This document shows positions 1 to 64,000 of a stretch of 64,000 nt of DNA, piece after piece. The translations under genes were made by a program, and so were the position numbers. Source of the stretch: Aureispira sp. CCB-QB1 (GTDB taxonomy: Bacteria > Bacteroidota > Bacteroidia > Chitinophagales > Saprospiraceae); assembly GCF_000724545.1 (NCBI RefSeq), contig NZ_JHBV01000032.1, forward strand, positions 1 to 64,000, given 5' to 3'. Below the pieces are notes generated by a model. That model made no database searches. It was not told where the DNA came from and saw only the letters and a list, made by a program, of their open reading frames with translations. Positions within the stretch are counted from its first letter, which is position 1. Every line of letters starts with the position of its first letter.

Positions 1-130
1 GAAACTTAAGTATCAATGGCATTTGTTTAAAATTTTTGTCTTTTATTTCAATGAACTTCCATCATACATTTAACAACACAACCAAACCAAGGAGTAAACA
101 ACGATGAGTAAGCATAATTATAAGTTTTTT

Positions 131-173
131 TATAAAAAAAAATGTCCTTGCCAACAAGGTGTTGACAAGGACA
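131..173 (-). terminator. Rho-independent terminator of heme A synthase gene
   Basis: Read on the minus strand, TGTCCTTG-(mismatch)-CAACA pairs with TGTTG-(mismatch)-CAAGGACA around a 3-nt loop and is followed by an uninterrupted run of nine U residues. It lies about 115 bp beyond the stop codon of the minus-strand heme A synthase gene. Nothing else convincing is seen in bases 1-288. Confidence 0.75.
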
Positions 174-288
174 AGAATAGAAGTATTACTCCTTATTTTG
201 TATTAAAAGCTTGTTAATAGCTTCTTATATAACGGTTGGTTATAAGCCTGTTAAACTTATAATAAGACTCTGGAAAAACAATCAAAAG

Positions 289-1458
289 CTAATCCAATAC
301 AAGGTCTTTTTTAACTTCGGTTGTTCGCAAAATATGCTCTCCTCCCTTTCCAAATTGATAATTGACATACAGCATTGCTGCCAACAATAATAATCCTCCA
401 GCTTGATGCAATACCCCTAATAATAGAGGAATTTGTCCAATTCCATTCAATAAGGTCAAAATTCCTAAAGTAATCTGTGCGATTAGAATAAAAAGGAGTA
501 ATTGGCTGCCCCTAGCAAGTTGAGGAGATTGGTGTATACGACGAACATACAAATAAAAAATAGGAATTAAAATACACAATAAATAAGCTGTTCCTCGATG
601 CAACAATTGGATGAGCGCAGCAGCAAAACCAGCCCCTTCTTTTGAGTTATAAGCTCGCATATTTTCCCAAGTCCATTTAGAATAATCCTTTAGTACATCG
701 GCTATCCATACCCACGAACCGTCTGTAGAACTTACCTCCATGTGAGGAAAATGATTAAAAACTAATCCCGCTTTGATACCTGCCATCAAACCTCCTAATA
801 CAATTTGAAGACAGATAATAATGGTAATACGCCAAGCAAAGGTTCTTAAACGTTTGTTGTGTTCATCTGTAGCAACAGGCTGCACAACATGCAATGCTAC
901 CCACCACAAATAACCAAAAACAATCGTTGCTAAACTCAAATGAATTGTCAATTTGTACCCATTTACCCAAGCAAACTCTGGCGTATCAAGCCCTGATTTG
1001 ACCATAATCCACCCAAAAACGGCCACTAACATTGTCAACGCAACAACTTTTCCCAACATTACCATCAAAGGCTTGGATAACATCTTTCGCCTCCAAAAAA
1101 TCAAAAACGGAATTAAAAAAACAAATCCCATAGTACGAGCCCACAACCGATGGAAATATTCCCAAAAGTAAATAAACTTAAAATCATTCATAGGAATTCC
1201 ATCAGGATACATTGCTCCAGACCATTTCATCTTCACCTGCCCTATAGCGTGTTCCATATACTCTTGTCGAGCAACTTCCCATTGTTCGGCATTCAAAGGT
1301 GGGATTGTTCCTTGAATTACGGCCCATTCTGTAATCGATAGCCCAGAATCTGTTAGTCTAGTTATTCCACCAATAACAACTTGACAAAAAACCATTACAA
1401 CTCCTATCAGTAACCAAATTTTTACAGCGTTCGAAAACGTTTTTGTTTCTTTTGCCAT
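289..1458 (-). CDS. ctaA: Heme A synthase (COX15/CtaA family)
   Basis: Integral membrane enzyme that oxidises the C8 methyl of heme O to the formyl group of heme A for aa3-type cytochrome oxidases. The 389-residue protein has about eight hydrophobic segments and the four histidines expected of the family: H103 (context EYFHRLWAR), H173 (TIHLSLAT), H287 (LLHRGTAY) and H351 (LHQAGG), which serve heme binding in the two four-helix halves. The N-terminal stretch GGITRLTDSGLSITEW is typical of COX15. The start ATG is the only sensible one, with a short cytoplasmic tail before the first membrane segment. It stands alone: the other side is the DnaA-box region, so it is not in an operon with oxidase genes here. 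A possible -7 promoter element (TAAATTTG, minus strand) lies at 1593-1600. Family assignment is secure. Confidence 0.95.
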   Translation of the reverse strand: MAKETKTFSNAVKIWLLIGVVMVFCQVVIGGITRLTDSGLSITEWAVIQGTIPPLNAEQWEVARQEYMEHAIGQVKMKWSGAMYPDGIPMNDFKFIYFWEYFHRLWARTMGFVFLIPFLIFWRRKMLSKPLMVMLGKVVALTMLVAVFGWIMVKSGLDTPEFAWVNGYKLTIHLSLATIVFGYLWWVALHVVQPVATDEHNKRLRTFAWRITIIICLQIVLGGLMAGIKAGLVFNHFPHMEVSSTDGSWVWIADVLKDYSKWTWENMRAYNSKEGAGFAAALIQLLHRGTAYLLCILIPIFYLYVRRIHQSPQLARGSQLLLFILIAQITLGILTLLNGIGQIPLLLGVLHQAGGLLLLAAMLYVNYQFGKGGEHILRTTEVKKDLVLD

Positions 1459-1809
1459 TCTTATAACTTTCTTTTATACCATTAGCACCTCTGAATTAAA
1501 TCAACTGATAACCAGCCATATAAGGCATTTTAATAACATAGAGGCCAAGTATGATTAAATATACGTCCAATTAGACGGTTAAAAATTTTGTACAAATTTA
1601 CAATTCAATAAACGATATCATACTATAAAAGCTTAAAGCTTATTTTTTTTTAGAAAAAATCTAAACTACTCCAGATTTAAACAAAAATGGTTTTGCGTCA
1701 GCAGCGGAATTCAAACAAATTTTTGTTTCCCTTTTTCCAATCAAAAATCTAAACACATCTATATAATTATAATAAAAAGAAAATTTAAAATTAAAAAAGC
1801 TATCATTAT

Positions 1810-2605
1810 TAGGAGCGTGGATAAGTGGATAAGTCGTTTTAGAAAATATTTTTTTTGCTGTTAAATGACTATTAACAATAAAAAAGAAGTTATCCACTAT
1901 AGTTATCCACATATAAGTATGCTTTTAGTCAGTATTTTATCTTTTTATGCACAGATATCCACATTTTTGTGGATAAAACACTCAAAATATAGATTTTTTT
2001 ATTTGGCTGTTGATTACTGTGGATATTGATGTGAATAATTGTACATTAATCCACAAAATGTACGATAAAAATAGATTTTTATAGACAATAGAGGAAGCCT
2101 TGTGGATGAACTGTGGATAAACCCTATACTTATCCACAGTTATAGACAAATAAACTGTGGATATCTTTGGTTTTAAATCGTTATTTTTTAGCTATTTATA
2201 TATATTTACATAAATAATGTTGATAACTGCCTAATAACAATTTGTTTTTCTGTAAAAACACAAAAAAATGTAGAAGTAATACTATTATTTTTGATAGAGG
2301 AATATCTTTTTAAAGGTGTTGATACTTTTATGGATGGATTTATGCACACTGTGAATAAGGTGTGGATAACTTGTGGATTATGTGTGCGTAACTTACCTAG
2401 GTAGTAAAAAATTACTTTTTTTTAACCCTTTTTTGCGTTTTTGAGGTTGATTTGTAATCAAAAAAGTTAGCATAGAGTGAGAAATTTAAAAAATGAGTTA
2501 ATTATCCACGTTACTTTTGTGCATAACTAAATAAATTGTGGATAAGCTAAAATGGCTAACAAAAAAAAAGTATAAAATTAATAGGAAAAATTGTGGATAA
2601 TCAAT
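1810..2605. other. oriC: Candidate chromosomal replication origin (DnaA-box cluster)
   Basis: Non-coding, very AT-rich block containing seven exact copies of the DnaA box TTATCCACA or its complement, at 1903-1911 (+), 1968-1976 (-), 2112-2120 (-), 2130-2138 (+), 2361-2369 (-), 2537-2545 (-) and 2592-2600 (-). One- or two-mismatch boxes occur at 1816-1824, 1824-1832, 1890-1898, 1955-1963, 2018-2026, 2030-2038, 2047-2055, 2101-2109, 2156-2164, 2218-2226, 2350-2358, 2372-2380 and 2502-2510. An AT-only stretch around 2170-2220 could be the unwinding element. Bacteroidota origins need not adjoin dnaA, and no dnaA is in this window. A short open frame through this block (1661-1912) has no coding character. 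Function as an origin is inference from box density. Confidence 0.8.
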
Positions 2606-2758
2606 TTAATAAGCTTAGCTTTACGGGTTATTTCAAAAAATAATACCCACACATAGATTTGTTTTAATAAAAAAACAAGCCTAAATAGCATAAACGATAC
2701 TATAGTTATATAATAGTAGTATCCTATTTACCAATGTGCTTCAAAATTCTTGATACTT

Positions 2759-3427
2759 ATGCCCACTCGTTTCTCCTTCTCTGCTTCAAAAGAAAAAATG
2801 AAGCGTCAGTTTAATTTAGATATAAAAAAAGAATTGCAACAGAGTTTTAATATTGGAGCAACTCAAAATGCTTACTTGTTGACCAATCAATCTCTAGATT
2901 TACAGATATTTAGTTGGGGGTTGATTCCTCATTGGGCTAAAGACAAAAGTGTGGGAACAAATTTGATTAATGCACAAGTAGAGGGAATTGCCAGTAAATT
3001 ATCTTTTCGTTTGCCAATTCGCCAGAGACGCTGCCTAATTTTTGCTGATAGTTATTATGAGTGGACAAAAGAGGGGAGAGCTACTCAACCCTATCGAGTA
3101 CAATTAAGCAATGGAGATTTGATGACTTTTGCAGGAGTTTGGGATGTATGGGTAGATGGTAACCAAGAATTACACAAGACTTTTTCTATTATAACAACAC
3201 CTGCCAATAACTCACTAAAAGAACTGGGCATATCTAGAATGCCAGCGTTGATAACAACAGGAACTGATCGTGCTAAATGGTTGGGAGAACACTCGCTTCC
3301 TAACGCACTTAATATACTTCAACCTTTAGAAAACCTTTCTTTGGATATTTATCCTATTGCTAAAGAAGTTGATTCTTTGGATAATAACTATCCAGAACTT
3401 CACAAGCCTATAGAACTGAGCTCTTAG
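2759..3427 (+). CDS. SRAP (YedK/HMCES) family protein lacking catalytic Cys2
   Basis: Family members protect abasic sites in single-stranded DNA by a covalent thiazolidine link through Cys2, exposed after Met removal. The fold signatures are here: FSWGLIPHW, LINAQVEG with Asn71 (YedK Asn75), YYEW with Glu101 (YedK Glu105), and SRMPALI near the end. However the N-terminus reads MPTRFSFS where the family has MCGRF, so Cys2 is Pro, and the histidine of the usual HDRMP motif is Ile158 in GISRMP. I chose ATG 2759 because it aligns with the family N-terminus; an in-frame ATG at 2750 would add MIL. An out-of-frame ATGTGC at 2734 precedes the gene, so an old frameshift cannot be excluded. Length (222 aa) is normal. 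Either a degenerate paralogue or an altered chemistry; the gene sits directly beside the putative origin. Confidence 0.85.
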   Translation: MPTRFSFSASKEKMKRQFNLDIKKELQQSFNIGATQNAYLLTNQSLDLQIFSWGLIPHWAKDKSVGTNLINAQVEGIASKLSFRLPIRQRRCLIFADSYYEWTKEGRATQPYRVQLSNGDLMTFAGVWDVWVDGNQELHKTFSIITTPANNSLKELGISRMPALITTGTDRAKWLGEHSLPNALNILQPLENLSLDIYPIAKEVDSLDNNYPELHKPIELSS

Positions 3428-3592
3428 TAACGTTCAAAAAATAAATTACCAAGTATTACTACTGGACTTAGCAATCTAATTTCTATTCGGTTTCACAACA
3501 AGTAACTCTTTTCGTTTTATACCCTTAGCAATGGTATAAGACTAAAATATAATTCCTTAGAGTGAACTTAAACTCCCTACAAATAAAAAATG

Positions 3593-3600
3593 TATATTTG
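3593..3600 (+). promoter_or_regulatory. Possible -7 promoter element upstream of transketolase
   Basis: TATATTTG matches the Bacteroidota -7 consensus TAnnTTTG exactly and is followed by GCAGC. No good -33 TTG is found at the usual spacing. It would give a leader of about 310 nt before the transketolase start. Confidence 0.35.
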
Positions 3601-3640
3601 CAGCAAATTTATTGCCTAGCGTGATTTATTTTAAGTTTTA

Positions 3641-3734
3641 TTTACTTTATAAAGTAAAAGAAAAAGTTCTACAGCATTGATTATCATAGATTTTGATTTG
3701 TGGTTTTAGAATTGTGCGGCTGATGATAATCAGT
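3641..3734 (+). promoter_or_regulatory. Palindrome and inverted repeat in the transketolase leader
   Basis: The 490-bp gap before the transketolase genes contains a perfect 18-bp palindrome (TTTACTTTATAAAGTAAA, 3641-3658) and a 12-bp inverted repeat with one wobble pair (3676-3687 with 3723-3734; core GATTATCAT / ATGATAATC). These could be an operator or a folded leader. The rest of 3428-3917 shows nothing I recognise. Confidence 0.35.
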
Positions 3735-3917
3735 TTTAATGAAATAAGCTATTGTTTTGCCAATGCAATGCCTTCAATATAAATATAATGGTAGACAGCA
3801 TAGCTCATTCAAAAATGAAGTGTTTAAATAATCAATAAGTAACCGTTGAGAAAAAGGTGGTAGGAAAACCTCTTTTTAGCGTTATACTACTAATTTTATA
3901 ATAATTATAATCAAATC

Positions 3918-4766
3918 ATGGCTGATATTCAATCACTAGAACGTATGGCTACACAAGTACGTCGCGATATTATTCGTATGGTACATGCTTGTCAAAGTGG
4001 TCACCCTGGAGGGTCTTTAGGATGTGCTGACTTTTTTACAGCATTATATCAAGAAGTAATGGATCACAATCCCTCTTTTAACATGGAAGGCAAAGGAGAA
4101 GATGTCTTTTATTTATCTAATGGGCACATTTCACCTGTTTGGTATAGCGTGTTGGCTAGATCTGGATATTTTCCAGTAGAGGAGCTAGCAACCTTTCGAA
4201 ATCTAGATTCTCGTTTGCAAGGTCACCCCGCAACACACGAAGGACTTCCTGGTATACGTGTAGCCTCAGGTTCTTTAGGACAAGGATTATCAGTTGCTTT
4301 AGGAACTGCTTTGGCAAAAAAGCTAGATGGTGACAATAAGTTAGTTTATGTGTTGACAGGAGATGGAGAACTACAAGAGGGACAAATCTGGGAAGCAATG
4401 TTGTTTGCAACGCACCAAAAAATAGACAATGTCATTGTTACTGTAGATTGGAATGGGCAGCAAATTGATGGTGCGAATGATGATGTACTTAGTTTAGGAG
4501 ACTTGGAAGCCAAATGGTTATCATTTGGTTGGGAAGTGGTGCACATGGATGGTAACAACATGGAAGAAGTTGTCAAAGGCTTTGATGCCGCAAAAGCAAA
4601 AACTGGTCAAGGGAAACCTGTTGTTATTTTAATGAAAACAGACATGGGGCATGGTGTTGATTTTATGTCAGGAACTCACAAGTGGCATGGTAAAGCACCT
4701 AACGATGAGCAAAAAGATATTGCGTTAGCTCAACTAGAAGAAACTCTAGGAGATTATCCTCTGTAA
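3918..4766 (+). CDS. Transketolase, N-terminal (thiamine diphosphate-binding) subunit
   Basis: Half of a split transketolase, which moves two-carbon ketol units between sugar phosphates in the non-oxidative pentose phosphate pathway. The 282-residue subunit carries HPGGSLG, GHPATH, the ThDP/Mg-binding motif starting at GDGELQEGQIWEA and the following Asn in VDWNGQQIDG, plus KTDMGHGVDFM. It corresponds to the PP domain alone and ends where the single-chain enzyme continues into the Pyr domain. The C-terminal subunit follows after 50 bp on the same strand, so the two are certainly co-transcribed and form one enzyme. Split transketolases are common in Bacteroidota, archaea and some Firmicutes. 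A long leader with palindromic elements precedes it. Confidence 0.93.
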   Translation: MADIQSLERMATQVRRDIIRMVHACQSGHPGGSLGCADFFTALYQEVMDHNPSFNMEGKGEDVFYLSNGHISPVWYSVLARSGYFPVEELATFRNLDSRLQGHPATHEGLPGIRVASGSLGQGLSVALGTALAKKLDGDNKLVYVLTGDGELQEGQIWEAMLFATHQKIDNVIVTVDWNGQQIDGANDDVLSLGDLEAKWLSFGWEVVHMDGNNMEEVVKGFDAAKAKTGQGKPVVILMKTDMGHGVDFMSGTHKWHGKAPNDEQKDIALAQLEETLGDYPL

Positions 4767-4816
4767 GTTTCAATTGCTTTAACTAGTTATTACTTCTAAA
4801 CTTAAAATTAAAAACA

Positions 4817-5782
4817 ATGCTTAAAGATATTATAAGTACAGGCAAGAAAGCAACTAGAGATGGCTTTGGTGATGGTTTGTACGAAGCTGGTCAAAAAAAT
4901 CCTAATGTAGTGGCGCTTTGTGCAGATTTAGTAGGGTCACTCAAAATGAATAAATTTATTGATGAGAACCCTGAGCGTTTCTTCCAAATGGGGATTTCAG
5001 AAGCCAATATGATGGGCGTTGCTGCTGGTTTGGCAACAGGTGGAAAAATTCCTTACACAGGTACATTTGCCAATTTCTCAACGGCTCGTGTTTTTGACCA
5101 AGTGCGCCAGTCAATTGCTTATTCTGATAAAAATGTAAAAATTTGTGCTTCTCATGCTGGACTAACGTTGGGAGAGGATGGTGCTACTCATCAGACCTTG
5201 GAAGATGTGGGAATGATGAAAATGTTGCCTGGTATGACTGTCATTAATCCTTGCGATTATCACCAAACCAAAGCAGCAACCGTAGCAATTGCTGAGCATC
5301 ATGGTCCTGTTTATCTTCGTTTTGGGCGCCCAAGTTGGCCTATGTTTACAGAAAATATGCCTTTTGAAATAGGAAAGGCGTTGACATTAAATGAAGGGAC
5401 AGACGTTACTATTTTTGCAACAGGGCATTTGGTGTGGAAGGCTGTGGAAGCTGCCAAACAACTAGAGGAAGAAGGTATTAGTTGTGAACTGATTAATATT
5501 CATACGATCAAGCCTTTGGATCAAGATGCTGTCCTAAAATCAGCAGCGAAAACAAAATGTGTCGTTGTTGCTGAAGAACACAATATTATAGGTGGATTAG
5601 GAGAAAGTGTTGCTCGTGTATTGGCGCAAAAACAACCAACGTTGATGGAGTTTGTCGCAGTAAATGACACCTTTGGAGAAAGTGGAAAGGTACCTGATTT
5701 GATTGCTAAGTATGGATTGGATACGGTTGATGTTGTTAAAGCCGTTAAAAAAGTACTAGAAAGAAAAGCTGAAAATGCGTAG
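4817..5782 (+). CDS. Transketolase, C-terminal subunit
   Basis: Second half of the split transketolase (321 aa), containing the pyrimidine-binding and C-terminal domains. GISEANMMGVAAGLA carries the catalytic glutamate that activates the thiamine aminopyrimidine ring. CASHAGLTLGEDGATHQ and LRFGRPSWP are typical of this subunit, and the C-terminal Rossmann-like part is seen in EGISCELINIHTIKPLD. It lies 50 bp downstream of the N-terminal subunit with no terminator between them. A nested hairpin terminator follows at 5838-5921. Substrate specificity could be that of a transketolase-like or a DXS-like enzyme, but the split organisation and length favour transketolase. Confidence 0.92.
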   Translation: MLKDIISTGKKATRDGFGDGLYEAGQKNPNVVALCADLVGSLKMNKFIDENPERFFQMGISEANMMGVAAGLATGGKIPYTGTFANFSTARVFDQVRQSIAYSDKNVKICASHAGLTLGEDGATHQTLEDVGMMKMLPGMTVINPCDYHQTKAATVAIAEHHGPVYLRFGRPSWPMFTENMPFEIGKALTLNEGTDVTIFATGHLVWKAVEAAKQLEEEGISCELINIHTIKPLDQDAVLKSAAKTKCVVVAEEHNIIGGLGESVARVLAQKQPTLMEFVAVNDTFGESGKVPDLIAKYGLDTVDVVKAVKKVLERKAENA

Positions 5783-5837
5783 TATCAATTTATTATAAAA
5801 TAAAACGGTCTTCTTCTTATTAGAGGAGTGATAGACT

Positions 5838-5921
5838 ATCCTTATTATTTTTAGCATCGTTATACTATTTGAGAGGAGTTGTTATAGTATAGTGATAATA
5901 AAGGTAATAAGGATTTTTTTA
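5838..5921 (+). terminator. Nested hairpin terminator after transketolase
   Basis: Outer arms ATCCTTATTA (5838-5847) and TAATAAGGAT (5905-5914) enclose inner arms TATACTAT (5861-5868) and ATAGTATA (5884-5891), followed by a T-run. It ends just before the next gene. Confidence 0.65.
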
Positions 5922-5935
5922 TTAATAAAGGACCT

Positions 5936-7087
5936 ATGTTTTGTAAGAGAATAACGCTTTTCTATTGTATGTTGTTTTTTGTTGGGTGTAAAGATGCTCT
6001 TGTAAAACCCATTCGTTATAAAGGGGGCGATCTACATCCGCAACCTTCCAAGTATATTTTTCCCGATACGAGCAACTATAGACTTCATCAGCAAGTTTCA
6101 TCTGTTGTGAAAACAACCTTAGATAGAGAAGCTAAAGACATTATGGGTAGGCAAGCGATAACGGGGCTTTCGGCTGCTATGTTTATTCCCAATCAAGGAA
6201 TTTGGCAAATTGATACAGGTTTTATTTCTAAACCTAACAATGTTTTGATTGATCACCTTTCGGTTTTTTATTGGGCAAGTGTCGCTAAACTCGTGACAAG
6301 TACTGTTGTTTACCAATTGGTTGCAGAACAGAAATTAAAACTCAGTACACCTCTTCAAAATTGGTATCCGAATATTCAAAATTCGAATCAGATAACCATT
6401 GAGCATTTATTAAATCACACCAACGGTATTTATAGTTTTAATAGTGATTCATCATTGCACTTTAGTCAGCAGCTTCATAGCCCAACAGAGTTGTTGAACA
6501 TAGCATTGTCCAAGGAATCATTATTTCAACCTGGCGAATACTGGGCATATACCAATACTGGGTATTTATTACTTGCATTGATTGTAGAGCAAATCGAAAA
6601 TAAATCCTTTCAGGAGATTGTTAAAGATAGAATTGCAAGACCAGAACAATTATCTTCTTTACGAGTATTGAACTTGGGAGAATTACCTAACAATTTAGCT
6701 TTGGCACATTATAATAACACAACAATTACCACAGAATATTCTGTACCTTTGGGGGCAGGAAATATAGTTGCTAATTCAAAGGATATGGTTTTATTTTTCT
6801 ATGCCTTATTAGTAGGTAAGTATCTGCCGATAGAGACCGTACATGGAATGTTGGCAAATTTGTATCCTATGTTTAATGATGGAATGTACTATGGCAATGG
6901 AATTATGTTGTACGATTTTGATAAAATCAATGGAAGTAGCCAAGAATGGATAGGACACAGTGGAGGAACAGAAAACTACAAAGCTGTTTTGGCTTATGAT
7001 ACTAATACAGGAGTAATTTGTGCCGTATCTGTCAATCAGAACATTTCAGCTGAGGCAATTGCATTTATTTTAATGAAAGCATTATAA
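5936..7087 (+). CDS. Serine hydrolase lipoprotein, class C beta-lactamase/PBP-like family
   Basis: Penicillin-binding-protein-like serine hydrolase of the AmpC/esterase superfamily. The catalytic S-x-x-K is Ser115-Val-Ala-Lys118 (WASVAKLVT), the Y-x-N triad is Tyr205-Thr-Asn (YWAYTNTGYLLL), and the third motif is His341-Ser-Gly-Gly (GHSGGTENY), replacing KTG as in many members. LLNHTNGIYSF is the family's typical loop. A lipoprotein signal (hydrophobic stretch ending FFVGC) suggests anchoring in the envelope facing the periplasm or surface. All catalytic residues are intact, so it should be active as a D,D-peptidase, esterase or beta-lactamase-like enzyme; substrate is unknown. It follows the transketolase terminator, so it is transcribed separately. 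Confidence 0.88.
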   Translation: MFCKRITLFYCMLFFVGCKDALVKPIRYKGGDLHPQPSKYIFPDTSNYRLHQQVSSVVKTTLDREAKDIMGRQAITGLSAAMFIPNQGIWQIDTGFISKPNNVLIDHLSVFYWASVAKLVTSTVVYQLVAEQKLKLSTPLQNWYPNIQNSNQITIEHLLNHTNGIYSFNSDSSLHFSQQLHSPTELLNIALSKESLFQPGEYWAYTNTGYLLLALIVEQIENKSFQEIVKDRIARPEQLSSLRVLNLGELPNNLALAHYNNTTITTEYSVPLGAGNIVANSKDMVLFFYALLVGKYLPIETVHGMLANLYPMFNDGMYYGNGIMLYDFDKINGSSQEWIGHSGGTENYKAVLAYDTNTGVICAVSVNQNISAEAIAFILMKAL

Positions 7088-7414
7088 TGCATATAACTAG
7101 AGGAACTATGAGCTTAAAATCTCATTTTGGAATGGTTTTTTTATGGAAAAAAATGTTACCTTATGAAAAAAACGAGAGGTTCTATTTACCTACTAAAGCC
7201 TCTTAAACCATTACCAATAATACTTTTTGGCAAGATAAGTGTTTAAATTGGCAACAATAGACGCCTTTTTTAAGTTAAAATAATAGACATTAGCAATTAT
7301 TTTGAGGTAGAATAGAATGTGAAATCTTGCTCTAAGGTTGTTTTTAGAAGCACTCTATTCATTAACAATAACTTATTTGTAAACAATATTTACACAAACA
7401 AATCCATAAATATA
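7088..7414 (+). other. Intergenic region, 327 bp
   Basis: Contains a weak hairpin (ATGAG 7108-7112 / CTCAT 7121-7125) that could end the serine hydrolase transcript. I see no gene and no convincing promoter. A GTG at 7319 is in frame with the next gene but gives no sensible signal peptide. Confidence 0.4.
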
Positions 7415-8221
7415 ATGACAAGATTAAGAAATTTATTTGCTCTGCTATTATTTGTGGCTGTGTTCCACACGGCTTGTGATCGCCCGATTAATGTATTCAC
7501 GGTAAGTCAAGACAAGCAATTAGGAGCACAATTGGAACAAGAGATAGCTTCTAACCCTACAGAGTACCCTTTATTGGATGAAACGCAATATGCAACAGCT
7601 TATACTTATTTGTTGGCAATGCGCGATGAAATTTTGGCATCGCCAGAAGTAAAATTCAAAGATGAGTTTGAATGGAAATTAAAGATCATTAATGATGATA
7701 GCGTTTTGAATGCTTTCTGTGCTCCTGGGGGATATATCTATGTGTATACTGGATTGATGAAATATTTGGATAAAGTAGATCATTTAGCAGGGGTATTAGC
7801 ACATGAAATTGCACATGCAGATCAACGCCACTCAACGGCTAGTATGACAGAGCAGTATGGACTTGAAACATTAATTGCAATTGCTAGTAATAATGCAACC
7901 GCAGCACAATTGGGACAAGTAGCAGGAAGTTTGGCACAATTAGGTTTTAGCCGTGCTCATGAAACAGACGCTGACGAACATTCTGTTGATTATTTACACA
8001 GCACTAAGTATGCTTGTAATGGAGCGGCAGGATTCTTTGCTAAGCTAATAGCACAAGGACAAACTTCTGGAACACCTGCTTTTTTGAGTACACACCCTGA
8101 TCCAGGAAATCGTGTTACTAAAATTAATGAACGTGCAACAGAACTAGGTTGTTCAACTACATTATATCATGATAATGGCGATCAAGGTGCCTATGCAGCA
8201 ATGTTAGCAACATTGCCATAG
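7415..8221 (+). CDS. M48 family zinc metallopeptidase, lipoprotein
   Basis: Envelope metallopeptidase related to BepA/YfgC and LoiP. The zinc site is His130-Glu131-x-x-His134 (LAHEIAHADQRH) with third ligand Glu183 in HETDADEHSVDYL, the usual M48 ExxxD arrangement. CAPGGYIYVYTGLM before the active site is a family hallmark. I place the start at ATG 7415 (MTRLRNLFALL), which gives a signal ending FHTAC, a lipobox; the frame is open further up to a GTG at 7319 but that extension is not signal-like. At 268 residues it is a bare protease domain without the TPR tail of BepA. Likely role is quality control of outer-membrane proteins (inference). A strong terminator follows. Confidence 0.9.
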   Translation: MTRLRNLFALLLFVAVFHTACDRPINVFTVSQDKQLGAQLEQEIASNPTEYPLLDETQYATAYTYLLAMRDEILASPEVKFKDEFEWKLKIINDDSVLNAFCAPGGYIYVYTGLMKYLDKVDHLAGVLAHEIAHADQRHSTASMTEQYGLETLIAIASNNATAAQLGQVAGSLAQLGFSRAHETDADEHSVDYLHSTKYACNGAAGFFAKLIAQGQTSGTPAFLSTHPDPGNRVTKINERATELGCSTTLYHDNGDQGAYAAMLATLP

Positions 8222-8251
8222 ATAACTACCTGATCTTAGGCATTTATACCT

Positions 8252-8297
8252 AAAAAATCGTTCTACTATAAGACTATGGTAGAACGATTTTTTATTT
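8252..8297 (+). terminator. Rho-independent terminator of M48 gene
   Basis: Perfect 15-bp arms AAAAAATCGTTCTAC (8252-8266) and GTAGAACGATTTTTT (8279-8293), the last six being the T-run. It works for the plus-strand M48 gene ending at 8221. Confidence 0.85.
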
Positions 8298-8370
8298 GGA
8301 TGCAGATATTTATTGAATACTTCTTCTATTCTTTTTGGTCATTAGAGCAAGTACGCTAGACTTGTAACAT

Positions 8371-8404
8371 AAAAAAAGCCACTTGAGTAGAGCAAAGTGG
8401 CTTT
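8371..8404 (-). terminator. Rho-independent terminator of TPR gene
   Basis: On the minus strand AAAGCCACTT (8404-8395) pairs with AAGTGGCTTT (8384-8375), followed by a U-tract. It lies 19 bp beyond the TPR gene stop. Confidence 0.85.
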
Positions 8405-8422
8405 CAATCTAAAATTTATAAT

Positions 8423-9838
8423 CTAAGACTCGTTTTTATACTGCAATATGAACGAAGTTACACTAGCGTCATCTGCCAATCTGGGAGCAATTTGATAAAT
8501 ATAGGTATGCATATTATAATCCTCCATAAGTGCTTGCCCTAAAACAACAAAACCTTCTTGACGTTGACCAGACTCAATAAGCACAGCAGCTAACGCAAAA
8601 TCCAACAAAATGTCTTCGATATACTGTCTTGCTTCGTCAAGCATTTCAATGGCAACAGCATAGCTTTCTTCATCAATCAAGAACTCTATGTAATGAATCC
8701 AAATGCTAACCTCTTTAGGTTCAATGGCGAGTGCCTTGTGGTAAAACTCATGCGCTTTGTCTGAATTTTCTAAAGCATCATAAGTATCTGCTAGAGAAAG
8801 ACAAAATTCTTCATTAAACTTATCTACAGCATAGGCTTGTAAGAAAGCTTTTTCTGCCAAATACCACTCATCTTCCTCTATATAACAGTTGCCAATGCTA
8901 TGATAAACACGTCCATTTAAACTATTGTATTGCAAGGTTTGTGTATAGTAACTTCTTGCTTTTTCATAATTTCCTTGATGTTCGTAGCACTGTCCCAAAC
9001 GATACCAAATTTCTGGATCTGCATCAAACAAATCCAAGTATTCGGAAAGGTAGCGCATGGCTGCATCAAATTGTTCTAATCCAATTAAACAATCAATGTA
9101 ATAATGATAAGCAGGTTCAAAGCGCTCATTGATAACAATGGCATAATCAAAGGCCTCGGCGGCTTTTTCGATCAAACCAACATATAAGTAAGCTAACCCT
9201 AAATTATACCAAGCCCAATAAGAATATGGGTTCTGATTGATAAAATTCAGATGAAATGTAATGGCATCGCCATAATCTTTGGTTTGATCATAGATACCCG
9301 AAATACGACTCAATGCAATTTCATTGTTAGGATCTTTGCGAAGCGCTAATTTTAGATATTTAAGCGCATTATCATAATCTTTTTTTGTTTCATAAATTGT
9401 AGATTCTAAAACATAAAGATCGCCCAATTCTTCCCTACTAGCATATTCTTTAGCTTTTTGAATGACTCTGATAGCGTTATCTTGGTCAAACATACGCATA
9501 TAGATATCTGCTTGGGTCAAGTAAATGTCCAAATCAGAAGGCTCATAAATAACCGCAGCTTCTAAAGCTTCAAAAGCTTGGTCATATCGCTCTTGTTCTG
9601 AAAGAATTTGAGCTTTTCTGACATATAAAGACGCAGAGTAGGGATGTTGATTCATTGCGTGATTTAGAGCTACTAAAGCACGCTTAAAGTCATTTCCTTC
9701 CTCATAATAATCCGATAACATCAAGAAACTATCTACCTCTAAAAAAGAGATACCACCTTCTTTTAGCATACCTTCATATCGCTGAACCAGCAATTTCAAA
9801 TCTGGTTGATGCTCTCCATCATAATCATGTGCTTCCAT
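8423..9838 (-). CDS. Tetratricopeptide repeat protein
   Basis: 471-residue protein made almost wholly of about a dozen 34-residue TPR units; the pattern W/Y-x2-LG-x2-Y-x3-G-x2-E/Y-A-x3-F/Y-x2-A-l is clear in PYSYWAWYNLGLAYLYVG, EIWYRLGQCYEHQGNYEKA and GRVYHSIGNCYIEEDEW. There is no signal peptide or membrane segment, so it is probably a cytoplasmic scaffold. It is strongly acidic. It is monocistronic with its own terminator and is divergent from the M1 peptidase gene. TPR proteins of this all-repeat type are common in Bacteroidota and their partners cannot be read from sequence. Confidence 0.88.
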   Translation of the reverse strand: MEAHDYDGEHQPDLKLLVQRYEGMLKEGGISFLEVDSFLMLSDYYEEGNDFKRALVALNHAMNQHPYSASLYVRKAQILSEQERYDQAFEALEAAVIYEPSDLDIYLTQADIYMRMFDQDNAIRVIQKAKEYASREELGDLYVLESTIYETKKDYDNALKYLKLALRKDPNNEIALSRISGIYDQTKDYGDAITFHLNFINQNPYSYWAWYNLGLAYLYVGLIEKAAEAFDYAIVINERFEPAYHYYIDCLIGLEQFDAAMRYLSEYLDLFDADPEIWYRLGQCYEHQGNYEKARSYYTQTLQYNSLNGRVYHSIGNCYIEEDEWYLAEKAFLQAYAVDKFNEEFCLSLADTYDALENSDKAHEFYHKALAIEPKEVSIWIHYIEFLIDEESYAVAIEMLDEARQYIEDILLDFALAAVLIESGQRQEGFVVLGQALMEDYNMHTYIYQIAPRLADDASVTSFILQYKNES

Positions 9839-10167
9839 CTAAAGTTGTTTGGGTTCAAAATAGCACTTAGATAAGTACCTCTTTCTTTAAAGATACAAAT
9901 AAAAAAGACAATAGTCAAGGCTTGTTTGTCACCGTATTGTTTATATTTTGTGCCATCCCTATTTCTTTTTTAATAGAATTTCTACAAAAATCACCATACT
10001 TTTTAAGTCAGGTTAATTGTAGATAAACTGTATCTTTATTATTAATTCAAACCTTGTACCATTAGTTCTCTCCAAAGCACTTTTGACAAAAATTTAAAAG
10101 TTGTAGTTTAGCTTTTAGTAGCATCTACCTATGGTATTATTTTATAATTTTTATAACAATCGCTCCT
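9839..10167. other. Divergent intergenic region, 329 bp
   Basis: Separates the TPR gene (minus) from the M1 peptidase gene (plus), so it must hold two promoters. I find no exact TAnnTTTG element on either strand and no gene or RNA. Confidence 0.4.
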
Positions 10168-13100
10168 ATGTATCACAATAAAAAAGTAAAACCCTACCTT
10201 AATTTAGTTTTGTTAATGGTATTGATGTTTAATGATTTATCGGCACAAAATGTTGATTATTTTCAGCAAGAAGTCAACTACAAAATTGCGGTGGAATTAG
10301 ACGATATCAATCATGTTTTGACTGGAAATATCGAAATAGAGTATACCAATAATTCACCTGACAGTTTGTCTTACTTGTATTTCCATTTATGGCCCAATGC
10401 TTACAAAAATCAACAAACAGCTTTTGCCAAACAGTTATTAAATAGTGGTCGTTTGGATTTTCATTTTAGTAAAAAAGAGGACAAGGGATTTATTGACAAG
10501 CTTGAGTTTTCATGCAATGGAGAACCTATTGATTGGAAGGAAGATTTTTTAAATCCAGATATAACAAAGCTTCATTTACCCCAAACATTAAAACCCAAAG
10601 AAACAATTATAATCAAAACGCCTTTTAGAGTTGTTATTCCTAGCGATTTTTCTAGGTTAGGGCATGTTGGTCAGGCTTATATGATTTGTCAATGGTACCC
10701 CAAACCAGCGGTATACGACAAAGATGGCTGGCATCCTATGCCTTATTTGAGTCAAGGAGAGTTTTATTCAGAATTTGGTTCTTTTGATGTCTCTATTACG
10801 CTTCCGGAAAATTATATTGTCGGTGCAACAGGAGATTTACAAACAGCATCAGAAAAAGAATTTTTAGCCGAACAAGTAGCGGCATCAAAAAAAGAAGATT
10901 ATCAAAGTATATTTTATGGCAATATTTATGGCAATATTCCTTTCCCTCCATCTAGTGATAAGAAAAAAACGATTCGTTATACTGTTGATAATGTGCATGA
11001 TTTTGCTTGGTTTGCAGACAAACGGTATCACGTACAACAAGATAGCGTGCAACTGTCATCTGGGCGTGTAGTGCAGACTTATACCATGTTTACAGACCAA
11101 GAATCTGATCTTTGGGACAAAAAAGCATTGGAATATACCAATAGAGCTGTGAAGTTTTATTCTGATATCGTAGGAGAGTATCCTTATAATTCTGTGACGG
11201 TTGTTCAGGGGGATTATGAGGGGAGAGATATGGAATATCCAATGGTAACCGTTATTGGTTTGGCTTCCTTCCCTTCTGGTTTAGATAATGTGATTACACA
11301 CGAAGTAGGGCACAATTGGTTTTATGGGATATTGGGTAGCAATGAACGAGACCATCCGTGGATGGACGAAGGTTGGAATTCGTATATGGACTCTAGATAT
11401 ATGTCTGCGCATTACGATTATTATACCACTAAGATAGAGTACTTGGCTTATTTGCATGAGGCTAAAAAACACGAGGACCAGCCCATAGAGAGTCGTTCAC
11501 AAGATTTATCTTTTATCAATTATTATATCTGTGGATATGCCAAACCTACGTTGTCTTTTCGTTACTTACAAGAGTATCTAGGAACGGAAGAATTGGATAG
11601 AATACTTAAAAAGTATTTTGAAACATGGAAATTTAAACATCCTAGTCCTAGTGATTTGAGAGCTGTATTTGAGGCAGAGAGTACCAAAAAGTTAGATTGG
11701 TTTTTTGATAATGTCATCAATACCACTCGCCATATTGATTACGCTTCTACGGGACATCGTTGCTGTAGTAAACATGATAAGGCTTCTGTAACAATTAAAA
11801 ATAAAGGACAAATTGCAGCTCCAGTTTCTGTATCCGCCCTTGATGAGGAAGACAATATATTGGAAAAAATATGGATAGAGCCATTGGCTATGGGAGCAGA
11901 TACAACTGTAGAGTTGGTATCAAAAAATGCTGTTGCTTATAAGATTGATGCCGAGGAGGCAATGCCAGAAATTAATCGCAATAATAATGAAATTAGAAAC
12001 TATGGTTTGTTCCGAAAGGGAGAACCTGTTCGTATACAGTTTTTGGCTGATTTCAAAGATCCGAATAAACCAAGAATCAACTGGTTGCCTTTGCTAGGGT
12101 TTAACTTATACGATGGCGTAATGATAGGAGGAGCGGTATACAATTTACCCATACCCAAACCAGAATGGGAATATAGTGTTGTGCCGTTCTTTTCAACATT
12201 TACCTTATCAGCAACAGGTATGGGAGAGTTGAAACACAATAGCTATATCAAAACACATCGCTTTTCGCATGGGCTAACGTTTAAAACATTTCACAAACGC
12301 TTGAAACGCTATACCGATGAACGTCCTTATGCTTATAAAGAACGATTTTATAAAATTGCCCCTTATCTAGAGTTTGAGTTAGGAAAAAGCTCAGATATTA
12401 GCAAAGAACGACATCGGTTCCGTTTTGAACACGCTTTTATTGTAGAAGAGAGTGGTCAAATTAATAGCATTCGAGATACGTTAACCAATAGTTTTACCTA
12501 TGAGTTTTTAGGAAAAGTAGCAACGTGGAGAAGTACACATCGTCTAAGTCATTATTATACCAACAAACAAGCTCAAGCACCATTAAGTTTATTAACAACC
12601 TTAGAATATGCGAACTATGATGATGTTATAGATGGGAGGCAGCATTATTTAAAATTAAGTTTGGAAGCTAATTTTAAATTTATGTATAGTCGTTTGTGGG
12701 GAGTTGATCTAAGGATATTTACAGGTGGTTTTTTGATGCATACTGATCGCCGTTTTGGTAAATTCCCGTTGTTGCTAATAGCAGGAAATCGTACGGACTA
12801 TCATTACGATGATCATATTATGGGGCGCCAAGAAACAGAAAATGTTTTGGCACAACAAATTTCTCTTAGAGAAGGAGGTTTTAAAACAGCAATTGAGCCG
12901 ATTATAGGGGCAGGGGCAAGTAATACCTTTATTTTCTCTATGAATTTGAAATCAGACATTCCAATCAAATTACCATTCAGAACTAGGTTTATCCGATTAA
13001 AACCTTTTTTGGATATAGGATACCATCATATTTCTGACGGCTCTATACCGAATCCTAGTTTGATGGATGGTTTGATGATAAGTGGTGGATTGATGTTGGA

Positions 13101-13266
13101 TATTTGGGATGGTGCTGCGGGGATTTACTTGCCATTATTTGGGACTGATTCTATTGAAAATAAAATTAAATCATTTACAGGAAATGAATTTTATCGTCGT
13201 ATTACATTCAGTTTCAATTTAAGTAGACTAAAGCCTAGTAGAGTGGTAGAGGAATTTGACTTTTAG
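10168..13266 (+). CDS. Secreted M1-type zinc metallopeptidase with long C-terminal domain
   Basis: 1032-residue gluzincin. A signal peptide (hydrophobic core to about residue 26, ending LSAQ) precedes an M1-like N-terminal beta domain (DDINHVLTGNIEIEYTNNSP). The active site is complete: His378-Glu379-x-x-His382 (THEVGHNWFYG), then exactly 18 residues to Glu401 (WMDEGWNSY). The residues DYEGRDMEYPMV stand in place of the GAMEN exopeptidase motif of classical M1 enzymes. After about residue 640 comes a roughly 390-residue region rich in alternating aromatic and polar strands (for example the YDGVMIGGAVYN and WRSTHRLSHYYTN stretches), which looks like a beta-barrel or surface-embedded domain. 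That second half is not part of ordinary M1 enzymes. It ends in F, as outer-membrane barrels often do. Probably an outer-membrane-anchored peptidase; substrate unknown. Confidence 0.85.
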   Translation: MYHNKKVKPYLNLVLLMVLMFNDLSAQNVDYFQQEVNYKIAVELDDINHVLTGNIEIEYTNNSPDSLSYLYFHLWPNAYKNQQTAFAKQLLNSGRLDFHFSKKEDKGFIDKLEFSCNGEPIDWKEDFLNPDITKLHLPQTLKPKETIIIKTPFRVVIPSDFSRLGHVGQAYMICQWYPKPAVYDKDGWHPMPYLSQGEFYSEFGSFDVSITLPENYIVGATGDLQTASEKEFLAEQVAASKKEDYQSIFYGNIYGNIPFPPSSDKKKTIRYTVDNVHDFAWFADKRYHVQQDSVQLSSGRVVQTYTMFTDQESDLWDKKALEYTNRAVKFYSDIVGEYPYNSVTVVQGDYEGRDMEYPMVTVIGLASFPSGLDNVITHEVGHNWFYGILGSNERDHPWMDEGWNSYMDSRYMSAHYDYYTTKIEYLAYLHEAKKHEDQPIESRSQDLSFINYYICGYAKPTLSFRYLQEYLGTEELDRILKKYFETWKFKHPSPSDLRAVFEAESTKKLDWFFDNVINTTRHIDYASTGHRCCSKHDKASVTIKNKGQIAAPVSVSALDEEDNILEKIWIEPLAMGADTTVELVSKNAVAYKIDAEEAMPEINRNNNEIRNYGLFRKGEPVRIQFLADFKDPNKPRINWLPLLGFNLYDGVMIGGAVYNLPIPKPEWEYSVVPFFSTFTLSATGMGELKHNSYIKTHRFSHGLTFKTFHKRLKRYTDERPYAYKERFYKIAPYLEFELGKSSDISKERHRFRFEHAFIVEESGQINSIRDTLTNSFTYEFLGKVATWRSTHRLSHYYTNKQAQAPLSLLTTLEYANYDDVIDGRQHYLKLSLEANFKFMYSRLWGVDLRIFTGGFLMHTDRRFGKFPLLLIAGNRTDYHYDDHIMGRQETENVLAQQISLREGGFKTAIEPIIGAGASNTFIFSMNLKSDIPIKLPFRTRFIRLKPFLDIGYHHISDGSIPNPSLMDGLMISGGLMLDIWDGAAGIYLPLFGTDSIENKIKSFTGNEFYRRITFSFNLSRLKPSRVVEEFDF

Positions 13267-13416
13267 AAAAAAAAGTGGCGCAATACAGTATTTTTATAAA
13301 ATAGCTGCTGAATGGGGTGGTTAATTTTTTAATAAAATTGTTGTACCTTAGTCTATTAGTAATACGATCAAAATGTACCCCACCATTATATTTAATCATT
13401 AAAATAAGCTTAAAAA

Positions 13417-13929
13417 ATGAAATCATTTATCGCTACACTTCTATTAATGGCAGCTATGATTGTGACCGCCAATGCTCAATTTCCAGATTATGTCAAGGTT
13501 TTGGACGTAGAATTAAATAAAACAAAAACTGTTAAAGGAGATTTGTCAGAAGGTCGTTTTATTGATTTGCGTTTTGGTATGCGTGGTTCTGTAAGTTGTT
13601 TTACAGAAGCTCAAAAACGATACTTTAGCGGGCATCATCGTTTGTATGCGTTTGAAGTGCCAGCCAATACAAAAGTTCTAGTAGAAGTAAGTACCAACAA
13701 CGATATGAGTTTGTATGGGTACATGATTGATGCCCAACGTTTTGATGTGCCTCCGTATTTAGAAAATGTATCTAAGTCAGGATGTCAGTCAAGTGCAAAA
13801 CCATCAGGAGAGTTGGATCGTATCATGATGAAGGCAGGTTCTGTAAAAACGCATGTTATTGTGGCTGTAACGGGATTGGATGAGAATAGTACTGGTGCAT
13901 ATACCTTAAAAATAACAACTCGCCAATAA
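13417..13929 (+). CDS. Small secreted protein, PPC-like beta domain (hypothetical)
   Basis: 170 residues with a clean signal peptide (FIATLLLMAAMIVTANAQ). The mature part is all-beta in look, and the pattern LYAFEVPANTKVLVEVSTNN ... AVTGLDENSTGAYTLKI resembles a bacterial pre-peptidase C-terminal (PPC) domain; this is a structural guess, not a family match I am sure of. Two cysteines (in SVSCFTEAQ and KSGCQSS) could form a disulfide. It lies 150 bp after the M1 peptidase on the same strand and may share its transcript, but it is a complete separate gene. Function unknown. Confidence 0.75.
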   Translation: MKSFIATLLLMAAMIVTANAQFPDYVKVLDVELNKTKTVKGDLSEGRFIDLRFGMRGSVSCFTEAQKRYFSGHHRLYAFEVPANTKVLVEVSTNNDMSLYGYMIDAQRFDVPPYLENVSKSGCQSSAKPSGELDRIMMKAGSVKTHVIVAVTGLDENSTGAYTLKITTRQ

Positions 13930-13936
13930 AAAAAAT

Positions 13937-13980
13937 ACAGAACCATCTTCAGTTACCACAGCTGAAGATGGGTTCTGTAT
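13937..13980 (-). terminator. Hairpin terminator between convergent genes
   Basis: ATACAGAAC-CATCTTCAG pairs with CTGAAGATG-GGTTCTGTAT (one G bulge). Read on the minus strand it is followed by a U-run, so it best serves the minus-strand homoserine dehydrogenase transcript, though the hairpin may stop both convergent messages. Confidence 0.75.
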
Positions 13981-14000
13981 ACTAACTAACTAACTAACTA
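13981..14000. repeat. Tetranucleotide tandem repeat (ACTA)5
   Basis: Five perfect copies of ACTA immediately after the terminator. The repeat places TAA stops in all three plus-strand frames. It is intergenic and too far from any start codon to look like a phase-variation tract. Confidence 0.9.
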
Positions 14001-14131
14001 ATTTGGCAAATACGTATTTTTTAAAAGGAATGAATTGACATCCAAAGAGAACGAATCGATGGATTTCTAATCCATTCCCATGAGCATGTTTGAAGAACTT
14101 TAACCGAAACTTCAACCTTGCTCTTTTTATT

Positions 14132-15376
14132 TTAAGCGGATTCTAAAACCGCATCCTTATTTTGTTCCGCAACGTCATGTATTGCTTCTCCTACAATAGA
14201 TTTGAGCACAATAGAAATAGTAGGATTTAACGCCCATTCTTCCTGTAACAACTGCTCTAAATAAACAGTACCAATGACATAGTTGTACGATTTTGATTCA
14301 AATCGTTGATTAATGGATTCAAAATCAGCCCACTGAACAGCATTTTTATCTTGATAGCGGACATAAACTTCTAAGAGTTGTTTGGTAGAATAAGTGACGA
14401 CGGTATTTTGATGTAGTTTTTTATACTCATATTTGTACCCATAGGTCAACGCACTAATATCGGATAAAACAGCAGAGCCCGTAGGATCGCTTCCTGCTCC
14501 TTTTCCTCCAAAAAACTGTTGATTGGCAAAGGCAGATTCTAGGACGATTCCGTTGAATTCATTATGCACATTGGTAAGAGGATTATCTGCCGATACAAAA
14601 GTCGGTATTACAAAGGCAGATATGTGTTGTCCTTGTTTTTGTCCATGCACAACTAGTTTAATATTTTGATTGTTTTGAGAGGCATAATTTACATCTTGAT
14701 CACTCAAATTTTGGATGCCAATGTTCAAAATATTTTCAGGGCGAACAAGCAAACCAAAAGCATGTAATAGAGTAATACAGAGTTTATACTTAGCATCAAA
14801 GCCTCCAACATCCAAACTTGGGTCTGACTCTGCAAAACCTTTGTCTTGAGCTTCTTTTAATGCAACCTCAAAATCAAGCCCATCATGGCGCATTTTGGAT
14901 AAGATATAATTAGTAGAACCATTAAAAATACCCGAAACAGAACTTAATAAATCATTATCATAATACTCCTCTAAATTGCGAATAATAGGTATACTTCCAC
15001 AGACAGAACCTTCGTAAAGGAGAGGTGTTTCGTGTTTGCTTTGCAAAAATAGAAGTTCTTCTAAGTGTTCAGCAATTAGCTTTTTATTGGCACTAACGAC
15101 AGCTTTGCCTTTAATTAAAGCTTCTTTGACAATATGATATGCCGCATCAGAATCATCAATTAGTTCAACAACCACATCAATATTGGGGTTGTCTAGTATG
15201 TCTGAAGGATTGGTGGTGAAAAAGGAAGCATCTAAAGAACGTTTCTTATTGGGATGTTTGATACAAATTTTTTCAATCGTTGCATTGATTCCTTTTGTTT
15301 GGGAAAGGACATTGTGTAAGCCCTGACCAACACAACCGAATCCAAAAATGCCTAATTTTAATATCGTATTACTCAT
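14132..15376 (-). CDS. hom: Homoserine dehydrogenase
   Basis: Reduces aspartate semialdehyde to homoserine, the branch point to methionine and threonine. The 414-residue protein has the N-terminal Rossmann motif GIFGFGCVGQGL, the substrate-domain signatures GSVCGSIPIIRN, FNGSTNYILSKM and ESDPSLDVGGFDAKYKLCI (with the catalytic lysine region) and the glycine-rich GGKGAGSDPTGSAVLSD. It is a stand-alone enzyme, not fused to aspartokinase, and lacks a full ACT domain; the tail after about residue 330 is short and unlike the usual one. It is a single-gene transcript preceded by a SAM-I riboswitch and an intrinsic terminator, so methyl-donor level rather than threonine appears to control it here. 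That suggests dedication to methionine supply (inference). Confidence 0.92.
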   Translation of the reverse strand: MSNTILKLGIFGFGCVGQGLHNVLSQTKGINATIEKICIKHPNKKRSLDASFFTTNPSDILDNPNIDVVVELIDDSDAAYHIVKEALIKGKAVVSANKKLIAEHLEELLFLQSKHETPLLYEGSVCGSIPIIRNLEEYYDNDLLSSVSGIFNGSTNYILSKMRHDGLDFEVALKEAQDKGFAESDPSLDVGGFDAKYKLCITLLHAFGLLVRPENILNIGIQNLSDQDVNYASQNNQNIKLVVHGQKQGQHISAFVIPTFVSADNPLTNVHNEFNGIVLESAFANQQFFGGKGAGSDPTGSAVLSDISALTYGYKYEYKKLHQNTVVTYSTKQLLEVYVRYQDKNAVQWADFESINQRFESKSYNYVIGTVYLEQLLQEEWALNPTISIVLKSIVGEAIHDVAEQNKDAVLESA

Positions 15377-15476
15377 GTCGTTTTTCTTTTCTCAGTTTGT
15401 TATTAAATTAAAATTCATATTCATTACTTACCGAGAAAATGTCAAGAAGATCATTATTTTAGATGTGCGCACCATC

Positions 15477-15518
15477 AAAAAAAAACGCTCTCCTAGACAA
15501 GTGCTAGAAGAGCGTTTT
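15477..15518 (-). terminator. Riboswitch-controlled intrinsic terminator
   Basis: On the minus strand AAAACGCTCTTCTAG pairs with CTAGGAGAGCGTTTT across a 7-nt loop and is followed by a run of U. It lies between the SAM riboswitch and the homoserine dehydrogenase start, as expected for a transcription-attenuation expression platform. Confidence 0.85.
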
Positions 15519-15548
15519 ATAAAATTTATATGATGCTCTAAATTGCAA

Positions 15549-15657
15549 CTTATCTATCTCTTATAATAAAATTATAGAGAAGGATGTGGCACCTTTCCCA
15601 AAATGGGTAGGTTGCCAAGGTTTCGCAGGGCCTATTCCCTCCACCTTTCTTGATAAG
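15549..15657 (-). promoter_or_regulatory. SAM-I (S-box) riboswitch
   Basis: Read on the minus strand it starts CTTATCAAGAAAGGTGGAGG, continues with the conserved AGGCCCTGCGAAACC and TTGGCAACC, then GGTGCCACATCC, and closes with GATAAG pairing to the initial CTTATC (helix P1). These are the hallmark segments of the S-box aptamer in the right order and spacing (about 109 nt). SAM binding should stabilise P1 and allow the downstream terminator (15477-15518) to form, turning off homoserine dehydrogenase. Confidence 0.93.
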
Positions 15658-15714
15658 AATGTATAAAGATGTTATTCTTTATATTTTGAATTGAACTTTC
15701 TGTTTTTGTTGACA

Positions 15715-15746
15715 CAAAGATAGAGCAAAATAAACTATAAATCCAA
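15715..15746 (-). promoter_or_regulatory. Promoter of the SAM-riboswitch/hom transcript
   Basis: Minus strand TATCTTTG (15722-15715) is an exact TAnnTTTG -7 element, with a TTG (15746-15744) 21 nt further upstream as the -33 element. Transcription would start some 50 nt before the riboswitch aptamer. Confidence 0.6.
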
Positions 15747-15835
15747 GTAAAACTTTTTTTATTAACGTTTTGTTAACATTTTTGAGTTTGTTTTGATATG
15801 AAATTTGAAGTATTAAGTTGTTGATTAAGAGTTGT

Positions 15836-16537
15836 TTAGTTTTGTTTGTTTTTGTCCAAGGAATTTAGAACATTGGCTACGTCTTGTTGCACTAATTCTT
15901 TAACTAGAAACTGTAATTCGCTAAAATCCTCTTTCAAATAGGTTCGAGCAAATTGGCCATTTTTTAAATAACTTACTTTATCACAACAATCTGTCAAAGA
16001 ATGAATAATATGAGATGAAAGTAAAATCAAACGCCCTTTTTGGCGTAAATGCTCTAGTATCTGAATGATTTTTTCATTGCTTTCGATATCCACTCCATTA
16101 AAAGGTTCATCCAAAATTAGGATGGGCTTATCTTGCGCCAAAACTCCCATAAAAACCAATTTCTTTTTCATGCCTGTAGAATAGTTTTCTATCAATTGGT
16201 GAAGGGGTAACTCAAAGATTTGATTCCAATGGAAAGGATCGAAAGCAGGATTTTGTTTTCTCATTAGTTCAAGGTACTCTATTCCTTTCATGTAAGGATA
16301 AAAATAAGTATGGGTTTGCATAAAGGCAACTTGGCTGCTGTTGACCCATTCTTCTTGGTACAGGCACTCGCCACTATCAATGGATTTTATTCCATAAATA
16401 CTATTAAAAAAAGTGCTTTTACCTGCTCCGTTCATGCCTAATATGCCATGAATTTCTCCAGAATGAAACTGAATGTTTAAAGCATTTAGAATGCAATCTT
16501 TTTGGTAAGAAACGGTTAAATTTTTTATATTAAGCAT
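15836..16537 (-). CDS. ABC transporter ATP-binding protein
   Basis: Nucleotide-binding subunit of 233 residues with Walker A GMNGAGKST, a Q-loop region (VAFMQTH), the signature YSTGMKKKL, Walker B ILILDEPFNGVD and the switch His in LLSSHIIHSL. The shape (short, one domain, YSTGMKKK signature) matches the export-type family near the drug/bacteriocin/CcmA-like ATPases. Its start overlaps the end of the upstream membrane gene by 8 nt, so the two form one transporter. Cargo is not readable from sequence. Confidence 0.9.
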   Translation of the reverse strand: MLNIKNLTVSYQKDCILNALNIQFHSGEIHGILGMNGAGKSTFFNSIYGIKSIDSGECLYQEEWVNSSQVAFMQTHTYFYPYMKGIEYLELMRKQNPAFDPFHWNQIFELPLHQLIENYSTGMKKKLVFMGVLAQDKPILILDEPFNGVDIESNEKIIQILEHLRQKGRLILLSSHIIHSLTDCCDKVSYLKNGQFARTYLKEDFSELQFLVKELVQQDVANVLNSLDKNKQN

Positions 16538-17495
16538 AGTGATAAATTAAATTTTCTTTGGCTTTTTTCCAAAAGCGAATAATCATAAGAACAGGAATTG
16601 GCCACAAAAAGGGAATGGTCCAGCAGCCTACAAAAATAGCCAAAGGAAGGCTATTGTGTAACTTGTATTGGTGAAAGCTATAACTTTTGTATTTCATGAC
16701 AATAGAAAAAGTGATGATTAATTGAGCAATAATAGCAACAATCAACAACGCAATTAAGTGCTTGGGATAAGGATTGAATAGAGCAAAGAGTAGGTAATGA
16801 GGAAGCATCAAAAAGTTGAAAATTACTAAACTGCCTATCGTCTTTTTTTCTAATAATTTTTTGTCATAATTGACGGCTAATAATAAATCTTTGTGTTCAA
16901 AAAATTGGAAAAAAGTTGTTGTTCCTAATGCCATTAATAACACAAAAATAGGAGTGGTGATAGGATAAAAACTAAATCCTAACCCCAGCATGTATATCAG
17001 AATAAATGTAAAGGCACTTTTACGCAATCCAGTACGCCATTCAAACAACTCAATAGGTATCCATTCAAACGAAAAAACAGGAAGCCCTTTTTTGTTGATT
17101 CCTTTGTGATAAGGTGGTTTTATAAAGGATAAAATAAGAAGACCAAATGATAGAATAATCAAGTTTTGCCATTTCCCCCAGAGAATAAAGGTAAAAATGA
17201 AAAAGCTATTTGTGATAAAATAGTCTAAACTGAAAAAAATAGCAATAGGAATGGTCAATTGCTCTAAGAAAAAACGGTCTTTGCGATTCCAATGTGTTCC
17301 TGCCCAAGAGAAAAGAAGAACAAGTGCAATTCCTCCGTTTTGACTGGTTAAAACTAATTGTAAGACTCCCAAAATAGCAACAAATAAGATGGGGGCAAGG
17401 AGGATTAGGTGTCCAATGCCAATGTCTTTGAGGATTCTAAATATTTGCTTAACTCGAAAGTTAAGGTATTGATGAATAATTAGTAACATATACAA
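16530..17495 (-). CDS. Multi-spanning membrane protein, probable ABC transporter permease
   Basis: 321 residues with about eight hydrophobic segments and no recognised motif. It is first in a two-gene operon, overlapping the ATP-binding protein gene by 8 nt, which makes it the likely membrane subunit. The sequence is of the poorly conserved export-permease kind (an ABC-2-like arrangement), and an N-terminal cytoplasmic amphipathic stretch (LNFRVKQIFRILKD) precedes the first membrane segment. Assignment rests mainly on position. Confidence 0.75.
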   Translation of the reverse strand: MYMLLIIHQYLNFRVKQIFRILKDIGIGHLILLAPILFVAILGVLQLVLTSQNGGIALVLLFSWAGTHWNRKDRFFLEQLTIPIAIFFSLDYFITNSFFIFTFILWGKWQNLIILSFGLLILSFIKPPYHKGINKKGLPVFSFEWIPIELFEWRTGLRKSAFTFILIYMLGLGFSFYPITTPIFVLLMALGTTTFFQFFEHKDLLLAVNYDKKLLEKKTIGSLVIFNFLMLPHYLLFALFNPYPKHLIALLIVAIIAQLIITFSIVMKYKSYSFHQYKLHNSLPLAIFVGCWTIPFLWPIPVLMIIRFWKKAKENLIYHYA

Positions 17496-17947
17496 AAGGC
17501 GTTCAGTGTTATTGGTTTGTAGTTACGAATTAAAGAAGACTTTTTTAGAGCAGAATAATTTTAACATAGCTTAACTATATTTTTAGTTAAACGAATCGAG
17601 TTCATCGACGAATGGACTAAAAATCAGACTTTATGGACAAGAAAATAATGATAGTAGGTGTATGCTTAAAATGTATTTTAAGTTGAAATTAATATTGATG
17701 ATAATTTGTTGGTATTTATTTGTTTGTGTGTTTTTGTTGCTTGTTTAAAAGTAAATAATTGTTGTTTTTTTTGTGGAAAGATGTTTAAAGGTATTCATAC
17801 TTTAGTTATAATACTTTGTCGTTAAGGTACTTTTTGATGGTCAAAGAATACAAGTGTTGTTAACTATTTATCCACCACACAACTCCACAGCATTAATATC
17901 TTAATTGATGGGAGATACCTATACTTCCTTTTTATAAACGTTCCAAT
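17496..17947. other. Divergent intergenic region, 452 bp
   Basis: Lies between the ABC operon (minus) and a T9SS cargo gene (plus). It contains an inverted repeat TTAACTA (17571-17577) / TAGTTAA (17584-17590). No gene, RNA or exact promoter consensus is seen. Confidence 0.4.
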
Positions 17948-20479
17948 ATGAAAAAAAAACAATTATTCGCGATTGCATTGAGTTGTATTATATTCAATCT
18001 TAGCGCTCAAAATTCTGATTTACACGAATGGCGACATCTTCAAAATCAAGGTGAAAATTTTTATACCATCCAACAACAGATGGAGACAAAGTATGAAGGA
18101 AAATCTAGCAAAAAGCAGGCTGTTAATTATAGTCAATCATACAAGCAATATAAGCGTTGGGAATATTATTGGCAAAGTAGAATAGATGAAAAAGGTAACT
18201 TTGTATCTGCACAGAGAACCTTGGAAGAAGCAAATAAATTAAAACAAAAGCCAACATTAAGGTCTACTACTTCCAATTGGTCTATTGTTGGTCCAATCAC
18301 GGTGCCAACGTCTTCTATAGATGCTTATGGTGGAATGGGACGCATTAATTGCGTTGCATGGGAGGTAGGGAATACGAATCATTTATATGTCGGTTCACCT
18401 AGTGGAGGGTTGTGGAAGTCCATTAATGGCGGCGTTTCTTGGATTCCATTAACAGATAACCAAATTACTTTAGGAGTCAGTGATGTAGTTGTTAGTCATG
18501 CTAATGCCAATGTAATCTATTTAGCAACAGGAGATGCTGATGGTCAACAAAACGCTTCTGTTGGAGTTTTGAAATCGGTAGATGGTGGAAATAGTTGGAA
18601 CCAAACAGGGCTAGTGTTTCAAAAGCCTGTTATTGCCCAAACTGCCCGTATGGTTCAACATCCTATTGATGCTAATACATTGTTGGTCACTGCTACCGAT
18701 GGAATTTATAAAACAATAGATGGAGGTGATAATTGGCTTACAGTAAGTAATCAACCCGCTAGAGATATAGAATATGATCCCAACAACCCAATGGTTCTGT
18801 ATGCATCGGGATTAGGAGTGATCTTAAAGTCTATTGATGGAGGTGATAATTGGTTGGATATTAGTCCTAGTATGATTGTTGGTGTAAAAATAGAGTTGGC
18901 CTTGACTCAAGCCAATAGTAATTATATTTTAGCATTGGATGATGAAGGTACATTGATGGCAAGTAATAATGCAGGTGCTACTTGGAGTCTTATGAATACT
19001 TTTTCAGCGAATGGTTTTACTTCACAAGGTGGTTATAATCTATCGCTAGCAATTGCTCCTATTAATCAAAGTTTGATTATGGCAGGAGGTGTAAATGGAT
19101 GGAGAAGTACCGATGGAGGGGCTACTTGGGAAAAGTACTTAGATGGCTACTGGTCAAGTGGAGAGCCTTATTTTTACGTCCATTCTGATCACCATATTTT
19201 CAAATTTTTGCCTAATTCTACTATAATGCTAACAGGTAATGATGGTGGATTGCACAGAGGAGACGCAGCACTTTCTACTCCTTGGGTTGATTTGTCTTCG
19301 GGATTAGCAATTACACAATATTATGGTTTAGGTGCCGACCCCATCAATAATGATGTAATTTTAGCGGGAGCCCAAGATAATGATGCTGGACAATTTGATG
19401 GAACAACATGGTTTAATAGAGCTGGTCCTTCTGATGGAATAGAAGGTTTGATAGATCCAACGAACCCAACAATGGTTCAATATGCTTCTACTCAGGCAGG
19501 AGGGTTACTTAGAACGGATGATGGTTGGGCGACAGATTCTGTTTTGAGTATTCCAGCATCAGATTGTGGGTTTGTATGGCCTATGCAACTAGATCCTATT
19601 AACTCTACAACTATTTATGCGGGGTGTGATGAAATTTACAAATCAATAGATAAGGGGGATACATGGACGTCTATTACAAACGGAATCTCTAGTGGTGGGC
19701 TATATGTTGACTTCTCTCTTGCTCCATCCAATCCAAGTGTTATTTATGCCGTATATGATGCGAATAGTTTAATAGGGACGACAAATGGAGGAACGACGTG
19801 GTCGCCAATTACTTCTCCTATTATGACAGGGCAGATATCAGGAATAGCAATTGCTCCAACAAATCCACAAAAAATATGGATTACGTATGCTGGCTACGCA
19901 GCTACAGATAAAGTCTTTGTTTCGTCAAATGGAGGACAAACTTGGACAAATATAACGGGAACATTACCCAATATACCTGTCACTTGCATTATTGCTCAAT
20001 CTGGTTCTATTAGTGAAGATATTTATATAGGTACAGACTTGGGCGTTTTTCACAAGAACAATACATTATCAAACTGGCAATCATATAATACAGGTTTACC
20101 TAATGTTATTGTCAATGATTTAGAAATTACTTACAGTACGGGTAAACTTAGAGCAGCTACCTTTGGTCGAGGAGTTTGGGAAAGTGATTTGAATTCAGTT
20201 GCTTCTTCTACTGCTTCAACAAATGCTAATACTTTTGATTGGCAGGTTAGCCCAAACCCAACTCATGGAATTGTGCAATTAAATCTTAATAGTCAAGATA
20301 GAGAAAAGAGCTATCAACTTACAATTTATAACCTAATAGGAGGTGTTGTCTATCATCGATCTGATTTGAAGTCAGGAAAATATAGCATAGATTTAAGTTC
20401 GTATAGCAGTGGTGTTTATATGCTAACATTGGGAACAAAAGAGGCAATACAAACCCAAAAAGTTTCTCTTGTAAGGTAA
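17948..20479 (+). CDS. Secreted BNR/sortilin-like propeller protein with T9SS sorting domain
   Basis: 843 residues: a signal peptide (FAIALSCIIFNLSAQ), a long beta-propeller region and a C-terminal type IX sorting domain. The propeller shows many Asp-box/BNR units of the form SxDGGxxW (SINGGVSWIPL, SVDGGNSWNQT, TIDGGDNWLTV, SIDGGDNWLDI, STDGGATWEKY, SSNGGQTWTNI), as in sortilin/VPS10-like and sialidase-like glycosidase families. The last ~80 residues follow the T9SS type A pattern (WQVSPNPTHGIVQLNL, YNLIGGVVYH, SSGVYMLTLG, QKVSLVR). The protein should cross the outer membrane and be surface-attached or released. Catalytic residues cannot be assigned; it may be a glycan- or protein-binding propeller rather than an enzyme. 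Confidence 0.88.
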   Translation: MKKKQLFAIALSCIIFNLSAQNSDLHEWRHLQNQGENFYTIQQQMETKYEGKSSKKQAVNYSQSYKQYKRWEYYWQSRIDEKGNFVSAQRTLEEANKLKQKPTLRSTTSNWSIVGPITVPTSSIDAYGGMGRINCVAWEVGNTNHLYVGSPSGGLWKSINGGVSWIPLTDNQITLGVSDVVVSHANANVIYLATGDADGQQNASVGVLKSVDGGNSWNQTGLVFQKPVIAQTARMVQHPIDANTLLVTATDGIYKTIDGGDNWLTVSNQPARDIEYDPNNPMVLYASGLGVILKSIDGGDNWLDISPSMIVGVKIELALTQANSNYILALDDEGTLMASNNAGATWSLMNTFSANGFTSQGGYNLSLAIAPINQSLIMAGGVNGWRSTDGGATWEKYLDGYWSSGEPYFYVHSDHHIFKFLPNSTIMLTGNDGGLHRGDAALSTPWVDLSSGLAITQYYGLGADPINNDVILAGAQDNDAGQFDGTTWFNRAGPSDGIEGLIDPTNPTMVQYASTQAGGLLRTDDGWATDSVLSIPASDCGFVWPMQLDPINSTTIYAGCDEIYKSIDKGDTWTSITNGISSGGLYVDFSLAPSNPSVIYAVYDANSLIGTTNGGTTWSPITSPIMTGQISGIAIAPTNPQKIWITYAGYAATDKVFVSSNGGQTWTNITGTLPNIPVTCIIAQSGSISEDIYIGTDLGVFHKNNTLSNWQSYNTGLPNVIVNDLEITYSTGKLRAATFGRGVWESDLNSVASSTASTNANTFDWQVSPNPTHGIVQLNLNSQDREKSYQLTIYNLIGGVVYHRSDLKSGKYSIDLSSYSSGVYMLTLGTKEAIQTQKVSLVR

Positions 20480-20517
20480 GACATTGCAAAACAAGTAGTC
20501 AACAAAAATCAAGTATT

Positions 20518-20552
20518 ATGAGCTGTCTATTAATTAGGCAGCTCATTTTTTA
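20518..20552 (+). terminator. Rho-independent terminator
   Basis: ATGAGCTGTCTA (20518-20529) pairs with TAGGCAGCTCAT (20535-20546, one G-U pair) and is followed by T6. It ends the BNR protein transcript. Confidence 0.85.
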
Positions 20553-20684
20553 TTTAAATGATTTTTTTAGACTGGCTGTTATTGGAAAAAAATATAGACA
20601 AAAATTATTTTTATTTTTAATGCCTATCTTATTGAAGTGGGCTTAATACACCATTTAAAGCCAAATTTGCATCTTACAAGTAAG

Positions 20685-23600
20685 ATGAACAATAAAAAAA
20701 TGGATATGAAACAGTTGATACTTTGTTGTTTAATTTGCTTGTATTGCCAATCTATAAAAGCTCAAATAGTAGAATCTATACAGCAAAAATATACAACTTA
20801 CGATAGTATAAATACACAGGAAAAGGTTTATGTACAAACAGATAGAACATTCTATGCTCCCAATGAGGAAATCTGGTGGAATGTTTTTGTGACCAATGCT
20901 AAAAATGCTCCTAGTACGCTAAGTGAACAAGTTTATGCGGAGTTGTATAGTCCGAATGGTACAAAGTCGGATGCTTTAATTTTGAAAAATAAGGGAGGGT
21001 ATGCTCAAGGATACTTTAAGTTAAAACCAGATGCGATAGGAGGTATTTACAAACTACGTGTGTATACCTATTGGATGCAGAATTTTGGAGAAGAGAACTA
21101 TTTTGAGAAGGAGTTAACCGTTCAGAAAACGGTTTTGCCAGAGGTATTAATGCAGCTAGATTTTGAACGAGAAGCCTATGGGGCAGGTGATGAGGTTGTG
21201 GCAATTTTTAAGGCAAAAACAAAGGATAATAAGGCATTAGCACACAAAAAACTCACTTATACCGTTCAACTAAACGGACAACTTGTTACGAATCAAACAG
21301 CTACAACAGACGATAATGGGAAGGCTCTTTTATCATATAAATTGCCAGATAAACTGACGGAAACCAATAATTTGATAAATGTGCAATTTGAGGAGAGTGG
21401 ATTAACAGAGTCTATTACTCGGTCGGCACCTATTGTCTTAAATAATTTAGATATACAACTATTGCCAGAGGGAGGAACGGTAGTTGCCAATCAAAAGAAT
21501 AGAATTGCCATCAAGGTATTGAATGAGTTTGGTCAGCCTGCTGATATTAAAGGCGAAATTGTCAATAAATCAGGAAATGTAATTCAGGAGTTTAGTACTT
21601 TTCATCAAGGAATGGGGACTTTTGAATTGGTGCCCGAAAAGAATGAAAATTATATGCTGAGAGTTACCCAACCAGTAGGCATCCGTCAAACGTGGAAAGT
21701 TCCATCTGTAGAGACAGATCGATTGGGTATTTTTGTTAAAAAACAACAGGATCAAAGAATAGAATTTGACCTTTATAGTCCCAAAGAACAGCGTGTTTTT
21801 GTCGTAGCTCAACAACAAGGTAACTTAATTTATACCCAAGAAATAAAAGCCGTAAAAGGAGCGAATACAGTTGCTTTTTCTACCGAGGATTTTCCAATGG
21901 GGATCGTTCAACTAACTGTTGTAGATGAAAAAGAACGTGTTCATGCTGAGCGATTGGTATTTGTTAATGCACAACGAAAACTAAAGGTTCATATTTCAAC
22001 CAACAAAGAAGATTATTTGCCTAGAGAAAAGGTGGTCGTAGATATTTGGGCTAAAGATGAAACTGGACGAGGCGTACAAGGAAATTTTTCGATGGCGGTT
22101 GTAGATGACAAACAGCACACTTTTGCAGATGATAAGCAGGATAATATTCTGTCTTATTTATTGATGAGTTCAGAATTAAAAGGAGAAATTTATGAACCTA
22201 ATTTTTATTTTGATCCTAAAAATGAGAAAGCCGCCGCCGCTTTAGATTATGTTTTGTTGACACATGGTTGGCGGCGATTTGAGTGGCAAACTATCTTAGA
22301 AGAGTCCAATCGCATGACGATCCGTTACCCCATTTTGGCAAATGAAATTTCGGGGTATGTGAAAATTGGAGATCAATTGGGTAAGAAACAAACTATATTT
22401 TTATCTGAAGGGCAAGCACGTTATACCAAAAAAAAGGCATTGGCAACGACACAAACAGATGACAACGGTTTTTTTACATTTAAAAATGTTACAGTTAGTT
22501 TCCCTGCTTTTTTGTCGACCACTTATCATGGAGAATACCAGTCCATTCGAATCAATCAATATTCAAAACCAGGATTGAGTTGGGAACGTACGGTGCCTGG
22601 TATTTACCACGATCAAATTGTCAACCAAGGTTATTATAAAAAGAAAGAAGATGGAAAATTATATGATCGATACAATCAACAAGTTGACGTGGTTAATAGT
22701 GATATTGTAAGTGAAGATGGTCGCTTGGTTACTACTTCCAAAAATTTTAAGATTGTTGATGGCCTTATCAAAACTAAACATAACTATACCGTACGAATAG
22801 ATGAAGAAGGGTATGTTTTTTCAAACGAAGGAAGATTGAGCAAAGCACCTGTCAATGTCAATTCTAAAATAGTACAAAAGACAGCAGGTAATAAACGGAG
22901 TAGCCCAATTGTTATGGATAGTATTTCATATACTGTTCCTCAAAATCGTTCATTGGATTGGGATAGACGTAGAAATGCCGATAAATATACAAAAAGGATA
23001 GAGCTGAGCACTAGTGGTTTGACTTCTGAACGAGCGCTTGCTAGTGTTATGCTTTCGACAGAATCGGTCGTTGTAGAAGCCTCCAACATAGAGATAATGA
23101 ATAGCGGTAGGAATAATCGGTACAATGTAACGCCATCTTTTCAAGAGGAACTAATAAGCCCTAGTGTGTATTTGATTCAAGTTGCGCCTAAAAATCTTCA
23201 ATATAAAAGTATCCCTAGGTTTTATCAGCCTAACTATAGTAATAAAAGAGGAACTCCTGAACGAACTGATTTTAGAAAGACAATTTACTGGAATCCGAGT
23301 ATTCAGACCAATAAAAATGGCAAAGCTTCTTTGAGCTATTATAACTCCGATGAGGTAACTACCTTCCGAATCCTTTTGGAAGGAAATAATGCAGAAGGAC
23401 AACTAGTGCACGAAGAACATACTTATTCTACCTCTTTACCATTTAATATTGTAACAAAGATACCTAGTGTGTTGAGTTTTGGAGATACAGTACGCATGCC
23501 AATTGTACTTCAAAATAATAGTTCTAAAACAGTTGCTGGAGCGCTAAAGATAGAAGTACCTTCGTTTTTAAATGTTTTGGAAATGCCTTCTAAAAATATC

Positions 23601-25319
23601 TCTATTGCTGCGGACACACAACAGGTGGTTCATTTGCTTTATCAAGTGAGATTTGAACAAGGAAAAGCGCCTATTTATATAAGTTTTGAATCTGATGGTC
23701 TAAACGATTTTATCACTCAAACCGTTGAGACAACAGCCAAAGGTTTTCCTGTAGATTTTGTTATGGCTGGGCAAGAACTAGAGCAAGTAGATACGTTTGT
23801 TTTGAGGGATGTTTATGAAGGTTCGTTGACCTCAACGTTAAAGTTTTACCCAGATATTTTAGAAGGGTTGATGGATGGTGTAGAGAGTATTTTGAACTCT
23901 CCTAGTGGCTGTTTTGAACAGGTATCTTCTAGCAATTACCCCAATATTTTGGCTTTACAGTTGATGCAACAAACAGGAGTGTTAAAAGTAGATGTGCGCC
24001 AAAAAGCATTGGAATACCTTCATACAGGTTACCATAAATTAGCAGCTTATGAAATTAATGGAGGTGGTTTTGAATGGTATGGTCGAGCACCTGCACACGA
24101 AGGCTTGACGGCCTATGGTTTGGTACAGTTCAAAGATATGCAAGAGGTGTACGAGGTTGAGGCAGGCATTATAGAACGGACCAAAAACTACTTGTTGAGT
24201 CGAAGAAATGGAAAAGGCGGCTTTGAGCAAAATGTAGGCAAGTATGGATTTAGTGGAAACAAACCTGCTTTATTTAATGCTTATATTACTTGGGCGTTGT
24301 CAGAAGTTAATACAAAAGGAATTCACAAAGAAGTGGAGGCAATGACTAGAGAAGCTATTGCAAGTGAAGATTTGTATCGAATGAGTTTAGCGGCATTGAC
24401 CCATTTTAACATTGGAAATCAAGAACGAGCTGAAAACCTACTGAAAAACATTCAAAATATGATTCTAAAACTTGGGCTAGAAAATGTTTTCGCAGAGTCA
24501 ACTGTAACTTATTCTTATGGAAAGGCATTGAACATAGAAACACTTTCTTTTGCTGCCTTAGCTATGTTGAGGTCTGAACATCGAAATGAAGCATTAATAG
24601 TAAAAATTGTAGAGTACCTATTGAGCAAACGCCAATACGGTCGTTTTGGCTCTACTCAATCAACCGTCATGGCATTAAAAGCGTTGAGTGCTTACACGAG
24701 TAGTGTTCTTAAACAACAGGAAGACAAATCGATACAAGTGGAGATCAATGGCAAGGTTGTATGGAAGGACTTGTATCGCAAACATCAAAAAGGAAACTTA
24801 CTAGTAACCGATCTGCATCAATATTTTGTAGAAGGACAGAATATTGTGGCGGTTAAGTTTGATGCTGCTACTCAAGGATTACCCTATAGCTTTGATGTTT
24901 CATGGACTTCCAAAATACCTGAAAGTGCTGCCGAATGCCCTTTGATGGTAACCAGTACTTTTGATAAAAAAGAAGCTAAAGTAGGAGAAACAGTACGTTT
25001 GGATGTGACTGTTCAAAACTCCAACAACGAAGCGGTGCCTTCTACAATGGCATGGATTGGTATTCCCGCAGGTTTGTCTGTTCAAGCTTGGCAATTAAAA
25101 GATTTGCAAGAAAAACAACAATTTGCTTTTTATGAATTGAAAGATAATTATTTAATATTGTATTATAGAGAATTGGATGGTCAAGAAACAAAAACGCTTT
25201 CCTTAGATTTAAAAACAGAAGTTCCAGGACACTATACCGCACCAGCTAATACGACATATTTGTACTATGGAGATGAATATAAGTATTGGTTAGAAGGGGC
25301 TAGTATTCAGGTAAATTAG
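20685..25319 (+). CDS. Alpha-2-macroglobulin family protein with thioester motif
   Basis: Very large envelope protein (about 1544 aa from ATG 20685; a GTG at 20637 is in frame but the signal peptide LILCCLICLYCQSIKAQ fits a start at 20685-20706). An N-terminal MG domain (EKVYVQTDRTFYAPNEEIWW) is followed by further MG domains, and the bait-type central region leads to TIYWNPSIQTNKNGKASLSY, a hallmark of Bacteroidota macroglobulins. The thioester motif is Cys1076-Phe-Glu-Gln (SPSGCFEQVSSSNYPN), followed by an alpha-toroid domain (GGGFEWYGRAPAHEGLTAYGL). Such proteins trap proteases by covalent capture. No lipobox Cys is present, unlike E. coli YfhM. The next gene, 37 bp on, encodes an outer-membrane barrel, so they probably act together; the usual PBP1C partner is absent. 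Confidence 0.9.
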   Translation: MNNKKMDMKQLILCCLICLYCQSIKAQIVESIQQKYTTYDSINTQEKVYVQTDRTFYAPNEEIWWNVFVTNAKNAPSTLSEQVYAELYSPNGTKSDALILKNKGGYAQGYFKLKPDAIGGIYKLRVYTYWMQNFGEENYFEKELTVQKTVLPEVLMQLDFEREAYGAGDEVVAIFKAKTKDNKALAHKKLTYTVQLNGQLVTNQTATTDDNGKALLSYKLPDKLTETNNLINVQFEESGLTESITRSAPIVLNNLDIQLLPEGGTVVANQKNRIAIKVLNEFGQPADIKGEIVNKSGNVIQEFSTFHQGMGTFELVPEKNENYMLRVTQPVGIRQTWKVPSVETDRLGIFVKKQQDQRIEFDLYSPKEQRVFVVAQQQGNLIYTQEIKAVKGANTVAFSTEDFPMGIVQLTVVDEKERVHAERLVFVNAQRKLKVHISTNKEDYLPREKVVVDIWAKDETGRGVQGNFSMAVVDDKQHTFADDKQDNILSYLLMSSELKGEIYEPNFYFDPKNEKAAAALDYVLLTHGWRRFEWQTILEESNRMTIRYPILANEISGYVKIGDQLGKKQTIFLSEGQARYTKKKALATTQTDDNGFFTFKNVTVSFPAFLSTTYHGEYQSIRINQYSKPGLSWERTVPGIYHDQIVNQGYYKKKEDGKLYDRYNQQVDVVNSDIVSEDGRLVTTSKNFKIVDGLIKTKHNYTVRIDEEGYVFSNEGRLSKAPVNVNSKIVQKTAGNKRSSPIVMDSISYTVPQNRSLDWDRRRNADKYTKRIELSTSGLTSERALASVMLSTESVVVEASNIEIMNSGRNNRYNVTPSFQEELISPSVYLIQVAPKNLQYKSIPRFYQPNYSNKRGTPERTDFRKTIYWNPSIQTNKNGKASLSYYNSDEVTTFRILLEGNNAEGQLVHEEHTYSTSLPFNIVTKIPSVLSFGDTVRMPIVLQNNSSKTVAGALKIEVPSFLNVLEMPSKNISIAADTQQVVHLLYQVRFEQGKAPIYISFESDGLNDFITQTVETTAKGFPVDFVMAGQELEQVDTFVLRDVYEGSLTSTLKFYPDILEGLMDGVESILNSPSGCFEQVSSSNYPNILALQLMQQTGVLKVDVRQKALEYLHTGYHKLAAYEINGGGFEWYGRAPAHEGLTAYGLVQFKDMQEVYEVEAGIIERTKNYLLSRRNGKGGFEQNVGKYGFSGNKPALFNAYITWALSEVNTKGIHKEVEAMTREAIASEDLYRMSLAALTHFNIGNQERAENLLKNIQNMILKLGLENVFAESTVTYSYGKALNIETLSFAALAMLRSEHRNEALIVKIVEYLLSKRQYGRFGSTQSTVMALKALSAYTSSVLKQQEDKSIQVEINGKVVWKDLYRKHQKGNLLVTDLHQYFVEGQNIVAVKFDAATQGLPYSFDVSWTSKIPESAAECPLMVTSTFDKKEAKVGETVRLDVTVQNSNNEAVPSTMAWIGIPAGLSVQAWQLKDLQEKQQFAFYELKDNYLILYYRELDGQETKTLSLDLKTEVPGHYTAPANTTYLYYGDEYKYWLEGASIQVN

Positions 25320-25356
25320 TTGGGTTATCACCTCCTAAAACCACCAAATCCACCAC

Positions 25357-27168
25357 ATGAAGGAATTATTATTATTAATTTTTATATTAATTAGCAGTGC
25401 AAGTATGGCGCAGTCTCTTGGGGAGGATGTTTACATACGCTATTATCTGGGACGAAGTATTCAGCGAACTAAATTATTTGATGAAACAGGACTCGGGAAA
25501 TTTATTCTTTTTAGAAACATACCTTCCAATTGGATTGTAGAATATAAGAGAACCAATGCTTTGGAGGATATACAGGGACTTTTTGGAGCTGTAAAACCAA
25601 AACTAAGTTCGTTGAGAAATAAATCTTTTCGACTAGATGTTAAAGGATCTAATTTAGGAGAGCTAGACGTTAGTTTCAGAGGTAGCATGGTATTCAAAAA
25701 GGTGACTGGTCATTTGAGTTTAAACGGGCATTGGAACAATCAGCGCAATGATTTTAATCAAGATAATTATCTTGATTTGAATTTAAAGAAGCGCCTCTTC
25801 TTACAAAATGCTTGGTCTATTCACTTAAAAAAGTTTACGTCAATTAATAATATTTGGTTTTTGGGGATGGAGACTCAAGGCGGGGAAGTGCAGTTCAACA
25901 AAGCAACCGATTTTCTGACTAGAAATGCTTATGGACATGGAATGGGAGTAATGCATTGGATCGGAGAATCGACTAATTATATTGCAACACGAGGGAAAGA
26001 TATGCTGCTTATTAATTTTAGGATGGTTGATCATACTCAAAACAATTATTATGGTTTGCGTCAATATAAAGGCAAGGAGTGGAGCGTTGACAGCAAAGCC
26101 CAGTATAGCTACCGTTTAGAAAATGGTTTTGATTTGTTTCAATTTGGTGTCAATTACCGTTATCAAACCATTCAAGAAAACTTAGACTCGCTGCAAATAG
26201 AACGCAAGGAGTCTTTTGGTGGAGGCTATGTTGGATATGAAACTTTTTTTGGCAAAAAATTCAAATTATCTACTCGTATTAATGTTGCTTATCATAATTT
26301 AGCTCGTTGGATTTTTGTGCCACACCTTCGGTTTGATGCAACGATATTAAAGTCTTTAAGTGCTAATGTATTTGGTGGTTCGGGGATGCGTTATGCTAAT
26401 GTATTGAGTGAAAATGCTCAATTTTTGATTAGTAACAGAGAAGTAAAGATAAAAGAACCACTATTGCCTGAAAGGGCTTGGTATTATGGGGCATCTGTTC
26501 ATTATGGCAATTGGGTTCGTTTGGGACTGGATTTTTATACGGCATTGAATTTACAAGTCTATCATACTATCTACCAAAATAAAGTAATCTTAGATATGGA
26601 TAGCGATGCCTACAAATTGTCGTTTTATAACCAAAATGGACGTGCTGAAAAATTATCCTTTGAATTAGATGGTCAAATTCGATTGTCAAAACCACAACTG
26701 GGGATAAATATTGACTATAGGTTAGATTTTATTAATTCTACCATCAACAACCAATACGTTAGAGAGCCTCTTTACTCAATGCACAATCTCTTACTAGCGC
26801 TTGATTATCGTTTGTATATTCGAGATATTTATATCTGCGATATTACTAGTCAATTTCATTGGTATGGTCCTCAACGGTTGCCCAATGTTGCTGTTAAAAC
26901 AGGAATAGGAACTCCTTATCCATTACAATCTCCGAGTGTTAGTCGATGGGATTTTAAGCTTAATTTTCCGCTTTATGCTTGGATTCAGAGACAAACAAAA
27001 TGGAAGAATTTCATTTTTTATTTTGGGATTGATAATATCTTGGATGAAGTGCAACCCTTATCATTTATTAGTGCGAGCCAACCTTTTGATCAAAATTTTG
27101 ATGGCGGATTGTTTTGGAACTCTACTGTAGGACGCCGATACTATGGCGGTTTCACATATGTGTTTTAG
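25357..27168 (+). CDS. TonB-dependent-receptor-like outer-membrane barrel lacking a plug domain
   Basis: 603 residues with signal peptide LLLIFILISSASMAQ. Strand-rich segments match the barrel of Bacteroidota TonB-dependent receptors: NNQRNDFNQDNYLDLNLKK, GGEVQFN, LLPERAWYYGASVHY, DMDSDAYKLSFYNQNGRAE and the final FWNSTVGRRYYGGFTYVF ending in Phe. However there is no N-terminal TonB box, no carboxypeptidase-like domain and no plug (no IRG or VLIDG-type motifs); only about 80 residues precede the first barrel-like strand. It lies 37 bp after the alpha-2-macroglobulin gene in the same operon. Either a pared-down receptor that works as a porin or anchor for the macroglobulin, or a receptor whose plug is supplied in trans; both are inference. 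Confidence 0.75.
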   Translation: MKELLLLIFILISSASMAQSLGEDVYIRYYLGRSIQRTKLFDETGLGKFILFRNIPSNWIVEYKRTNALEDIQGLFGAVKPKLSSLRNKSFRLDVKGSNLGELDVSFRGSMVFKKVTGHLSLNGHWNNQRNDFNQDNYLDLNLKKRLFLQNAWSIHLKKFTSINNIWFLGMETQGGEVQFNKATDFLTRNAYGHGMGVMHWIGESTNYIATRGKDMLLINFRMVDHTQNNYYGLRQYKGKEWSVDSKAQYSYRLENGFDLFQFGVNYRYQTIQENLDSLQIERKESFGGGYVGYETFFGKKFKLSTRINVAYHNLARWIFVPHLRFDATILKSLSANVFGGSGMRYANVLSENAQFLISNREVKIKEPLLPERAWYYGASVHYGNWVRLGLDFYTALNLQVYHTIYQNKVILDMDSDAYKLSFYNQNGRAEKLSFELDGQIRLSKPQLGINIDYRLDFINSTINNQYVREPLYSMHNLLLALDYRLYIRDIYICDITSQFHWYGPQRLPNVAVKTGIGTPYPLQSPSVSRWDFKLNFPLYAWIQRQTKWKNFIFYFGIDNILDEVQPLSFISASQPFDQNFDGGLFWNSTVGRRYYGGFTYVF

Positions 27169-27204
27169 TACCGCATTCTTGAAAATATCAGGCTTCTCTT
27201 TCAT

Positions 27205-27239
27205 AAAAAAACGATCATCGCCCTTGAGCAATGACCGTT
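27205..27239 (-). terminator. Terminator of tonB-like gene
   Basis: On the minus strand AACGGTCATTGC pairs with GCGATGATCGTT (two mismatches) and is followed by a U7 run. It is 46 bp past the TonB-like stop codon. Confidence 0.7.
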
Positions 27240-27285
27240 CATATTTTAGTAGTTGGAATAGATAGCAGTCTATCTAAGCTCGATG

Positions 27286-28098
27286 TTAAATATCAAAGAT
27301 AAAGGTTAATTTGCCCCATTGCTTTTTGGGAGCAGTATAATCTACATCAAATTTATAACGTCTAGCAGCACGCATCGCAGAGGCAATTAATTTAGCTTCA
27401 TTGATGGTCGAAAATTTTTGTAAGTACTTGGTTGCAATAACAGTACCTTCTTGACTCACACAAACCTTGATTGCTATTTTACCTTTCGTTTTAGTCAACC
27501 CTTTAATATTAGGACGTTGCATTACTTTTCGACCAAAAACACCTTCTTGCAAATTATCATCATTTCCTCCATCGCCACTAGCATCCGAATTGTTTGTAGC
27601 TTTACCGCCAGGTTTATTTTTATCTGATGCACTACCCGATGGTTTAGAAGGCGTTGGTTTAGGATCTGGTTTAGGATCCACTTTGGGAGGTGTTTCGTCA
27701 AACTTAACATCGTTATCATTAGGAACTTCAGCAGGTGTAACCACAGGAGCTTCGTTATCTTCTACCGTTTCAACAGGTGCTGGTTCAGGCTCAGGTTCTG
27801 GAGCGGGAGTAGGTTCAGGAGTAGGTTCTTCTTCCTTTGTTTCACTAGGTTCATTAGATTCATTTTTGCGTGCTTTGTCATCAACATTATCTACAAATTG
27901 AACATCTGGCTCTTCAATTAAAATATCATCTAAATCGGCAAACTCAACCGTATTATCTGCTAATTCAACATTTTGAATGGCTCCCATTAGTGGAAGAATC
28001 GCCAAACACAATATAACAGCATGCACAAAAAAAGTAATGATTAATCCTCTTTTCTTGTTTTCTTCTTCTTTTTCCGATACAAATTTATCCTTTTTCAT
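27286..28098 (-). CDS. tonB: Energy transducer TonB
   Basis: Inner-membrane protein that passes proton-motive energy to outer-membrane receptors. From ATG 28098 it is 270 residues (the frame is open to 28194; M at 28107 is also possible, but the further upstream part is not signal-like). A single N-terminal membrane segment (GLIITFFVHAVILCLAILPL) is followed by a long Pro/Glu/Asp-rich linker with PEPTPAPEPEPEPAPVE and PKVDPKPDPKPTPSKPS runs, and a C-terminal domain (LTKTKGKIAIKVCVSQEGTVI ... AMRAARRYKFDVDYTAPKKQWGKLTFIFDI). The C-terminal domain keeps the TonB-fold features G-x-I-x-V and W-G-x-L-x-F/I. It converges on the macroglobulin/barrel operon, so it may energise that barrel, though it could serve any receptor. 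Confidence 0.85.
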   Translation of the reverse strand: MKKDKFVSEKEEENKKRGLIITFFVHAVILCLAILPLMGAIQNVELADNTVEFADLDDILIEEPDVQFVDNVDDKARKNESNEPSETKEEEPTPEPTPAPEPEPEPAPVETVEDNEAPVVTPAEVPNDNDVKFDETPPKVDPKPDPKPTPSKPSGSASDKNKPGGKATNNSDASGDGGNDDNLQEGVFGRKVMQRPNIKGLTKTKGKIAIKVCVSQEGTVIATKYLQKFSTINEAKLIASAMRAARRYKFDVDYTAPKKQWGKLTFIFDI

Positions 28099-28264
28099 AT
28101 CTAGCATGTTTTTATATGGAATAATCTTTTGTGTAAAAGAAAAGACTATTGAAAAATTGTTCTTTATCGTTTCATTTGCTTTGTATAATTCCAAAAGGAT
28201 GCCAAATTTGTTTTTAAGAACGTTTTAATGCTTGAAAGATAGAATGTAAAAGTATCTGAATACC

Positions 28265-29734
28265 TCATGAGGAAAGAGGTTGCTGGAGTTTTTGTTGTAG
28301 GTATTTTTTGAAGTCAAAAAATTGAAACCAGAAAGTATTTTTAGGAAAACGACCAATATTTTCAATTTTAATTAGAGTGCTCTGTATTAAGTTTTGATAG
28401 TTTTGAGTGTCACTAAATTGGCTAGAACTCTTATTAAAAAAATCGATTAAAGCTCTTTCAAAGTCACCAATTGAGATTTGTTTTTTTAGCTCTCTTTTTA
28501 ATGAATTTAATAAATGTGGAATTAGTAAGAAGTTATTTAATTCTAAGTGGACAATAATTTCTAGTACTTTTATGACAAGTTTATATCGAACAATAAAGTT
28601 CGAAGCAGGCAAGTTGTGCCAATAATTAATCCAGTTCAAAGCAATAGCATACTCTTTTACAGTGCACAAGTAAGGGATAACTTCCGTAACCAAGAAAGAC
28701 TCTAATAGATTTAAAGGTCGATTAGTCTGTTCTAAATATTCAGGACCAATGATATCTAACAAATCCATTCCTTCTTGATGCTTTTGAGTAATTCGATAAT
28801 AAAATAGCAAGGTTCGCTGATGAGAAATCATATTAAAAGGAGAAGGCGTTTCGAGTACTTTTTTTTGCATTTTGTCTGCAAAAAAATGATACGTCTCAAA
28901 ATCATCCATGAATAAGGATTGGTATATAATATTTTGATAAACCGTTATTAAGGTAGATTCTATTATTTTCTGTTTTTCTATTATTTCCAGTATTTTATAT
29001 TGAAATGACCTAGCTTTTTCAAACTGGCAAGCCATAAATAATAATAGAGATTTGGTCATGCAAAAATAAGCTTTTGCTTTGTTGGATAAAAGCTTTGTCT
29101 CATCTGCCAAGAGCGGATTGTTGTACAACTCCTTGAAGCGAGGGTCGTTCAATGTAAAAAAACATTCTTTTACATTGAAGTCAAAACAGCGTTCATTGAA
29201 TAGGTGCAATTCATTGATTTGATCGTATTGTTGAATGGCCAAATCACGTTCTGTTTTTAGCAAATGATACGAATTGTTTTTGCTAGCAGTAACATTAGAT
29301 TGTAAATTGATAATATAAATTAGGTTACCAAAATCTTCTAACCTTTTTGCTTTGACCTTTGTCTTTTTCAACAAACGACTGCCTATTGAGGTCAAGCCTT
29401 TGCTATAAAGCACTCGTATCGTTTGAATGGCATTATTGATAGCCATAGAAGAGTTGGCATTTTTGTGATGAATGACCAAACTTTGTAAGAGTTGTTGATG
29501 TAAATACCTTTTGTAATTACTATAATTCTTTAAATCAATTTTACTTCCAATCTGCTTCAATAATTTTTTTTCATTTAGTCGTCCTTCCTGTGTTTGTTGA
29601 TAAATCTTGTCATACAATAAAATGTAATGTCTTTTGTCAGAATCATTGCTATACATTTTTGCATATCGAACGAAAAAAGATTTTTCTTTTTTGTTCATAT
29701 TGGAGATGATGTCAAATATTTCTTGAAGTATCAT
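28265..29734 (-). CDS. Uncharacterised all-helical protein
   Basis: 489 residues, not recognised. No signal peptide or membrane segment. The N-terminal ~90 residues (MNKKEKSFFVRYAKMY ... NYKRYLHQQLLQSLVIHHK) are basic and helical and look like a small nucleic-acid- or protein-binding module; the rest is long amphipathic helices of TPR-like spacing. Its overall plan resembles the 469-residue protein at 40350-41759 (short N-terminal module, helical repeats) although the sequences do not align clearly. Such proteins are seen in Saprospiria, where N-terminal segments mention residues such as F-x-x-L-x-S-P. Function unknown; it is divergent from the heparinase-like gene. Confidence 0.7.
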   Translation of the reverse strand: MILQEIFDIISNMNKKEKSFFVRYAKMYSNDSDKRHYILLYDKIYQQTQEGRLNEKKLLKQIGSKIDLKNYSNYKRYLHQQLLQSLVIHHKNANSSMAINNAIQTIRVLYSKGLTSIGSRLLKKTKVKAKRLEDFGNLIYIINLQSNVTASKNNSYHLLKTERDLAIQQYDQINELHLFNERCFDFNVKECFFTLNDPRFKELYNNPLLADETKLLSNKAKAYFCMTKSLLLFMACQFEKARSFQYKILEIIEKQKIIESTLITVYQNIIYQSLFMDDFETYHFFADKMQKKVLETPSPFNMISHQRTLLFYYRITQKHQEGMDLLDIIGPEYLEQTNRPLNLLESFLVTEVIPYLCTVKEYAIALNWINYWHNLPASNFIVRYKLVIKVLEIIVHLELNNFLLIPHLLNSLKRELKKQISIGDFERALIDFFNKSSSQFSDTQNYQNLIQSTLIKIENIGRFPKNTFWFQFFDFKKYLQQKLQQPLSS

Positions 29735-30092
29735 GTTGCATTGATTTGATCTAAATATTGAATAGAAAAAATGTGGCTTAGAGCCTTTAAATTTGAAGTA
29801 AAATTACTAAACTCTAAGAGGGAACATAGTTTTTGGAGAGATCTAATAAATTACAACTTTAATTTTAAAACGACAAATTTATTTAAGGTTAGTTGTTGAC
29901 AATTAGAGTATTGTGGTGGTTTTATCTTTGGTTTAAGATAAATTAAATTATCCAAAATAGATTATTCTTTTTTGAAACTTTCATTTATTCTTATTGTGTA
30001 AATAAAAGCAATTGGTAGTTGAACTTAACTTTTTTTAGGCAAGGAATATCTATTAATAGTTATTTTATTGAACAACTTAGAATGGAAGAAAT
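29735..30092. promoter_or_regulatory. Divergent promoter region
   Basis: 358-bp gap. On the minus strand TAAATTTG (29881-29874) is an exact -7 element with TTG (29902-29900) 18 nt upstream, serving the helical-protein gene. On the plus strand TATCTTTG at 29933-29940 is an exact -7 element for the heparinase-like gene, without a clear -33. No other feature is seen. Confidence 0.45.
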
Positions 30093-33000
30093 ATGATACG
30101 ATTTTTGTTGATAATTGTAGTGATATTCTGTTGTATGAATGGGTATAGTCAAGCAACTCAGCGAGGAGGATTTGTGTATGAATGGAGTAGCTATAGTTCA
30201 GACGATTATACAGGTTTAGGAAACCGACTAGTACACTGGGATTCTACAGATTTAGTTGACATTGTTCATGCACCAGCAATAGGAGTGCACCCTCGAGTTT
30301 ATTTTGGACCTTCAGAAATTCCAGCCATTAAACAGCGCTTGGATAGTACTCTAAGTGGTCAAGCCATTAAAGCTACTATTCACGCTTATACTACCTTGTT
30401 GCATTTACGAGGAGCTTATAGCCAAAATCAACCCTATGCGTTAGATCCAGATGGAAATCGATATATCGAAAATAGTGGCGCATGGAGTATGGGAGCTTAT
30501 TACGATAAATTAAAAAATCGTGATCCTAGCGTATGGAATGGAGCAAGTCTAAAACATCGCCAACGAACGGCTACTTTGATGTCATTAGAAGCTTTTATGT
30601 GTCTATTGTATGCTGGTCAAACAGACCCTGATGTGGGAATCAGTTACCAAACAAGAGCACAAGATTTAGCCAATGCAATGCATTATTGGGCAACCTTAGC
30701 ATTGGCTGATCCTAACCTAGGTCCTACAACCTATAACTTGGTAGGTGGGACACATATGGCAATGTGTTATGATTTGAATTACAACAATCTAAGTCTTAAT
30801 CAAAGAGATACGATTCGGATGGCATTAAGTCGAACTCTACCAATTGTTCCTCGACATGGTCACAATTTGGCATGTTATGCCAATACAAGCAATTGGGCAA
30901 CCTTAAATGGGTTTGAGATTATTACCAATTTAGCTATAGAGGGGGAACTAGGATATCAAACCCAATTGACTCGTGAATGGATGCGCGTGGCACATAACTT
31001 TATCACTTATGGTTGGTATCCATCTGGGGCAGGGTACGAGGGTTTGGGTAAAAACTATATGTTTGTAACGACTCTAATTGCAATGGCAAAACGAGGATAT
31101 AGTTTACTTTCACACCCACATGTACGAGCTTATGGAGAGCAGTTTTTACCTGCGATTACACAACCTTTTGGAAAGGGATTTACTAGCTATGATGTTTGGG
31201 GAGGTTCAGGACACCATCCCGTATGGGGGCAGTATAAATTTAATTCTTCTGATGCTGTTGGTTTAAAATGGATTTTTCCGAATAGTAATAAAGTAGATTT
31301 TGTTTGGAGAAATTATATTTCTACTTTTTATCGTAATGATTCAGAAGGTTATGTTTATGCTCAAATAGAACCAGGAGGTAGTTACAACACCTATTTGATA
31401 CCCGCAGCTGTATTTGCTCGTGATTACTCAACAAGTAGCTGGCAAAGTCAAGCTGATCAAACCATTTCAACAGAATATATTGCGATGGATAGAGGGTTGG
31501 CTACATTTCGATCAGGAACAGATAAAGAGGCAATGGCTATGCAGTTTCATGCAAGACAAGATATGGGAGGTCATACACATGGCGATCGCTTGGACTTTAC
31601 AATGAGTGCGTTGGGGCGTATTTGGGTTCGAAAAACCTTTGGAGGAAGTCCATTTCAACCTTCGGACTTTCATTCCATGGTTTTAGTGGATGGATTGGGA
31701 ATCGGCGTTGGCGACCCAGATGGAGATAAGTGTCGACAGCCAGCTACTGTATTAGGGCATCGAATCAATTCAGATTTATCCTCAGTAGCTGGGGATGCTA
31801 CTTATGCTTATACTTGGGAGTGGCATTGGTCGGCTCGCCCCTTAGGCTCCAATCATCCTTGGTTGGGAAATAACGGTTGGCAGCGAGTAACGGAAACATG
31901 GAATGATTTCTTGGTAACGCCTCATTCAGATCCACATTATAATATTCCGTTTTATGATTACCCACATTGGAGTCGCGCAGGTCGTTTAGAACGAATGGTG
32001 AAACGACCTTATAATCCTATGGAAAAAGTAGTTCGAAATGTAGGGTTGATAAAAGGGGCGCAGCCTATGCTACTTATTGTAGATGATATCAAGAAAGATT
32101 CATTGGTACATCAGTACAAGTGGATGGCTCAAATTGCTCGTGATCTCACTTTAGACCATTATTCTGTTAATTTATTAGATAGCAATTATCAATGCGATAT
32201 AATTTTAAAAGAGCCAGTAGGAGTAGGCAATAGAAGGTTATTGGTAAGGGTGTTGCAGAATGAAAATTATACCGCAAGTCAACCTCCTGGAATAATAGAT
32301 ACAATACCTTACATAAATTTTTTTACAGGAGCTACGTATAATTCTAACCCCAACTGGATTCGCCATAGGTTAATTGTAGAGAGCAATAGTGTCAGTCCCA
32401 ATTTTAAAGTATTGTTATTTCCCTATACTCTTGGAGATACATTACCCATAACTAATTGGAATCCTACACACGATAGCTTAGAAATAGTCCTGCCTAATGC
32501 AACTAAAATGCTTCGTTTTTATAAAGACCATCAAAATAATACTCAGTTTGAAATGGTCAATACCTCAAGTTTGAATTTGCCACTAGATTGGCTTGAATTG
32601 ATGGCAGAAAGAGAAACAGCGACAATGGTTCAACTCAAATGGCAAACTCTGGGGGAGGTTAACAACAAAGGATTTGATGTAGAGCGCTTGTTTGATAATG
32701 AAAATGATTTTACTAAGATTGCTTGGGTCGAAGGAAATGGTACTTCCAACGCTTTACATTCTTATGAGTTATTAGATGAAAATACCTATGAAGGAAATAC
32801 TTACTACAGACTTAAGCAAGTAGATTGCGATGGGCAAGTCAGTTACAGTCCAATTAAAACAGTTCGTGGGGTTACTAATGATAAAAAATGGATGATTTAT
32901 CCCAATCCAACAACAGATCATATTTTTATTTACTCCGATGCTTTAGAAGATAGGAACGTAAGTATTCATATTTATACTATGGAAGGTAAACTTGTATTCA

Positions 33001-33137
33001 ATCAGCAAAAGAAGCTAATCGCTCATAGAGTGACGACCTTGGAGGAGACTGTACAATTGCCACAAGGAACGTATATGATACAAATGAGCTTTGAAGATGG
33101 GGAAAACCACAATAAGATATTTGTAAAACAAGAATGA
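30093..33137 (+). CDS. Secreted heparinase II/III-like polysaccharide lyase with T9SS sorting domain
   Basis: 1014 residues. A signal peptide (LLIIVVIFCCMNGYSQ) leads into HPRVYFGPSEIPAIKQRL, typical of the alpha/alpha toroid of heparinase II/III and alginate-lyase families, then helical segments (WATLNGFEIITNLAIEG). The lyase signature is RQDMGGHTHGDRLDFTMSALGR, with His494 and His496 followed by Asp498, matching the G-H-x-H-x-D metal/catalytic region of the Heparinase_II_III domain, and VRKTFGG after it. The C-terminus has an Fn-like GEVNNKGFDVERL stretch and a T9SS type A domain (IYPNPTTDHIFIY, YTMEGKLVF, PQGTYMIQMSF). It is probably an exported lyase acting on a uronic-acid-containing polysaccharide; no other polysaccharide utilisation genes (SusC/D) lie nearby, so it acts alone here. 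Confidence 0.8.
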   Translation: MIRFLLIIVVIFCCMNGYSQATQRGGFVYEWSSYSSDDYTGLGNRLVHWDSTDLVDIVHAPAIGVHPRVYFGPSEIPAIKQRLDSTLSGQAIKATIHAYTTLLHLRGAYSQNQPYALDPDGNRYIENSGAWSMGAYYDKLKNRDPSVWNGASLKHRQRTATLMSLEAFMCLLYAGQTDPDVGISYQTRAQDLANAMHYWATLALADPNLGPTTYNLVGGTHMAMCYDLNYNNLSLNQRDTIRMALSRTLPIVPRHGHNLACYANTSNWATLNGFEIITNLAIEGELGYQTQLTREWMRVAHNFITYGWYPSGAGYEGLGKNYMFVTTLIAMAKRGYSLLSHPHVRAYGEQFLPAITQPFGKGFTSYDVWGGSGHHPVWGQYKFNSSDAVGLKWIFPNSNKVDFVWRNYISTFYRNDSEGYVYAQIEPGGSYNTYLIPAAVFARDYSTSSWQSQADQTISTEYIAMDRGLATFRSGTDKEAMAMQFHARQDMGGHTHGDRLDFTMSALGRIWVRKTFGGSPFQPSDFHSMVLVDGLGIGVGDPDGDKCRQPATVLGHRINSDLSSVAGDATYAYTWEWHWSARPLGSNHPWLGNNGWQRVTETWNDFLVTPHSDPHYNIPFYDYPHWSRAGRLERMVKRPYNPMEKVVRNVGLIKGAQPMLLIVDDIKKDSLVHQYKWMAQIARDLTLDHYSVNLLDSNYQCDIILKEPVGVGNRRLLVRVLQNENYTASQPPGIIDTIPYINFFTGATYNSNPNWIRHRLIVESNSVSPNFKVLLFPYTLGDTLPITNWNPTHDSLEIVLPNATKMLRFYKDHQNNTQFEMVNTSSLNLPLDWLELMAERETATMVQLKWQTLGEVNNKGFDVERLFDNENDFTKIAWVEGNGTSNALHSYELLDENTYEGNTYYRLKQVDCDGQVSYSPIKTVRGVTNDKKWMIYPNPTTDHIFIYSDALEDRNVSIHIYTMEGKLVFNQQKKLIAHRVTTLEETVQLPQGTYMIQMSFEDGENHNKIFVKQE

Positions 33138-33180
33138 ATTCGTCTGTATAGATAAGAAATTTCCCCCTGAGTGTTTCATG

Positions 33181-33231
33181 ATAGCAATTGCTGTATTGCT
33201 ATGGGAGAAGGCGCAAGCCTTCTCCTCTTTT
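33181..33231 (+). terminator. Double-hairpin terminator
   Basis: First hairpin ATAGCAAT (33181-33188) / ATTGCTAT (33195-33202). Second, immediately after, GGAGAAGGC-GCAA-GCCTTCTCC (33204-33225) with a GNRA loop, followed by TCTTTT. It ends the heparinase-like transcript. Confidence 0.8.
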
Positions 33232-33328
33232 ATGTTTTAGAACAAACAGTCTGCATTATTACCTGTTCTGCATAATCTCTCATCAAGTGAGATAATAATC
33301 CTTCTTTGTTGGTGTTCCTTAGATTATA

Positions 33329-33362
33329 CAATAGTTTGTTAAAACCCCGTAACGAACTACTA
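33329..33362. repeat. Short inverted repeat matching the ends of the 39.2-kb MITE-like element
   Basis: CAATAGTTTGTT (33329-33340), a 10-nt spacer, then AACGAACTACTA (33351-33362). These resemble the two terminal repeats of the element at 39202-39404 (right end complement CAATAGTTCGTT, left end complement AACGAACTACTA; one mismatch in 24). Flanking 6-bp direct repeats are not evident. Confidence 0.4.
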
Positions 33363-33368
33363 GTTACT

Positions 33369-33418
33369 AAAAAGGGTGGTCAAAATAGTAGAACGGATTC
33401 TCTCTATTTTAACCACCC
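33369..33418 (-). terminator. Terminator of secA
   Basis: Minus strand GGGTGGTTAAAATAG (33418-33404) pairs with CTATTTTGACCACCC (33388-33374), all positions pairing if one U-G is allowed, and is followed by U5. It lies 92 bp past the secA stop. Confidence 0.8.
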
Positions 33419-33510
33419 ATATAAAACTATAAAAACCAGATTGTCAGTAACTAGATTTTACACGTATTTGAATTTTAGCTTACTGATAATCATAATGTTA
33501 GTTTGTTGTT

Positions 33511-36500
33511 TTATTTTTTGCCGTGACATTGTTTGTATTTCTTGCCACTTCCACAAGGACAAGGATCATTACGTTTTATCTTTTCTGTGTCACGTTTGAA
33601 TGTTTTTACTTTTTCAATTGTTTGTGTTGCATTATTAGCATTTTGCGCAGCACGACGTTGCATTTCCTCTGCTTCTTTTTGAGCCTCAATATTTGTTTGT
33701 AGATTTTCGTTATCAACTTCTACCTCTTGAGCCTCGTGTACATCTTCCGATTCTTGAATAGGAATACCTCCTTTGAATAGGAAGCTAGTGATTTCTTTGC
33801 TAATTCTATCCAAGAACAACTCATAAAGTTTAGAAGCTTGAATTTTATAAACAACCAAAGGATCTTTTTGCTCAAAAGAAGCCGATTGAGTTTGATCTTT
33901 TAATTCGTCCAAATCACGCAAATGCTCTTTCCATGCATTGTCAATCAAGCCTAAAGTAATTGATTTTTCGATATCATTAACCAAGGATTTGCCATTTGTG
34001 CTAATAGCTGCTTTTAAGTCTGCCCCTATTTCCATTCCTTTGGTACCATCAGTAAAAGGAATACCAATTTTTTGGTAGTTGGTATTGGGGTCATTGTAAA
34101 CGCGGTTAATAATAGGCATTAGACGTTGAGCAATGTCGCTAAATTTAGCTTTGTACGTTCTTGCAGCTTGATTGTACAATTTATCCATTAACTTGTCTAG
34201 TACTGTTTCGCTTCTAAACTCATTTTCGGTAATATTGGTCTCAAAGCCATAATAACGAATCACATCTTGAGCAAAGGCATTATAATCGTTGTTGACTTTG
34301 TGAGTAGTTACCAAAGACACAGCTACTTGGTCAAACATATCGTTTAGATCGATCGCCAAACGTTCTCCATACAAGGCATTATTACGCTTTTTGTAAATAG
34401 ATTCCCGTTGAATGTTCATAACATCATCGTATTCCAACAAGCGTTTACGAACTCCAAAGTTATTTTCTTCAATACGTTTTTGAGCACGTTCAATGGCATT
34501 CGTAATCATTTTGTGTTGCAATGCTTCTCCTTCTTGATGCCCCATTGTGTCCATCAATTTAGAGATACGCTCAGACCCAAATAAACGCATTAGTTTGTCT
34601 TCTAAAGAAACATAGAATTGAGACATCCCGACATCTCCTTGACGACCAGCACGACCACGCAACTGTCTATCGACACGTCTCGAATCATGGCGTTCTGTAC
34701 CAATGATTGCCAAACCACCTGCTTTTTTAACTTCATCCGAAATCTTGATATCCGTACCACGACCAGCCATATTGGTAGCAATAGTTACTTGCCCTGCTTT
34801 ACCTGCTTCAGCAACAACATCTGCCTCACGAGCGTGTTGTTTTGCATTCAAAACATTGTGCTCAATTTTGCGAAGTTGGAGCAAACGGCTTAACATCTCC
34901 GATTGTTGGACAGAAGTAGTACCCACTAACACAGGTTGTCCTTTTTTGGTCAATTCAACAACGTCATTAATAATTGCATTAATTTTTTCTCGTTCTGTTT
35001 TGTAGACCAAATCATTTCTATCATCACGAACAATTGGACGATTGGTAGGAATAACAACTACATCCAATTTATAGATATTCCAAAGTTCTTGTGCTTCGGT
35101 TTCTGCCGTACCAGTCATACCTGCTAATTTATGGTACATACGGAAGAAGTTTTGAAGCGTAATGGTAGCATAAGTTTGAGTAGTTTTTTCGATCTTAACA
35201 CTCTCTTTTGCTTCTAGTGCTTGGTGCAAACCATCAGAGAAACGACGTCCATCCATGATACGTCCTGTTTGCTCATCTACAATTTTTACCTCATTATTCA
35301 TCACAACATACTCATCCTCTCTATGAAACAAGGTATAGGCTTTTAGCAATTGACGCAAGGCATGCAAACGCTCATTTTTGGCTTGAAAAGCCAATAGAGC
35401 TTCATCTTTTTTAGCAACAATCTCCTCTTGACTTAATCCTTCGATTTTGTCAATATCCGAAAGGATTGTTCCAATGTCATCCATTACAAAAAGACTATCA
35501 TCGCCAGCACCTTTACCTAAGAGCATACGACCATTATCCGTTAGCTCAACCGATCTATTTTTTTCTTCAATAACAAAATACAGAGGTGCATCCGCCTTTG
35601 GCATGTGCTTAGACTGCTCAGCCATGTAGAAGTTCTCTGTCTTTTGCATGATTAGCATGACCCCAGGCTCACTCAAATATTTGATTAATGCACGGTGTTT
35701 GGGCAATCCACGGTATGCACGGAACAATGCCAAACCACCACCACCTTCTTCGGGGCTGGTATTTCCTTCTGCGATCAATCGTTTTGCTTCTCGCAATAAT
35801 TCTCCAACTAGTTTGCGTTGCACTGCTTCTAGTTGTTGCACGGCAGGTTTTAGAGCAGTAAACAACTCTTCACGATTATCTTGAGCCGTAGGACCCGATA
35901 TAATTAAAGGCGTACGAGCATCGTCAATCAAAACAGAGTCAACCTCATCAATCATTGTAAAGTGAAACTTACGCTGTACAATTTCATCGGGTTTGTGCGC
36001 CATATTATCACGCAAGTAGTCAAAACCAAACTCATTGTTAGTACCATAAGTAATATCAGCACGATAAGCCGCTTTACGTTCAGGAGAATGAGGTCTGTAT
36101 TTATCGATACAATCTACTGTCAGTTGCAAGAAGTTGTGAATAGGAGCCATCCATTCTGCATCCCGTTTGGCTAAGTAATCATTTACAGTAATCAAATGTA
36201 CCCCTTCGCCAGCCAAACCATTCAAGTACGCAGGCAAAGTCGAAACCAATGTTTTTCCCTCTCCTGTAGCCATCTCTGCAATTTTTCCTTGGTGCAAAAC
36301 GATCCCTCCAATCAACTGAACGTCGTAATGAACCATATTCCAAGTCACTTCATTGCCAGCAGCCATCCAAGAGTTTTTCCAAATTGCTTTGTCTCCATCA
36401 ATTGATACAAAAGGTTTGGGACTACCCATTTGTTGAGCAGCCAATTCTCTGTCCATATCGGTGGCAGATACTTCTAAAGATTCATTTTCGGCAAAACGGC

Positions 36501-36852
36501 GAGCAGTTTCTTTTACCACAGCAAATGCTTCTGGTAGAATTTCATTCAAAACAACTTCTATTTCCTCGTCTCTTTCTTTTTTTAGAGTATCAATCTCAGC
36601 AAATAAATTTTGTTTTTTCAGAACATCTTCTGTTGCATCAATATCCGATTGAATCGCTGCAATTTCACTGTCAATGGTTTTTAGATGCTCGGCAATACGA
36701 TCTTTAAATTCAAGGGTTTTGTTGCGCAATACATCGTTGGAAACGGATGTTAATTTTGCATATTCATCCTTAATTTTTTCTACAATGGGTAGAATCGTTT
36801 TAATATCACGATCGTATTTATCACCAAATAGTTTCTTTAAAAAACCAAACAT
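33511..36852 (-). CDS. secA: Preprotein translocase ATPase SecA
   Basis: Motor of the Sec pathway that drives precursors through SecYEG; peripheral at the inner membrane. The 1113-residue protein (longer than the ~900 of E. coli, as in other Bacteroidota) starts FGFLKKLFGDKYDRDIK, has the Walker A region AEMATGEGKTLVSTLPAYLNGL around residues 190-215, the DEAD motif TMIDEVDSVLIDDARTPLIISGP, KLAGMTGTAETEAQE, GTTSVQQSEMLS, NMAGRGTDIK and the RRVDRQLRGRAGRQGD arginine-finger motif. The C-terminus ends RNDPCPCGSGKKYKQCHGKK, the C-x-C-x8-C-H zinc motif that binds SecB and phospholipid. Preceding linker QTNIEAQKEAEEMQRRAAQ is coiled and charged. A single gene with its own promoter and terminator. 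Certain. Confidence 0.98.
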   Translation of the reverse strand: MFGFLKKLFGDKYDRDIKTILPIVEKIKDEYAKLTSVSNDVLRNKTLEFKDRIAEHLKTIDSEIAAIQSDIDATEDVLKKQNLFAEIDTLKKERDEEIEVVLNEILPEAFAVVKETARRFAENESLEVSATDMDRELAAQQMGSPKPFVSIDGDKAIWKNSWMAAGNEVTWNMVHYDVQLIGGIVLHQGKIAEMATGEGKTLVSTLPAYLNGLAGEGVHLITVNDYLAKRDAEWMAPIHNFLQLTVDCIDKYRPHSPERKAAYRADITYGTNNEFGFDYLRDNMAHKPDEIVQRKFHFTMIDEVDSVLIDDARTPLIISGPTAQDNREELFTALKPAVQQLEAVQRKLVGELLREAKRLIAEGNTSPEEGGGGLALFRAYRGLPKHRALIKYLSEPGVMLIMQKTENFYMAEQSKHMPKADAPLYFVIEEKNRSVELTDNGRMLLGKGAGDDSLFVMDDIGTILSDIDKIEGLSQEEIVAKKDEALLAFQAKNERLHALRQLLKAYTLFHREDEYVVMNNEVKIVDEQTGRIMDGRRFSDGLHQALEAKESVKIEKTTQTYATITLQNFFRMYHKLAGMTGTAETEAQELWNIYKLDVVVIPTNRPIVRDDRNDLVYKTEREKINAIINDVVELTKKGQPVLVGTTSVQQSEMLSRLLQLRKIEHNVLNAKQHAREADVVAEAGKAGQVTIATNMAGRGTDIKISDEVKKAGGLAIIGTERHDSRRVDRQLRGRAGRQGDVGMSQFYVSLEDKLMRLFGSERISKLMDTMGHQEGEALQHKMITNAIERAQKRIEENNFGVRKRLLEYDDVMNIQRESIYKKRNNALYGERLAIDLNDMFDQVAVSLVTTHKVNNDYNAFAQDVIRYYGFETNITENEFRSETVLDKLMDKLYNQAARTYKAKFSDIAQRLMPIINRVYNDPNTNYQKIGIPFTDGTKGMEIGADLKAAISTNGKSLVNDIEKSITLGLIDNAWKEHLRDLDELKDQTQSASFEQKDPLVVYKIQASKLYELFLDRISKEITSFLFKGGIPIQESEDVHEAQEVEVDNENLQTNIEAQKEAEEMQRRAAQNANNATQTIEKVKTFKRDTEKIKRNDPCPCGSGKKYKQCHGKK

Positions 36853-36994
36853 GTTTTCTTTAGTTTATGAAGCAATTGTCAAGGGTATTATCAATTACTT
36901 AAAATGAATAATTTTCTTATTAGGATGTTGAGGGAAATTCAGAGTTAACAGTTTGTTCTGAATAAGAGTACTTGCTATTGACTCAACATTGTAG

Positions 36995-37015
36995 CAAATA
37001 TAACATTTAATTTTG
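36995..37015. promoter_or_regulatory. Possible divergent promoter elements between secA and a lipoprotein gene
   Basis: TATATTTG on the minus strand (37002-36995) and TAATTTTG on the plus strand (37008-37015) both match TAnnTTTG, 5 bp apart and back to back. The 351-bp gap 36853-37203 holds nothing else that I see. No clear -33 elements. Confidence 0.35.
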
Positions 37016-37203
37016 CTATCACATTTTATTCCATCTGTATTATGTATGCCATATTGGCAAAAATTGTAATTTTTTATCGACTTTTTGGCACTTAAATCGT
37101 AATTTTCGCCATAATGCTAGCTTATTTTGCAAAAGCACATTGGTGTTGAAAAGCAATGTAATAGCTTTTTATATTCACTCAGTTGTTCAAAACAGTAAAT
37201 TTC

Positions 37204-37980
37204 ATGCCTTATTTTATCAGTTGCTTATTGCTTCTTATTCTTTTTAGTTGCGAATCCAATGACACAACCCAACAGACAGAAGAATCAACTCCAAATGACA
37301 CGACTTTCTATACTAAAGCATATTATTACCCTATAGAAACCTTATCAGAAGAAAAGGTATATGAATATGTTTTAGAGAATGAAGGGGAAGCTTATTTATC
37401 TCATTATCTGTCCCTAAAAGCAGAACCCGCCGAAAGTGGAACGAGTTACTTAATTTCTAAGTATTATGCGCCTAATTTTCAGCAAAACCAATCCATAAAA
37501 GAATGGATTATAAAAGACGGTGTTATTACACAAGAATATACCTTTTGGGTGATGGATAGTATTAGCCAAACGCTTAAAGAATATCCCAACAATGTTAGCC
37601 AAAATGTTGTGTTTCCCTTTTATGCAGCATTAGATTCTGCCATGGCATATCGTTTTGTTTGCGAAATGAAACTTCCTCCTGATTTTCTAACTGTTAAACT
37701 GATTCGTGATCGAAAATTTAATAAAAAATTATCTTACGAATACAAGGGCGAAACTCTTGATGCGATTGCTTTTACTGCAACAGATTTGTATGATATAGAA
37801 AATACAGAAGGAGGTGGTTTTTGGAATCAAAAGAAAGCAAGTATCGAAGTTTATGCCAAAGGGATTGGTTTGGTCTACAAGGAAACAAAAACAGCAGGGG
37901 CAGAGGAGACAGAAATTGTGCGATTGGCTAATATTTATTCTGTCCAAGAGTTTGAAGCATTGAAAAATAACTACGAGTGA
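37204..37980 (+). CDS. Lipoprotein of unknown function
   Basis: 258 residues from ATG 37204, preferred because it gives a compact lipoprotein signal (YFISCLLLLILFSC); the frame opens upstream at a TTG (37183). The mature part begins with a Ser/Thr/Glu-rich linker (ESNDTTQQTEESTPNDTT) and then a mixed alpha/beta domain (YKGETLDAIAFTATDLYDIEN, FWNQKKASIEVYAKGIGLVYKETKT). The latter, ending in a KGIGLVYKE hairpin, is typical of small Bacteroidota lipoproteins with no assigned role. Monocistronic; divergent from secA. Confidence 0.75.
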   Translation: MPYFISCLLLLILFSCESNDTTQQTEESTPNDTTFYTKAYYYPIETLSEEKVYEYVLENEGEAYLSHYLSLKAEPAESGTSYLISKYYAPNFQQNQSIKEWIIKDGVITQEYTFWVMDSISQTLKEYPNNVSQNVVFPFYAALDSAMAYRFVCEMKLPPDFLTVKLIRDRKFNKKLSYEYKGETLDAIAFTATDLYDIENTEGGGFWNQKKASIEVYAKGIGLVYKETKTAGAEETEIVRLANIYSVQEFEALKNNYE

Positions 37981-38006
37981 TAATAAAAAACAGAATTCAT
38001 TGAAAC

Positions 38007-38108
38007 GAGGCTGTTGAGCAAGTTACAATACAATTGAATAAAGCAGTGTAGCACGTAAACTGAAAACGACTACTCTGATTGATTGTAAAATTATTTTTCA
38101 ACAGCCTC
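38007..38108. repeat. Inverted-repeat element, MITE-like or terminator-like
   Basis: A 102-bp block bounded by perfect 11-bp inverted arms GAGGCTGTTGA (38007-38017) and TCAACAGCCTC (38098-38108), with nested arms TTACAAT (38023-38029) / ATTGTAA (38082-38088) and GTAG / CTAC further in. GAGGCTGTTGA-type ends occur at the termini of several insertion-sequence families, which is why I consider a miniature element. No target-site duplication is visible and it sits between convergent genes, so a terminator role is also possible. Confidence 0.5.
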
Positions 38109-38134
38109 ACTCTATAGTAACCTGTAAGTGTAAA

Positions 38135-38566
38135 TTAGACGACTCGCATAAAGTTAGAAACACCTTGAGCAATTAGTTGCCCCTTTTCATTTTTAAGAAT
38201 ACAACGAACATTAGCGGTGCGTTTTCCTATTCTAATAACCTTAGGAATGCCAGTAATGACTTCACCCACTTTAGCTCCTTTCAGAAAATCTATATTCATG
38301 GTCATCGAGACATAGGCAGCATCTTTATCACTTTTTAGAAACAATTGGAAACCTAGTATTTCATCAATGATTGCAGCGACGGCACCACCGTGGATTGCCC
38401 CCATAGGGTTGAGCATGTCTTCACGAACTTCGAATGCAATTTCTACATCTCCTTCTTCTGTGATTGCTGTTACGGCACCATTTAACCAAGCCCCTAAGCC
38501 AGGAAGGTATTCGCCCATTTTTTGACCAAGATTCTCTTTCAATTGTTGGATGTAATCAGCTTTCAT
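38135..38566 (-). CDS. PaaI-family hotdog thioesterase
   Basis: 143 residues of the hotdog fold. HGGAVAAIIDEILGFQLFL is the diagnostic helix motif (HGG...D/E) and GAKVGEVITGIPKVIRIGKRTANVRCIL the typical strand region. It would hydrolyse an acyl-CoA thioester; substrate unclear. Its start codon overlaps the stop of the upstream peroxiredoxin gene by one base (TAATG), so they are translationally coupled. Confidence 0.88.
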   Translation of the reverse strand: MKADYIQQLKENLGQKMGEYLPGLGAWLNGAVTAITEEGDVEIAFEVREDMLNPMGAIHGGAVAAIIDEILGFQLFLKSDKDAAYVSMTMNIDFLKGAKVGEVITGIPKVIRIGKRTANVRCILKNEKGQLIAQGVSNFMRVV

Positions 38567-39045
38567 TATAGTTTACCTAATTTTTCTAATCCCTGTGTAA
38601 TTTGTTCTGTATGAGCATCATTTTTAGGGCGTTTAAAAATTTTAGTAATGTTCCCCTCTTCATCAATAATGAAAGTAGTTCTTAGAACTCCCATTTTGAT
38701 ATTTCCATACATGTTTTTTTCGCCCCATGTGCCATAGGCTTCCATAACAGATTTGTCCGTATCGGCAATTAGCGGAAAAGGTAACTCAAATTTTTCTATA
38801 AATTTTTGGTGCGATGCAGCTGTATCAGGACTTACGCCCACTACTGCATATCCTTTTTCGAGCCAATAGGTATAATTATCTCTAAGATTACATGCTTCTT
38901 TGGTGCAACCAGGCGTATTATCTTTTGGATAAAAATAAAGAATGAGGTTTTTGCCTTTAAAATCACTTAATTGGATGGTGTTGCCATCTTGGTCTAGTCC
39001 TTTGAAATCAGGCGCTTTATCGCCTTCTTTGAGTGTTACTGCCAT
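38566..39045 (-). CDS. bcp: Thiol peroxidase, Bcp/PrxQ type peroxiredoxin
   Basis: Reduces hydroperoxides with electrons from thioredoxin. 159 residues with the peroxidatic site YPKDNTPGCTKEACNLRDNY, holding two cysteines five apart as in atypical two-Cys Bcp enzymes, and the arginine in VLRTTFIIDEEG. No signal peptide, so cytoplasmic. It is the first gene of a coupled pair with a thioesterase (TAATG overlap). The upstream 377 bp carry two inverted-repeat elements rather than an obvious promoter. Confidence 0.95.
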   Translation of the reverse strand: MAVTLKEGDKAPDFKGLDQDGNTIQLSDFKGKNLILYFYPKDNTPGCTKEACNLRDNYTYWLEKGYAVVGVSPDTAASHQKFIEKFELPFPLIADTDKSVMEAYGTWGEKNMYGNIKMGVLRTTFIIDEEGNITKIFKRPKNDAHTEQITQGLEKLGKL

Positions 39046-39069
39046 TGTTTTTTTATTATAATAGTTGAC

Positions 39070-39195
39070 AATAGCTTGCTATTTTACTAGTTATGGGCAA
39101 TGCTATATTAGATACTTGGATGATATTCTGTTTTGCATCAATAATCTTTTAGTGCTACAGAGTCAGAAGCACAAAGAATAAAATAGCAAGCTATT
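39070..39195. repeat. Long-spaced inverted repeat
   Basis: Perfect 17-bp inverted arms AATAGCTTGCTATTTTA (39070-39086) and TAAAATAGCAAGCTATT (39179-39195), 92 bp apart. Each arm also contains the mini-palindrome AATAGCnnGCTATT. The block ends exactly where the 6-bp repeat flanking the neighbouring MITE-like element begins. Confidence 0.7.
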
Positions 39196-39201
39196 AAGAT
39201 T

Positions 39202-39404
39202 TAGTAGTTCGTTGATTATTCCCTGCGGTCATGAGATCGCTATCGCTTAGTTGTTTACTTTTTTATCTTTTTGGTAAAAAAGCACATTTATATTAGTTTG
39301 ATAATCAAAATCTTAAGACAAAATGCAACGGATTTGCAACTTGTTGATTCTCAAACTAATAAAGTTTAGCTGCGCTGCTACTGCGTGGTTTCAACGAACT
39401 ATTG
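39202..39404. mobile_element. MITE-like element, 203 bp, with terminal inverted repeats and flanking direct repeats
   Basis: Left end TAGTAGTTCGTTGA (39202-39215), right end TCAACGAACTATTG (39391-39404): 12 of 14 positions are complementary. AAGATT stands directly on both sides (39196-39201 and 39405-39410), as expected of a 6-bp target-site duplication. Inside is a second inverted repeat (39292-39308 with 39344-39360, 16 of 17). No open frame of note, so it would need a transposase in trans. The name MITE is inference; a search for further copies would settle it. Confidence 0.55.
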
Positions 39405-39422
39405 AAGATTAATAAATTTGTT

Positions 39423-39749
39423 TTATTCGCTAACAGGAGCCAAACGAACAATTAAACCATCTAAATCATCGTGTAAATGAATTTGACAACCCAAACGGCT
39501 GTTATCTTCTACAAAAAAAGCTTGATCTAGCATATCTTCTTCATCTTCTGATGGGTCAGATAAGTCGTGGTCACTTTCAACATACATGTGGCAACTTGCA
39601 CAAAGCGCCATTCCTCCACATGTACCCTCAACAGGCAATTCAGCAGCTTTACAAAACTCCATCATATTCATATTCATATCTGTAGGAGCTTCCAATTCGT
39701 GTTTGTTGTTTTCACGGTCAATTACCGTCACTTTAATCATGTTGTCCAT
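39423..39749 (-). CDS. 2Fe-2S ferredoxin, adrenodoxin type
   Basis: About 108 residues from ATG 39749 (MDNMIKVTVIDREN); an upstream ATG at 39770 gives an unlikely Phe/Cys-rich lead, and MIK at 39740 is another candidate. The cluster ligands are in GTCGGMALCASCHMYV (C-x5-C-x2-C) with the fourth Cys in NSRLGCQIHL, the [2Fe-2S] vertebrate-type ferredoxin arrangement. The acidic stretch DLSDPSEDEEDMLDQA is the typical partner-docking helix. Small soluble electron carrier of the cytoplasm. Confidence 0.93.
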   Translation of the reverse strand: MDNMIKVTVIDRENNKHELEAPTDMNMNMMEFCKAAELPVEGTCGGMALCASCHMYVESDHDLSDPSEDEEDMLDQAFFVEDNSRLGCQIHLHDDLDGLIVRLAPVSE

Positions 39750-39813
39750 GGTTGCGAATTTTATGCACAATAGTTAGATACGTGTTCTAACAATTGCTTA
39801 AGTAACAAAAAAA

Positions 39814-40290
39814 TCATTGAATTGTTCTTAGGGCTTGATGCAAAACAATACCAAAGGTAACCGCAACATTCAAACAAGGAGTATGACCTAGTGCTGGAAT
39901 GTAAATACTTTGGTCAATCAAAGGCAATACATCTGTTGGCAAACCTTCTTTCTCGCTTCCGAAAATAAGCAAATCGTTTGATTCGAACTGAACGTTGTTT
40001 AAGTGCTGTGCTTTTTCGTCAACAAGCGTTGCAATTTTTCTGCCCTCATAATCTAATAAAAACGAGTCAATCGTTTCTATCTTGATAATTTCAATATGAT
40101 CAATTGCACCAGCTGTCCATACCTTTGCCATATGGGCCATATCTGCCCTTGCTTTTTTGCTATGTGTTGGGGGCAAAAGCAAGTTGTTTTTATCGTAAAT
40201 ATAAACCTTATCAAGTCCATAAAATTCGGCGCTTCGAATCATAGAGGAAAGGTTTGGGCGGTATTCTGGCGCAAAGAGTAAGACATTCAT
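39814..40290 (-). CDS. SpoU/TrmH-family RNA 2'-O-methyltransferase
   Basis: 158 residues, a minimal SPOUT domain. It has the three SpoU motifs: motif 1 APEYRPNLSSMIRSAEFYGLD (with the conserved N-x-x-x-x-x-R), motif 2 LLIFGSEKEGLP and motif 3 IPALGHTPCLNVAVTFGIVLHQAL, the last forming the deep trefoil knot that binds SAM. The N-terminal extension of larger 23S rRNA enzymes is absent, which is the TrmL/TrmH-like size. Target (tRNA or rRNA) is not determinable. Confidence 0.9.
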   Translation of the reverse strand: MNVLLFAPEYRPNLSSMIRSAEFYGLDKVYIYDKNNLLLPPTHSKKARADMAHMAKVWTAGAIDHIEIIKIETIDSFLLDYEGRKIATLVDEKAQHLNNVQFESNDLLIFGSEKEGLPTDVLPLIDQSIYIPALGHTPCLNVAVTFGIVLHQALRTIQ

Positions 40291-40349
40291 AGTGTATTAT
40301 TTGGGGCAAAAGTAAACAAAAAAATATCAATAAAACGCTAAAGTCTAGC

Positions 40350-41759
40350 CTAAATACGACGGAGTTGCTCTAAAAGCCAAGCACGCTCTGTTAGAGGCTG
40401 CAAGGTATCGATACTATTTTGCAACTGTTGGCGCGCTTTAGAATCTCTAGGCGGAAGTTCCAATAATTTCTTCGTCAAGCGAATAATATTGAGGTAGTTT
40501 TCACGATGATAACCCATAATTTCTTTTCGTTGAAGATAAATCGTGAAACTATGAAAAAAGGAATCTAAGGCATCGTGACTTTGAGTTTCGTAATAAATCT
40601 TCATAAGCATTGTCTTTGCATCCAAATTAAGAAACAAATCGTCATACTCCACCTGAATCAACCGTTGCATGGCTTTTTCATAATCTCCTTTTGCAAAATA
40701 TAGCTTAGAGGTATTATAGTGTTTGTAACTTTCTCTATAATCTACCTCTACATACTTGGCGTATTGAGGAATATAACTTGCAATCCAATCGTATTCTTGA
40801 AGGCGCAAGCCTGCTGATGCAATATTTTTATAAGTAAATCGACTCAGCACATTGTTATCTAGCAGTGTTTTGTTTTGTAATCCGTGTTTGTATAATTCAA
40901 AAACTTCTCGGATAAATTTCTGAGATTCATCGGAATTGATTCGGCGGATACAATAATTAATCGCCAAAGTATAAATATCTCGCTTTTCCTTTAGAGGTAA
41001 CAACGATTCATATTTTAATAAATTATTTTTTAGACACTCAAAGTAATCGGAGTTATCAGGAATGGTTAAAGCCATATAAGCTTGATGGTACAATTGAATG
41101 GCAGGAATAGTAGCATAAGGCATTTGATTGACAAGATGTAAAATCGCTTCCAAAAAAGGGATGTTATAAGTAGTCTTATATAAGTTTTTGTGACTAATAG
41201 CAACACAGGCATAGCGCAAGTTTTCTGTCATAAAAGCAATAGAAAAATTATCTAAGATAGCTTGAAGGTTGGTAGCACGCATTCTTGATTGAAGTGCTGT
41301 TTGTTTGAAGTGTTCTTGTTCAATCTGATAGGCATGATAGTAATATTCATGCGTTTTATGCGGAGACTGATGAAGCTCTTTTTGTCCTTTGAACCATTGT
41401 TGTTGTGCCAAATGAGGTCTGTTGCGTGTGCTCAAAAAAGAAGTAATATTTTTTTGTCGCTCAATCGTGTTTTTTTTTGACATCCAAAAATGGACAAAAT
41501 CTTCTAAGTTTTTGATGCCTTTAGACATCAATCTTCTAAGCTTTAGATCGTTGTATTTTTCATTTGGGAAAAGGTGTTTAAAAACCCGTTTTTTGTTAAT
41601 AGATACCTTAGAAAGTATTCTCCTAGAGTTTATGAAACTAAATAGTGCTGTTAGTTTAGGGTCATGATTGTGCAAAGGCGATTTCAACCACTTGTGAAAT
41701 GCTTCTAATTCTATGCTGTCTAGGCAGGTATATATGCGTATTAATTTGGATTTTATCAT
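40350..41759 (-). CDS. Uncharacterised helical-repeat protein
   Basis: 469 residues, no signal peptide, not recognised. The start (SKLIRIYTCLDSIELEAFHKWLKSPLHNHDPKLTALFSFI) shows the pattern Leu-x-x-Phe-x-x-x-Leu-x-S-P-x-x-N/H typical of a Saprospiria family with an N-terminal helical module and a TPR-like tail. The remainder consists of paired helices (DIYTLAINYCIRRINSDESQKFI, YNTSKLYFAKGDYEKAMQRL is a fair TPR). Similar in plan to the protein at 28265-29734. Function unknown; the divergent neighbour is a surface LRR protein. Confidence 0.75.
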   Translation of the reverse strand: MIKSKLIRIYTCLDSIELEAFHKWLKSPLHNHDPKLTALFSFINSRRILSKVSINKKRVFKHLFPNEKYNDLKLRRLMSKGIKNLEDFVHFWMSKKNTIERQKNITSFLSTRNRPHLAQQQWFKGQKELHQSPHKTHEYYYHAYQIEQEHFKQTALQSRMRATNLQAILDNFSIAFMTENLRYACVAISHKNLYKTTYNIPFLEAILHLVNQMPYATIPAIQLYHQAYMALTIPDNSDYFECLKNNLLKYESLLPLKEKRDIYTLAINYCIRRINSDESQKFIREVFELYKHGLQNKTLLDNNVLSRFTYKNIASAGLRLQEYDWIASYIPQYAKYVEVDYRESYKHYNTSKLYFAKGDYEKAMQRLIQVEYDDLFLNLDAKTMLMKIYYETQSHDALDSFFHSFTIYLQRKEIMGYHRENYLNIIRLTKKLLELPPRDSKARQQLQNSIDTLQPLTERAWLLEQLRRI

Positions 41760-41827
41760 TTAATAAAGATACAATAAAAAGTAGACAAAATTCATTTTTT
41801 GTGTTCGACAAGAGCTATTCATTACGT

Positions 41828-41835
41828 TATCTTTG
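41828..41835 (+). promoter_or_regulatory. Possible -7 promoter element of the LRR protein gene
   Basis: TATCTTTG, exact TAnnTTTG. A TTTG at 41798-41801 could be the -33 (26-nt spacing, a little long). This placement argues for the later start codon at 41907. Confidence 0.4.
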
Positions 41836-41906
41836 GTATTATTAATAGTGAATTCATGAACACTAAAGCACGTATATATTATATCAAACCTCTTGCAAAT
41901 TATAAA

Positions 41907-44900
41907 ATGATGAAAATAATACAATCAAAAAACAAGTTTCAACTTTATGGAACGATAGTTTGCTTGCTGCTTTATTGCAGCTTGGCACAGGCTCAAACGA
42001 CAACTATCCCCGATGCTAATTTTGAGCAAAAATTAATCAATTTGGGAATCGATTCAGATGGCTTAGTTAATGGGCAGATTTTGAATAGTGATGCTGTTGG
42101 CGTTCAAGCACTAGATTTGAGTGCCAGTAATATCGTAGACTTGACAGGAATCGCAGCATTTGCAAATTTAGAAATTTTGACCGCTAATGATAATCAGTTG
42201 ACAAATGTGGATGTTTCCTCCAATCCTCTTTTGTGGAAATTAGAAGTAGATCAAAATCAATTGACTAGCATCAATATAGTGAACAATGCTGCCCTAATTG
42301 AATTAGATGTTTCGAATAACCTTCTGACAGCTTTAAACTTACCCAATACAACGAGTCTAAAAACCGTTAAAGCTTCTTACAATCAGTTGACAACAATAGA
42401 TTTGACAAATTTAACCAACTTAGAATATTTTAGGGGTAGTGATAATCAGTTAACAACTTTAGATGTTAGTAATAACGCAGGGCTAAAACACCTTAGTTGC
42501 GCCAAAAATCAATTAACAACCTTAGATGTATCCAACAAACCAGCACTGAAACAGTTGTCTTGTTTATACAATCAATTGACAACTCTTACGATAACTAATA
42601 CTCCTGCATTAGAGTCGATTAATTGCGTCGACAACCAATTAACCACTTTGAACATACCCAATGCTCCTGCTTTATTTTACCTAAATTGTTCGGAAAACCA
42701 GTTAACTCAGTTGACAGTACCAACTAGTACTTTATTAGAAGATTTAGACTGTTCAGAAAATCAGTTAACCGCATTAAACATTGCTCATTGTACGAGTATG
42801 CGTACACTTACGCTTCATGATAATATGCTAACTTCTTTGAATTTACTTCCTTTAGTAGATTTGAGAGAACTAAATGTTAAAAATAATTCATTGACGAGTT
42901 TGAATCTTACTGGCAATACGAACCTTTGGGTATTGAATTGTAGCAATAATGCTATTGCTACTTTAGATATGACAAATAATACGAATGTTTCAACAATATA
43001 CTGTAGTGATAATCAAATAACTAGTTTGCTAGTGCCCAACAATACTAATTTGAGATACATCAGTTGTAGCGATAACCAATTAGCGAGTTTAGATATATTA
43101 AATAGTCCTAATTTAACTAGTATTGGATGTTACCGTAACCAGTTAACTAATTTGAACATACCGAACAGTCCTAATTTATCAGTGGTATCGGCTGGCGAGA
43201 ATCAACTCTCTAGCTTCAATTTATTGAACCATCCTAATTTGACTAGTTTTTCAGTAGGTGAAAATTTGTTTACAAGTATTGATTTGTCTAGTGTTCCTGC
43301 TTTAAAAAAACTAATAATCACTAGTAACCAATTAACCACTTTAGATGTTTCTAACAACCCTGATTTAGAAGATTTATTTGTAGGAAGAAATATGTTAAGT
43401 GCTTTAGATGTTTCTAATCTTCTTAAATTAAAAAGATTAGATTGTTCATTTAATAATATTAGTGGCATGTTGGATTTGACACGAAATCCAGATTTGGATA
43501 TTATGTATTGTTACGCCAACCAATTATTGAGATTACAGTTGCGAACCACCAATCTTAGTAGGATGTATTGCCAACAAAATCTTTACGGACTCCAAATTTG
43601 CGTTCCAGATACTACTGCAGCGTTGTCAAAACCAAATTTTGGTCAAATTGCTTGGGTAAAGGATGTGCATGCTGTTTACTTATCTGAAAACTGTTATCGA
43701 ATGGCAGTAAGGGGGCGCATTGTAATCGATAGTATGACAAATTGTATGGCAGATAGTCTTGAAAAAGGATTGATTCATAAAATGGTTCGATTTCAAAGAG
43801 GAGCGGATGTATATTATGCAACAACATACAATACCAATGGAAATTATATTGCGCATTTGGATACGGGAACCTATGTCGTATCAGTTGTAACAGGAAGTAT
43901 GTATTGGCAGTCTTGCCCTAGCACACAAATGGTCGTCATTGATACCAGTAGTGGCGTACATGAACTAGATTGGGCTTTGGAAGCAGTTGTATCTTGTCCT
44001 CAACTTCGAGTAGATATTTCATCACCTTTCTTGAGATTAGCAGGAGGAGGAAGTTACTACGTTATTGATTATTGTAATGAAGGGACGGTAATGGCTAATA
44101 ATGCTTATGTAGAAGTAGATTTGGACCCTTCTTTGAGTGTGTCTAATTCGAGTGTTCCGATTGTTGGTCAGAATGGGAATGTATATACTTTTAATATAGG
44201 AAATGTACCTGTCGATAGTTGTGGTGAGTTTTTTATTAATGTAGCATTGGATACGGGTGTTTTGATAGGACAGACTCATTGTACAGAAGCTCGTATTTAT
44301 CCTGATTCTATTTGTATGCCTAATATTTGGGTCAATTCAAGATTAGCGGTTGATGCTGTATGCCAAAATGATACCGTATTATTTACCATTAATAATCATG
44401 GTGCCGCAATGACGCAGCCAACTACTTATTATGTATTTGAAGATAATATTATGATGCGTCAAAACAACTTTCAAATAGGAGTAGGAGGAGTGCAACAGGT
44501 ACTACAACCTGCCGATATGGGAAAAACCTATCGAATTATTACCAAGCAAGAATCAGGATATCCTCCAATATTAGGGGACTCTATCATAACGGCAGCAGTC
44601 GAGGGGTGTCGACCATATCCAGATGGTTCTTTTAATACTGGATTTATTACTCAGTTCTCTAATGGAAATAGCTCTCCTTTTATTGCAATTGACTGTCAGC
44701 AGAATGTAGCTTCTTATGACCCGAATGATAAGCAAGCACAACCAGCAGGATATGATGTTGTTAACCACTATATTTATGATTATACAGCATTAGATTACAA
44801 AATTCGTTTTCAAAATACAGGAACAGATACAGCATTTAATATTGTTATATTGGATACGATTTCTCCGCACTTAGATTTATCGACTTTAGAAATGGGAGCG

Positions 44901-45431
44901 AGCAGCCATAACTATACTTGGAGTATTCAAAATGGAAATGTATTGAATGTTAAATTCGCGAATATCATGCTACCTGATAGTAATGTCAACGAACCGCTTT
45001 CCAATGGATTCTTTAGATACCGCATTGAGCAAAAAACAAACAACCCAATCGGAACCGTAATTCATAATTCAGCAGCTATTTACTTTGATTTCAATCCACC
45101 TGTTATTACCAATACGACTTGGCATACTGTGGGAGATGATTTTGTGAATGTTGTGTTGCTAGACCAAACAAAGGTGTTGGATGATGCAATAGAGGTAACT
45201 ATTTACCCGAATCCTTTTAAGCAAATGACGACTTTAGAAGTAAAAGGAAAAGATTATAAGGAGTTAGAATTAGGTGTTTTTGACGTGACAGGGCGCATGA
45301 TAAAACAGGTTACTTCTACACAACAAAATCGCATTGAATTATCTAGAGATGCGATGATACGAGGAGTTTATTTTTATCAGTTGAAAGGCGATGGTCAATT
45401 GATCAACACAGGAAAAGTTGTTGTACAGTAA
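41907..45431 (+). CDS. Giant leucine-rich-repeat surface protein with T9SS sorting domain
   Basis: 1174 residues from ATG 41907 (adjacent ATG at 41910); the open frame reaches 41799 but the signal peptide (LYGTIVCLLLYCSLAQAQ) and promoter fit the later start. Residues about 50-600 are some 25 tandem leucine-rich repeats of about 21-23 residues with the core L-x-x-L-x-C/V-x-x-N-Q-L-T-x-L-D-V-S-N (NLEYFRGSDNQLTTLDVSNN and others). Then come mixed beta domains, a DUF11-like module preceding the sorting domain (FFRYRIEQKTNNPIGTVIHNSAAIYFDFNPPVITN) and a T9SS type A C-terminal domain (YPNPFKQMTTLEVKGKD, GVFDVTGRMIKQ, RGVYFYQLKG). A secreted, probably adhesive surface protein. Inverted repeat 45429-45512 overlaps its stop codon. 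Confidence 0.88.
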   Translation: MMKIIQSKNKFQLYGTIVCLLLYCSLAQAQTTTIPDANFEQKLINLGIDSDGLVNGQILNSDAVGVQALDLSASNIVDLTGIAAFANLEILTANDNQLTNVDVSSNPLLWKLEVDQNQLTSINIVNNAALIELDVSNNLLTALNLPNTTSLKTVKASYNQLTTIDLTNLTNLEYFRGSDNQLTTLDVSNNAGLKHLSCAKNQLTTLDVSNKPALKQLSCLYNQLTTLTITNTPALESINCVDNQLTTLNIPNAPALFYLNCSENQLTQLTVPTSTLLEDLDCSENQLTALNIAHCTSMRTLTLHDNMLTSLNLLPLVDLRELNVKNNSLTSLNLTGNTNLWVLNCSNNAIATLDMTNNTNVSTIYCSDNQITSLLVPNNTNLRYISCSDNQLASLDILNSPNLTSIGCYRNQLTNLNIPNSPNLSVVSAGENQLSSFNLLNHPNLTSFSVGENLFTSIDLSSVPALKKLIITSNQLTTLDVSNNPDLEDLFVGRNMLSALDVSNLLKLKRLDCSFNNISGMLDLTRNPDLDIMYCYANQLLRLQLRTTNLSRMYCQQNLYGLQICVPDTTAALSKPNFGQIAWVKDVHAVYLSENCYRMAVRGRIVIDSMTNCMADSLEKGLIHKMVRFQRGADVYYATTYNTNGNYIAHLDTGTYVVSVVTGSMYWQSCPSTQMVVIDTSSGVHELDWALEAVVSCPQLRVDISSPFLRLAGGGSYYVIDYCNEGTVMANNAYVEVDLDPSLSVSNSSVPIVGQNGNVYTFNIGNVPVDSCGEFFINVALDTGVLIGQTHCTEARIYPDSICMPNIWVNSRLAVDAVCQNDTVLFTINNHGAAMTQPTTYYVFEDNIMMRQNNFQIGVGGVQQVLQPADMGKTYRIITKQESGYPPILGDSIITAAVEGCRPYPDGSFNTGFITQFSNGNSSPFIAIDCQQNVASYDPNDKQAQPAGYDVVNHYIYDYTALDYKIRFQNTGTDTAFNIVILDTISPHLDLSTLEMGASSHNYTWSIQNGNVLNVKFANIMLPDSNVNEPLSNGFFRYRIEQKTNNPIGTVIHNSAAIYFDFNPPVITNTTWHTVGDDFVNVVLLDQTKVLDDAIEVTIYPNPFKQMTTLEVKGKDYKELELGVFDVTGRMIKQVTSTQQNRIELSRDAMIRGVYFYQLKGDGQLINTGKVVVQ

Positions 45432-45512
45432 TGATTATCAAAAAATATTTTACCAGAATAGCGAACCATACCATTTTATTATGATAGGAACGATGGTTCG
45501 TGATAATCATTA
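45429..45512 (+). repeat. Nested inverted repeat overlapping the stop codon
   Basis: Outer arms TAATGATTATCA (45429-45440) and TGATAATCATTA (45501-45512); inner arms CGAACCAT (45462-45469) and ATGGTTCG (45493-45500), the inner right arm directly abutting the outer one. The outer left arm starts with the TAA stop codon of the LRR gene. Confidence 0.75.
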
Positions 45513-45577
45513 ATAAATAACAGAGTTATAGATAGTAGTCGTTTATCGCTAGGCTACTACAGCAACTCAGTTTATAG

Positions 45578-45608
45578 CAACCAATCTCTACAGAGATTGG
45601 TTGTTTTT
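45578..45608 (+). terminator. Rho-independent terminator
   Basis: CAACCAATCTCT (45578-45589) / AGAGATTGGTTG (45592-45603), perfect, then T5. It ends the LRR transcript. Confidence 0.85.
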
Positions 45609-45652
45609 GTATGAGAAAGAATGTTAAGTTTTCTTAGACAATTCGAGGCACT

Positions 45653-46141
45653 CTAAATTCGATGCGCTTCAATAGCAACAGGCGGTTGATTGTTGCACAC
45701 ACCAGCATCACAGCGTATAATATCTAAATCAAAGGTCAAATATTGTCCATCTGCCGATAAATCACCATGCCCTACTATTTCAAAATCAGTAACATTATCA
45801 TAATGGCAAATATTCAGCGGGATATCAATATGTCCTGCACCATAAACAGATCCAATTAAAGTACAGTTGGTACCATAAATACCGTTGTTTCCATAGCCAG
45901 TAACGGCAATTTCTAAATCGCTGCCATTGGCTTCTCTGATTTCTATATCATATTGATACGACTCATGAACATTGGTTTGTGGGTTATAAAATGTTTCTTC
46001 TGCATGATAGGTTCCCAAAAAAGGATAGCGCTCATCAATGTGGTGGTGATGGTCGTCATCGATATGAAGGTGGCAACTAAAGAGTAGCATTGAAAAACCC
46101 AGTAATAGTATTTTTGAGAGTAGATTTGTTATCTTTACCAT
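45653..46141 (-). CDS. His/Asp-rich lipoprotein, hypothetical
   Basis: 162 residues from ATG 46141 (MVKITNLLSKILLLGFSMLLFSC, a lipoprotein signal; the frame is open upstream to 46189). Immediately after the lipidated Cys comes HLHIDDDHHHHIDERY, a striking cluster of six His and four Asp suited to metal binding. The rest is a small beta domain (LGTYHAEETFYNPQTNVHESYQYDIEIRE, TFDLDIIRC) with C-terminal cysteines in RCDAGVCNNQ. Possibly a metal-binding lipid-anchored protein of the envelope; not recognised. Confidence 0.72.
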   Translation of the reverse strand: MVKITNLLSKILLLGFSMLLFSCHLHIDDDHHHHIDERYPFLGTYHAEETFYNPQTNVHESYQYDIEIREANGSDLEIAVTGYGNNGIYGTNCTLIGSVYGAGHIDIPLNICHYDNVTDFEIVGHGDLSADGQYLTFDLDIIRCDAGVCNNQPPVAIEAHRI

Positions 46142-46372
46142 AGTTAATTTGTTTATTAGAATGAAGTAAGTATGTTTATTATAAAACAAAAAGCATACTG
46201 AAAAATGTTAAGGTATTATTTTTAACAAATAATAAAATGGCAATCGTCTAAAAAGTAGGTTTTTATGGGTGTTTGAGTTGAGTAGGTTTATGGGGAAATA
46301 ATATATGGTTATACTCAAAATAGGTCAATATTGGGCAGAACAACACGTTAAAATTAAAGAACAACGGCTAAT

Positions 46373-47449
46373 ATGAAAGACAGCGCGGACAATAAAAATA
46401 GTGCTTTGCATATTTCCAAGGGCAAATCTATGGAATCTAATATTAATAAAAATTTCAAGCGAAAAAAGCGCCCTCAGCGTAGCTTAGACGAATTTTTGAA
46501 AGGGATATTAGATGGAAATAGAATTATCTTAAGCCAAGCAATTACCTTAATAGAAAGCACCCAAAGCAAACATCAAGAACTAGCACAACAAATAATAGAG
46601 GCTTGTTTGCCATACAGAGGGCAGTCTCTTAGAATAGGTTTGACAGGAACGCCAGGTGTGGGAAAAAGCACGTTTATTGATAGTTTTGGGCAGATTGTAT
46701 TAGCAGAAGATAGGCAGTTGGCTGTCTTAGCGATAGACCCTAGTAGTCAATTAACAAAAGGCAGTATTTTGGGAGATAAAACGCGAATGGAAACGCTCTC
46801 TGTTCATCCCAATGTCTTTATTCGTCCTTCTGCTGCGGGCGCATCGTTAGGAGGAGTGGCTCGAAAGACTCGTGAGAGCATTATTTTATGTGAAGCAGCG
46901 GGATTTGATACCATTTTTGTAGAGACCGTTGGTGTTGGACAATCTGAAACAGCCGTGCATTCGATGGTTGATTTTTTCTTATTGTTATTGTTGCCAAACT
47001 CAGGAGATGAATTGCAAGGAATCAAGCGAGGGGTTATGGAAATGGCAGATTTAATTGCCATTAACAAAGCCGATGGGCAAGCATTACCTGCCGCAAAACT
47101 AGCAAAAAAACAATGCCGAAATGGCTTGCATTTATTTCCTCCCAAACAAAGTGGTTGGGTAGCTACTGCCGAGCTTTGCTCCGCCTTAGAGCAAACAGGC
47201 TTAAATACTATTTGGCAACATATTTTAAGTTATCAAAATCAAACGACCATCAACGGTTACTTCTCAAAACATCGACAAGAACAGGCTAAATATTGGTTTG
47301 AGGAAAGCATTCAACAACAACTAAAGCACTTGTTTTATCAGCACCCCAGTATCAAGGAAATCTTTATAAGAATAGAAAAACAGGTAGTAGAAGGACAAAT
47401 ATCACCATTTAAAGCAGCAGAATTATTAATGCAATCTTTTGTAAACTAA
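46373..47449 (+). CDS. meaB: Methylmalonyl-CoA mutase-associated GTPase MeaB/ArgK family
   Basis: 358-residue G3E GTPase that protects and gates adenosylcobalamin loading of methylmalonyl-CoA mutase. Walker A is GLTGTPGVGKSTFID, the Walker B/ExxG region is ETVGVGQSE, and the base-recognition motif is NKADG. LAIDPSSQLTKGSILGDKTRMETLSVHPNVFIRPSAAGASLGGVARKT is the family signature. A basic N-terminal extension (NINKNFKRKKRPQRSLDEF) may mean the true start is at M20. The mutase is not in this window; meaB stands alone. Confidence 0.95.
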   Translation: MKDSADNKNSALHISKGKSMESNINKNFKRKKRPQRSLDEFLKGILDGNRIILSQAITLIESTQSKHQELAQQIIEACLPYRGQSLRIGLTGTPGVGKSTFIDSFGQIVLAEDRQLAVLAIDPSSQLTKGSILGDKTRMETLSVHPNVFIRPSAAGASLGGVARKTRESIILCEAAGFDTIFVETVGVGQSETAVHSMVDFFLLLLLPNSGDELQGIKRGVMEMADLIAINKADGQALPAAKLAKKQCRNGLHLFPPKQSGWVATAELCSALEQTGLNTIWQHILSYQNQTTINGYFSKHRQEQAKYWFEESIQQQLKHLFYQHPSIKEIFIRIEKQVVEGQISPFKAAELLMQSFVN

Positions 47450-47577
47450 CGAACTACCAGCATTTTCCTATTCTTGAGATATATTTACCAATATCTATTG
47501 TCTTATTCAAGCAATGTCGTATCAATTCATAAAATATTTTGTATTATATTAGAGCTTATACGAGGGAACAAGAAGAC

Positions 47578-48306
47578 TTATAGCCAATCTTCTCCATTTC
47601 TTTTGTTCCATTTTTTAGGATCTGTATAATCGATATATTTTCCTTCGGTTCTAATCATAAATTCTACCAAATCAATGCCCTTTTCTAAAATTTTATTTCT
47701 AAAGTCCAAATCAGAATTAGAAGGAAAAGCATACTTATCTAATGCTTCAACGGGAGTTCTAGGATGATTATGATAATGCCTCAGGCTGCTAATCTCTCTA
47801 GGATAATTGAGTAAATGATGTACCTTAACGGAACCAAAAAATTCTAAATCCGGTCGATAAGAGGTGTAGACAAAATTACGTGTTTGTTCTCCTATTCCAA
47901 ATGATAATAGAGACCACTCAACAGAAGTATGATCTGCCAAAAATTCAAAAACATTTTTAGCTAAGTTAAAGTTTGCTTGAAAACTGATTTGCATACCTTT
48001 ATAGTGTCGTTTATTCGCACGTCCTTTTAAGGGTAAAAGCTTTTGTAACACTCCTTTTTTAACAAGAATGTGTTCATTTCGGAGTTTATTATTCGCTTTA
48101 TTATAATTGATTTTCCCTTTTTTTCCCTCCACTAAAATCAATCGGTCAAAGGTATCTTTGGTCATTTTTGCCAAGGTAATACGACCGTTCGCATTGACCT
48201 TATAGTCATGTAAAGCATGCTGTGCTTTTTCGTAATTTTTAAGTGCATTGGTATTTTCTAGAGAACTGCACAAAAAACAAAAAAAGAGTAGTGTTCCGTA
48301 AATCAT
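47578..48306 (-). CDS. Secreted orphan JAB/JAMM-like domain protein
   Basis: 242 residues with a signal peptide (GTLLFFCFLCSSLENTNA). The C-terminal half has a full JAMM-type zinc signature: Glu130 in HTSVEWSLLSFG, His179-Asn-His181-Pro (RHYHNHP) and Pro195-Ser196-x-x-Asp199 (FPSNSDLDF), the E ... HxHP ... PSxxD order of RadC-like and JAB-like proteins. The VEWSLLSFG...TSY context resembles the JAB-like domains found at the C-terminus of Bacteroidota polymorphic toxins. Here it is an independent exported protein without RHS repeats, and no immunity gene is seen nearby. The N-terminal 80 residues are not recognised. Could be a peptidase, an isopeptidase-like enzyme or a toxin; unresolved. Confidence 0.65.
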   Translation of the reverse strand: MIYGTLLFFCFLCSSLENTNALKNYEKAQHALHDYKVNANGRITLAKMTKDTFDRLILVEGKKGKINYNKANNKLRNEHILVKKGVLQKLLPLKGRANKRHYKGMQISFQANFNLAKNVFEFLADHTSVEWSLLSFGIGEQTRNFVYTSYRPDLEFFGSVKVHHLLNYPREISSLRHYHNHPRTPVEALDKYAFPSNSDLDFRNKILEKGIDLVEFMIRTEGKYIDYTDPKKWNKRNGEDWL

Positions 48307-48896
48307 TTTATGGTACTTAGGTAAATAAAAAAATGTTTTTATAAGGACATAGAACTGCCTGTTAAGTAAAATGAAATTGTTGATTTACAGAAGATTGGAG
48401 ATAGGAGTGCCCCTCTCAATTTGTGTGTAACAATTGATTTTATTAACTCAAAAATAGCAACTAGAATAGGGAATAAATGAATGGCTACAAGATAGACGAT
48501 ATACTTGTAACTATGTTACAGATTTATTGTATTTGCTTTTTTTTAACAGCCTAAAAGTATTATTTAAGAAAAAATTAAGCATTGGCAGATTAATGGCACA
48601 TATTTTAGTTTATTTATTTGATTTATAGTTTTTTATAAGATGTTTTGCAGAGCAAAAAAAGCATCCATTATTGGATAATCTAAAAAAAACAGAAACCAAT
48701 AAACTTTATTATCAAGCAATTGATCTATTATGCTAGGTAATAAACTCAACTCAAAAATACGGGATGAAGTTCTCTAAAGTTCTAGATTCGGATGGACGCT
48801 TGGTTTTTATCGACTAAAATTCTTCTTGAAGAAAAAAGTGTGTCGAATAAGAACAAGCTTTGGTAAGAACCTTTGAGCTATTTAGTAGAAGTAGAT
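48307..48896. other. Intergenic region, 590 bp
   Basis: Between the JAB-like gene and the lipid kinase gene (both minus). It holds one small hairpin (TGTAAC 48506-48511 / GTTACA 48515-48520). No gene, RNA or promoter consensus that I can support. Confidence 0.4.
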
Positions 48897-49832
48897 TTAA
48901 GGAACAACGACATGAATGGCAGCAGGCAGCATGGTAAATTCAATAGGACTTTGCCCAAGCCATTCTCCATCGACTTCTACATAAGCTGGAGTGTCGGAAG
49001 GAGCCTCAATTTTGATATGTTTGACCTGTGCAGTTACAGCTTCTTTGTGATTAGTAATAGATCCATTATAAAATTGAGGTGCTCTAAGAATAACTTCCCA
49101 AGATTTTATGTTTTTGTACAAGCTCAGAGCAAATAGACCATCTGTAGGATCTGCATGAGGAACGAGATTGGTTCCACCACCATTATACTTACATTGCCCA
49201 ATGGTAATATTAAAAAAAGGATAAGAAAGTGTTTGACCATCAAATGTAATGGTAGCAGGTGTTGCTTTGTATTGAGTAATACAACGAGCGATTAGGTATA
49301 GATAATAAAACTGGCTATTGCCATATTTGGGGCGAGTCTCACTAGCTTTGGTGACAAAAGCATCGTAAGCTAAGCCTGCAACATTGATAAAAAAGCGTTG
49401 CTCTTTTTGTAGCGTGTCAATATGGTGATAGGTAACTTTCCCTATATCGTGTTCAATGGTCTTAGGTTCCAAGATTAGTTGAACTGCTTTTTTTAAATTG
49501 GTAGGAATGCGATGTGTTTTAACCCAATCATTGCCTGTTCCAATAGGAATAACGGCAAAAGTAATAGACGCGGGGGAAACTTGTTGCTGTGAAAATATAC
49601 CGTTGATAACTTCATTGACGGTTCCATCACCACCAATAGCAGCAATATGGCGATAACCTTTAAGAACCGCATAACTTGCTAAATGAGTAGAGTGTTGAGG
49701 GTAAGTACTGATGCCAAAGTCAAAGGCAATATTAGCTTGATTCAATAATTGTTGAATTTTCCTCCAAGACTTTGTTCCTCGTCCATTCCCTGCAATAGGA
49801 TTTATAATAAAGTACCATTGAGCAATATGCAT
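48897..49832 (-). CDS. Diacylglycerol kinase-family lipid kinase
   Basis: 311 residues of the YegS/BmrU/DAGK catalytic domain family. NPIAGNGRGTKSW and AIGGDGTVNEVINGI (the GGDGT ATP motif) are followed by PIGTGNDWVKTHRIP and FFNITIGQCKYNGGG, all conserved. It phosphorylates a lipid alcohol, probably diacylglycerol or a sphingoid/isoprenoid base, at the membrane. Cotranscribed with the upstream SDR (77-bp gap). Confidence 0.92.
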   Translation of the reverse strand: MHIAQWYFIINPIAGNGRGTKSWRKIQQLLNQANIAFDFGISTYPQHSTHLASYAVLKGYRHIAAIGGDGTVNEVINGIFSQQQVSPASITFAVIPIGTGNDWVKTHRIPTNLKKAVQLILEPKTIEHDIGKVTYHHIDTLQKEQRFFINVAGLAYDAFVTKASETRPKYGNSQFYYLYLIARCITQYKATPATITFDGQTLSYPFFNITIGQCKYNGGGTNLVPHADPTDGLFALSLYKNIKSWEVILRAPQFYNGSITNHKEAVTAQVKHIKIEAPSDTPAYVEVDGEWLGQSPIEFTMLPAAIHVVVP

Positions 49833-49909
49833 CTCTTACAGTTGTATAAAGCAACTCCCTAAAAATGGTTCTTTTAAAAAAAACTACTTTTAGAGAGTAT
49901 ATAAACAGA

Positions 49910-50764
49910 TTATTTGGCAGACAATTTATCTTTTTCAGGAACCGCTTGATCTTGTGGACGACCTTTGAAATTGTCCATTGTATTGTGTACTCCAAAGATT
50001 TTACCCGCAACAAAGTCAAAAACACGTTGTGGTAGAATTCCTTTTAGGATTGGAACGGATTTCACCATAAAAGGTTCTTGAAGGATGATCTCATTATTTT
50101 TGACTGCTTCCATTATTTTGTCAACAATGTATTCAGGCGTTAAGATTGGTGTCATAAATGGAGATTTTGCCCCATCAAACATTCCTGTGCTAATATAGCT
50201 AGGCATAACGGTTGTAATGTTAACTCCAGTTTCTCCACGCTCCATTTCTAAACGAACTGATTCAGACCAGCCAATGACGGCCCATTTACTAGCGGCATAT
50301 ACCGACATATTGGGATTGGCAATCAGTCCTGATGCAGAAGCAATATTGATAATATGGCCTTCACATTGGTCGATCATATCAGGCAAGAATTCTTTGGCAA
50401 TATGCATCAATGCAGCAGTATTAATACTAATTGTTTTAGCAATATCTCGGTGACTATGTTCTGCAAACGGTTTGCCGACAACGATTCCAGCATTGTTAAA
50501 TAAAATATCAATTGTGGTGTAATTGTCTTTAGCCACTTTTGCCGCTCGCTCAATATCCTCAAGATTAGAAACATCAACAACTTCTATATCCACATCGTAA
50601 CCCAAGTTAGCAAATTGAGATTGGGTTTTGAGTAGATTCACTTCATTGATATCCCAAAGAATTACTTTGTAAGCTCGCTGCTCCAAACAGCGTCTGGCAA
50701 TTAGTTTGCCTATTCCTGATGCGCCGCCAGTAATCAGCACGCAACGATTTTTTATTTGTGTCAT
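49910..50764 (-). CDS. Short-chain dehydrogenase/reductase (SDR)
   Basis: 284 residues from ATG 50764, which gives the family start TQIKNRCVLITGGASGIGK; an upstream in-frame ATG at 50830 only adds an unconserved leader. NAD(P) motif TGGASGIGK, NNAG in ILFNNAGIVVG, catalytic Ser in IASASGL and YxxxK in SVYAASKWAVIG. A C-terminal extension (IILQEPFMVKSVPILKGILPQRVFDFVAGKIFG) gives the size of the acyl/retinol-type SDR family that acts on lipid-like substrates. It is paired with a lipid kinase, so lipid modification is a reasonable guess (inference). Confidence 0.9.
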   Translation of the reverse strand: MTQIKNRCVLITGGASGIGKLIARRCLEQRAYKVILWDINEVNLLKTQSQFANLGYDVDIEVVDVSNLEDIERAAKVAKDNYTTIDILFNNAGIVVGKPFAEHSHRDIAKTISINTAALMHIAKEFLPDMIDQCEGHIINIASASGLIANPNMSVYAASKWAVIGWSESVRLEMERGETGVNITTVMPSYISTGMFDGAKSPFMTPILTPEYIVDKIMEAVKNNEIILQEPFMVKSVPILKGILPQRVFDFVAGKIFGVHNTMDNFKGRPQDQAVPEKDKLSAK

Positions 50765-50913
50765 AATATTGATTGATTTTGTGATACTATAAATATAATA
50801 CTTTTTTAGCAAAAAAGATTTGAGATTCATTGCTTTTCTGCTTTGATAGTCTTATCCTCGTATAGTCTTATGCTCGATCATAATCTATCAACTTGCTCAT
50901 AAAAAAAAGCTAT

Positions 50914-51837
50914 ATGTTTAACTTATCGTTTATAGAACATCCTAATACTCGTTTTAATCACTATGTCATTTCTAATAATACTGGAACAAAGGCAGTTATT
51001 TACCCAGAACTAGGTGCTTCTTTGCAGCAGTTATATGTGAATACTAAACCTGTCATTAACAATATTATAGGAACCACAAACGAACCTCAATTATTGAACA
51101 GCTCCTGTTCTGCTGTCTTATTTCCATTTGCGAATCGAATCAATAGAGGGCAATACGAATACCAAGGAGAACAGTACCAATTAGAGTGCAATGAAACGGC
51201 GAGAGGGCATGCCATGCATGGGCTAATTTATCAGCAGTGTTTTGATTTTTTAGATGCAGAAGTAAATGAAGAAGGCGCCAATATTAGTTTTGTATACCAT
51301 CAAGACCATCGTGCTGTTGGATTTCCCTTTCCCTTCAAAACCGTATTGACCTATCGGCTGACAGGAGATAGTTTGAGGCTAGAAGTAGATGTAGAGAATA
51401 CAGGAACAAGAAGTTTTCCCTTTAGTTTGGGATGGCATCCTTACTTTTATAGTCGAGATCTGGATAGAAGTACCATACACATGAATAGTCAACAACAAAT
51501 TCAGACAGATGAGACCATGATCCCTATAGGAATAAATACAGCTAGCTTTCCCAACCCTCTTTTGTTGGAGCAAGAACAATTTGATACAGGATTTATATTA
51601 GAAGCACCAGAAATACACTATAAAACGCCCGATTATCAAATTAGAATTTATATAGAGCAAGATATGACACAACCTTATGTACAGTTATACACACCTGCAC
51701 ATCGTCAAAGCATAGCTATAGAACCGATGACAGCAGCAACAGATTGTTATAATAATAACTGGGGAACCAGAGAGTTGTTGCCTCAAGAAACGTATAGAGC
51801 TACTTGGCAAATTGAAGCAAATACAACAGCATTATGA
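50914..51837 (+). CDS. Aldose 1-epimerase family protein
   Basis: 307 residues from ATG 50914 (the frame starts earlier with a TTG at 50893). Family signs: the N-terminal YPELGASLQQL, FANRINRGQYEYQGEQY, the catalytic-histidine region ETARGHAMHGLIYQQCF, and LGWHPYF. It interconverts the anomers of a hexose. Its last four bases are shared with the start of the next gene (ATGA), indicating tight coupling to the triple-fusion enzyme. Confidence 0.88.
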   Translation: MFNLSFIEHPNTRFNHYVISNNTGTKAVIYPELGASLQQLYVNTKPVINNIIGTTNEPQLLNSSCSAVLFPFANRINRGQYEYQGEQYQLECNETARGHAMHGLIYQQCFDFLDAEVNEEGANISFVYHQDHRAVGFPFPFKTVLTYRLTGDSLRLEVDVENTGTRSFPFSLGWHPYFYSRDLDRSTIHMNSQQQIQTDETMIPIGINTASFPNPLLLEQEQFDTGFILEAPEIHYKTPDYQIRIYIEQDMTQPYVQLYTPAHRQSIAIEPMTAATDCYNNNWGTRELLPQETYRATWQIEANTTAL

Positions 51838-54800
51838 AAGGGAAATACACTCTGTTAGAAGTTCCGATAGAGGACGCGAGGCAGGTCGCGTTAGAATTTT
51901 ATGGTATAGAGGGAAACTTGACGTGTCTGGAAGGTGAACTAGATTTTAATTTTAAAATTACAACAGCGAACAAGGAAAAATATATCCTAAAAATAAGTCG
52001 TCCTAATCCTGATGTCAATCAGTTGCATTTTCAACAAGAATTACTCAAGTACGTTGCGGATAATAAAGAAGTTGCTGCTCCTCGACTTGTATTGAATGTA
52101 GATGGAGACGGAATAAGTGTGTTGTCGGATGAACAAGGGCAATTACGTATGGCTCGACTATTGACGTGGACAGAAGGACGACTGTGGTCTAGTGTCAATC
52201 CTCAAACCGATGCATTGCGCTATCAATTGGGACAAAAGGCTGGAGCACTGACAAAAGCCTTGGAAGGTTTTGAGCATCCTCAGGCTCATCGAATATTGGA
52301 ATGGGATAATGCTCAAGTGGATTGGGTCTACGACTATTTAGATTTATTTGAAGGTCACCAGCGTGGATTAATGGAGCATTTTCATCAACTTATAAAAGTT
52401 CGACTACCCGCATTACAAACATTGCGCAAAGGGGTTATTCATAATGATATTAATGATAATAACATTGTTGTTACGAATGAGGTGAAAAATCCTAGTGTAG
52501 TTGCTCTAATTGATTATGGAGATGCTATTTATACACCTATTATCAATGATTTGGGGGTAGCAGGAATGTACCTTCCAACGGGGCAACCAGATGCTTTAGC
52601 TGCGATTTTACCTTTTGTAAAAGGTTATCATGAAGCCTATCCTTTGCAAGCCGAGGAATTAGCGTTGTTGTACAGCTCAGTTGCAATGCGTTTGGTTATC
52701 AGCTTGACCAAAGCGAAGATAAATCAACAAAAAGAGCCAGACAATCCGTACCATCAGATTAGTGTAAAAGCAGGATGGAAGGTGTTGGAGCAATGGTATC
52801 AACTTAATGAGTCTTTTGCAACTTATAGTTTTAGATCGATTTGCGGATTAACAGCACATCCGAACGAGTTTGATTTTCTTGCTTGGGCAAAAAAGAGTAC
52901 TTGGAAACTAACGACACTTTTTCCTAGTGTGTCAACGGCAAAAGTAGGACTAGTAGACTTGGGCTTGGAAAGTACTTTAATAGGACAAAAAGATGATTTT
53001 GACAATGTAGCTTGGATGAATTATCGCTTGTCAGAACTTGCTCAAGAACAATCAAGTACAATCTTGGCAGGAGGCTATTTAGAACCGAGATTCTTGTATA
53101 CGACCAATGCTTATAGAGAGGAAGGAAACAATGGATATGAATACAGAAGTATTCATTTGGGAACAGATTTTTGGTTGCCAGCAAATACTCCTGTGCATTG
53201 TATTGCGTCAGGGGAGGTAGTTTCTGTTTATAATAATGGAAATGAAAAAGATTATGGACCAACCATTATCATCAAGCATTTTTATGGAGGACAGAAATGC
53301 TTTTATACATTGTATGGACATTTGTCAAAGAAAAGTTTGACACAAGTCAAAGTTGGACAACAACTGGCGCAAGGTACATTAATCGGTTGGCTAGGAACAG
53401 AAAAAGAGAATGGTGGCTGGACACCTCATTTGCATTTCCAAGTAATGCTAGACTTGTTAGGAAACAAGTTTGACTTTCCTGGTGTTGCTCGTCCATCCCA
53501 AATTGATGTATGGAAGTCCATCTGCCCTAATGCCAATTGCTTTTTTGATGTGCCAGAATTAGAACCTATTTTAGTAAAAACAAATGAAGAACTAATTCAA
53601 TATCGAAAGGCACATTTAGGAAAAGGGCTCAGTCTGCAATATAAAATTCCTATCAAAATGGTGCGGGGAGATGGTGCATATCTCTTGGATCAGTATGGTC
53701 AAAAGTACTTGGATACTGTAAATAATGTAGCACATGTTGGACACGAACATCCTATGGTTGTTAAGGCAGGACAAAACCAAATGGCGATTTTGAACACCAA
53801 TTCTCGCTACTTAAATGAGCGAATCAATGCTTTTGCCGCGGAGTTGTTAAAGACCCTTCCTAAAGAACTTTCGGTTGTACACTTTGTCAATTCAGGAAGT
53901 GAAGCCAATGAATTGGCTCTACGAATACTTAAAACGGCTACGGGGGAAAAAGACATTATTGCCTCGGAGGTTGGTTATCACGGAAATACCAATGCCTGTA
54001 TTGATATTAGTTCTTATAAATTTGATGGCAAAGGAGGGAGTGGAGTCCCTGAGCATACGCACATATTTCCGCTTCCAGACACTTTTCGAGGAAAATACAG
54101 AGGTAATGATGCTGGTGTACATTATGCTCAAGAGGTAGAAAAGCAAATTGCCAAAGTGCAGGCTAAAAATAGAAATATTGCAGGGCTAATTATCGAACCA
54201 ATTATTAGTTGTGGTGGGCAAGTAGTTTTACCAACGGGATTTCTTAAGGCTGCTTATGCTGCTGTTCGAAAAGCAGGAGGCTATTGCATATCTGATGAAG
54301 TTCAGGTAGGATGTGGAAGGGTTGGAAAAGCATTCTGGGGATTTCAATTGCATGATGTAGTACCAGATATTGTAACAATAGGCAAGCCCTTAGGCAATGG
54401 TCACCCTCTGGCAGCAGTCGTTTGTACGCGCCAATTAGCTGATAAATTTGCCAATGGAATGGAATATTTTAATACTTTTGGAGGGAACCCTGTTTCTTGC
54501 GCGATTGGTTTGGAGGTGTTGCGGACGGTAAAACGAGAAGCTTTACAAGAAAATGCCTTTACTGTTGGGCAATACTTGAAAGATGCTTTGCGAAAGTTAG
54601 CGCTTCAATATCCCATTATAGGAGATGTTCGAGGAGAAGGATTATTTTTAGGGTTTGAATTGGTCGATCAAGAACTGACCCCCTTGTCTCAAAAAGCAGA
54701 TTACCTCGCAAATAGAATGAAAGAGCATAAAATCTTAATGAGTGTAGACGGTCCTCAAAACAATGTTCTAAAAATCAAACCCCCAATGGTCTTTGGTATA

Positions 54801-54866
54801 GAACATGCCAAGGAATTAATCAAACGGCTAGAAAAAATATTTCAAGAAGATTTTATGGTAGCATAA
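51834..54866 (+). CDS. Triple fusion: APH-like kinase, M23 peptidase domain, class III aminotransferase
   Basis: 1010 residues, no signal peptide. Residues 1-330 form an aminoglycoside-phosphotransferase-type kinase: His203-x-Asp205 in VIHNDINDNNIVV and Asp227-Tyr-Gly in LIDYGDA. Residues ~415-560 form an M23 (LytM) domain with its zinc ligands intact: His441-x3-Asp445 (IHLGTDFW) and His532-x-His534 (PHLHFQV). Residues ~585-1005 form a class III PLP aminotransferase: FVNSGSEANELALRI, Asp821 in SDEVQVGCGRVG and PLP lysine Lys851 (TIGKPLGNGHP). In animals the kinase and the aminotransferase-fold phospho-lyase (hydroxylysine kinase / phosphohydroxylysine or phosphoethanolamine phospho-lyase) act in sequence as separate proteins, so a kinase followed by a phospho-lyase is a fair inference. 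The M23 domain's role in the cytosol is unexplained. Confidence 0.88.
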   Translation: MKGKYTLLEVPIEDARQVALEFYGIEGNLTCLEGELDFNFKITTANKEKYILKISRPNPDVNQLHFQQELLKYVADNKEVAAPRLVLNVDGDGISVLSDEQGQLRMARLLTWTEGRLWSSVNPQTDALRYQLGQKAGALTKALEGFEHPQAHRILEWDNAQVDWVYDYLDLFEGHQRGLMEHFHQLIKVRLPALQTLRKGVIHNDINDNNIVVTNEVKNPSVVALIDYGDAIYTPIINDLGVAGMYLPTGQPDALAAILPFVKGYHEAYPLQAEELALLYSSVAMRLVISLTKAKINQQKEPDNPYHQISVKAGWKVLEQWYQLNESFATYSFRSICGLTAHPNEFDFLAWAKKSTWKLTTLFPSVSTAKVGLVDLGLESTLIGQKDDFDNVAWMNYRLSELAQEQSSTILAGGYLEPRFLYTTNAYREEGNNGYEYRSIHLGTDFWLPANTPVHCIASGEVVSVYNNGNEKDYGPTIIIKHFYGGQKCFYTLYGHLSKKSLTQVKVGQQLAQGTLIGWLGTEKENGGWTPHLHFQVMLDLLGNKFDFPGVARPSQIDVWKSICPNANCFFDVPELEPILVKTNEELIQYRKAHLGKGLSLQYKIPIKMVRGDGAYLLDQYGQKYLDTVNNVAHVGHEHPMVVKAGQNQMAILNTNSRYLNERINAFAAELLKTLPKELSVVHFVNSGSEANELALRILKTATGEKDIIASEVGYHGNTNACIDISSYKFDGKGGSGVPEHTHIFPLPDTFRGKYRGNDAGVHYAQEVEKQIAKVQAKNRNIAGLIIEPIISCGGQVVLPTGFLKAAYAAVRKAGGYCISDEVQVGCGRVGKAFWGFQLHDVVPDIVTIGKPLGNGHPLAAVVCTRQLADKFANGMEYFNTFGGNPVSCAIGLEVLRTVKREALQENAFTVGQYLKDALRKLALQYPIIGDVRGEGLFLGFELVDQELTPLSQKADYLANRMKEHKILMSVDGPQNNVLKIKPPMVFGIEHAKELIKRLEKIFQEDFMVA

Positions 54867-54869
54867 CAG

Positions 54870-54906
54870 AAGAGGATTTGTTCATCATCAACAAATCCTC
54901 TTTATA
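54870..54906 (+). terminator. Terminator after the triple-fusion gene
   Basis: Perfect 13-bp arms AAGAGGATTTGTT (54870-54882) and AACAAATCCTCTT (54890-54902), 7-nt loop, then a short T-rich tail. Sits in the 64-bp gap between convergent genes. Confidence 0.75.
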
Positions 54907-54930
54907 ATCTTTATAAAAATAAGCATTAAC

Positions 54931-56073
54931 CTAATCTACAATCATTGTAGTGGTATCGAGTTGTTGTTGAATAATGTTTTCAGGCAGTTCACGATACTCA
55001 TACTGTTGATTGCGCAGCTGAGGCTCAAAACCAGCCTCTTTGATCGCTTTTTGAATGCCATCAGCAGTAAAGCGGAATGCCGCACCAGCAGCTGACACAA
55101 CGTTTTCTTCTATCATAATGGAACCAAAGTCATTGGCACCTGCATGCAAACAGGCTTGAGCTACTTGTTTGCCAACTGTTAGCCAAGAAGCTTGTATATT
55201 GACAATGTTAGGCATCATAATTCGACTCATCGCAACCATGCGGATGTATTCGTCCCCAGTATAGGTACCACGCTTATTGACCAAGCGTTTCAAGATGGTA
55301 TCTTCGTCCATAAATGGCCAAGAAATAAACGCCAAGAAACCTTTTGCATGTGCAGGTTTTTTATCTTGAACCTCTCTAGTCCAAACCATGTGTTCCATTC
55401 GCTCATAATTGGTTTCAATATGCCCAAACATCATAGTAGCGCTAGTGGTAATATCCAATTGATGAGCCGCTTCCATCACCTCTAACCATTCTCGACCAGA
55501 GCATTTACCGCGAGATATTCTTCGGCGTACTCGGTCGTTTAGTATTTCTGCTCCAGCGCCAGGCAAAGAGTCTAAACCAGCTTCTTTTAAAGCTTGAAGT
55601 ACTTCTGTATGGCTTGCTTGTTCTAATTTTGCAATATGCGCAATTTCTGGAGGTCCTAAGGCGTGTAACTTTAGGTTGGGGTAGAGTGTTTTTAGTTCTT
55701 TAAATAAATTGGTATAAAAATCGAGCCCCAAATCAGGGTGATGCCCTCCTTGCAGTAAAAGTTGTTCACCACCATATTTAAACAACTCATCTATTTTCTG
55801 TTTGTACTCAGGAATAGTAGTCACATAAGCCTCGCCGTGCTTGGGTCTACGATAAAAGTTGCAAAATTTACAATTGGCAATACAAACATTGGTTGTATTA
55901 GAATTGCGATCAATAATCCAAGTCACTTTATTGTGCGGGACATGGTGTTGTTTTATTTTGTTGCCAACATACATTAATTCTGCTGTTGTGGCATTTTCAA
56001 ATAAAAATACTCCTTCTTCAGCTGTTAAGTATTCTAATTTTAAGGCACGTTGAAGCAAATTATCTACCTGCAT
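54931..56073 (-). CDS. mqnC: Cyclic dehypoxanthinyl futalosine synthase (radical SAM)
   Basis: Closes the spiro ring in the futalosine pathway to menaquinone. The 380-residue radical-SAM enzyme has the cluster motif CIANCKFCNFYR (C-x3-C-x2-C), and the MqnC/CofH-type features QGGHHPDLGLDFYTNLF, LPGAGAEILNDRVRRRISRGKC and SATMMFGHIET. The spacing and GAGAEIL match MqnC rather than CofH. No other mqn gene is adjacent. Oxygen respiration with menaquinone fits the heme A synthase elsewhere in the window. Confidence 0.92.
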   Translation of the reverse strand: MQVDNLLQRALKLEYLTAEEGVFLFENATTAELMYVGNKIKQHHVPHNKVTWIIDRNSNTTNVCIANCKFCNFYRRPKHGEAYVTTIPEYKQKIDELFKYGGEQLLLQGGHHPDLGLDFYTNLFKELKTLYPNLKLHALGPPEIAHIAKLEQASHTEVLQALKEAGLDSLPGAGAEILNDRVRRRISRGKCSGREWLEVMEAAHQLDITTSATMMFGHIETNYERMEHMVWTREVQDKKPAHAKGFLAFISWPFMDEDTILKRLVNKRGTYTGDEYIRMVAMSRIMMPNIVNIQASWLTVGKQVAQACLHAGANDFGSIMIEENVVSAAGAAFRFTADGIQKAIKEAGFEPQLRNQQYEYRELPENIIQQQLDTTTMIVD

Positions 56074-56406
56074 AATTGTCTTTTGACTGTTAGAGTATGG
56101 CTTTTTGTTAAAAAAGTAACGAATGATTAATAAAATATAACATACTCTTATTCTAAAATAAAGTTCTTTACATTGAGTATTGTCGTTTGCTTTCCAACAG
56201 AATGAAAAGCAGTAGACAATGATCAGTGAGTCTATAACATTAGAAAGAATGTGTAAGTTTGCTTAAACTTTCATTTTTTTCTGAATCTTTTGAATAAAGA
56301 TATTGTTTTTCTAAACAATACTCGATAGATTTTCCGTTTTTCCACTTAAAAAAGCAAGAAGAAAGCTATTCAGAGGCTTTTAAGGCAATTAATGGCAAAA
56401 AAAGAA

Positions 56407-56414
56407 TACTTTTG
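56407..56414 (+). promoter_or_regulatory. Possible -7 promoter element of the THUMP methyltransferase gene
   Basis: TACTTTTG matches TAnnTTTG, 19 bp before the start codon, which implies a very short leader. No clear -33. The remainder of 56074-56432 shows nothing recognisable. Confidence 0.35.
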
Positions 56415-56432
56415 TAGCAAAATTAGAATCGT

Positions 56433-57587
56433 ATGACAAATGAATATATAGCCAAAACCTTTTTGGGTTTGGAAGGTGTTTTGGAAAAAGAATTGCAAGA
56501 TTTGGGGGCTAAACGTACTAAAAAACTATCTAGAGCCGTTGCTTTTGATGCCGATACAGCACTATTATATAAAGCTAACTTGCACTTGAGAACTGCTTTG
56601 AGAATTCTACATCCATTAGATACAGAGACTGTGAAAAATCAAAATCAGTTGTATAACTTTGCTCATAGTATCAATTGGTTGCGGTGGTTTACCCCAAAAC
56701 AGACCTTTGCCGTTAGAGCAAAAACGATTAAAGCACCAGCGTTTAATAATTCTACTTTTGTTGCTTTAAAAGTGAAAGATGCTATTGTGGATCAATTTAG
56801 ACGTTTGGGAGGGGCACGTCCTTCTATTGATAAGAATACCCCAGATATTCTGATTGATGTGATTGTTTTTAAAGATAAATGTACAATTTCCATTGATAGC
56901 TCAGGGGAGTCATTACATCGTCGAGGTTATCGAGAAAGCGGTCATCGTGCTCCTTTAAATGAAGTACTAGCAGCAGGAATGGTTTTATTATCAGGCTGGG
57001 ATATTAATACACCTTTAATCGATCCTTTTTGTGGTTCTGGAACAATTTTGACCGAAGCAGCTACCTATGCTTATAATATAGCTCCCAATATCAAACGGGA
57101 AAAATTTGGCTTTTCTGCTTGGAAAAATTTCGATGCTAAATTGTGGGAACAGGTTTGGTTAGAAGCCAAAGTAGCCAAACGAGATTTTGAAGGAACGATT
57201 ATTGGATCGGATATTTCGCCTAAAATTATTCAACATGCTAGAGAACACGTAGTTGCAGCAGGAGTAGATGACTGCATTCGATTGTCCTCTAAAGATTTTA
57301 CAGAACGACGCATTCCTAAAGGTCCGGGAACAATTATTGCCAACCCTCCTTATGGAGAACGACTAACTTTTGCAGATGTGGAAGCATTATACCAAGCAAT
57401 TGGAGATAAACTAAAGACAGATTGTGCAGGATATAATGCTTGGTTAATTAGCTCGGTCAAAAATTTTAATCGCTTTATTGGCTTAAGACCTTCTAAGAAA
57501 ATACAGTTATTTAATGGGGGGCTAGAATGTCAATATATGAAATTTGAAATGTACCAAGGATCTAGACGTACCGATAAGCAAAAATAG
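56433..57587 (+). CDS. THUMP-domain class I RNA methyltransferase
   Basis: 384 residues: an N-terminal ferredoxin-like/THUMP module (YIAKTFLGLEGVLEKELQDLGAK through FAVRAKTIKAP), then a Rossmann methyltransferase with LIDPFCGSGTILTEAA (SAM motif I), GSDISPKIIQHAREHV and the N6-type catalytic IANPPYGERL. It matches the N-terminal, guanine-N2-methylating half of E. coli RlmL (YcbY) in length and layout. Target is most likely 23S rRNA; tRNA is possible. Confidence 0.9.
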   Translation: MTNEYIAKTFLGLEGVLEKELQDLGAKRTKKLSRAVAFDADTALLYKANLHLRTALRILHPLDTETVKNQNQLYNFAHSINWLRWFTPKQTFAVRAKTIKAPAFNNSTFVALKVKDAIVDQFRRLGGARPSIDKNTPDILIDVIVFKDKCTISIDSSGESLHRRGYRESGHRAPLNEVLAAGMVLLSGWDINTPLIDPFCGSGTILTEAATYAYNIAPNIKREKFGFSAWKNFDAKLWEQVWLEAKVAKRDFEGTIIGSDISPKIIQHAREHVVAAGVDDCIRLSSKDFTERRIPKGPGTIIANPPYGERLTFADVEALYQAIGDKLKTDCAGYNAWLISSVKNFNRFIGLRPSKKIQLFNGGLECQYMKFEMYQGSRRTDKQK

Positions 57588-57634
57588 GTTGTCGCTCTTA
57601 TAAAGATAACGATTTTTAAGAGCTTAAACTGCTG

Positions 57635-57690
57635 AAAACAGGATTATATGAAAAAAGTACACTTTTTTCATATAATCCTGTTTTGTTTTT
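57635..57690 (+). terminator. Terminator with 24-bp perfect stem
   Basis: Left arm 57635-57658 (AAAACAGG...AAAAAAGT) and right arm 57661-57684 are perfect complements, with only two bases between them, followed by GTTTTTT. It ends the methyltransferase transcript. The stem is unusually long for an intrinsic terminator. Confidence 0.85.
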
Positions 57691-57819
57691 TAATGGGTTG
57701 GTTATTAGTTGTTTGTGTTGTCGTTTTGGGTGTCTTTTAGTAAAGCACATTTTGATAAAATGCATCAAGTGTCTGCTAGACGACACCTCTCTTTATTTGG
57801 ATCGCCTATATTTGTTATA

Positions 57820-57982
57820 ACAAAAGAGCAAAAGATTACAATATATGTAATTCAAGATATCAAAGATTAAGACAAGGGTTTAGGTCTTATTTTATTTGGA
57901 AGTGGCAACATTTGTTGTTGTTTTCAATGTGTGTCCTTGCCTTTCGGGTTGACGGGGGTCTGACTCGAAAGGCCTTTTTTTT
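57820..57982 (+). ncRNA. Candidate small RNA with own promoter and terminator
   Basis: In the 618-bp gene-free stretch before the DUF547 genes. TATATTTG at 57807-57814 is an exact -7 element. About 120 bp later a strong terminator, GCCTTTCG (57939-57946) / CGAAAGGC (57966-57973) then T8, ends a putative transcript of ~160 nt. Inside, AAGAC / GTCTT and CAAGG (57873-57877) / CCTTG (57935-57939) could pair, and no start codon opens a frame of any length. The family is not recognised (a 6S-like regulator is one possibility); a terminator of a longer transcript is the alternative. Confidence 0.4.
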
Positions 57983-58205
57983 GAAAAAAATGTCTAATAG
58001 TTTAAAAGTTATTCCAGCTAGCTGCTAGTTATTACTTAAGCAGGTTTTCTTCATAGAAAACAATACATCTCTACTTTTTTATGTCCTATTTTTATTGAGG
58101 TTGACTTTTAGGCTATGTTTAATGACGTAAGCAATGCATATCGAACGGATTGAAATATAGAAGAAGATAGGTAGCTTACACAATGTCTATTAGTAATATT
58201 AAAAT

Positions 58206-59771
58206 ATGTTGAAGATGAAACAATTATTAGCATTAATCATAGTTGCTTGTTGTGCAATAAATGGTGCATATGGGCAAGATTTGAATGGTTTTTTTAAAGA
58301 TGCAGATGCTTTTTTTGCCAAAAATGTTAGCCAAAATAAAATAAAGTATGGTGCAATTAAGCAGAATCCAGATGAATTAACTGCTTTGACTAACTTCATT
58401 GCTTCGGCAGATGTTTCAGCATATTCTGATAAGGAACTAGAAGCTTTTTATATTAATAGTTATAATTTATTGGTCATTAAGACGGTTGTTGATCATTATC
58501 CAATTGCTCAACCCTTAGACGTCCCTGGTTTTTTTGATGGAATTAAACAAAAAGTAGCTGGAAAAAAGATGACTTTGAATAATTTCGAACAAAAAGAATT
58601 ATTACAAAGATATAAAGATCCTCGGTTACACTTTGTCCTAGTCTGTGCGGCTGTAAGTTGCCCACCTATTGCAGATTTTGCTTATATGCCCAATCAGTTA
58701 GAAGATCAATTGGAAGCACGTACCAAGTCAGCGATCAATGATGGGGTATTTATTAAAGTCGATGATTTTGCAGGAAAAGTAGAGATTTCTCAGATTTTTG
58801 ATTGGTATGCCTCAGATTTTAAACCCAATGCTACTGCATTTATCAAGAAATATAAAACAACCCCTTTGCCAAGCGATGTAAAACCTACTTACTATGCTTA
58901 TGATTGGAGTTTAAACGATGCGGGAGGAGCAACAACAGGTGGTACAGGTGCTAATGCAGTCGAGAAAAAAACAGATTTTGAGCCAATTATTGCCGCGGCA
59001 ACAATGCCCAAGAATACATTTGAATTAAATACGTTTCATACTCTTTATACGTCTAATTATGGGGATAAAGAGTTTGGGAATAGAGGGTCTTATTTTTCGA
59101 GTTTATTTTTGTTCTCTTATGGTATTTCTGGACGTTTTGATATCGGATGGGACTTTATATTCAAGTCATACCGTGCCAATGATTTGTTTAATAGCTCCCC
59201 ATTCCGTGCATTAGAATTTAGAAGAGGGGTTGACAGTGTGGTCACTCCAGGAGGAACCAAAATGCAAGCAATTTATGATTTTGGTTTGACACATTTGGGA
59301 CCAAGAGTGCGTTTTTCTCCGTTCAAAAAAATAGGCTTGTCTTTTGAACAGGCGTTTTATTTTCCGATTACAGGAATACCTGCTAACAATACTGTTGATC
59401 CTGCTTTGTATTGGGTGACACAGTTTTATTACGACAAGCAGTTTAATTCTAAGTTTGGATTATTTATCGCATTAACCTTTTGGCAGCCTATCCATCCTGG
59501 ACAACAATTTAAGTTTCAAGTACCTTATCTAAAAGCATTTTTTAGTTGGTACACTACCAAGCGATTTACATTGTATGCGACAACAACAACATTTACAGAA
59601 TGGGGACTTGGAGCAAAGTTTTTGATTACGCCACAATTTGAAGTACAGGCATTGTACACGTATTATGTGCCGATTCCAGGTTTGGCAGATATTTATACAG
59701 GGAGTGGCGCGAAAAATGTCATGACATTTAATTTAGGAATTCGCTACAGAACATCTGTTCGTGTGAAATAA
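58206..59771 (+). CDS. DUF547 domain fused to an outer-membrane barrel-like domain (copy 1)
   Basis: 521 residues: signal peptide (LLALIIVACCAINGAYGQ), a DUF547 domain to about residue 230, then a barrel-like half. DUF547 features: AFYINSYNLLVIKTVVDHYPI and DPRLHFVLVCAAVSCPPIADFAY, with the two conserved cysteines Cys147 and Cys152 present. The C-terminal half (about 290-515) is aromatic-rich, alternating strands such as FLFSYGISGRFDIGWDF, TLYATTTTFTEWGLGAKFLI and TFNLGIRYR, suggesting a beta barrel in the outer membrane. DUF547 by itself is of uncertain biochemical role. A close paralogue follows at 60179, so this is a tandem duplication. Confidence 0.8.
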   Translation: MLKMKQLLALIIVACCAINGAYGQDLNGFFKDADAFFAKNVSQNKIKYGAIKQNPDELTALTNFIASADVSAYSDKELEAFYINSYNLLVIKTVVDHYPIAQPLDVPGFFDGIKQKVAGKKMTLNNFEQKELLQRYKDPRLHFVLVCAAVSCPPIADFAYMPNQLEDQLEARTKSAINDGVFIKVDDFAGKVEISQIFDWYASDFKPNATAFIKKYKTTPLPSDVKPTYYAYDWSLNDAGGATTGGTGANAVEKKTDFEPIIAAATMPKNTFELNTFHTLYTSNYGDKEFGNRGSYFSSLFLFSYGISGRFDIGWDFIFKSYRANDLFNSSPFRALEFRRGVDSVVTPGGTKMQAIYDFGLTHLGPRVRFSPFKKIGLSFEQAFYFPITGIPANNTVDPALYWVTQFYYDKQFNSKFGLFIALTFWQPIHPGQQFKFQVPYLKAFFSWYTTKRFTLYATTTTFTEWGLGAKFLITPQFEVQALYTYYVPIPGLADIYTGSGAKNVMTFNLGIRYRTSVRVK

Positions 59772-59823
59772 ATAAAAGATTATAGTTGCCAAAAAGTAGA
59801 ACTGTACGTTTTATAAAATAATT

Positions 59824-59865
59824 TAAGTCTTTTGCGCTTTTTTTTGTTGTAAAAGACTTATCTTA
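59824..59865 (+). terminator. Weak hairpin between the DUF547 paralogues
   Basis: TAAGTCTTTT (59824-59833) and AAAAGACTTA (59851-59860) are perfect 10-bp arms with a T-rich loop; the tail is only partly T-rich. The rest of the 407-bp gap 59772-60178 shows no gene and no clear promoter. Confidence 0.55.
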
Positions 59866-60178
59866 TACTAGTTGATCGTGCAAAAACGTTAAAAGGGCTT
59901 GTATTTTATTCAATTAATTGAACGTTTGTTGATCTTGCTGTAACTTGCAATGATAAAGATGAACATCTCTTAAGTTTTGAACGTTCTTCTAATAATTAAG
60001 ATGAAATAAGCTTAAATTTAACTTGTTTGTACTCCAATAAGTATTCCTAACAATTGTTAACGGTTCTAATGAATATCATTTCTATGCTTATCATAGTAAT
60101 GATTTGCTCCTTATTGCAAAACAATAGGACAGAACTAGTGGGAGCTTATTATTTAGAGAGCCCTAATCGTAATATAAT

Positions 60179-61699
60179 ATGAAACAGATTCTTCTTTTTT
60201 TGACACTTTTATTATTCAGTTTACCTAGTGTAAAAGCACAAAACTTGGAACAGTTTTTTGAGCAATCGCATACTTTTTTCTTAAATTATGCTCATCATAA
60301 TCATGTGCAGTACAAAAAACTACAACAAGATCCTAAAACATTACATATTTTAGTCAACCATATTGCTAAAATGGACTTGAGTAAGGCTAAAAAATCAACG
60401 CAAAAGGCCTTTTTTATCAATGCCTATAATTTATTAGTCATAAGTTCCATTGTCAAACATTATCCAATTGCTTCCCCTAATGAAGTAGTAACGTTTTGGG
60501 ATGAAATTGAACATACTGTTGCAGAGAAAAATTATACGCTAGAGGTGTTAAAAAAGCATATATTGGAAACCTTTAGAGATCCGTTGTTACATTTAGTATT
60601 GGTAGATGGTGCGATTAGTAGTGCGCCAATTGTAGACTATGCTTATGTGCCAACTGAGATAGATAACCAATTAGAACAACGAGCTATTGTATTATTAAAT
60701 GATCCCAAATACATTCAATATAATGAGGATTTGAACGAAGTAAAACTTCCTTTAATGTTTAAGATGAATCGTTTGGATTTTGGAGCATCTACCATTGATT
60801 TTATCAACCAATATCGGGTAAGAAAACTTCCTAGAGAGGTGCAGGTAATTTACGCTAACTATGATTGGAGATTGAATGGATTTTATGAGGATACCAATAC
60901 AACCTTAAAGAAAAAAGAAAAAAAAGTAGGTTATTCGCCCTCTTTACAAGTAATTACCCTGCCTAAGGGAAGTTTAGAGCTGATGTTTTTTAATAGCTTA
61001 TACACCGTTACATATGGAGATGAGAATTATGGTACGAGAAACTCTTATTATAATGGCTACTTTAGTGCATTTTATGGCGTGACAGGAAAATTAGATATAG
61101 GTGCGACTTTTTTGTTGCGCTCTTCTATCGAAAATGATCGTTTTAATGCTTCGCCTTTCAAAACATTTGCATTTGAGCGCAGTACAATCAGCGTGAATTC
61201 TAGAGCATCAGGGCCATACACCGATTGGGGATTGTCGCACGTTGGTTTAAACGTCCGTTTTGCTCCTTTTAAGAATTTTAATATGTCTTTCGAACAAGGA
61301 TTTATGTTTCCAATACAAAATCTGCCGAAAGAAAACACGGTTGATGATAAGTTGTATAGTGTGACACAAGTTTACTACAGCCATTCTTTTACTTCGCAAA
61401 CACAGTTGTTTTTGGCATTGACCTTTTGGCAACCAATTAGCATAGGAAACGAGTTTAAATTTCAATTACCTTTGTTAAGAGGTTTTTTCAACTACTTTGT
61501 AACGCCAAGATTTTCTGCCTTTGTGACGACAATGTATTTGCTAGAATGGGGAGTAGGAGTAAAATATATGTTGACTCCGAAACTAGAAATACAAGGGATG
61601 TATAGTTATTACATACCAATACCAGGAATATATGATATTGTGTCTCCTGGTGCGAATACTATTATGACTTATAATCTAGGATTGAGATATAGGTTTTAG
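60179..61699 (+). CDS. DUF547-barrel paralogue (copy 2) without the conserved cysteines
   Basis: 506 residues with signal peptide (ILLFLTLLLFSLPSVKAQ) and the same two-part plan as the preceding gene: AFFINAYNLLVISSIVKHYPI, then DPLLHLVLVDGAISSAPIVDYAY. The family cysteines are gone: Asp143 and Ser148 stand where copy 1 has Cys147 and Cys152. The C-terminal barrel half is well conserved with copy 1 (FWQPISIGNEFKFQLPLL, VTPRFSAFVTTMYLLEWGVGVKYML) and ends with Phe (NLGLRYRF). So the duplicate has kept its barrel but lost the likely active-site residues: a non-catalytic partner or a domain in decay, but the open frame is complete. Confidence 0.78.
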   Translation: MKQILLFLTLLLFSLPSVKAQNLEQFFEQSHTFFLNYAHHNHVQYKKLQQDPKTLHILVNHIAKMDLSKAKKSTQKAFFINAYNLLVISSIVKHYPIASPNEVVTFWDEIEHTVAEKNYTLEVLKKHILETFRDPLLHLVLVDGAISSAPIVDYAYVPTEIDNQLEQRAIVLLNDPKYIQYNEDLNEVKLPLMFKMNRLDFGASTIDFINQYRVRKLPREVQVIYANYDWRLNGFYEDTNTTLKKKEKKVGYSPSLQVITLPKGSLELMFFNSLYTVTYGDENYGTRNSYYNGYFSAFYGVTGKLDIGATFLLRSSIENDRFNASPFKTFAFERSTISVNSRASGPYTDWGLSHVGLNVRFAPFKNFNMSFEQGFMFPIQNLPKENTVDDKLYSVTQVYYSHSFTSQTQLFLALTFWQPISIGNEFKFQLPLLRGFFNYFVTPRFSAFVTTMYLLEWGVGVKYMLTPKLEIQGMYSYYIPIPGIYDIVSPGANTIMTYNLGLRYRF

Positions 61700-61854
61700 T
61701 CCTAAAGAAACATCTCTTATAATTTATAAGAGTACTCTTGTACAATACTTTGTGAGTACTTTACAATTGATATAAAGATGTTTTTAATTTTTCGATAGCA
61801 AAACAAAAAATCCACGAAAGGCTACTTTTAATAACCAAAAAGCTTTCTGTTATT

Positions 61855-63234
61855 ATGGCTACAGATAATGAACATGTTGTGATTATAGGTAATGGGATTA
61901 GTGGTGTTACTGCCGCCCGTTTTATCCGTAAGTTAAGTGATAAAAAAATTACTATTATATCAGGAGAAACTAAATATTTTTTCTCCAGAACAGCTCTAAT
62001 GTATATTTATATGGGGCACATGAAGTTTGAAAATACGCAGCCTTATGAGCCTTGGTTTTGGGAAAAAAATCGAATTGACTTAGTGTTTGATTATGTAGAT
62101 GAAGTAAATACACAAGCAAAAACGCTAAGAATGCGTCAAGGAGAGACCATTAATTACGATAAGTTAATTATAGCTTGTGGTTCTACTCCCAATAAGTTTG
62201 GTTGGCCAGGTCAAGACCTAGATGCTGTACAGGGCTTGTATTCCTATCAAGATTTAGAGGGAATGGAAAAATATAGCAAAGACTTGGAGCGAGCAGTTAT
62301 TGTTGGTGGTGGCTTAATTGGTTTGGAAATGGCGGAAATGTTTCAGTCTAGAAATATTCCTGTCACTTTTTTGGTTCGAGAGAAAAGCTATTGGGATGCG
62401 GTGATGCCCAAAGAAGAATCTTTAATGATTGGTCGCCATATAGTAGAGCATCATATTGATTTGCGTTTGGAAACAGAGTTGAAGGAGATTTTATCGGATG
62501 ATCATGGACGAGCAAGAGCCGTTATCACCAATACTGGAGAAAAAATTGAATGCCAGTTTGTTGGCTTAACAGCAGGCGTTAGTCCTAATATTCAGTTTAT
62601 CAAAACATCTGAAGCTTGCGATATTGATACACAAAAGGGAATACTTGTCAATGATTATCTGGAAACAACAGCGCCTGATGTGTACGCATTAGGCGATTGT
62701 GCACAACTAATGAATCCAATGGAAGGTCGTCGTCCGATTGAAGCAATTTGGTATACAGGACGAATGATGGGAGAAACCGTGGCACATACGATTTGTGGTA
62801 AACGAACGGCTTATGTCCCTAGCTTGTGGTTCAATTCTGCAAAGTTTTTGGACATAGAATATCAAGTATATGGTGATGTAAGAGCCAATCCACCAAGCAA
62901 CCATGCACAACTCTATTGGGAACATGAAGAAGGACGTAAAAGCATTCGGTTGGTGTTTGATAAAGAAACCAATGCTATATTAGGTTTTAATTTGATGGGA
63001 GTGCGTTATCGTCATGAAGTCTGTGAAAAATGGATTGAGGAAGATACTTCCATAGAGGAGGTTTTGCAAAATTTGGGCTTAGCCAACTTTGATCCTGAGT
63101 TTTATGATGAGTATGAAGCTGCCGTGATCGAACAATACAATAGGAAATTTAATAAAAATTTGAAATTGAAGCAGAAACGAGGCTTAACAGGTGCGCTTCG
63201 ATTTTTAAAAAATAAATTTGCTAGACAAGAATAA
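61855..63234 (+). CDS. NAD(P)/FAD-dependent oxidoreductase (pyridine nucleotide-disulfide type)
   Basis: 459 residues with two dinucleotide folds: FAD motif VVIIGNGISGVTAARFI at the N-terminus and NAD(P) motif AVIVGGGLIGLEMAEMF around residue 145, and the second FAD motif DVYALGDCAQL. No CxxxxC redox disulfide is visible, so it belongs to the nitrite/ferredoxin-reductase-like group rather than to the disulfide reductases. C-terminal residues FNKNLKLKQKRGLTGALRF are basic. It is followed after 29 bp by a membrane protein gene, probably co-transcribed, suggesting it passes electrons to a membrane partner (inference). Confidence 0.88.
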   Translation: MATDNEHVVIIGNGISGVTAARFIRKLSDKKITIISGETKYFFSRTALMYIYMGHMKFENTQPYEPWFWEKNRIDLVFDYVDEVNTQAKTLRMRQGETINYDKLIIACGSTPNKFGWPGQDLDAVQGLYSYQDLEGMEKYSKDLERAVIVGGGLIGLEMAEMFQSRNIPVTFLVREKSYWDAVMPKEESLMIGRHIVEHHIDLRLETELKEILSDDHGRARAVITNTGEKIECQFVGLTAGVSPNIQFIKTSEACDIDTQKGILVNDYLETTAPDVYALGDCAQLMNPMEGRRPIEAIWYTGRMMGETVAHTICGKRTAYVPSLWFNSAKFLDIEYQVYGDVRANPPSNHAQLYWEHEEGRKSIRLVFDKETNAILGFNLMGVRYRHEVCEKWIEEDTSIEEVLQNLGLANFDPEFYDEYEAAVIEQYNRKFNKNLKLKQKRGLTGALRFLKNKFARQE

Positions 63235-63263
63235 TCCAATTAAAAACACTATAAAATATCTCT

Positions 63264-64000
63264 ATGAAAAGTTTAAAAATACTTGGATTAGCCATCTTCT
63301 TATTCTCTTTTGGTTTATTTGTGGTGTCAATAACCTTGAGCCAACATGTCCTGAATGATGCTGCTATTGCCTCTCTAAAAAAGTATTACAAAGAGACGTT
63401 GAAGGAGCAAGCGGGAGCGCAATTTGGAAAAGAGTATTCTAATAATTTTACGTTTATTCAAGAGCTCAAACCTTTACTGAAAAAAACACAAGAAGCCTTA
63501 GAAAAAAAAGCTGGTATTGACCCTGCTAATAATGTTTGGAATGCGACAAACTTACCTGAAGGTGTGTCAGAGTGGGATTATCGGATGAGTGATGGTGATG
63601 TTAAAGGGTATCTGGCTAGTATTAGCAAAGATAGTGCAACAGGGCTATTGCCTAATAATGCAGGACTTTTCTTTTTTCTAATTTTTATACTAGGAAGTAT
63701 TGGAGCATTTATGTATATCGTACCAGATGTAAGCAAAATACCAGGTATTAAACATGATGGAATTTTTCATAGTGCCGTCACAAAAGGTATTATTCCTATT
63801 CTACAAATGGTTTTAGTAACTATTACGATTGCCGTGACCTGTTATATTATGTATAGCGAAGGGGCTTTGTTTTATTTAAAATGCACGTTATTATTTACAG
63901 CAGCCGTTTTAGCACTGATTTATTTTAAGGAGAGCAGAGAACGCAAACAGCCTTGGGCACCTGGTTCCTCTTCTATAGGAAATGGTTGGATTGGAATTAT
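63264..64000 (+). CDS. Membrane protein, 5' part (cut by window end)
   Basis: The reading frame runs from ATG 63264 to the window edge (over 245 codons) without a stop. An N-terminal membrane segment (LAIFLFSFGLFVVSITL) is followed by a ~120-residue charged extracytoplasmic loop, then more membrane segments (LFFFLIFILGSIGAFMYI, IIPILQMVLVTITIAVTCYIMY, CTLLFTAAVLALIYF). The stretch DVSKIPGIKHDGIFHS between segments resembles that in Bacteroidota membrane-bound iron-sulfur proteins. No cysteine cluster is present in the visible part, so a 4Fe-4S partner of the oxidoreductase is only a suggestion; the C-terminus lies outside. Confidence 0.65.
   Translation, partial: MKSLKILGLAIFLFSFGLFVVSITLSQHVLNDAAIASLKKYYKETLKEQAGAQFGKEYSNNFTFIQELKPLLKKTQEALEKKAGIDPANNVWNATNLPEGVSEWDYRMSDGDVKGYLASISKDSATGLLPNNAGLFFFLIFILGSIGAFMYIVPDVSKIPGIKHDGIFHSAVTKGIIPILQMVLVTITIAVTCYIMYSEGALFYLKCTLLFTAAVLALIYFKESRERKQPWAPGSSSIGNGWIGI

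Follow-up and report, generated by a model that had tools for sequence, protein, structure and literature searches.

The window, by which we mean the whole 64-kb stretch of DNA that was analysed, encodes an SRAP-domain protein in which the catalytic Cys2 has been replaced by proline, and the best explanation for it, to which we would give a probability of about 0.7, is a selectively maintained ortholog with the SRAP fold that no longer cross-links to abasic sites and has retained a non-covalent role. The protein is homologous to the SRAP family, shares its gene order with relatives, has lost much of its active site, is under purifying selection and has an intact predicted fold, and from this we infer the order of the losses, the absence of cross-linking and the retention of DNA binding. 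A ctaA-linked SRAP gene in the common ancestor of the window's genus, G106, the genus g79 and G086 would have lost His160 and Arg77 (YedK numbering), a change that should slow the chemistry. The site would then have been disabled differently by lineage: the window's genus exchanged Cys2 for Pro, two g79 members exchanged it for Phe or Ile and also Glu105 for Asp, and others exchanged Glu105 for Val or Ile. What selection still maintains would be the fold and probably some non-covalent function, most likely, judging from the family, the binding of single-stranded or abasic DNA at replication forks. The features on which the analysis turned are collected in Table 1.

Table 1. Features of the window around the SRAP gene
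Feature	Position	Strand	Evidence
ctaA/COX15 heme A synthase, conserved divergent neighbour	289..1458	-	PF02628 250.5 bits, synteny
DnaA-box-like sites in the ctaA-SRAP interval, very probable origin (setting of the gene)	1816..2600	.	
SRAP-domain protein, 222 aa, N-terminus MPTRF	2759..3427	+	PF02586 179.4 bits
Pro2 codon CCC, place of the catalytic Cys2	2762..2764	+	
Asn71 (YedK Asn75), kept in the window protein	2969..2971	+	
Gln73, place of the conserved Arg77	2975..2977	+	
Glu101 (YedK Glu105), kept in five Pro2 species	3059..3061	+	
Gly157-Ile158, place of the catalytic His160, one-residue insertion	3227..3232	+	
Two-part transketolase, downstream	3918..5782	+	PF00456, PF02779, PF02780, synteny

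The Pro2 gene and its start codon

The reading frame, its sequence and its extent proved to be as the original prediction had described them, as did the proline in place of Cys2, the retained Asn71 and Glu101 and the missing active-site His. The product of the ATG at 2759 matches the SRAP family over its whole length (E 8.8e-53, profile positions 1-213 of 214 in Pfam, with a score far above the cut-off of 27.1 bits). Of the residues that mark a canonical cross-linker, Asn75 and Glu105 are present, and Cys2 and His160 are absent; the one-residue insertion makes the pairing at position 160 ambiguous between Ile158 and Gly157, neither of which is a His. Further changes are Gly3 to Thr, Arg77 to Gln73 and Pro40 to Ala34. 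Across the six Pro2 rows the codon for residue 2 is CCC or CCT, and the position of YedK Asn75 is occupied by Thr in G003 and G002, two of the five Pro2 species.

A wrong start, or a frameshift hiding a normal Cys2 start, had been named at the outset as a way in which Pro2 might be illusory, the suspicion falling on an out-of-frame ATGTGC at 2734. That frame reaches a stop after 26 codons, its product is not an SRAP protein, and the motif reads ATGCGC in G001. The TTG at 2750, three codons 5' of the ATG and taken as the start by the ORF lister, reads TAG in G001, and the open frame begins two (G001) and one (G002) codons ahead of the ATG. In addition, the Pro2 start is identical in six genomes, including the second genome of the window's species, which is a 2-contig assembly. 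An alternative start or frameshift is refuted by the short ATGTGC frame, the TAG and ATGCGC of G001 and the conservation across six genomes, and is vanishingly improbable; judged by these comparisons, the ATG at 2759 is sound as the start. Chance or assembly error as the source of Pro2 is ruled out, because Pro2 occurs in six of the nine genomes of the genus that were searched, and these are all six in which the gene was found.

A clade of SRAP proteins with altered active sites

A family-wide search matched 344 of 398 genomes, of which the best 30 loci were read and relatives with other broken sites added, and in an active-site table of 112 SRAPs, YedK included, 90 have Cys2, Asn75, Glu105 and His160. 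The window protein falls within a well-supported clade of 14 SRAPs that comprises the window's genus (six rows), G106 (assigned by genome search to a different genus), the genus g79 (including G317 and G340) and G086. Support for the clade was SH-aLRT 99 in a tree from which five of the 112 rows were left out, and 97/96 (bootstrap/SH-aLRT) when the active-site columns were removed from 54 chosen rows. The neighbouring genes tell of the same relationships: a tree of ctaA and transketolase from 18 genomes (12 of the 14 clade genomes, G005, G007 and four from outside, several rows being ctaA only) holds the clade genomes together at 100/100 and the window's genus at 92/93.

His160, Arg77 and Gly3 are replaced in all 14 members, the replacement of Arg77 being the mild one to Lys in four of them. 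Eight members have no Cys2: the six rows of the window's genus carry Pro, G317 has Phe and G340 has Ile, whereas G106, G086 and four members of g79 keep the Cys. Glu105 is retained by the Pro2 rows and by G086; in the other seven the residue is Ile (G106), Val (four of g79) or Asp (G317 and G340). Sister lineages damaged the site by other routes, and Pro2 looks like one of the results of its release from cross-linking. G086, with both Cys2 and Glu, may still be an active cross-linker, because the published H160A mutant was slowed at least 10-fold and yet was not dead (PMC9436759).

The SRAP gene is divergent from ctaA in all 12 clade contexts read and in the canonical genomes G028 and G129, though not in the canonical G101, G010 and G144, and transketolase neighbours are common to several clade genomes. 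The shared divergent order suggests that it was most likely the ancestral gene that changed, rather than an extra copy, and that the clade SRAP was thus probably altered in place. The SRAP tree alone does not group the Pro2 rows. Repeated changes from Cys to Pro were nevertheless rejected, as a single Pro2 clade was not itself rejected (p-AU 0.17) and the neighbour-gene tree unites the genus, so that one such change at the base of the genus would be the simplest history.

Distribution, selection and predicted fold

The nearest named relatives, at 88% and 66% identity, are Aureispira MAGs, and by these the window's genus is Aureispira. Conservation of Pro2 was a check that the original prediction had called for, and the residue is not peculiar to one strain: it was found in the window genome, one conspecific genome and four other species of the genus. 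The idea that a second, canonical SRAP backs up the Pro2 protein was rejected: the search of the window genome (7.37 Mb, 99.2% complete) turned up no further SRAP, and the same held for 13 of the 14 clade genomes, of which G340 is only 63% complete. The exception, G004, carries an additional MCF-type SRAP that is truncated by the end of a contig. In the remaining genomes of the genus, the only SRAP of G005 is of the MCF type, and the genome search found none in G007 or G006; G006 is 88% complete and has no ctaA match either, so its lack of an SRAP says little. A phage or plasmid source for the gene was considered and rejected, as the best tblastn place in each of 46 phage and 1729 plasmid records was less than 60% identical.

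Plain decay, in which the gene would be functionless in the genus and drifting towards loss, was the simpler alternative offered in the original prediction. Several catalytic residues are indeed gone, the SRAP gene has been deleted from the interval between ctaA and transketolase in G007, and it is missing from the ctaA locus in G005, so that any function must be dispensable in some species. However, the Pro2 genes are full length and have no stops, and dN/dS in the three pairs of distinct Pro2 species is low (window/G001 0.062, window/G003 0.107 and G001/G003 0.110). Over 11 clade pairs dN/dS ranged from 0.027 to 0.134 by the method of Nei and Gojobori, values that are approximate, with dS above 1 in several pairs and not computable for many Pro2 pairs. 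Six g79 pairs gave 0.027-0.098 and G317/G340 gave 0.119; the highest value, 0.134, belongs to the near-identical pair window/G060 and rests on three differences. In G007 (L311, about 3948-5492), the site of the deletion is an AT-rich gap of ~1.5 kb that contains DnaA-like boxes and no clear trace of an SRAP gene.

The pattern of conservation also speaks against decay. In 31 canonical relatives, 67 columns are conserved to at least 90%, and 20 of these (the start Met included) are kept in all 11 distinct clade members. The catalytic columns fared differently, Cys2 being kept in four of the 11, Asn75 in five, Glu105 in six, and His160, Arg77 and Gly3 in none. A permutation on the four catalytic columns gave p 0.013 (63 columns, without the start Met and three indel columns, from hand-copied counts); the catalytic columns were thus lost more than other conserved columns, which places the loss mainly in the active site.

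The predicted fold is intact: an AlphaFold2 model of the window protein from a 48-row alignment had a mean pLDDT of 96.1 and a pTM of 0.92. At E <=0.001, Foldseek returned 21 matches, all of them YedK, HMCES or SRAP structures listed in PMC3765255, which identifies the fold as that of SRAP. The best were 2f20, 6oov, 6nua and 8d2m, with TM-scores on the query of 0.84 to HMCES (6oov), 0.82 to YedK cross-linked to abasic DNA (6nua) and 0.82 to the Schiff-base complex of YedK C2A (8d2m). Plain decay is therefore strongly disfavoured: what stood of the degeneration first proposed is the dismantling of the active site, and what did not is the degeneration of the gene, which is under purifying selection, or of its predicted fold.

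Active-site chemistry

SRAP proteins normally attach themselves covalently to damaged single-stranded DNA through Cys2. This residue has been described as absolutely conserved (PMC3765255) and invariant (PMC9436759), and no description of Cys-less SRAPs was found in what could be consulted of open-licence papers. The consequences of its removal are documented for YedK in PMC9436759. An SRAP protein without the Cys2 thiol does not form the stable cross-link, and lyase products appear; YedK C2A forms a borohydride-trappable imine via its N-terminal amine and cuts DNA, with Glu105 essential for the imine (PMC9436759). Imine formation proceeded at 1.7 in C2A, 0.2 in C2A/E105Q and 1.8 in C2A/H160Q, the corresponding lyase values being 0.05, 0.002 and 0.02, and N75A slowed cross-linking only modestly (PMC9436759). 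When Cys2 was blocked, H160Q and E105Q proteins showed no strand cleavage in the same paper.

The window protein resembles E. coli YedK and HMCES in its Pfam family, matched over the whole length, in its fold and in its active-site Asn and Glu, and differs from them in having no Cys2, His160, Arg77, Gly3 or Pro40. It is closer in some respects to the mutants YedK C2A and C2A/H160Q, with which it shares a thiol-free N-terminal amine and a Glu and, with the latter, a replaced His, but its amine is the secondary amine of Pro2, it has no Arg77, and its state is natural and conserved. With no Cys2 thiol, the Pro2 proteins should be incapable of making the thiazolidine and would keep an amine and a Glu for a possible imine. 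A Met that precedes Pro is removed from the N-terminus, and the DNA glycosylases Fpg and Nei use an N-terminal proline, at residue 2, as their lyase nucleophile.

It was this likeness to Fpg and Nei, a Pro at residue 2, that had led to the suggestion of a different covalent or lyase chemistry on abasic sites. Once Met1 had been removed, Pro2 would be a working nucleophile and Glu101 the acid-base, and the iminium formed would lead either to a reversible hold or to beta-elimination. The protein would then be a natural counterpart of YedK C2A, an abasic-site lyase or reversible trap derived from a cross-linker through loss of its thiol and His, and would have converged on the chemistry of Fpg and Nei in an unrelated fold. 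Such chemistry remains conceivable, in view of the imine and the DNA cutting of YedK C2A, the requirement for Glu105 and the imine formation and residual lyase activity of C2A/H160Q (all from PMC9436759), and we consider it unlikely. Pro2 and Glu105, the minimal set for an imine, are both kept in all five Pro2 species while residues 160, 75 and 77 vary, which counts against our preferred explanation; among the Cys-less lineages met here that have a known start, moreover, only the Pro2 lineage combines a residue 2 from which Met is removable with an acid at 105. However, 96 of 222 columns are invariant over the five Pro2 species, so that the retention of these two residues is unremarkable and weak evidence.

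Several further observations tell against the lyase. It was not adopted as the leading reading because Pro2 is nested in a clade in which Arg77 and His160 are replaced throughout, and the loss of these two residues is common to relatives that have no Pro2. The lack of cleavage by Cys2-blocked H160Q or E105Q (PMC9436759) speaks against a lyase that has no His, as is the case for the Pro2 proteins. A lyase acting at forks would, in addition, break strands. The window protein is also of another family than Fpg and Nei, SRAP being its sole match in the Pfam scan, and neither the Fpg/Nei families nor the associated H2TH profile matched it. No H2TH domain of the Fpg/Nei type was found in the window genome, as might be expected if Pro2 had taken over the role of a missing Fpg/Nei enzyme, but neither was one found in the canonical-SRAP relatives G028, G010, G101 and G129. 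In all, H2TH was missing from 14 of the 16 genomes searched, canonical-SRAP ones included, and the idea of such a substitution was dropped for want of a link.

Gene neighbourhood and a probable replication origin

The interval between ctaA and the SRAP gene contains 23 sites that differ at no more than one position from TTATCCACA, which we take to be the DnaA box sequence, and seven of these are exact and are the only exact ones in the window. In the conspecific chromosome, GC skew over 20 sampled stretches is negative from the start of the record to 358 kb (five stretches), positive from 380 kb to 3.6 Mb (nine) and negative again from 4.2 Mb on (six), and changes sign at the ctaA-SRAP interval. 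The cluster together with the sign change indicates that 1816-2600 is very probably the chromosome's replication origin, with the SRAP gene beside it. In a g79 chromosome, the skew is negative in 10 of 10 stretches on the left, and on the right it is positive in seven of 10 and slightly negative in three. At least four exact boxes lie between ctaA and the SRAP gene in G003, G002, G106, G244, G087, G340 and the canonical G028; there are fewer in G004, G317, G129, G023 and G226, and none in G086. Just 5' of the SRAP start, at 2640-2760 of the window, is an inverted repeat whose fold, set against shuffled sequences, had a z of -2.55, with 2 of 200 shuffles as good.

Rewritten SRAPs elsewhere in Bacteroidota

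With the clade profile, a phylum-wide search found matches of E <=1e-20 in 122 of 296 genomes, and the best loci were read. Leaving out three of 287 frames for a late frame start and merging proteins whose first 190 letters were alike gave a table of 231 distinct SRAPs, of which 217 have Cys2 and at least 204 are canonical, a lower bound because the quick alignment misplaces the His of L064-L066, which are canonical in the 112-SRAP table. The truncated or fragmentary G004b, L074, L111 and L140 were kept out of the count of Cys-less SRAPs, and the 12 genomes of a follow-up were chosen mostly for unusual matches of their own or of their kin, so that this follow-up is not a frequency survey.

Two further Cys-less types emerged. 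The MSDRF/MSDRY type occurs in six genomes of the genus g270 (L358, L359, L360, L362, L363 and L364) and has Ser2, no Asn75 or Arg77, Lys105 in six of six and, at residue 160, Asp in four and Gly in two; three of these six genomes yielded no other SRAP. The pairing of a Lys with an Asp is reminiscent of the lyases of the HhH type, and for the MSDRF proteins this would be a matter of resemblance only. The MIERY/MVERF type, of the family f28 (L356, L357 and L361, in G653, G782 and G746), has Ile or Val at residue 2, keeps Asn75 and has Ala105 and Thr160; no other SRAP was found in G653 or G782. The SRAPs of the close relatives G867 and G679 have the canonical residues at 2, 75, 105 and 160. For these types dN/dS was 0.023 in G653/G782 (at a dS of 3.3), 0.066 in G750/G684b and 0.055 in G750/G846b, three other pairs being saturated. 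No exact DnaA box was present near the MSDRF and MIERY genes in any of the eight contexts read, for which reason a link to oriC was rejected for these lineages, and Pfam searches of seven neighbours yielded no functional lead.

In G023 and G226, degenerate ctaA-linked copies (L061 and L139) that keep Cys2 and have Cys or Ser at 105 and Val or Asn at 160 occur in addition to canonical second SRAPs, and their loss of the site appears to be separate. The SRAPs of g270, f28 and G023/G226 are like that of the window in being full-length with replaced catalytic residues, but the replacements and the places in the tree differ, the four rewritten groups sitting apart in a 61-row tree of a chosen subset, where the position of the long MSDRF branch is uncertain. 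A single origin was rejected both for the 14 clade rows with the G023/G226 copies (p-AU 0.008) and for 11 clade rows with the MSDRF and MIERY types together (p-AU 7e-48), values that are rough, as the groups were named after the trees were seen and two groupings were tested.

Bacteroidota lineages have thus kept SRAPs at full length, and under purifying selection, despite the loss of Cys2 or of most of the catalytic residues. In 13 of the 14 clade genomes, and also in G750, G868, G880, G653 and G782, a rewritten protein was the sole SRAP found. Some SRAP proteins, then, probably perform a function for which the cross-link is not required. If this is true, the family includes members with a selected function apart from the covalent capture of abasic sites, the Cys-less SRAPs would serve as natural separation-of-function tools, and the Pro2/Glu version would be a natural protein for the question of imine versus thiazolidine.

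The viral SRAPs met here were canonical where complete: from 107 loci read, 80 of them viral, came 97 distinct proteins (one truncated viral frame was left out), of which 96 are canonical, the lone non-canonical one being the copy in G023. The same genome contains, at G023:C5:79006-79485, two weak SRAP pieces in a single frame of 170 aa, which is perhaps a further copy that has decayed.
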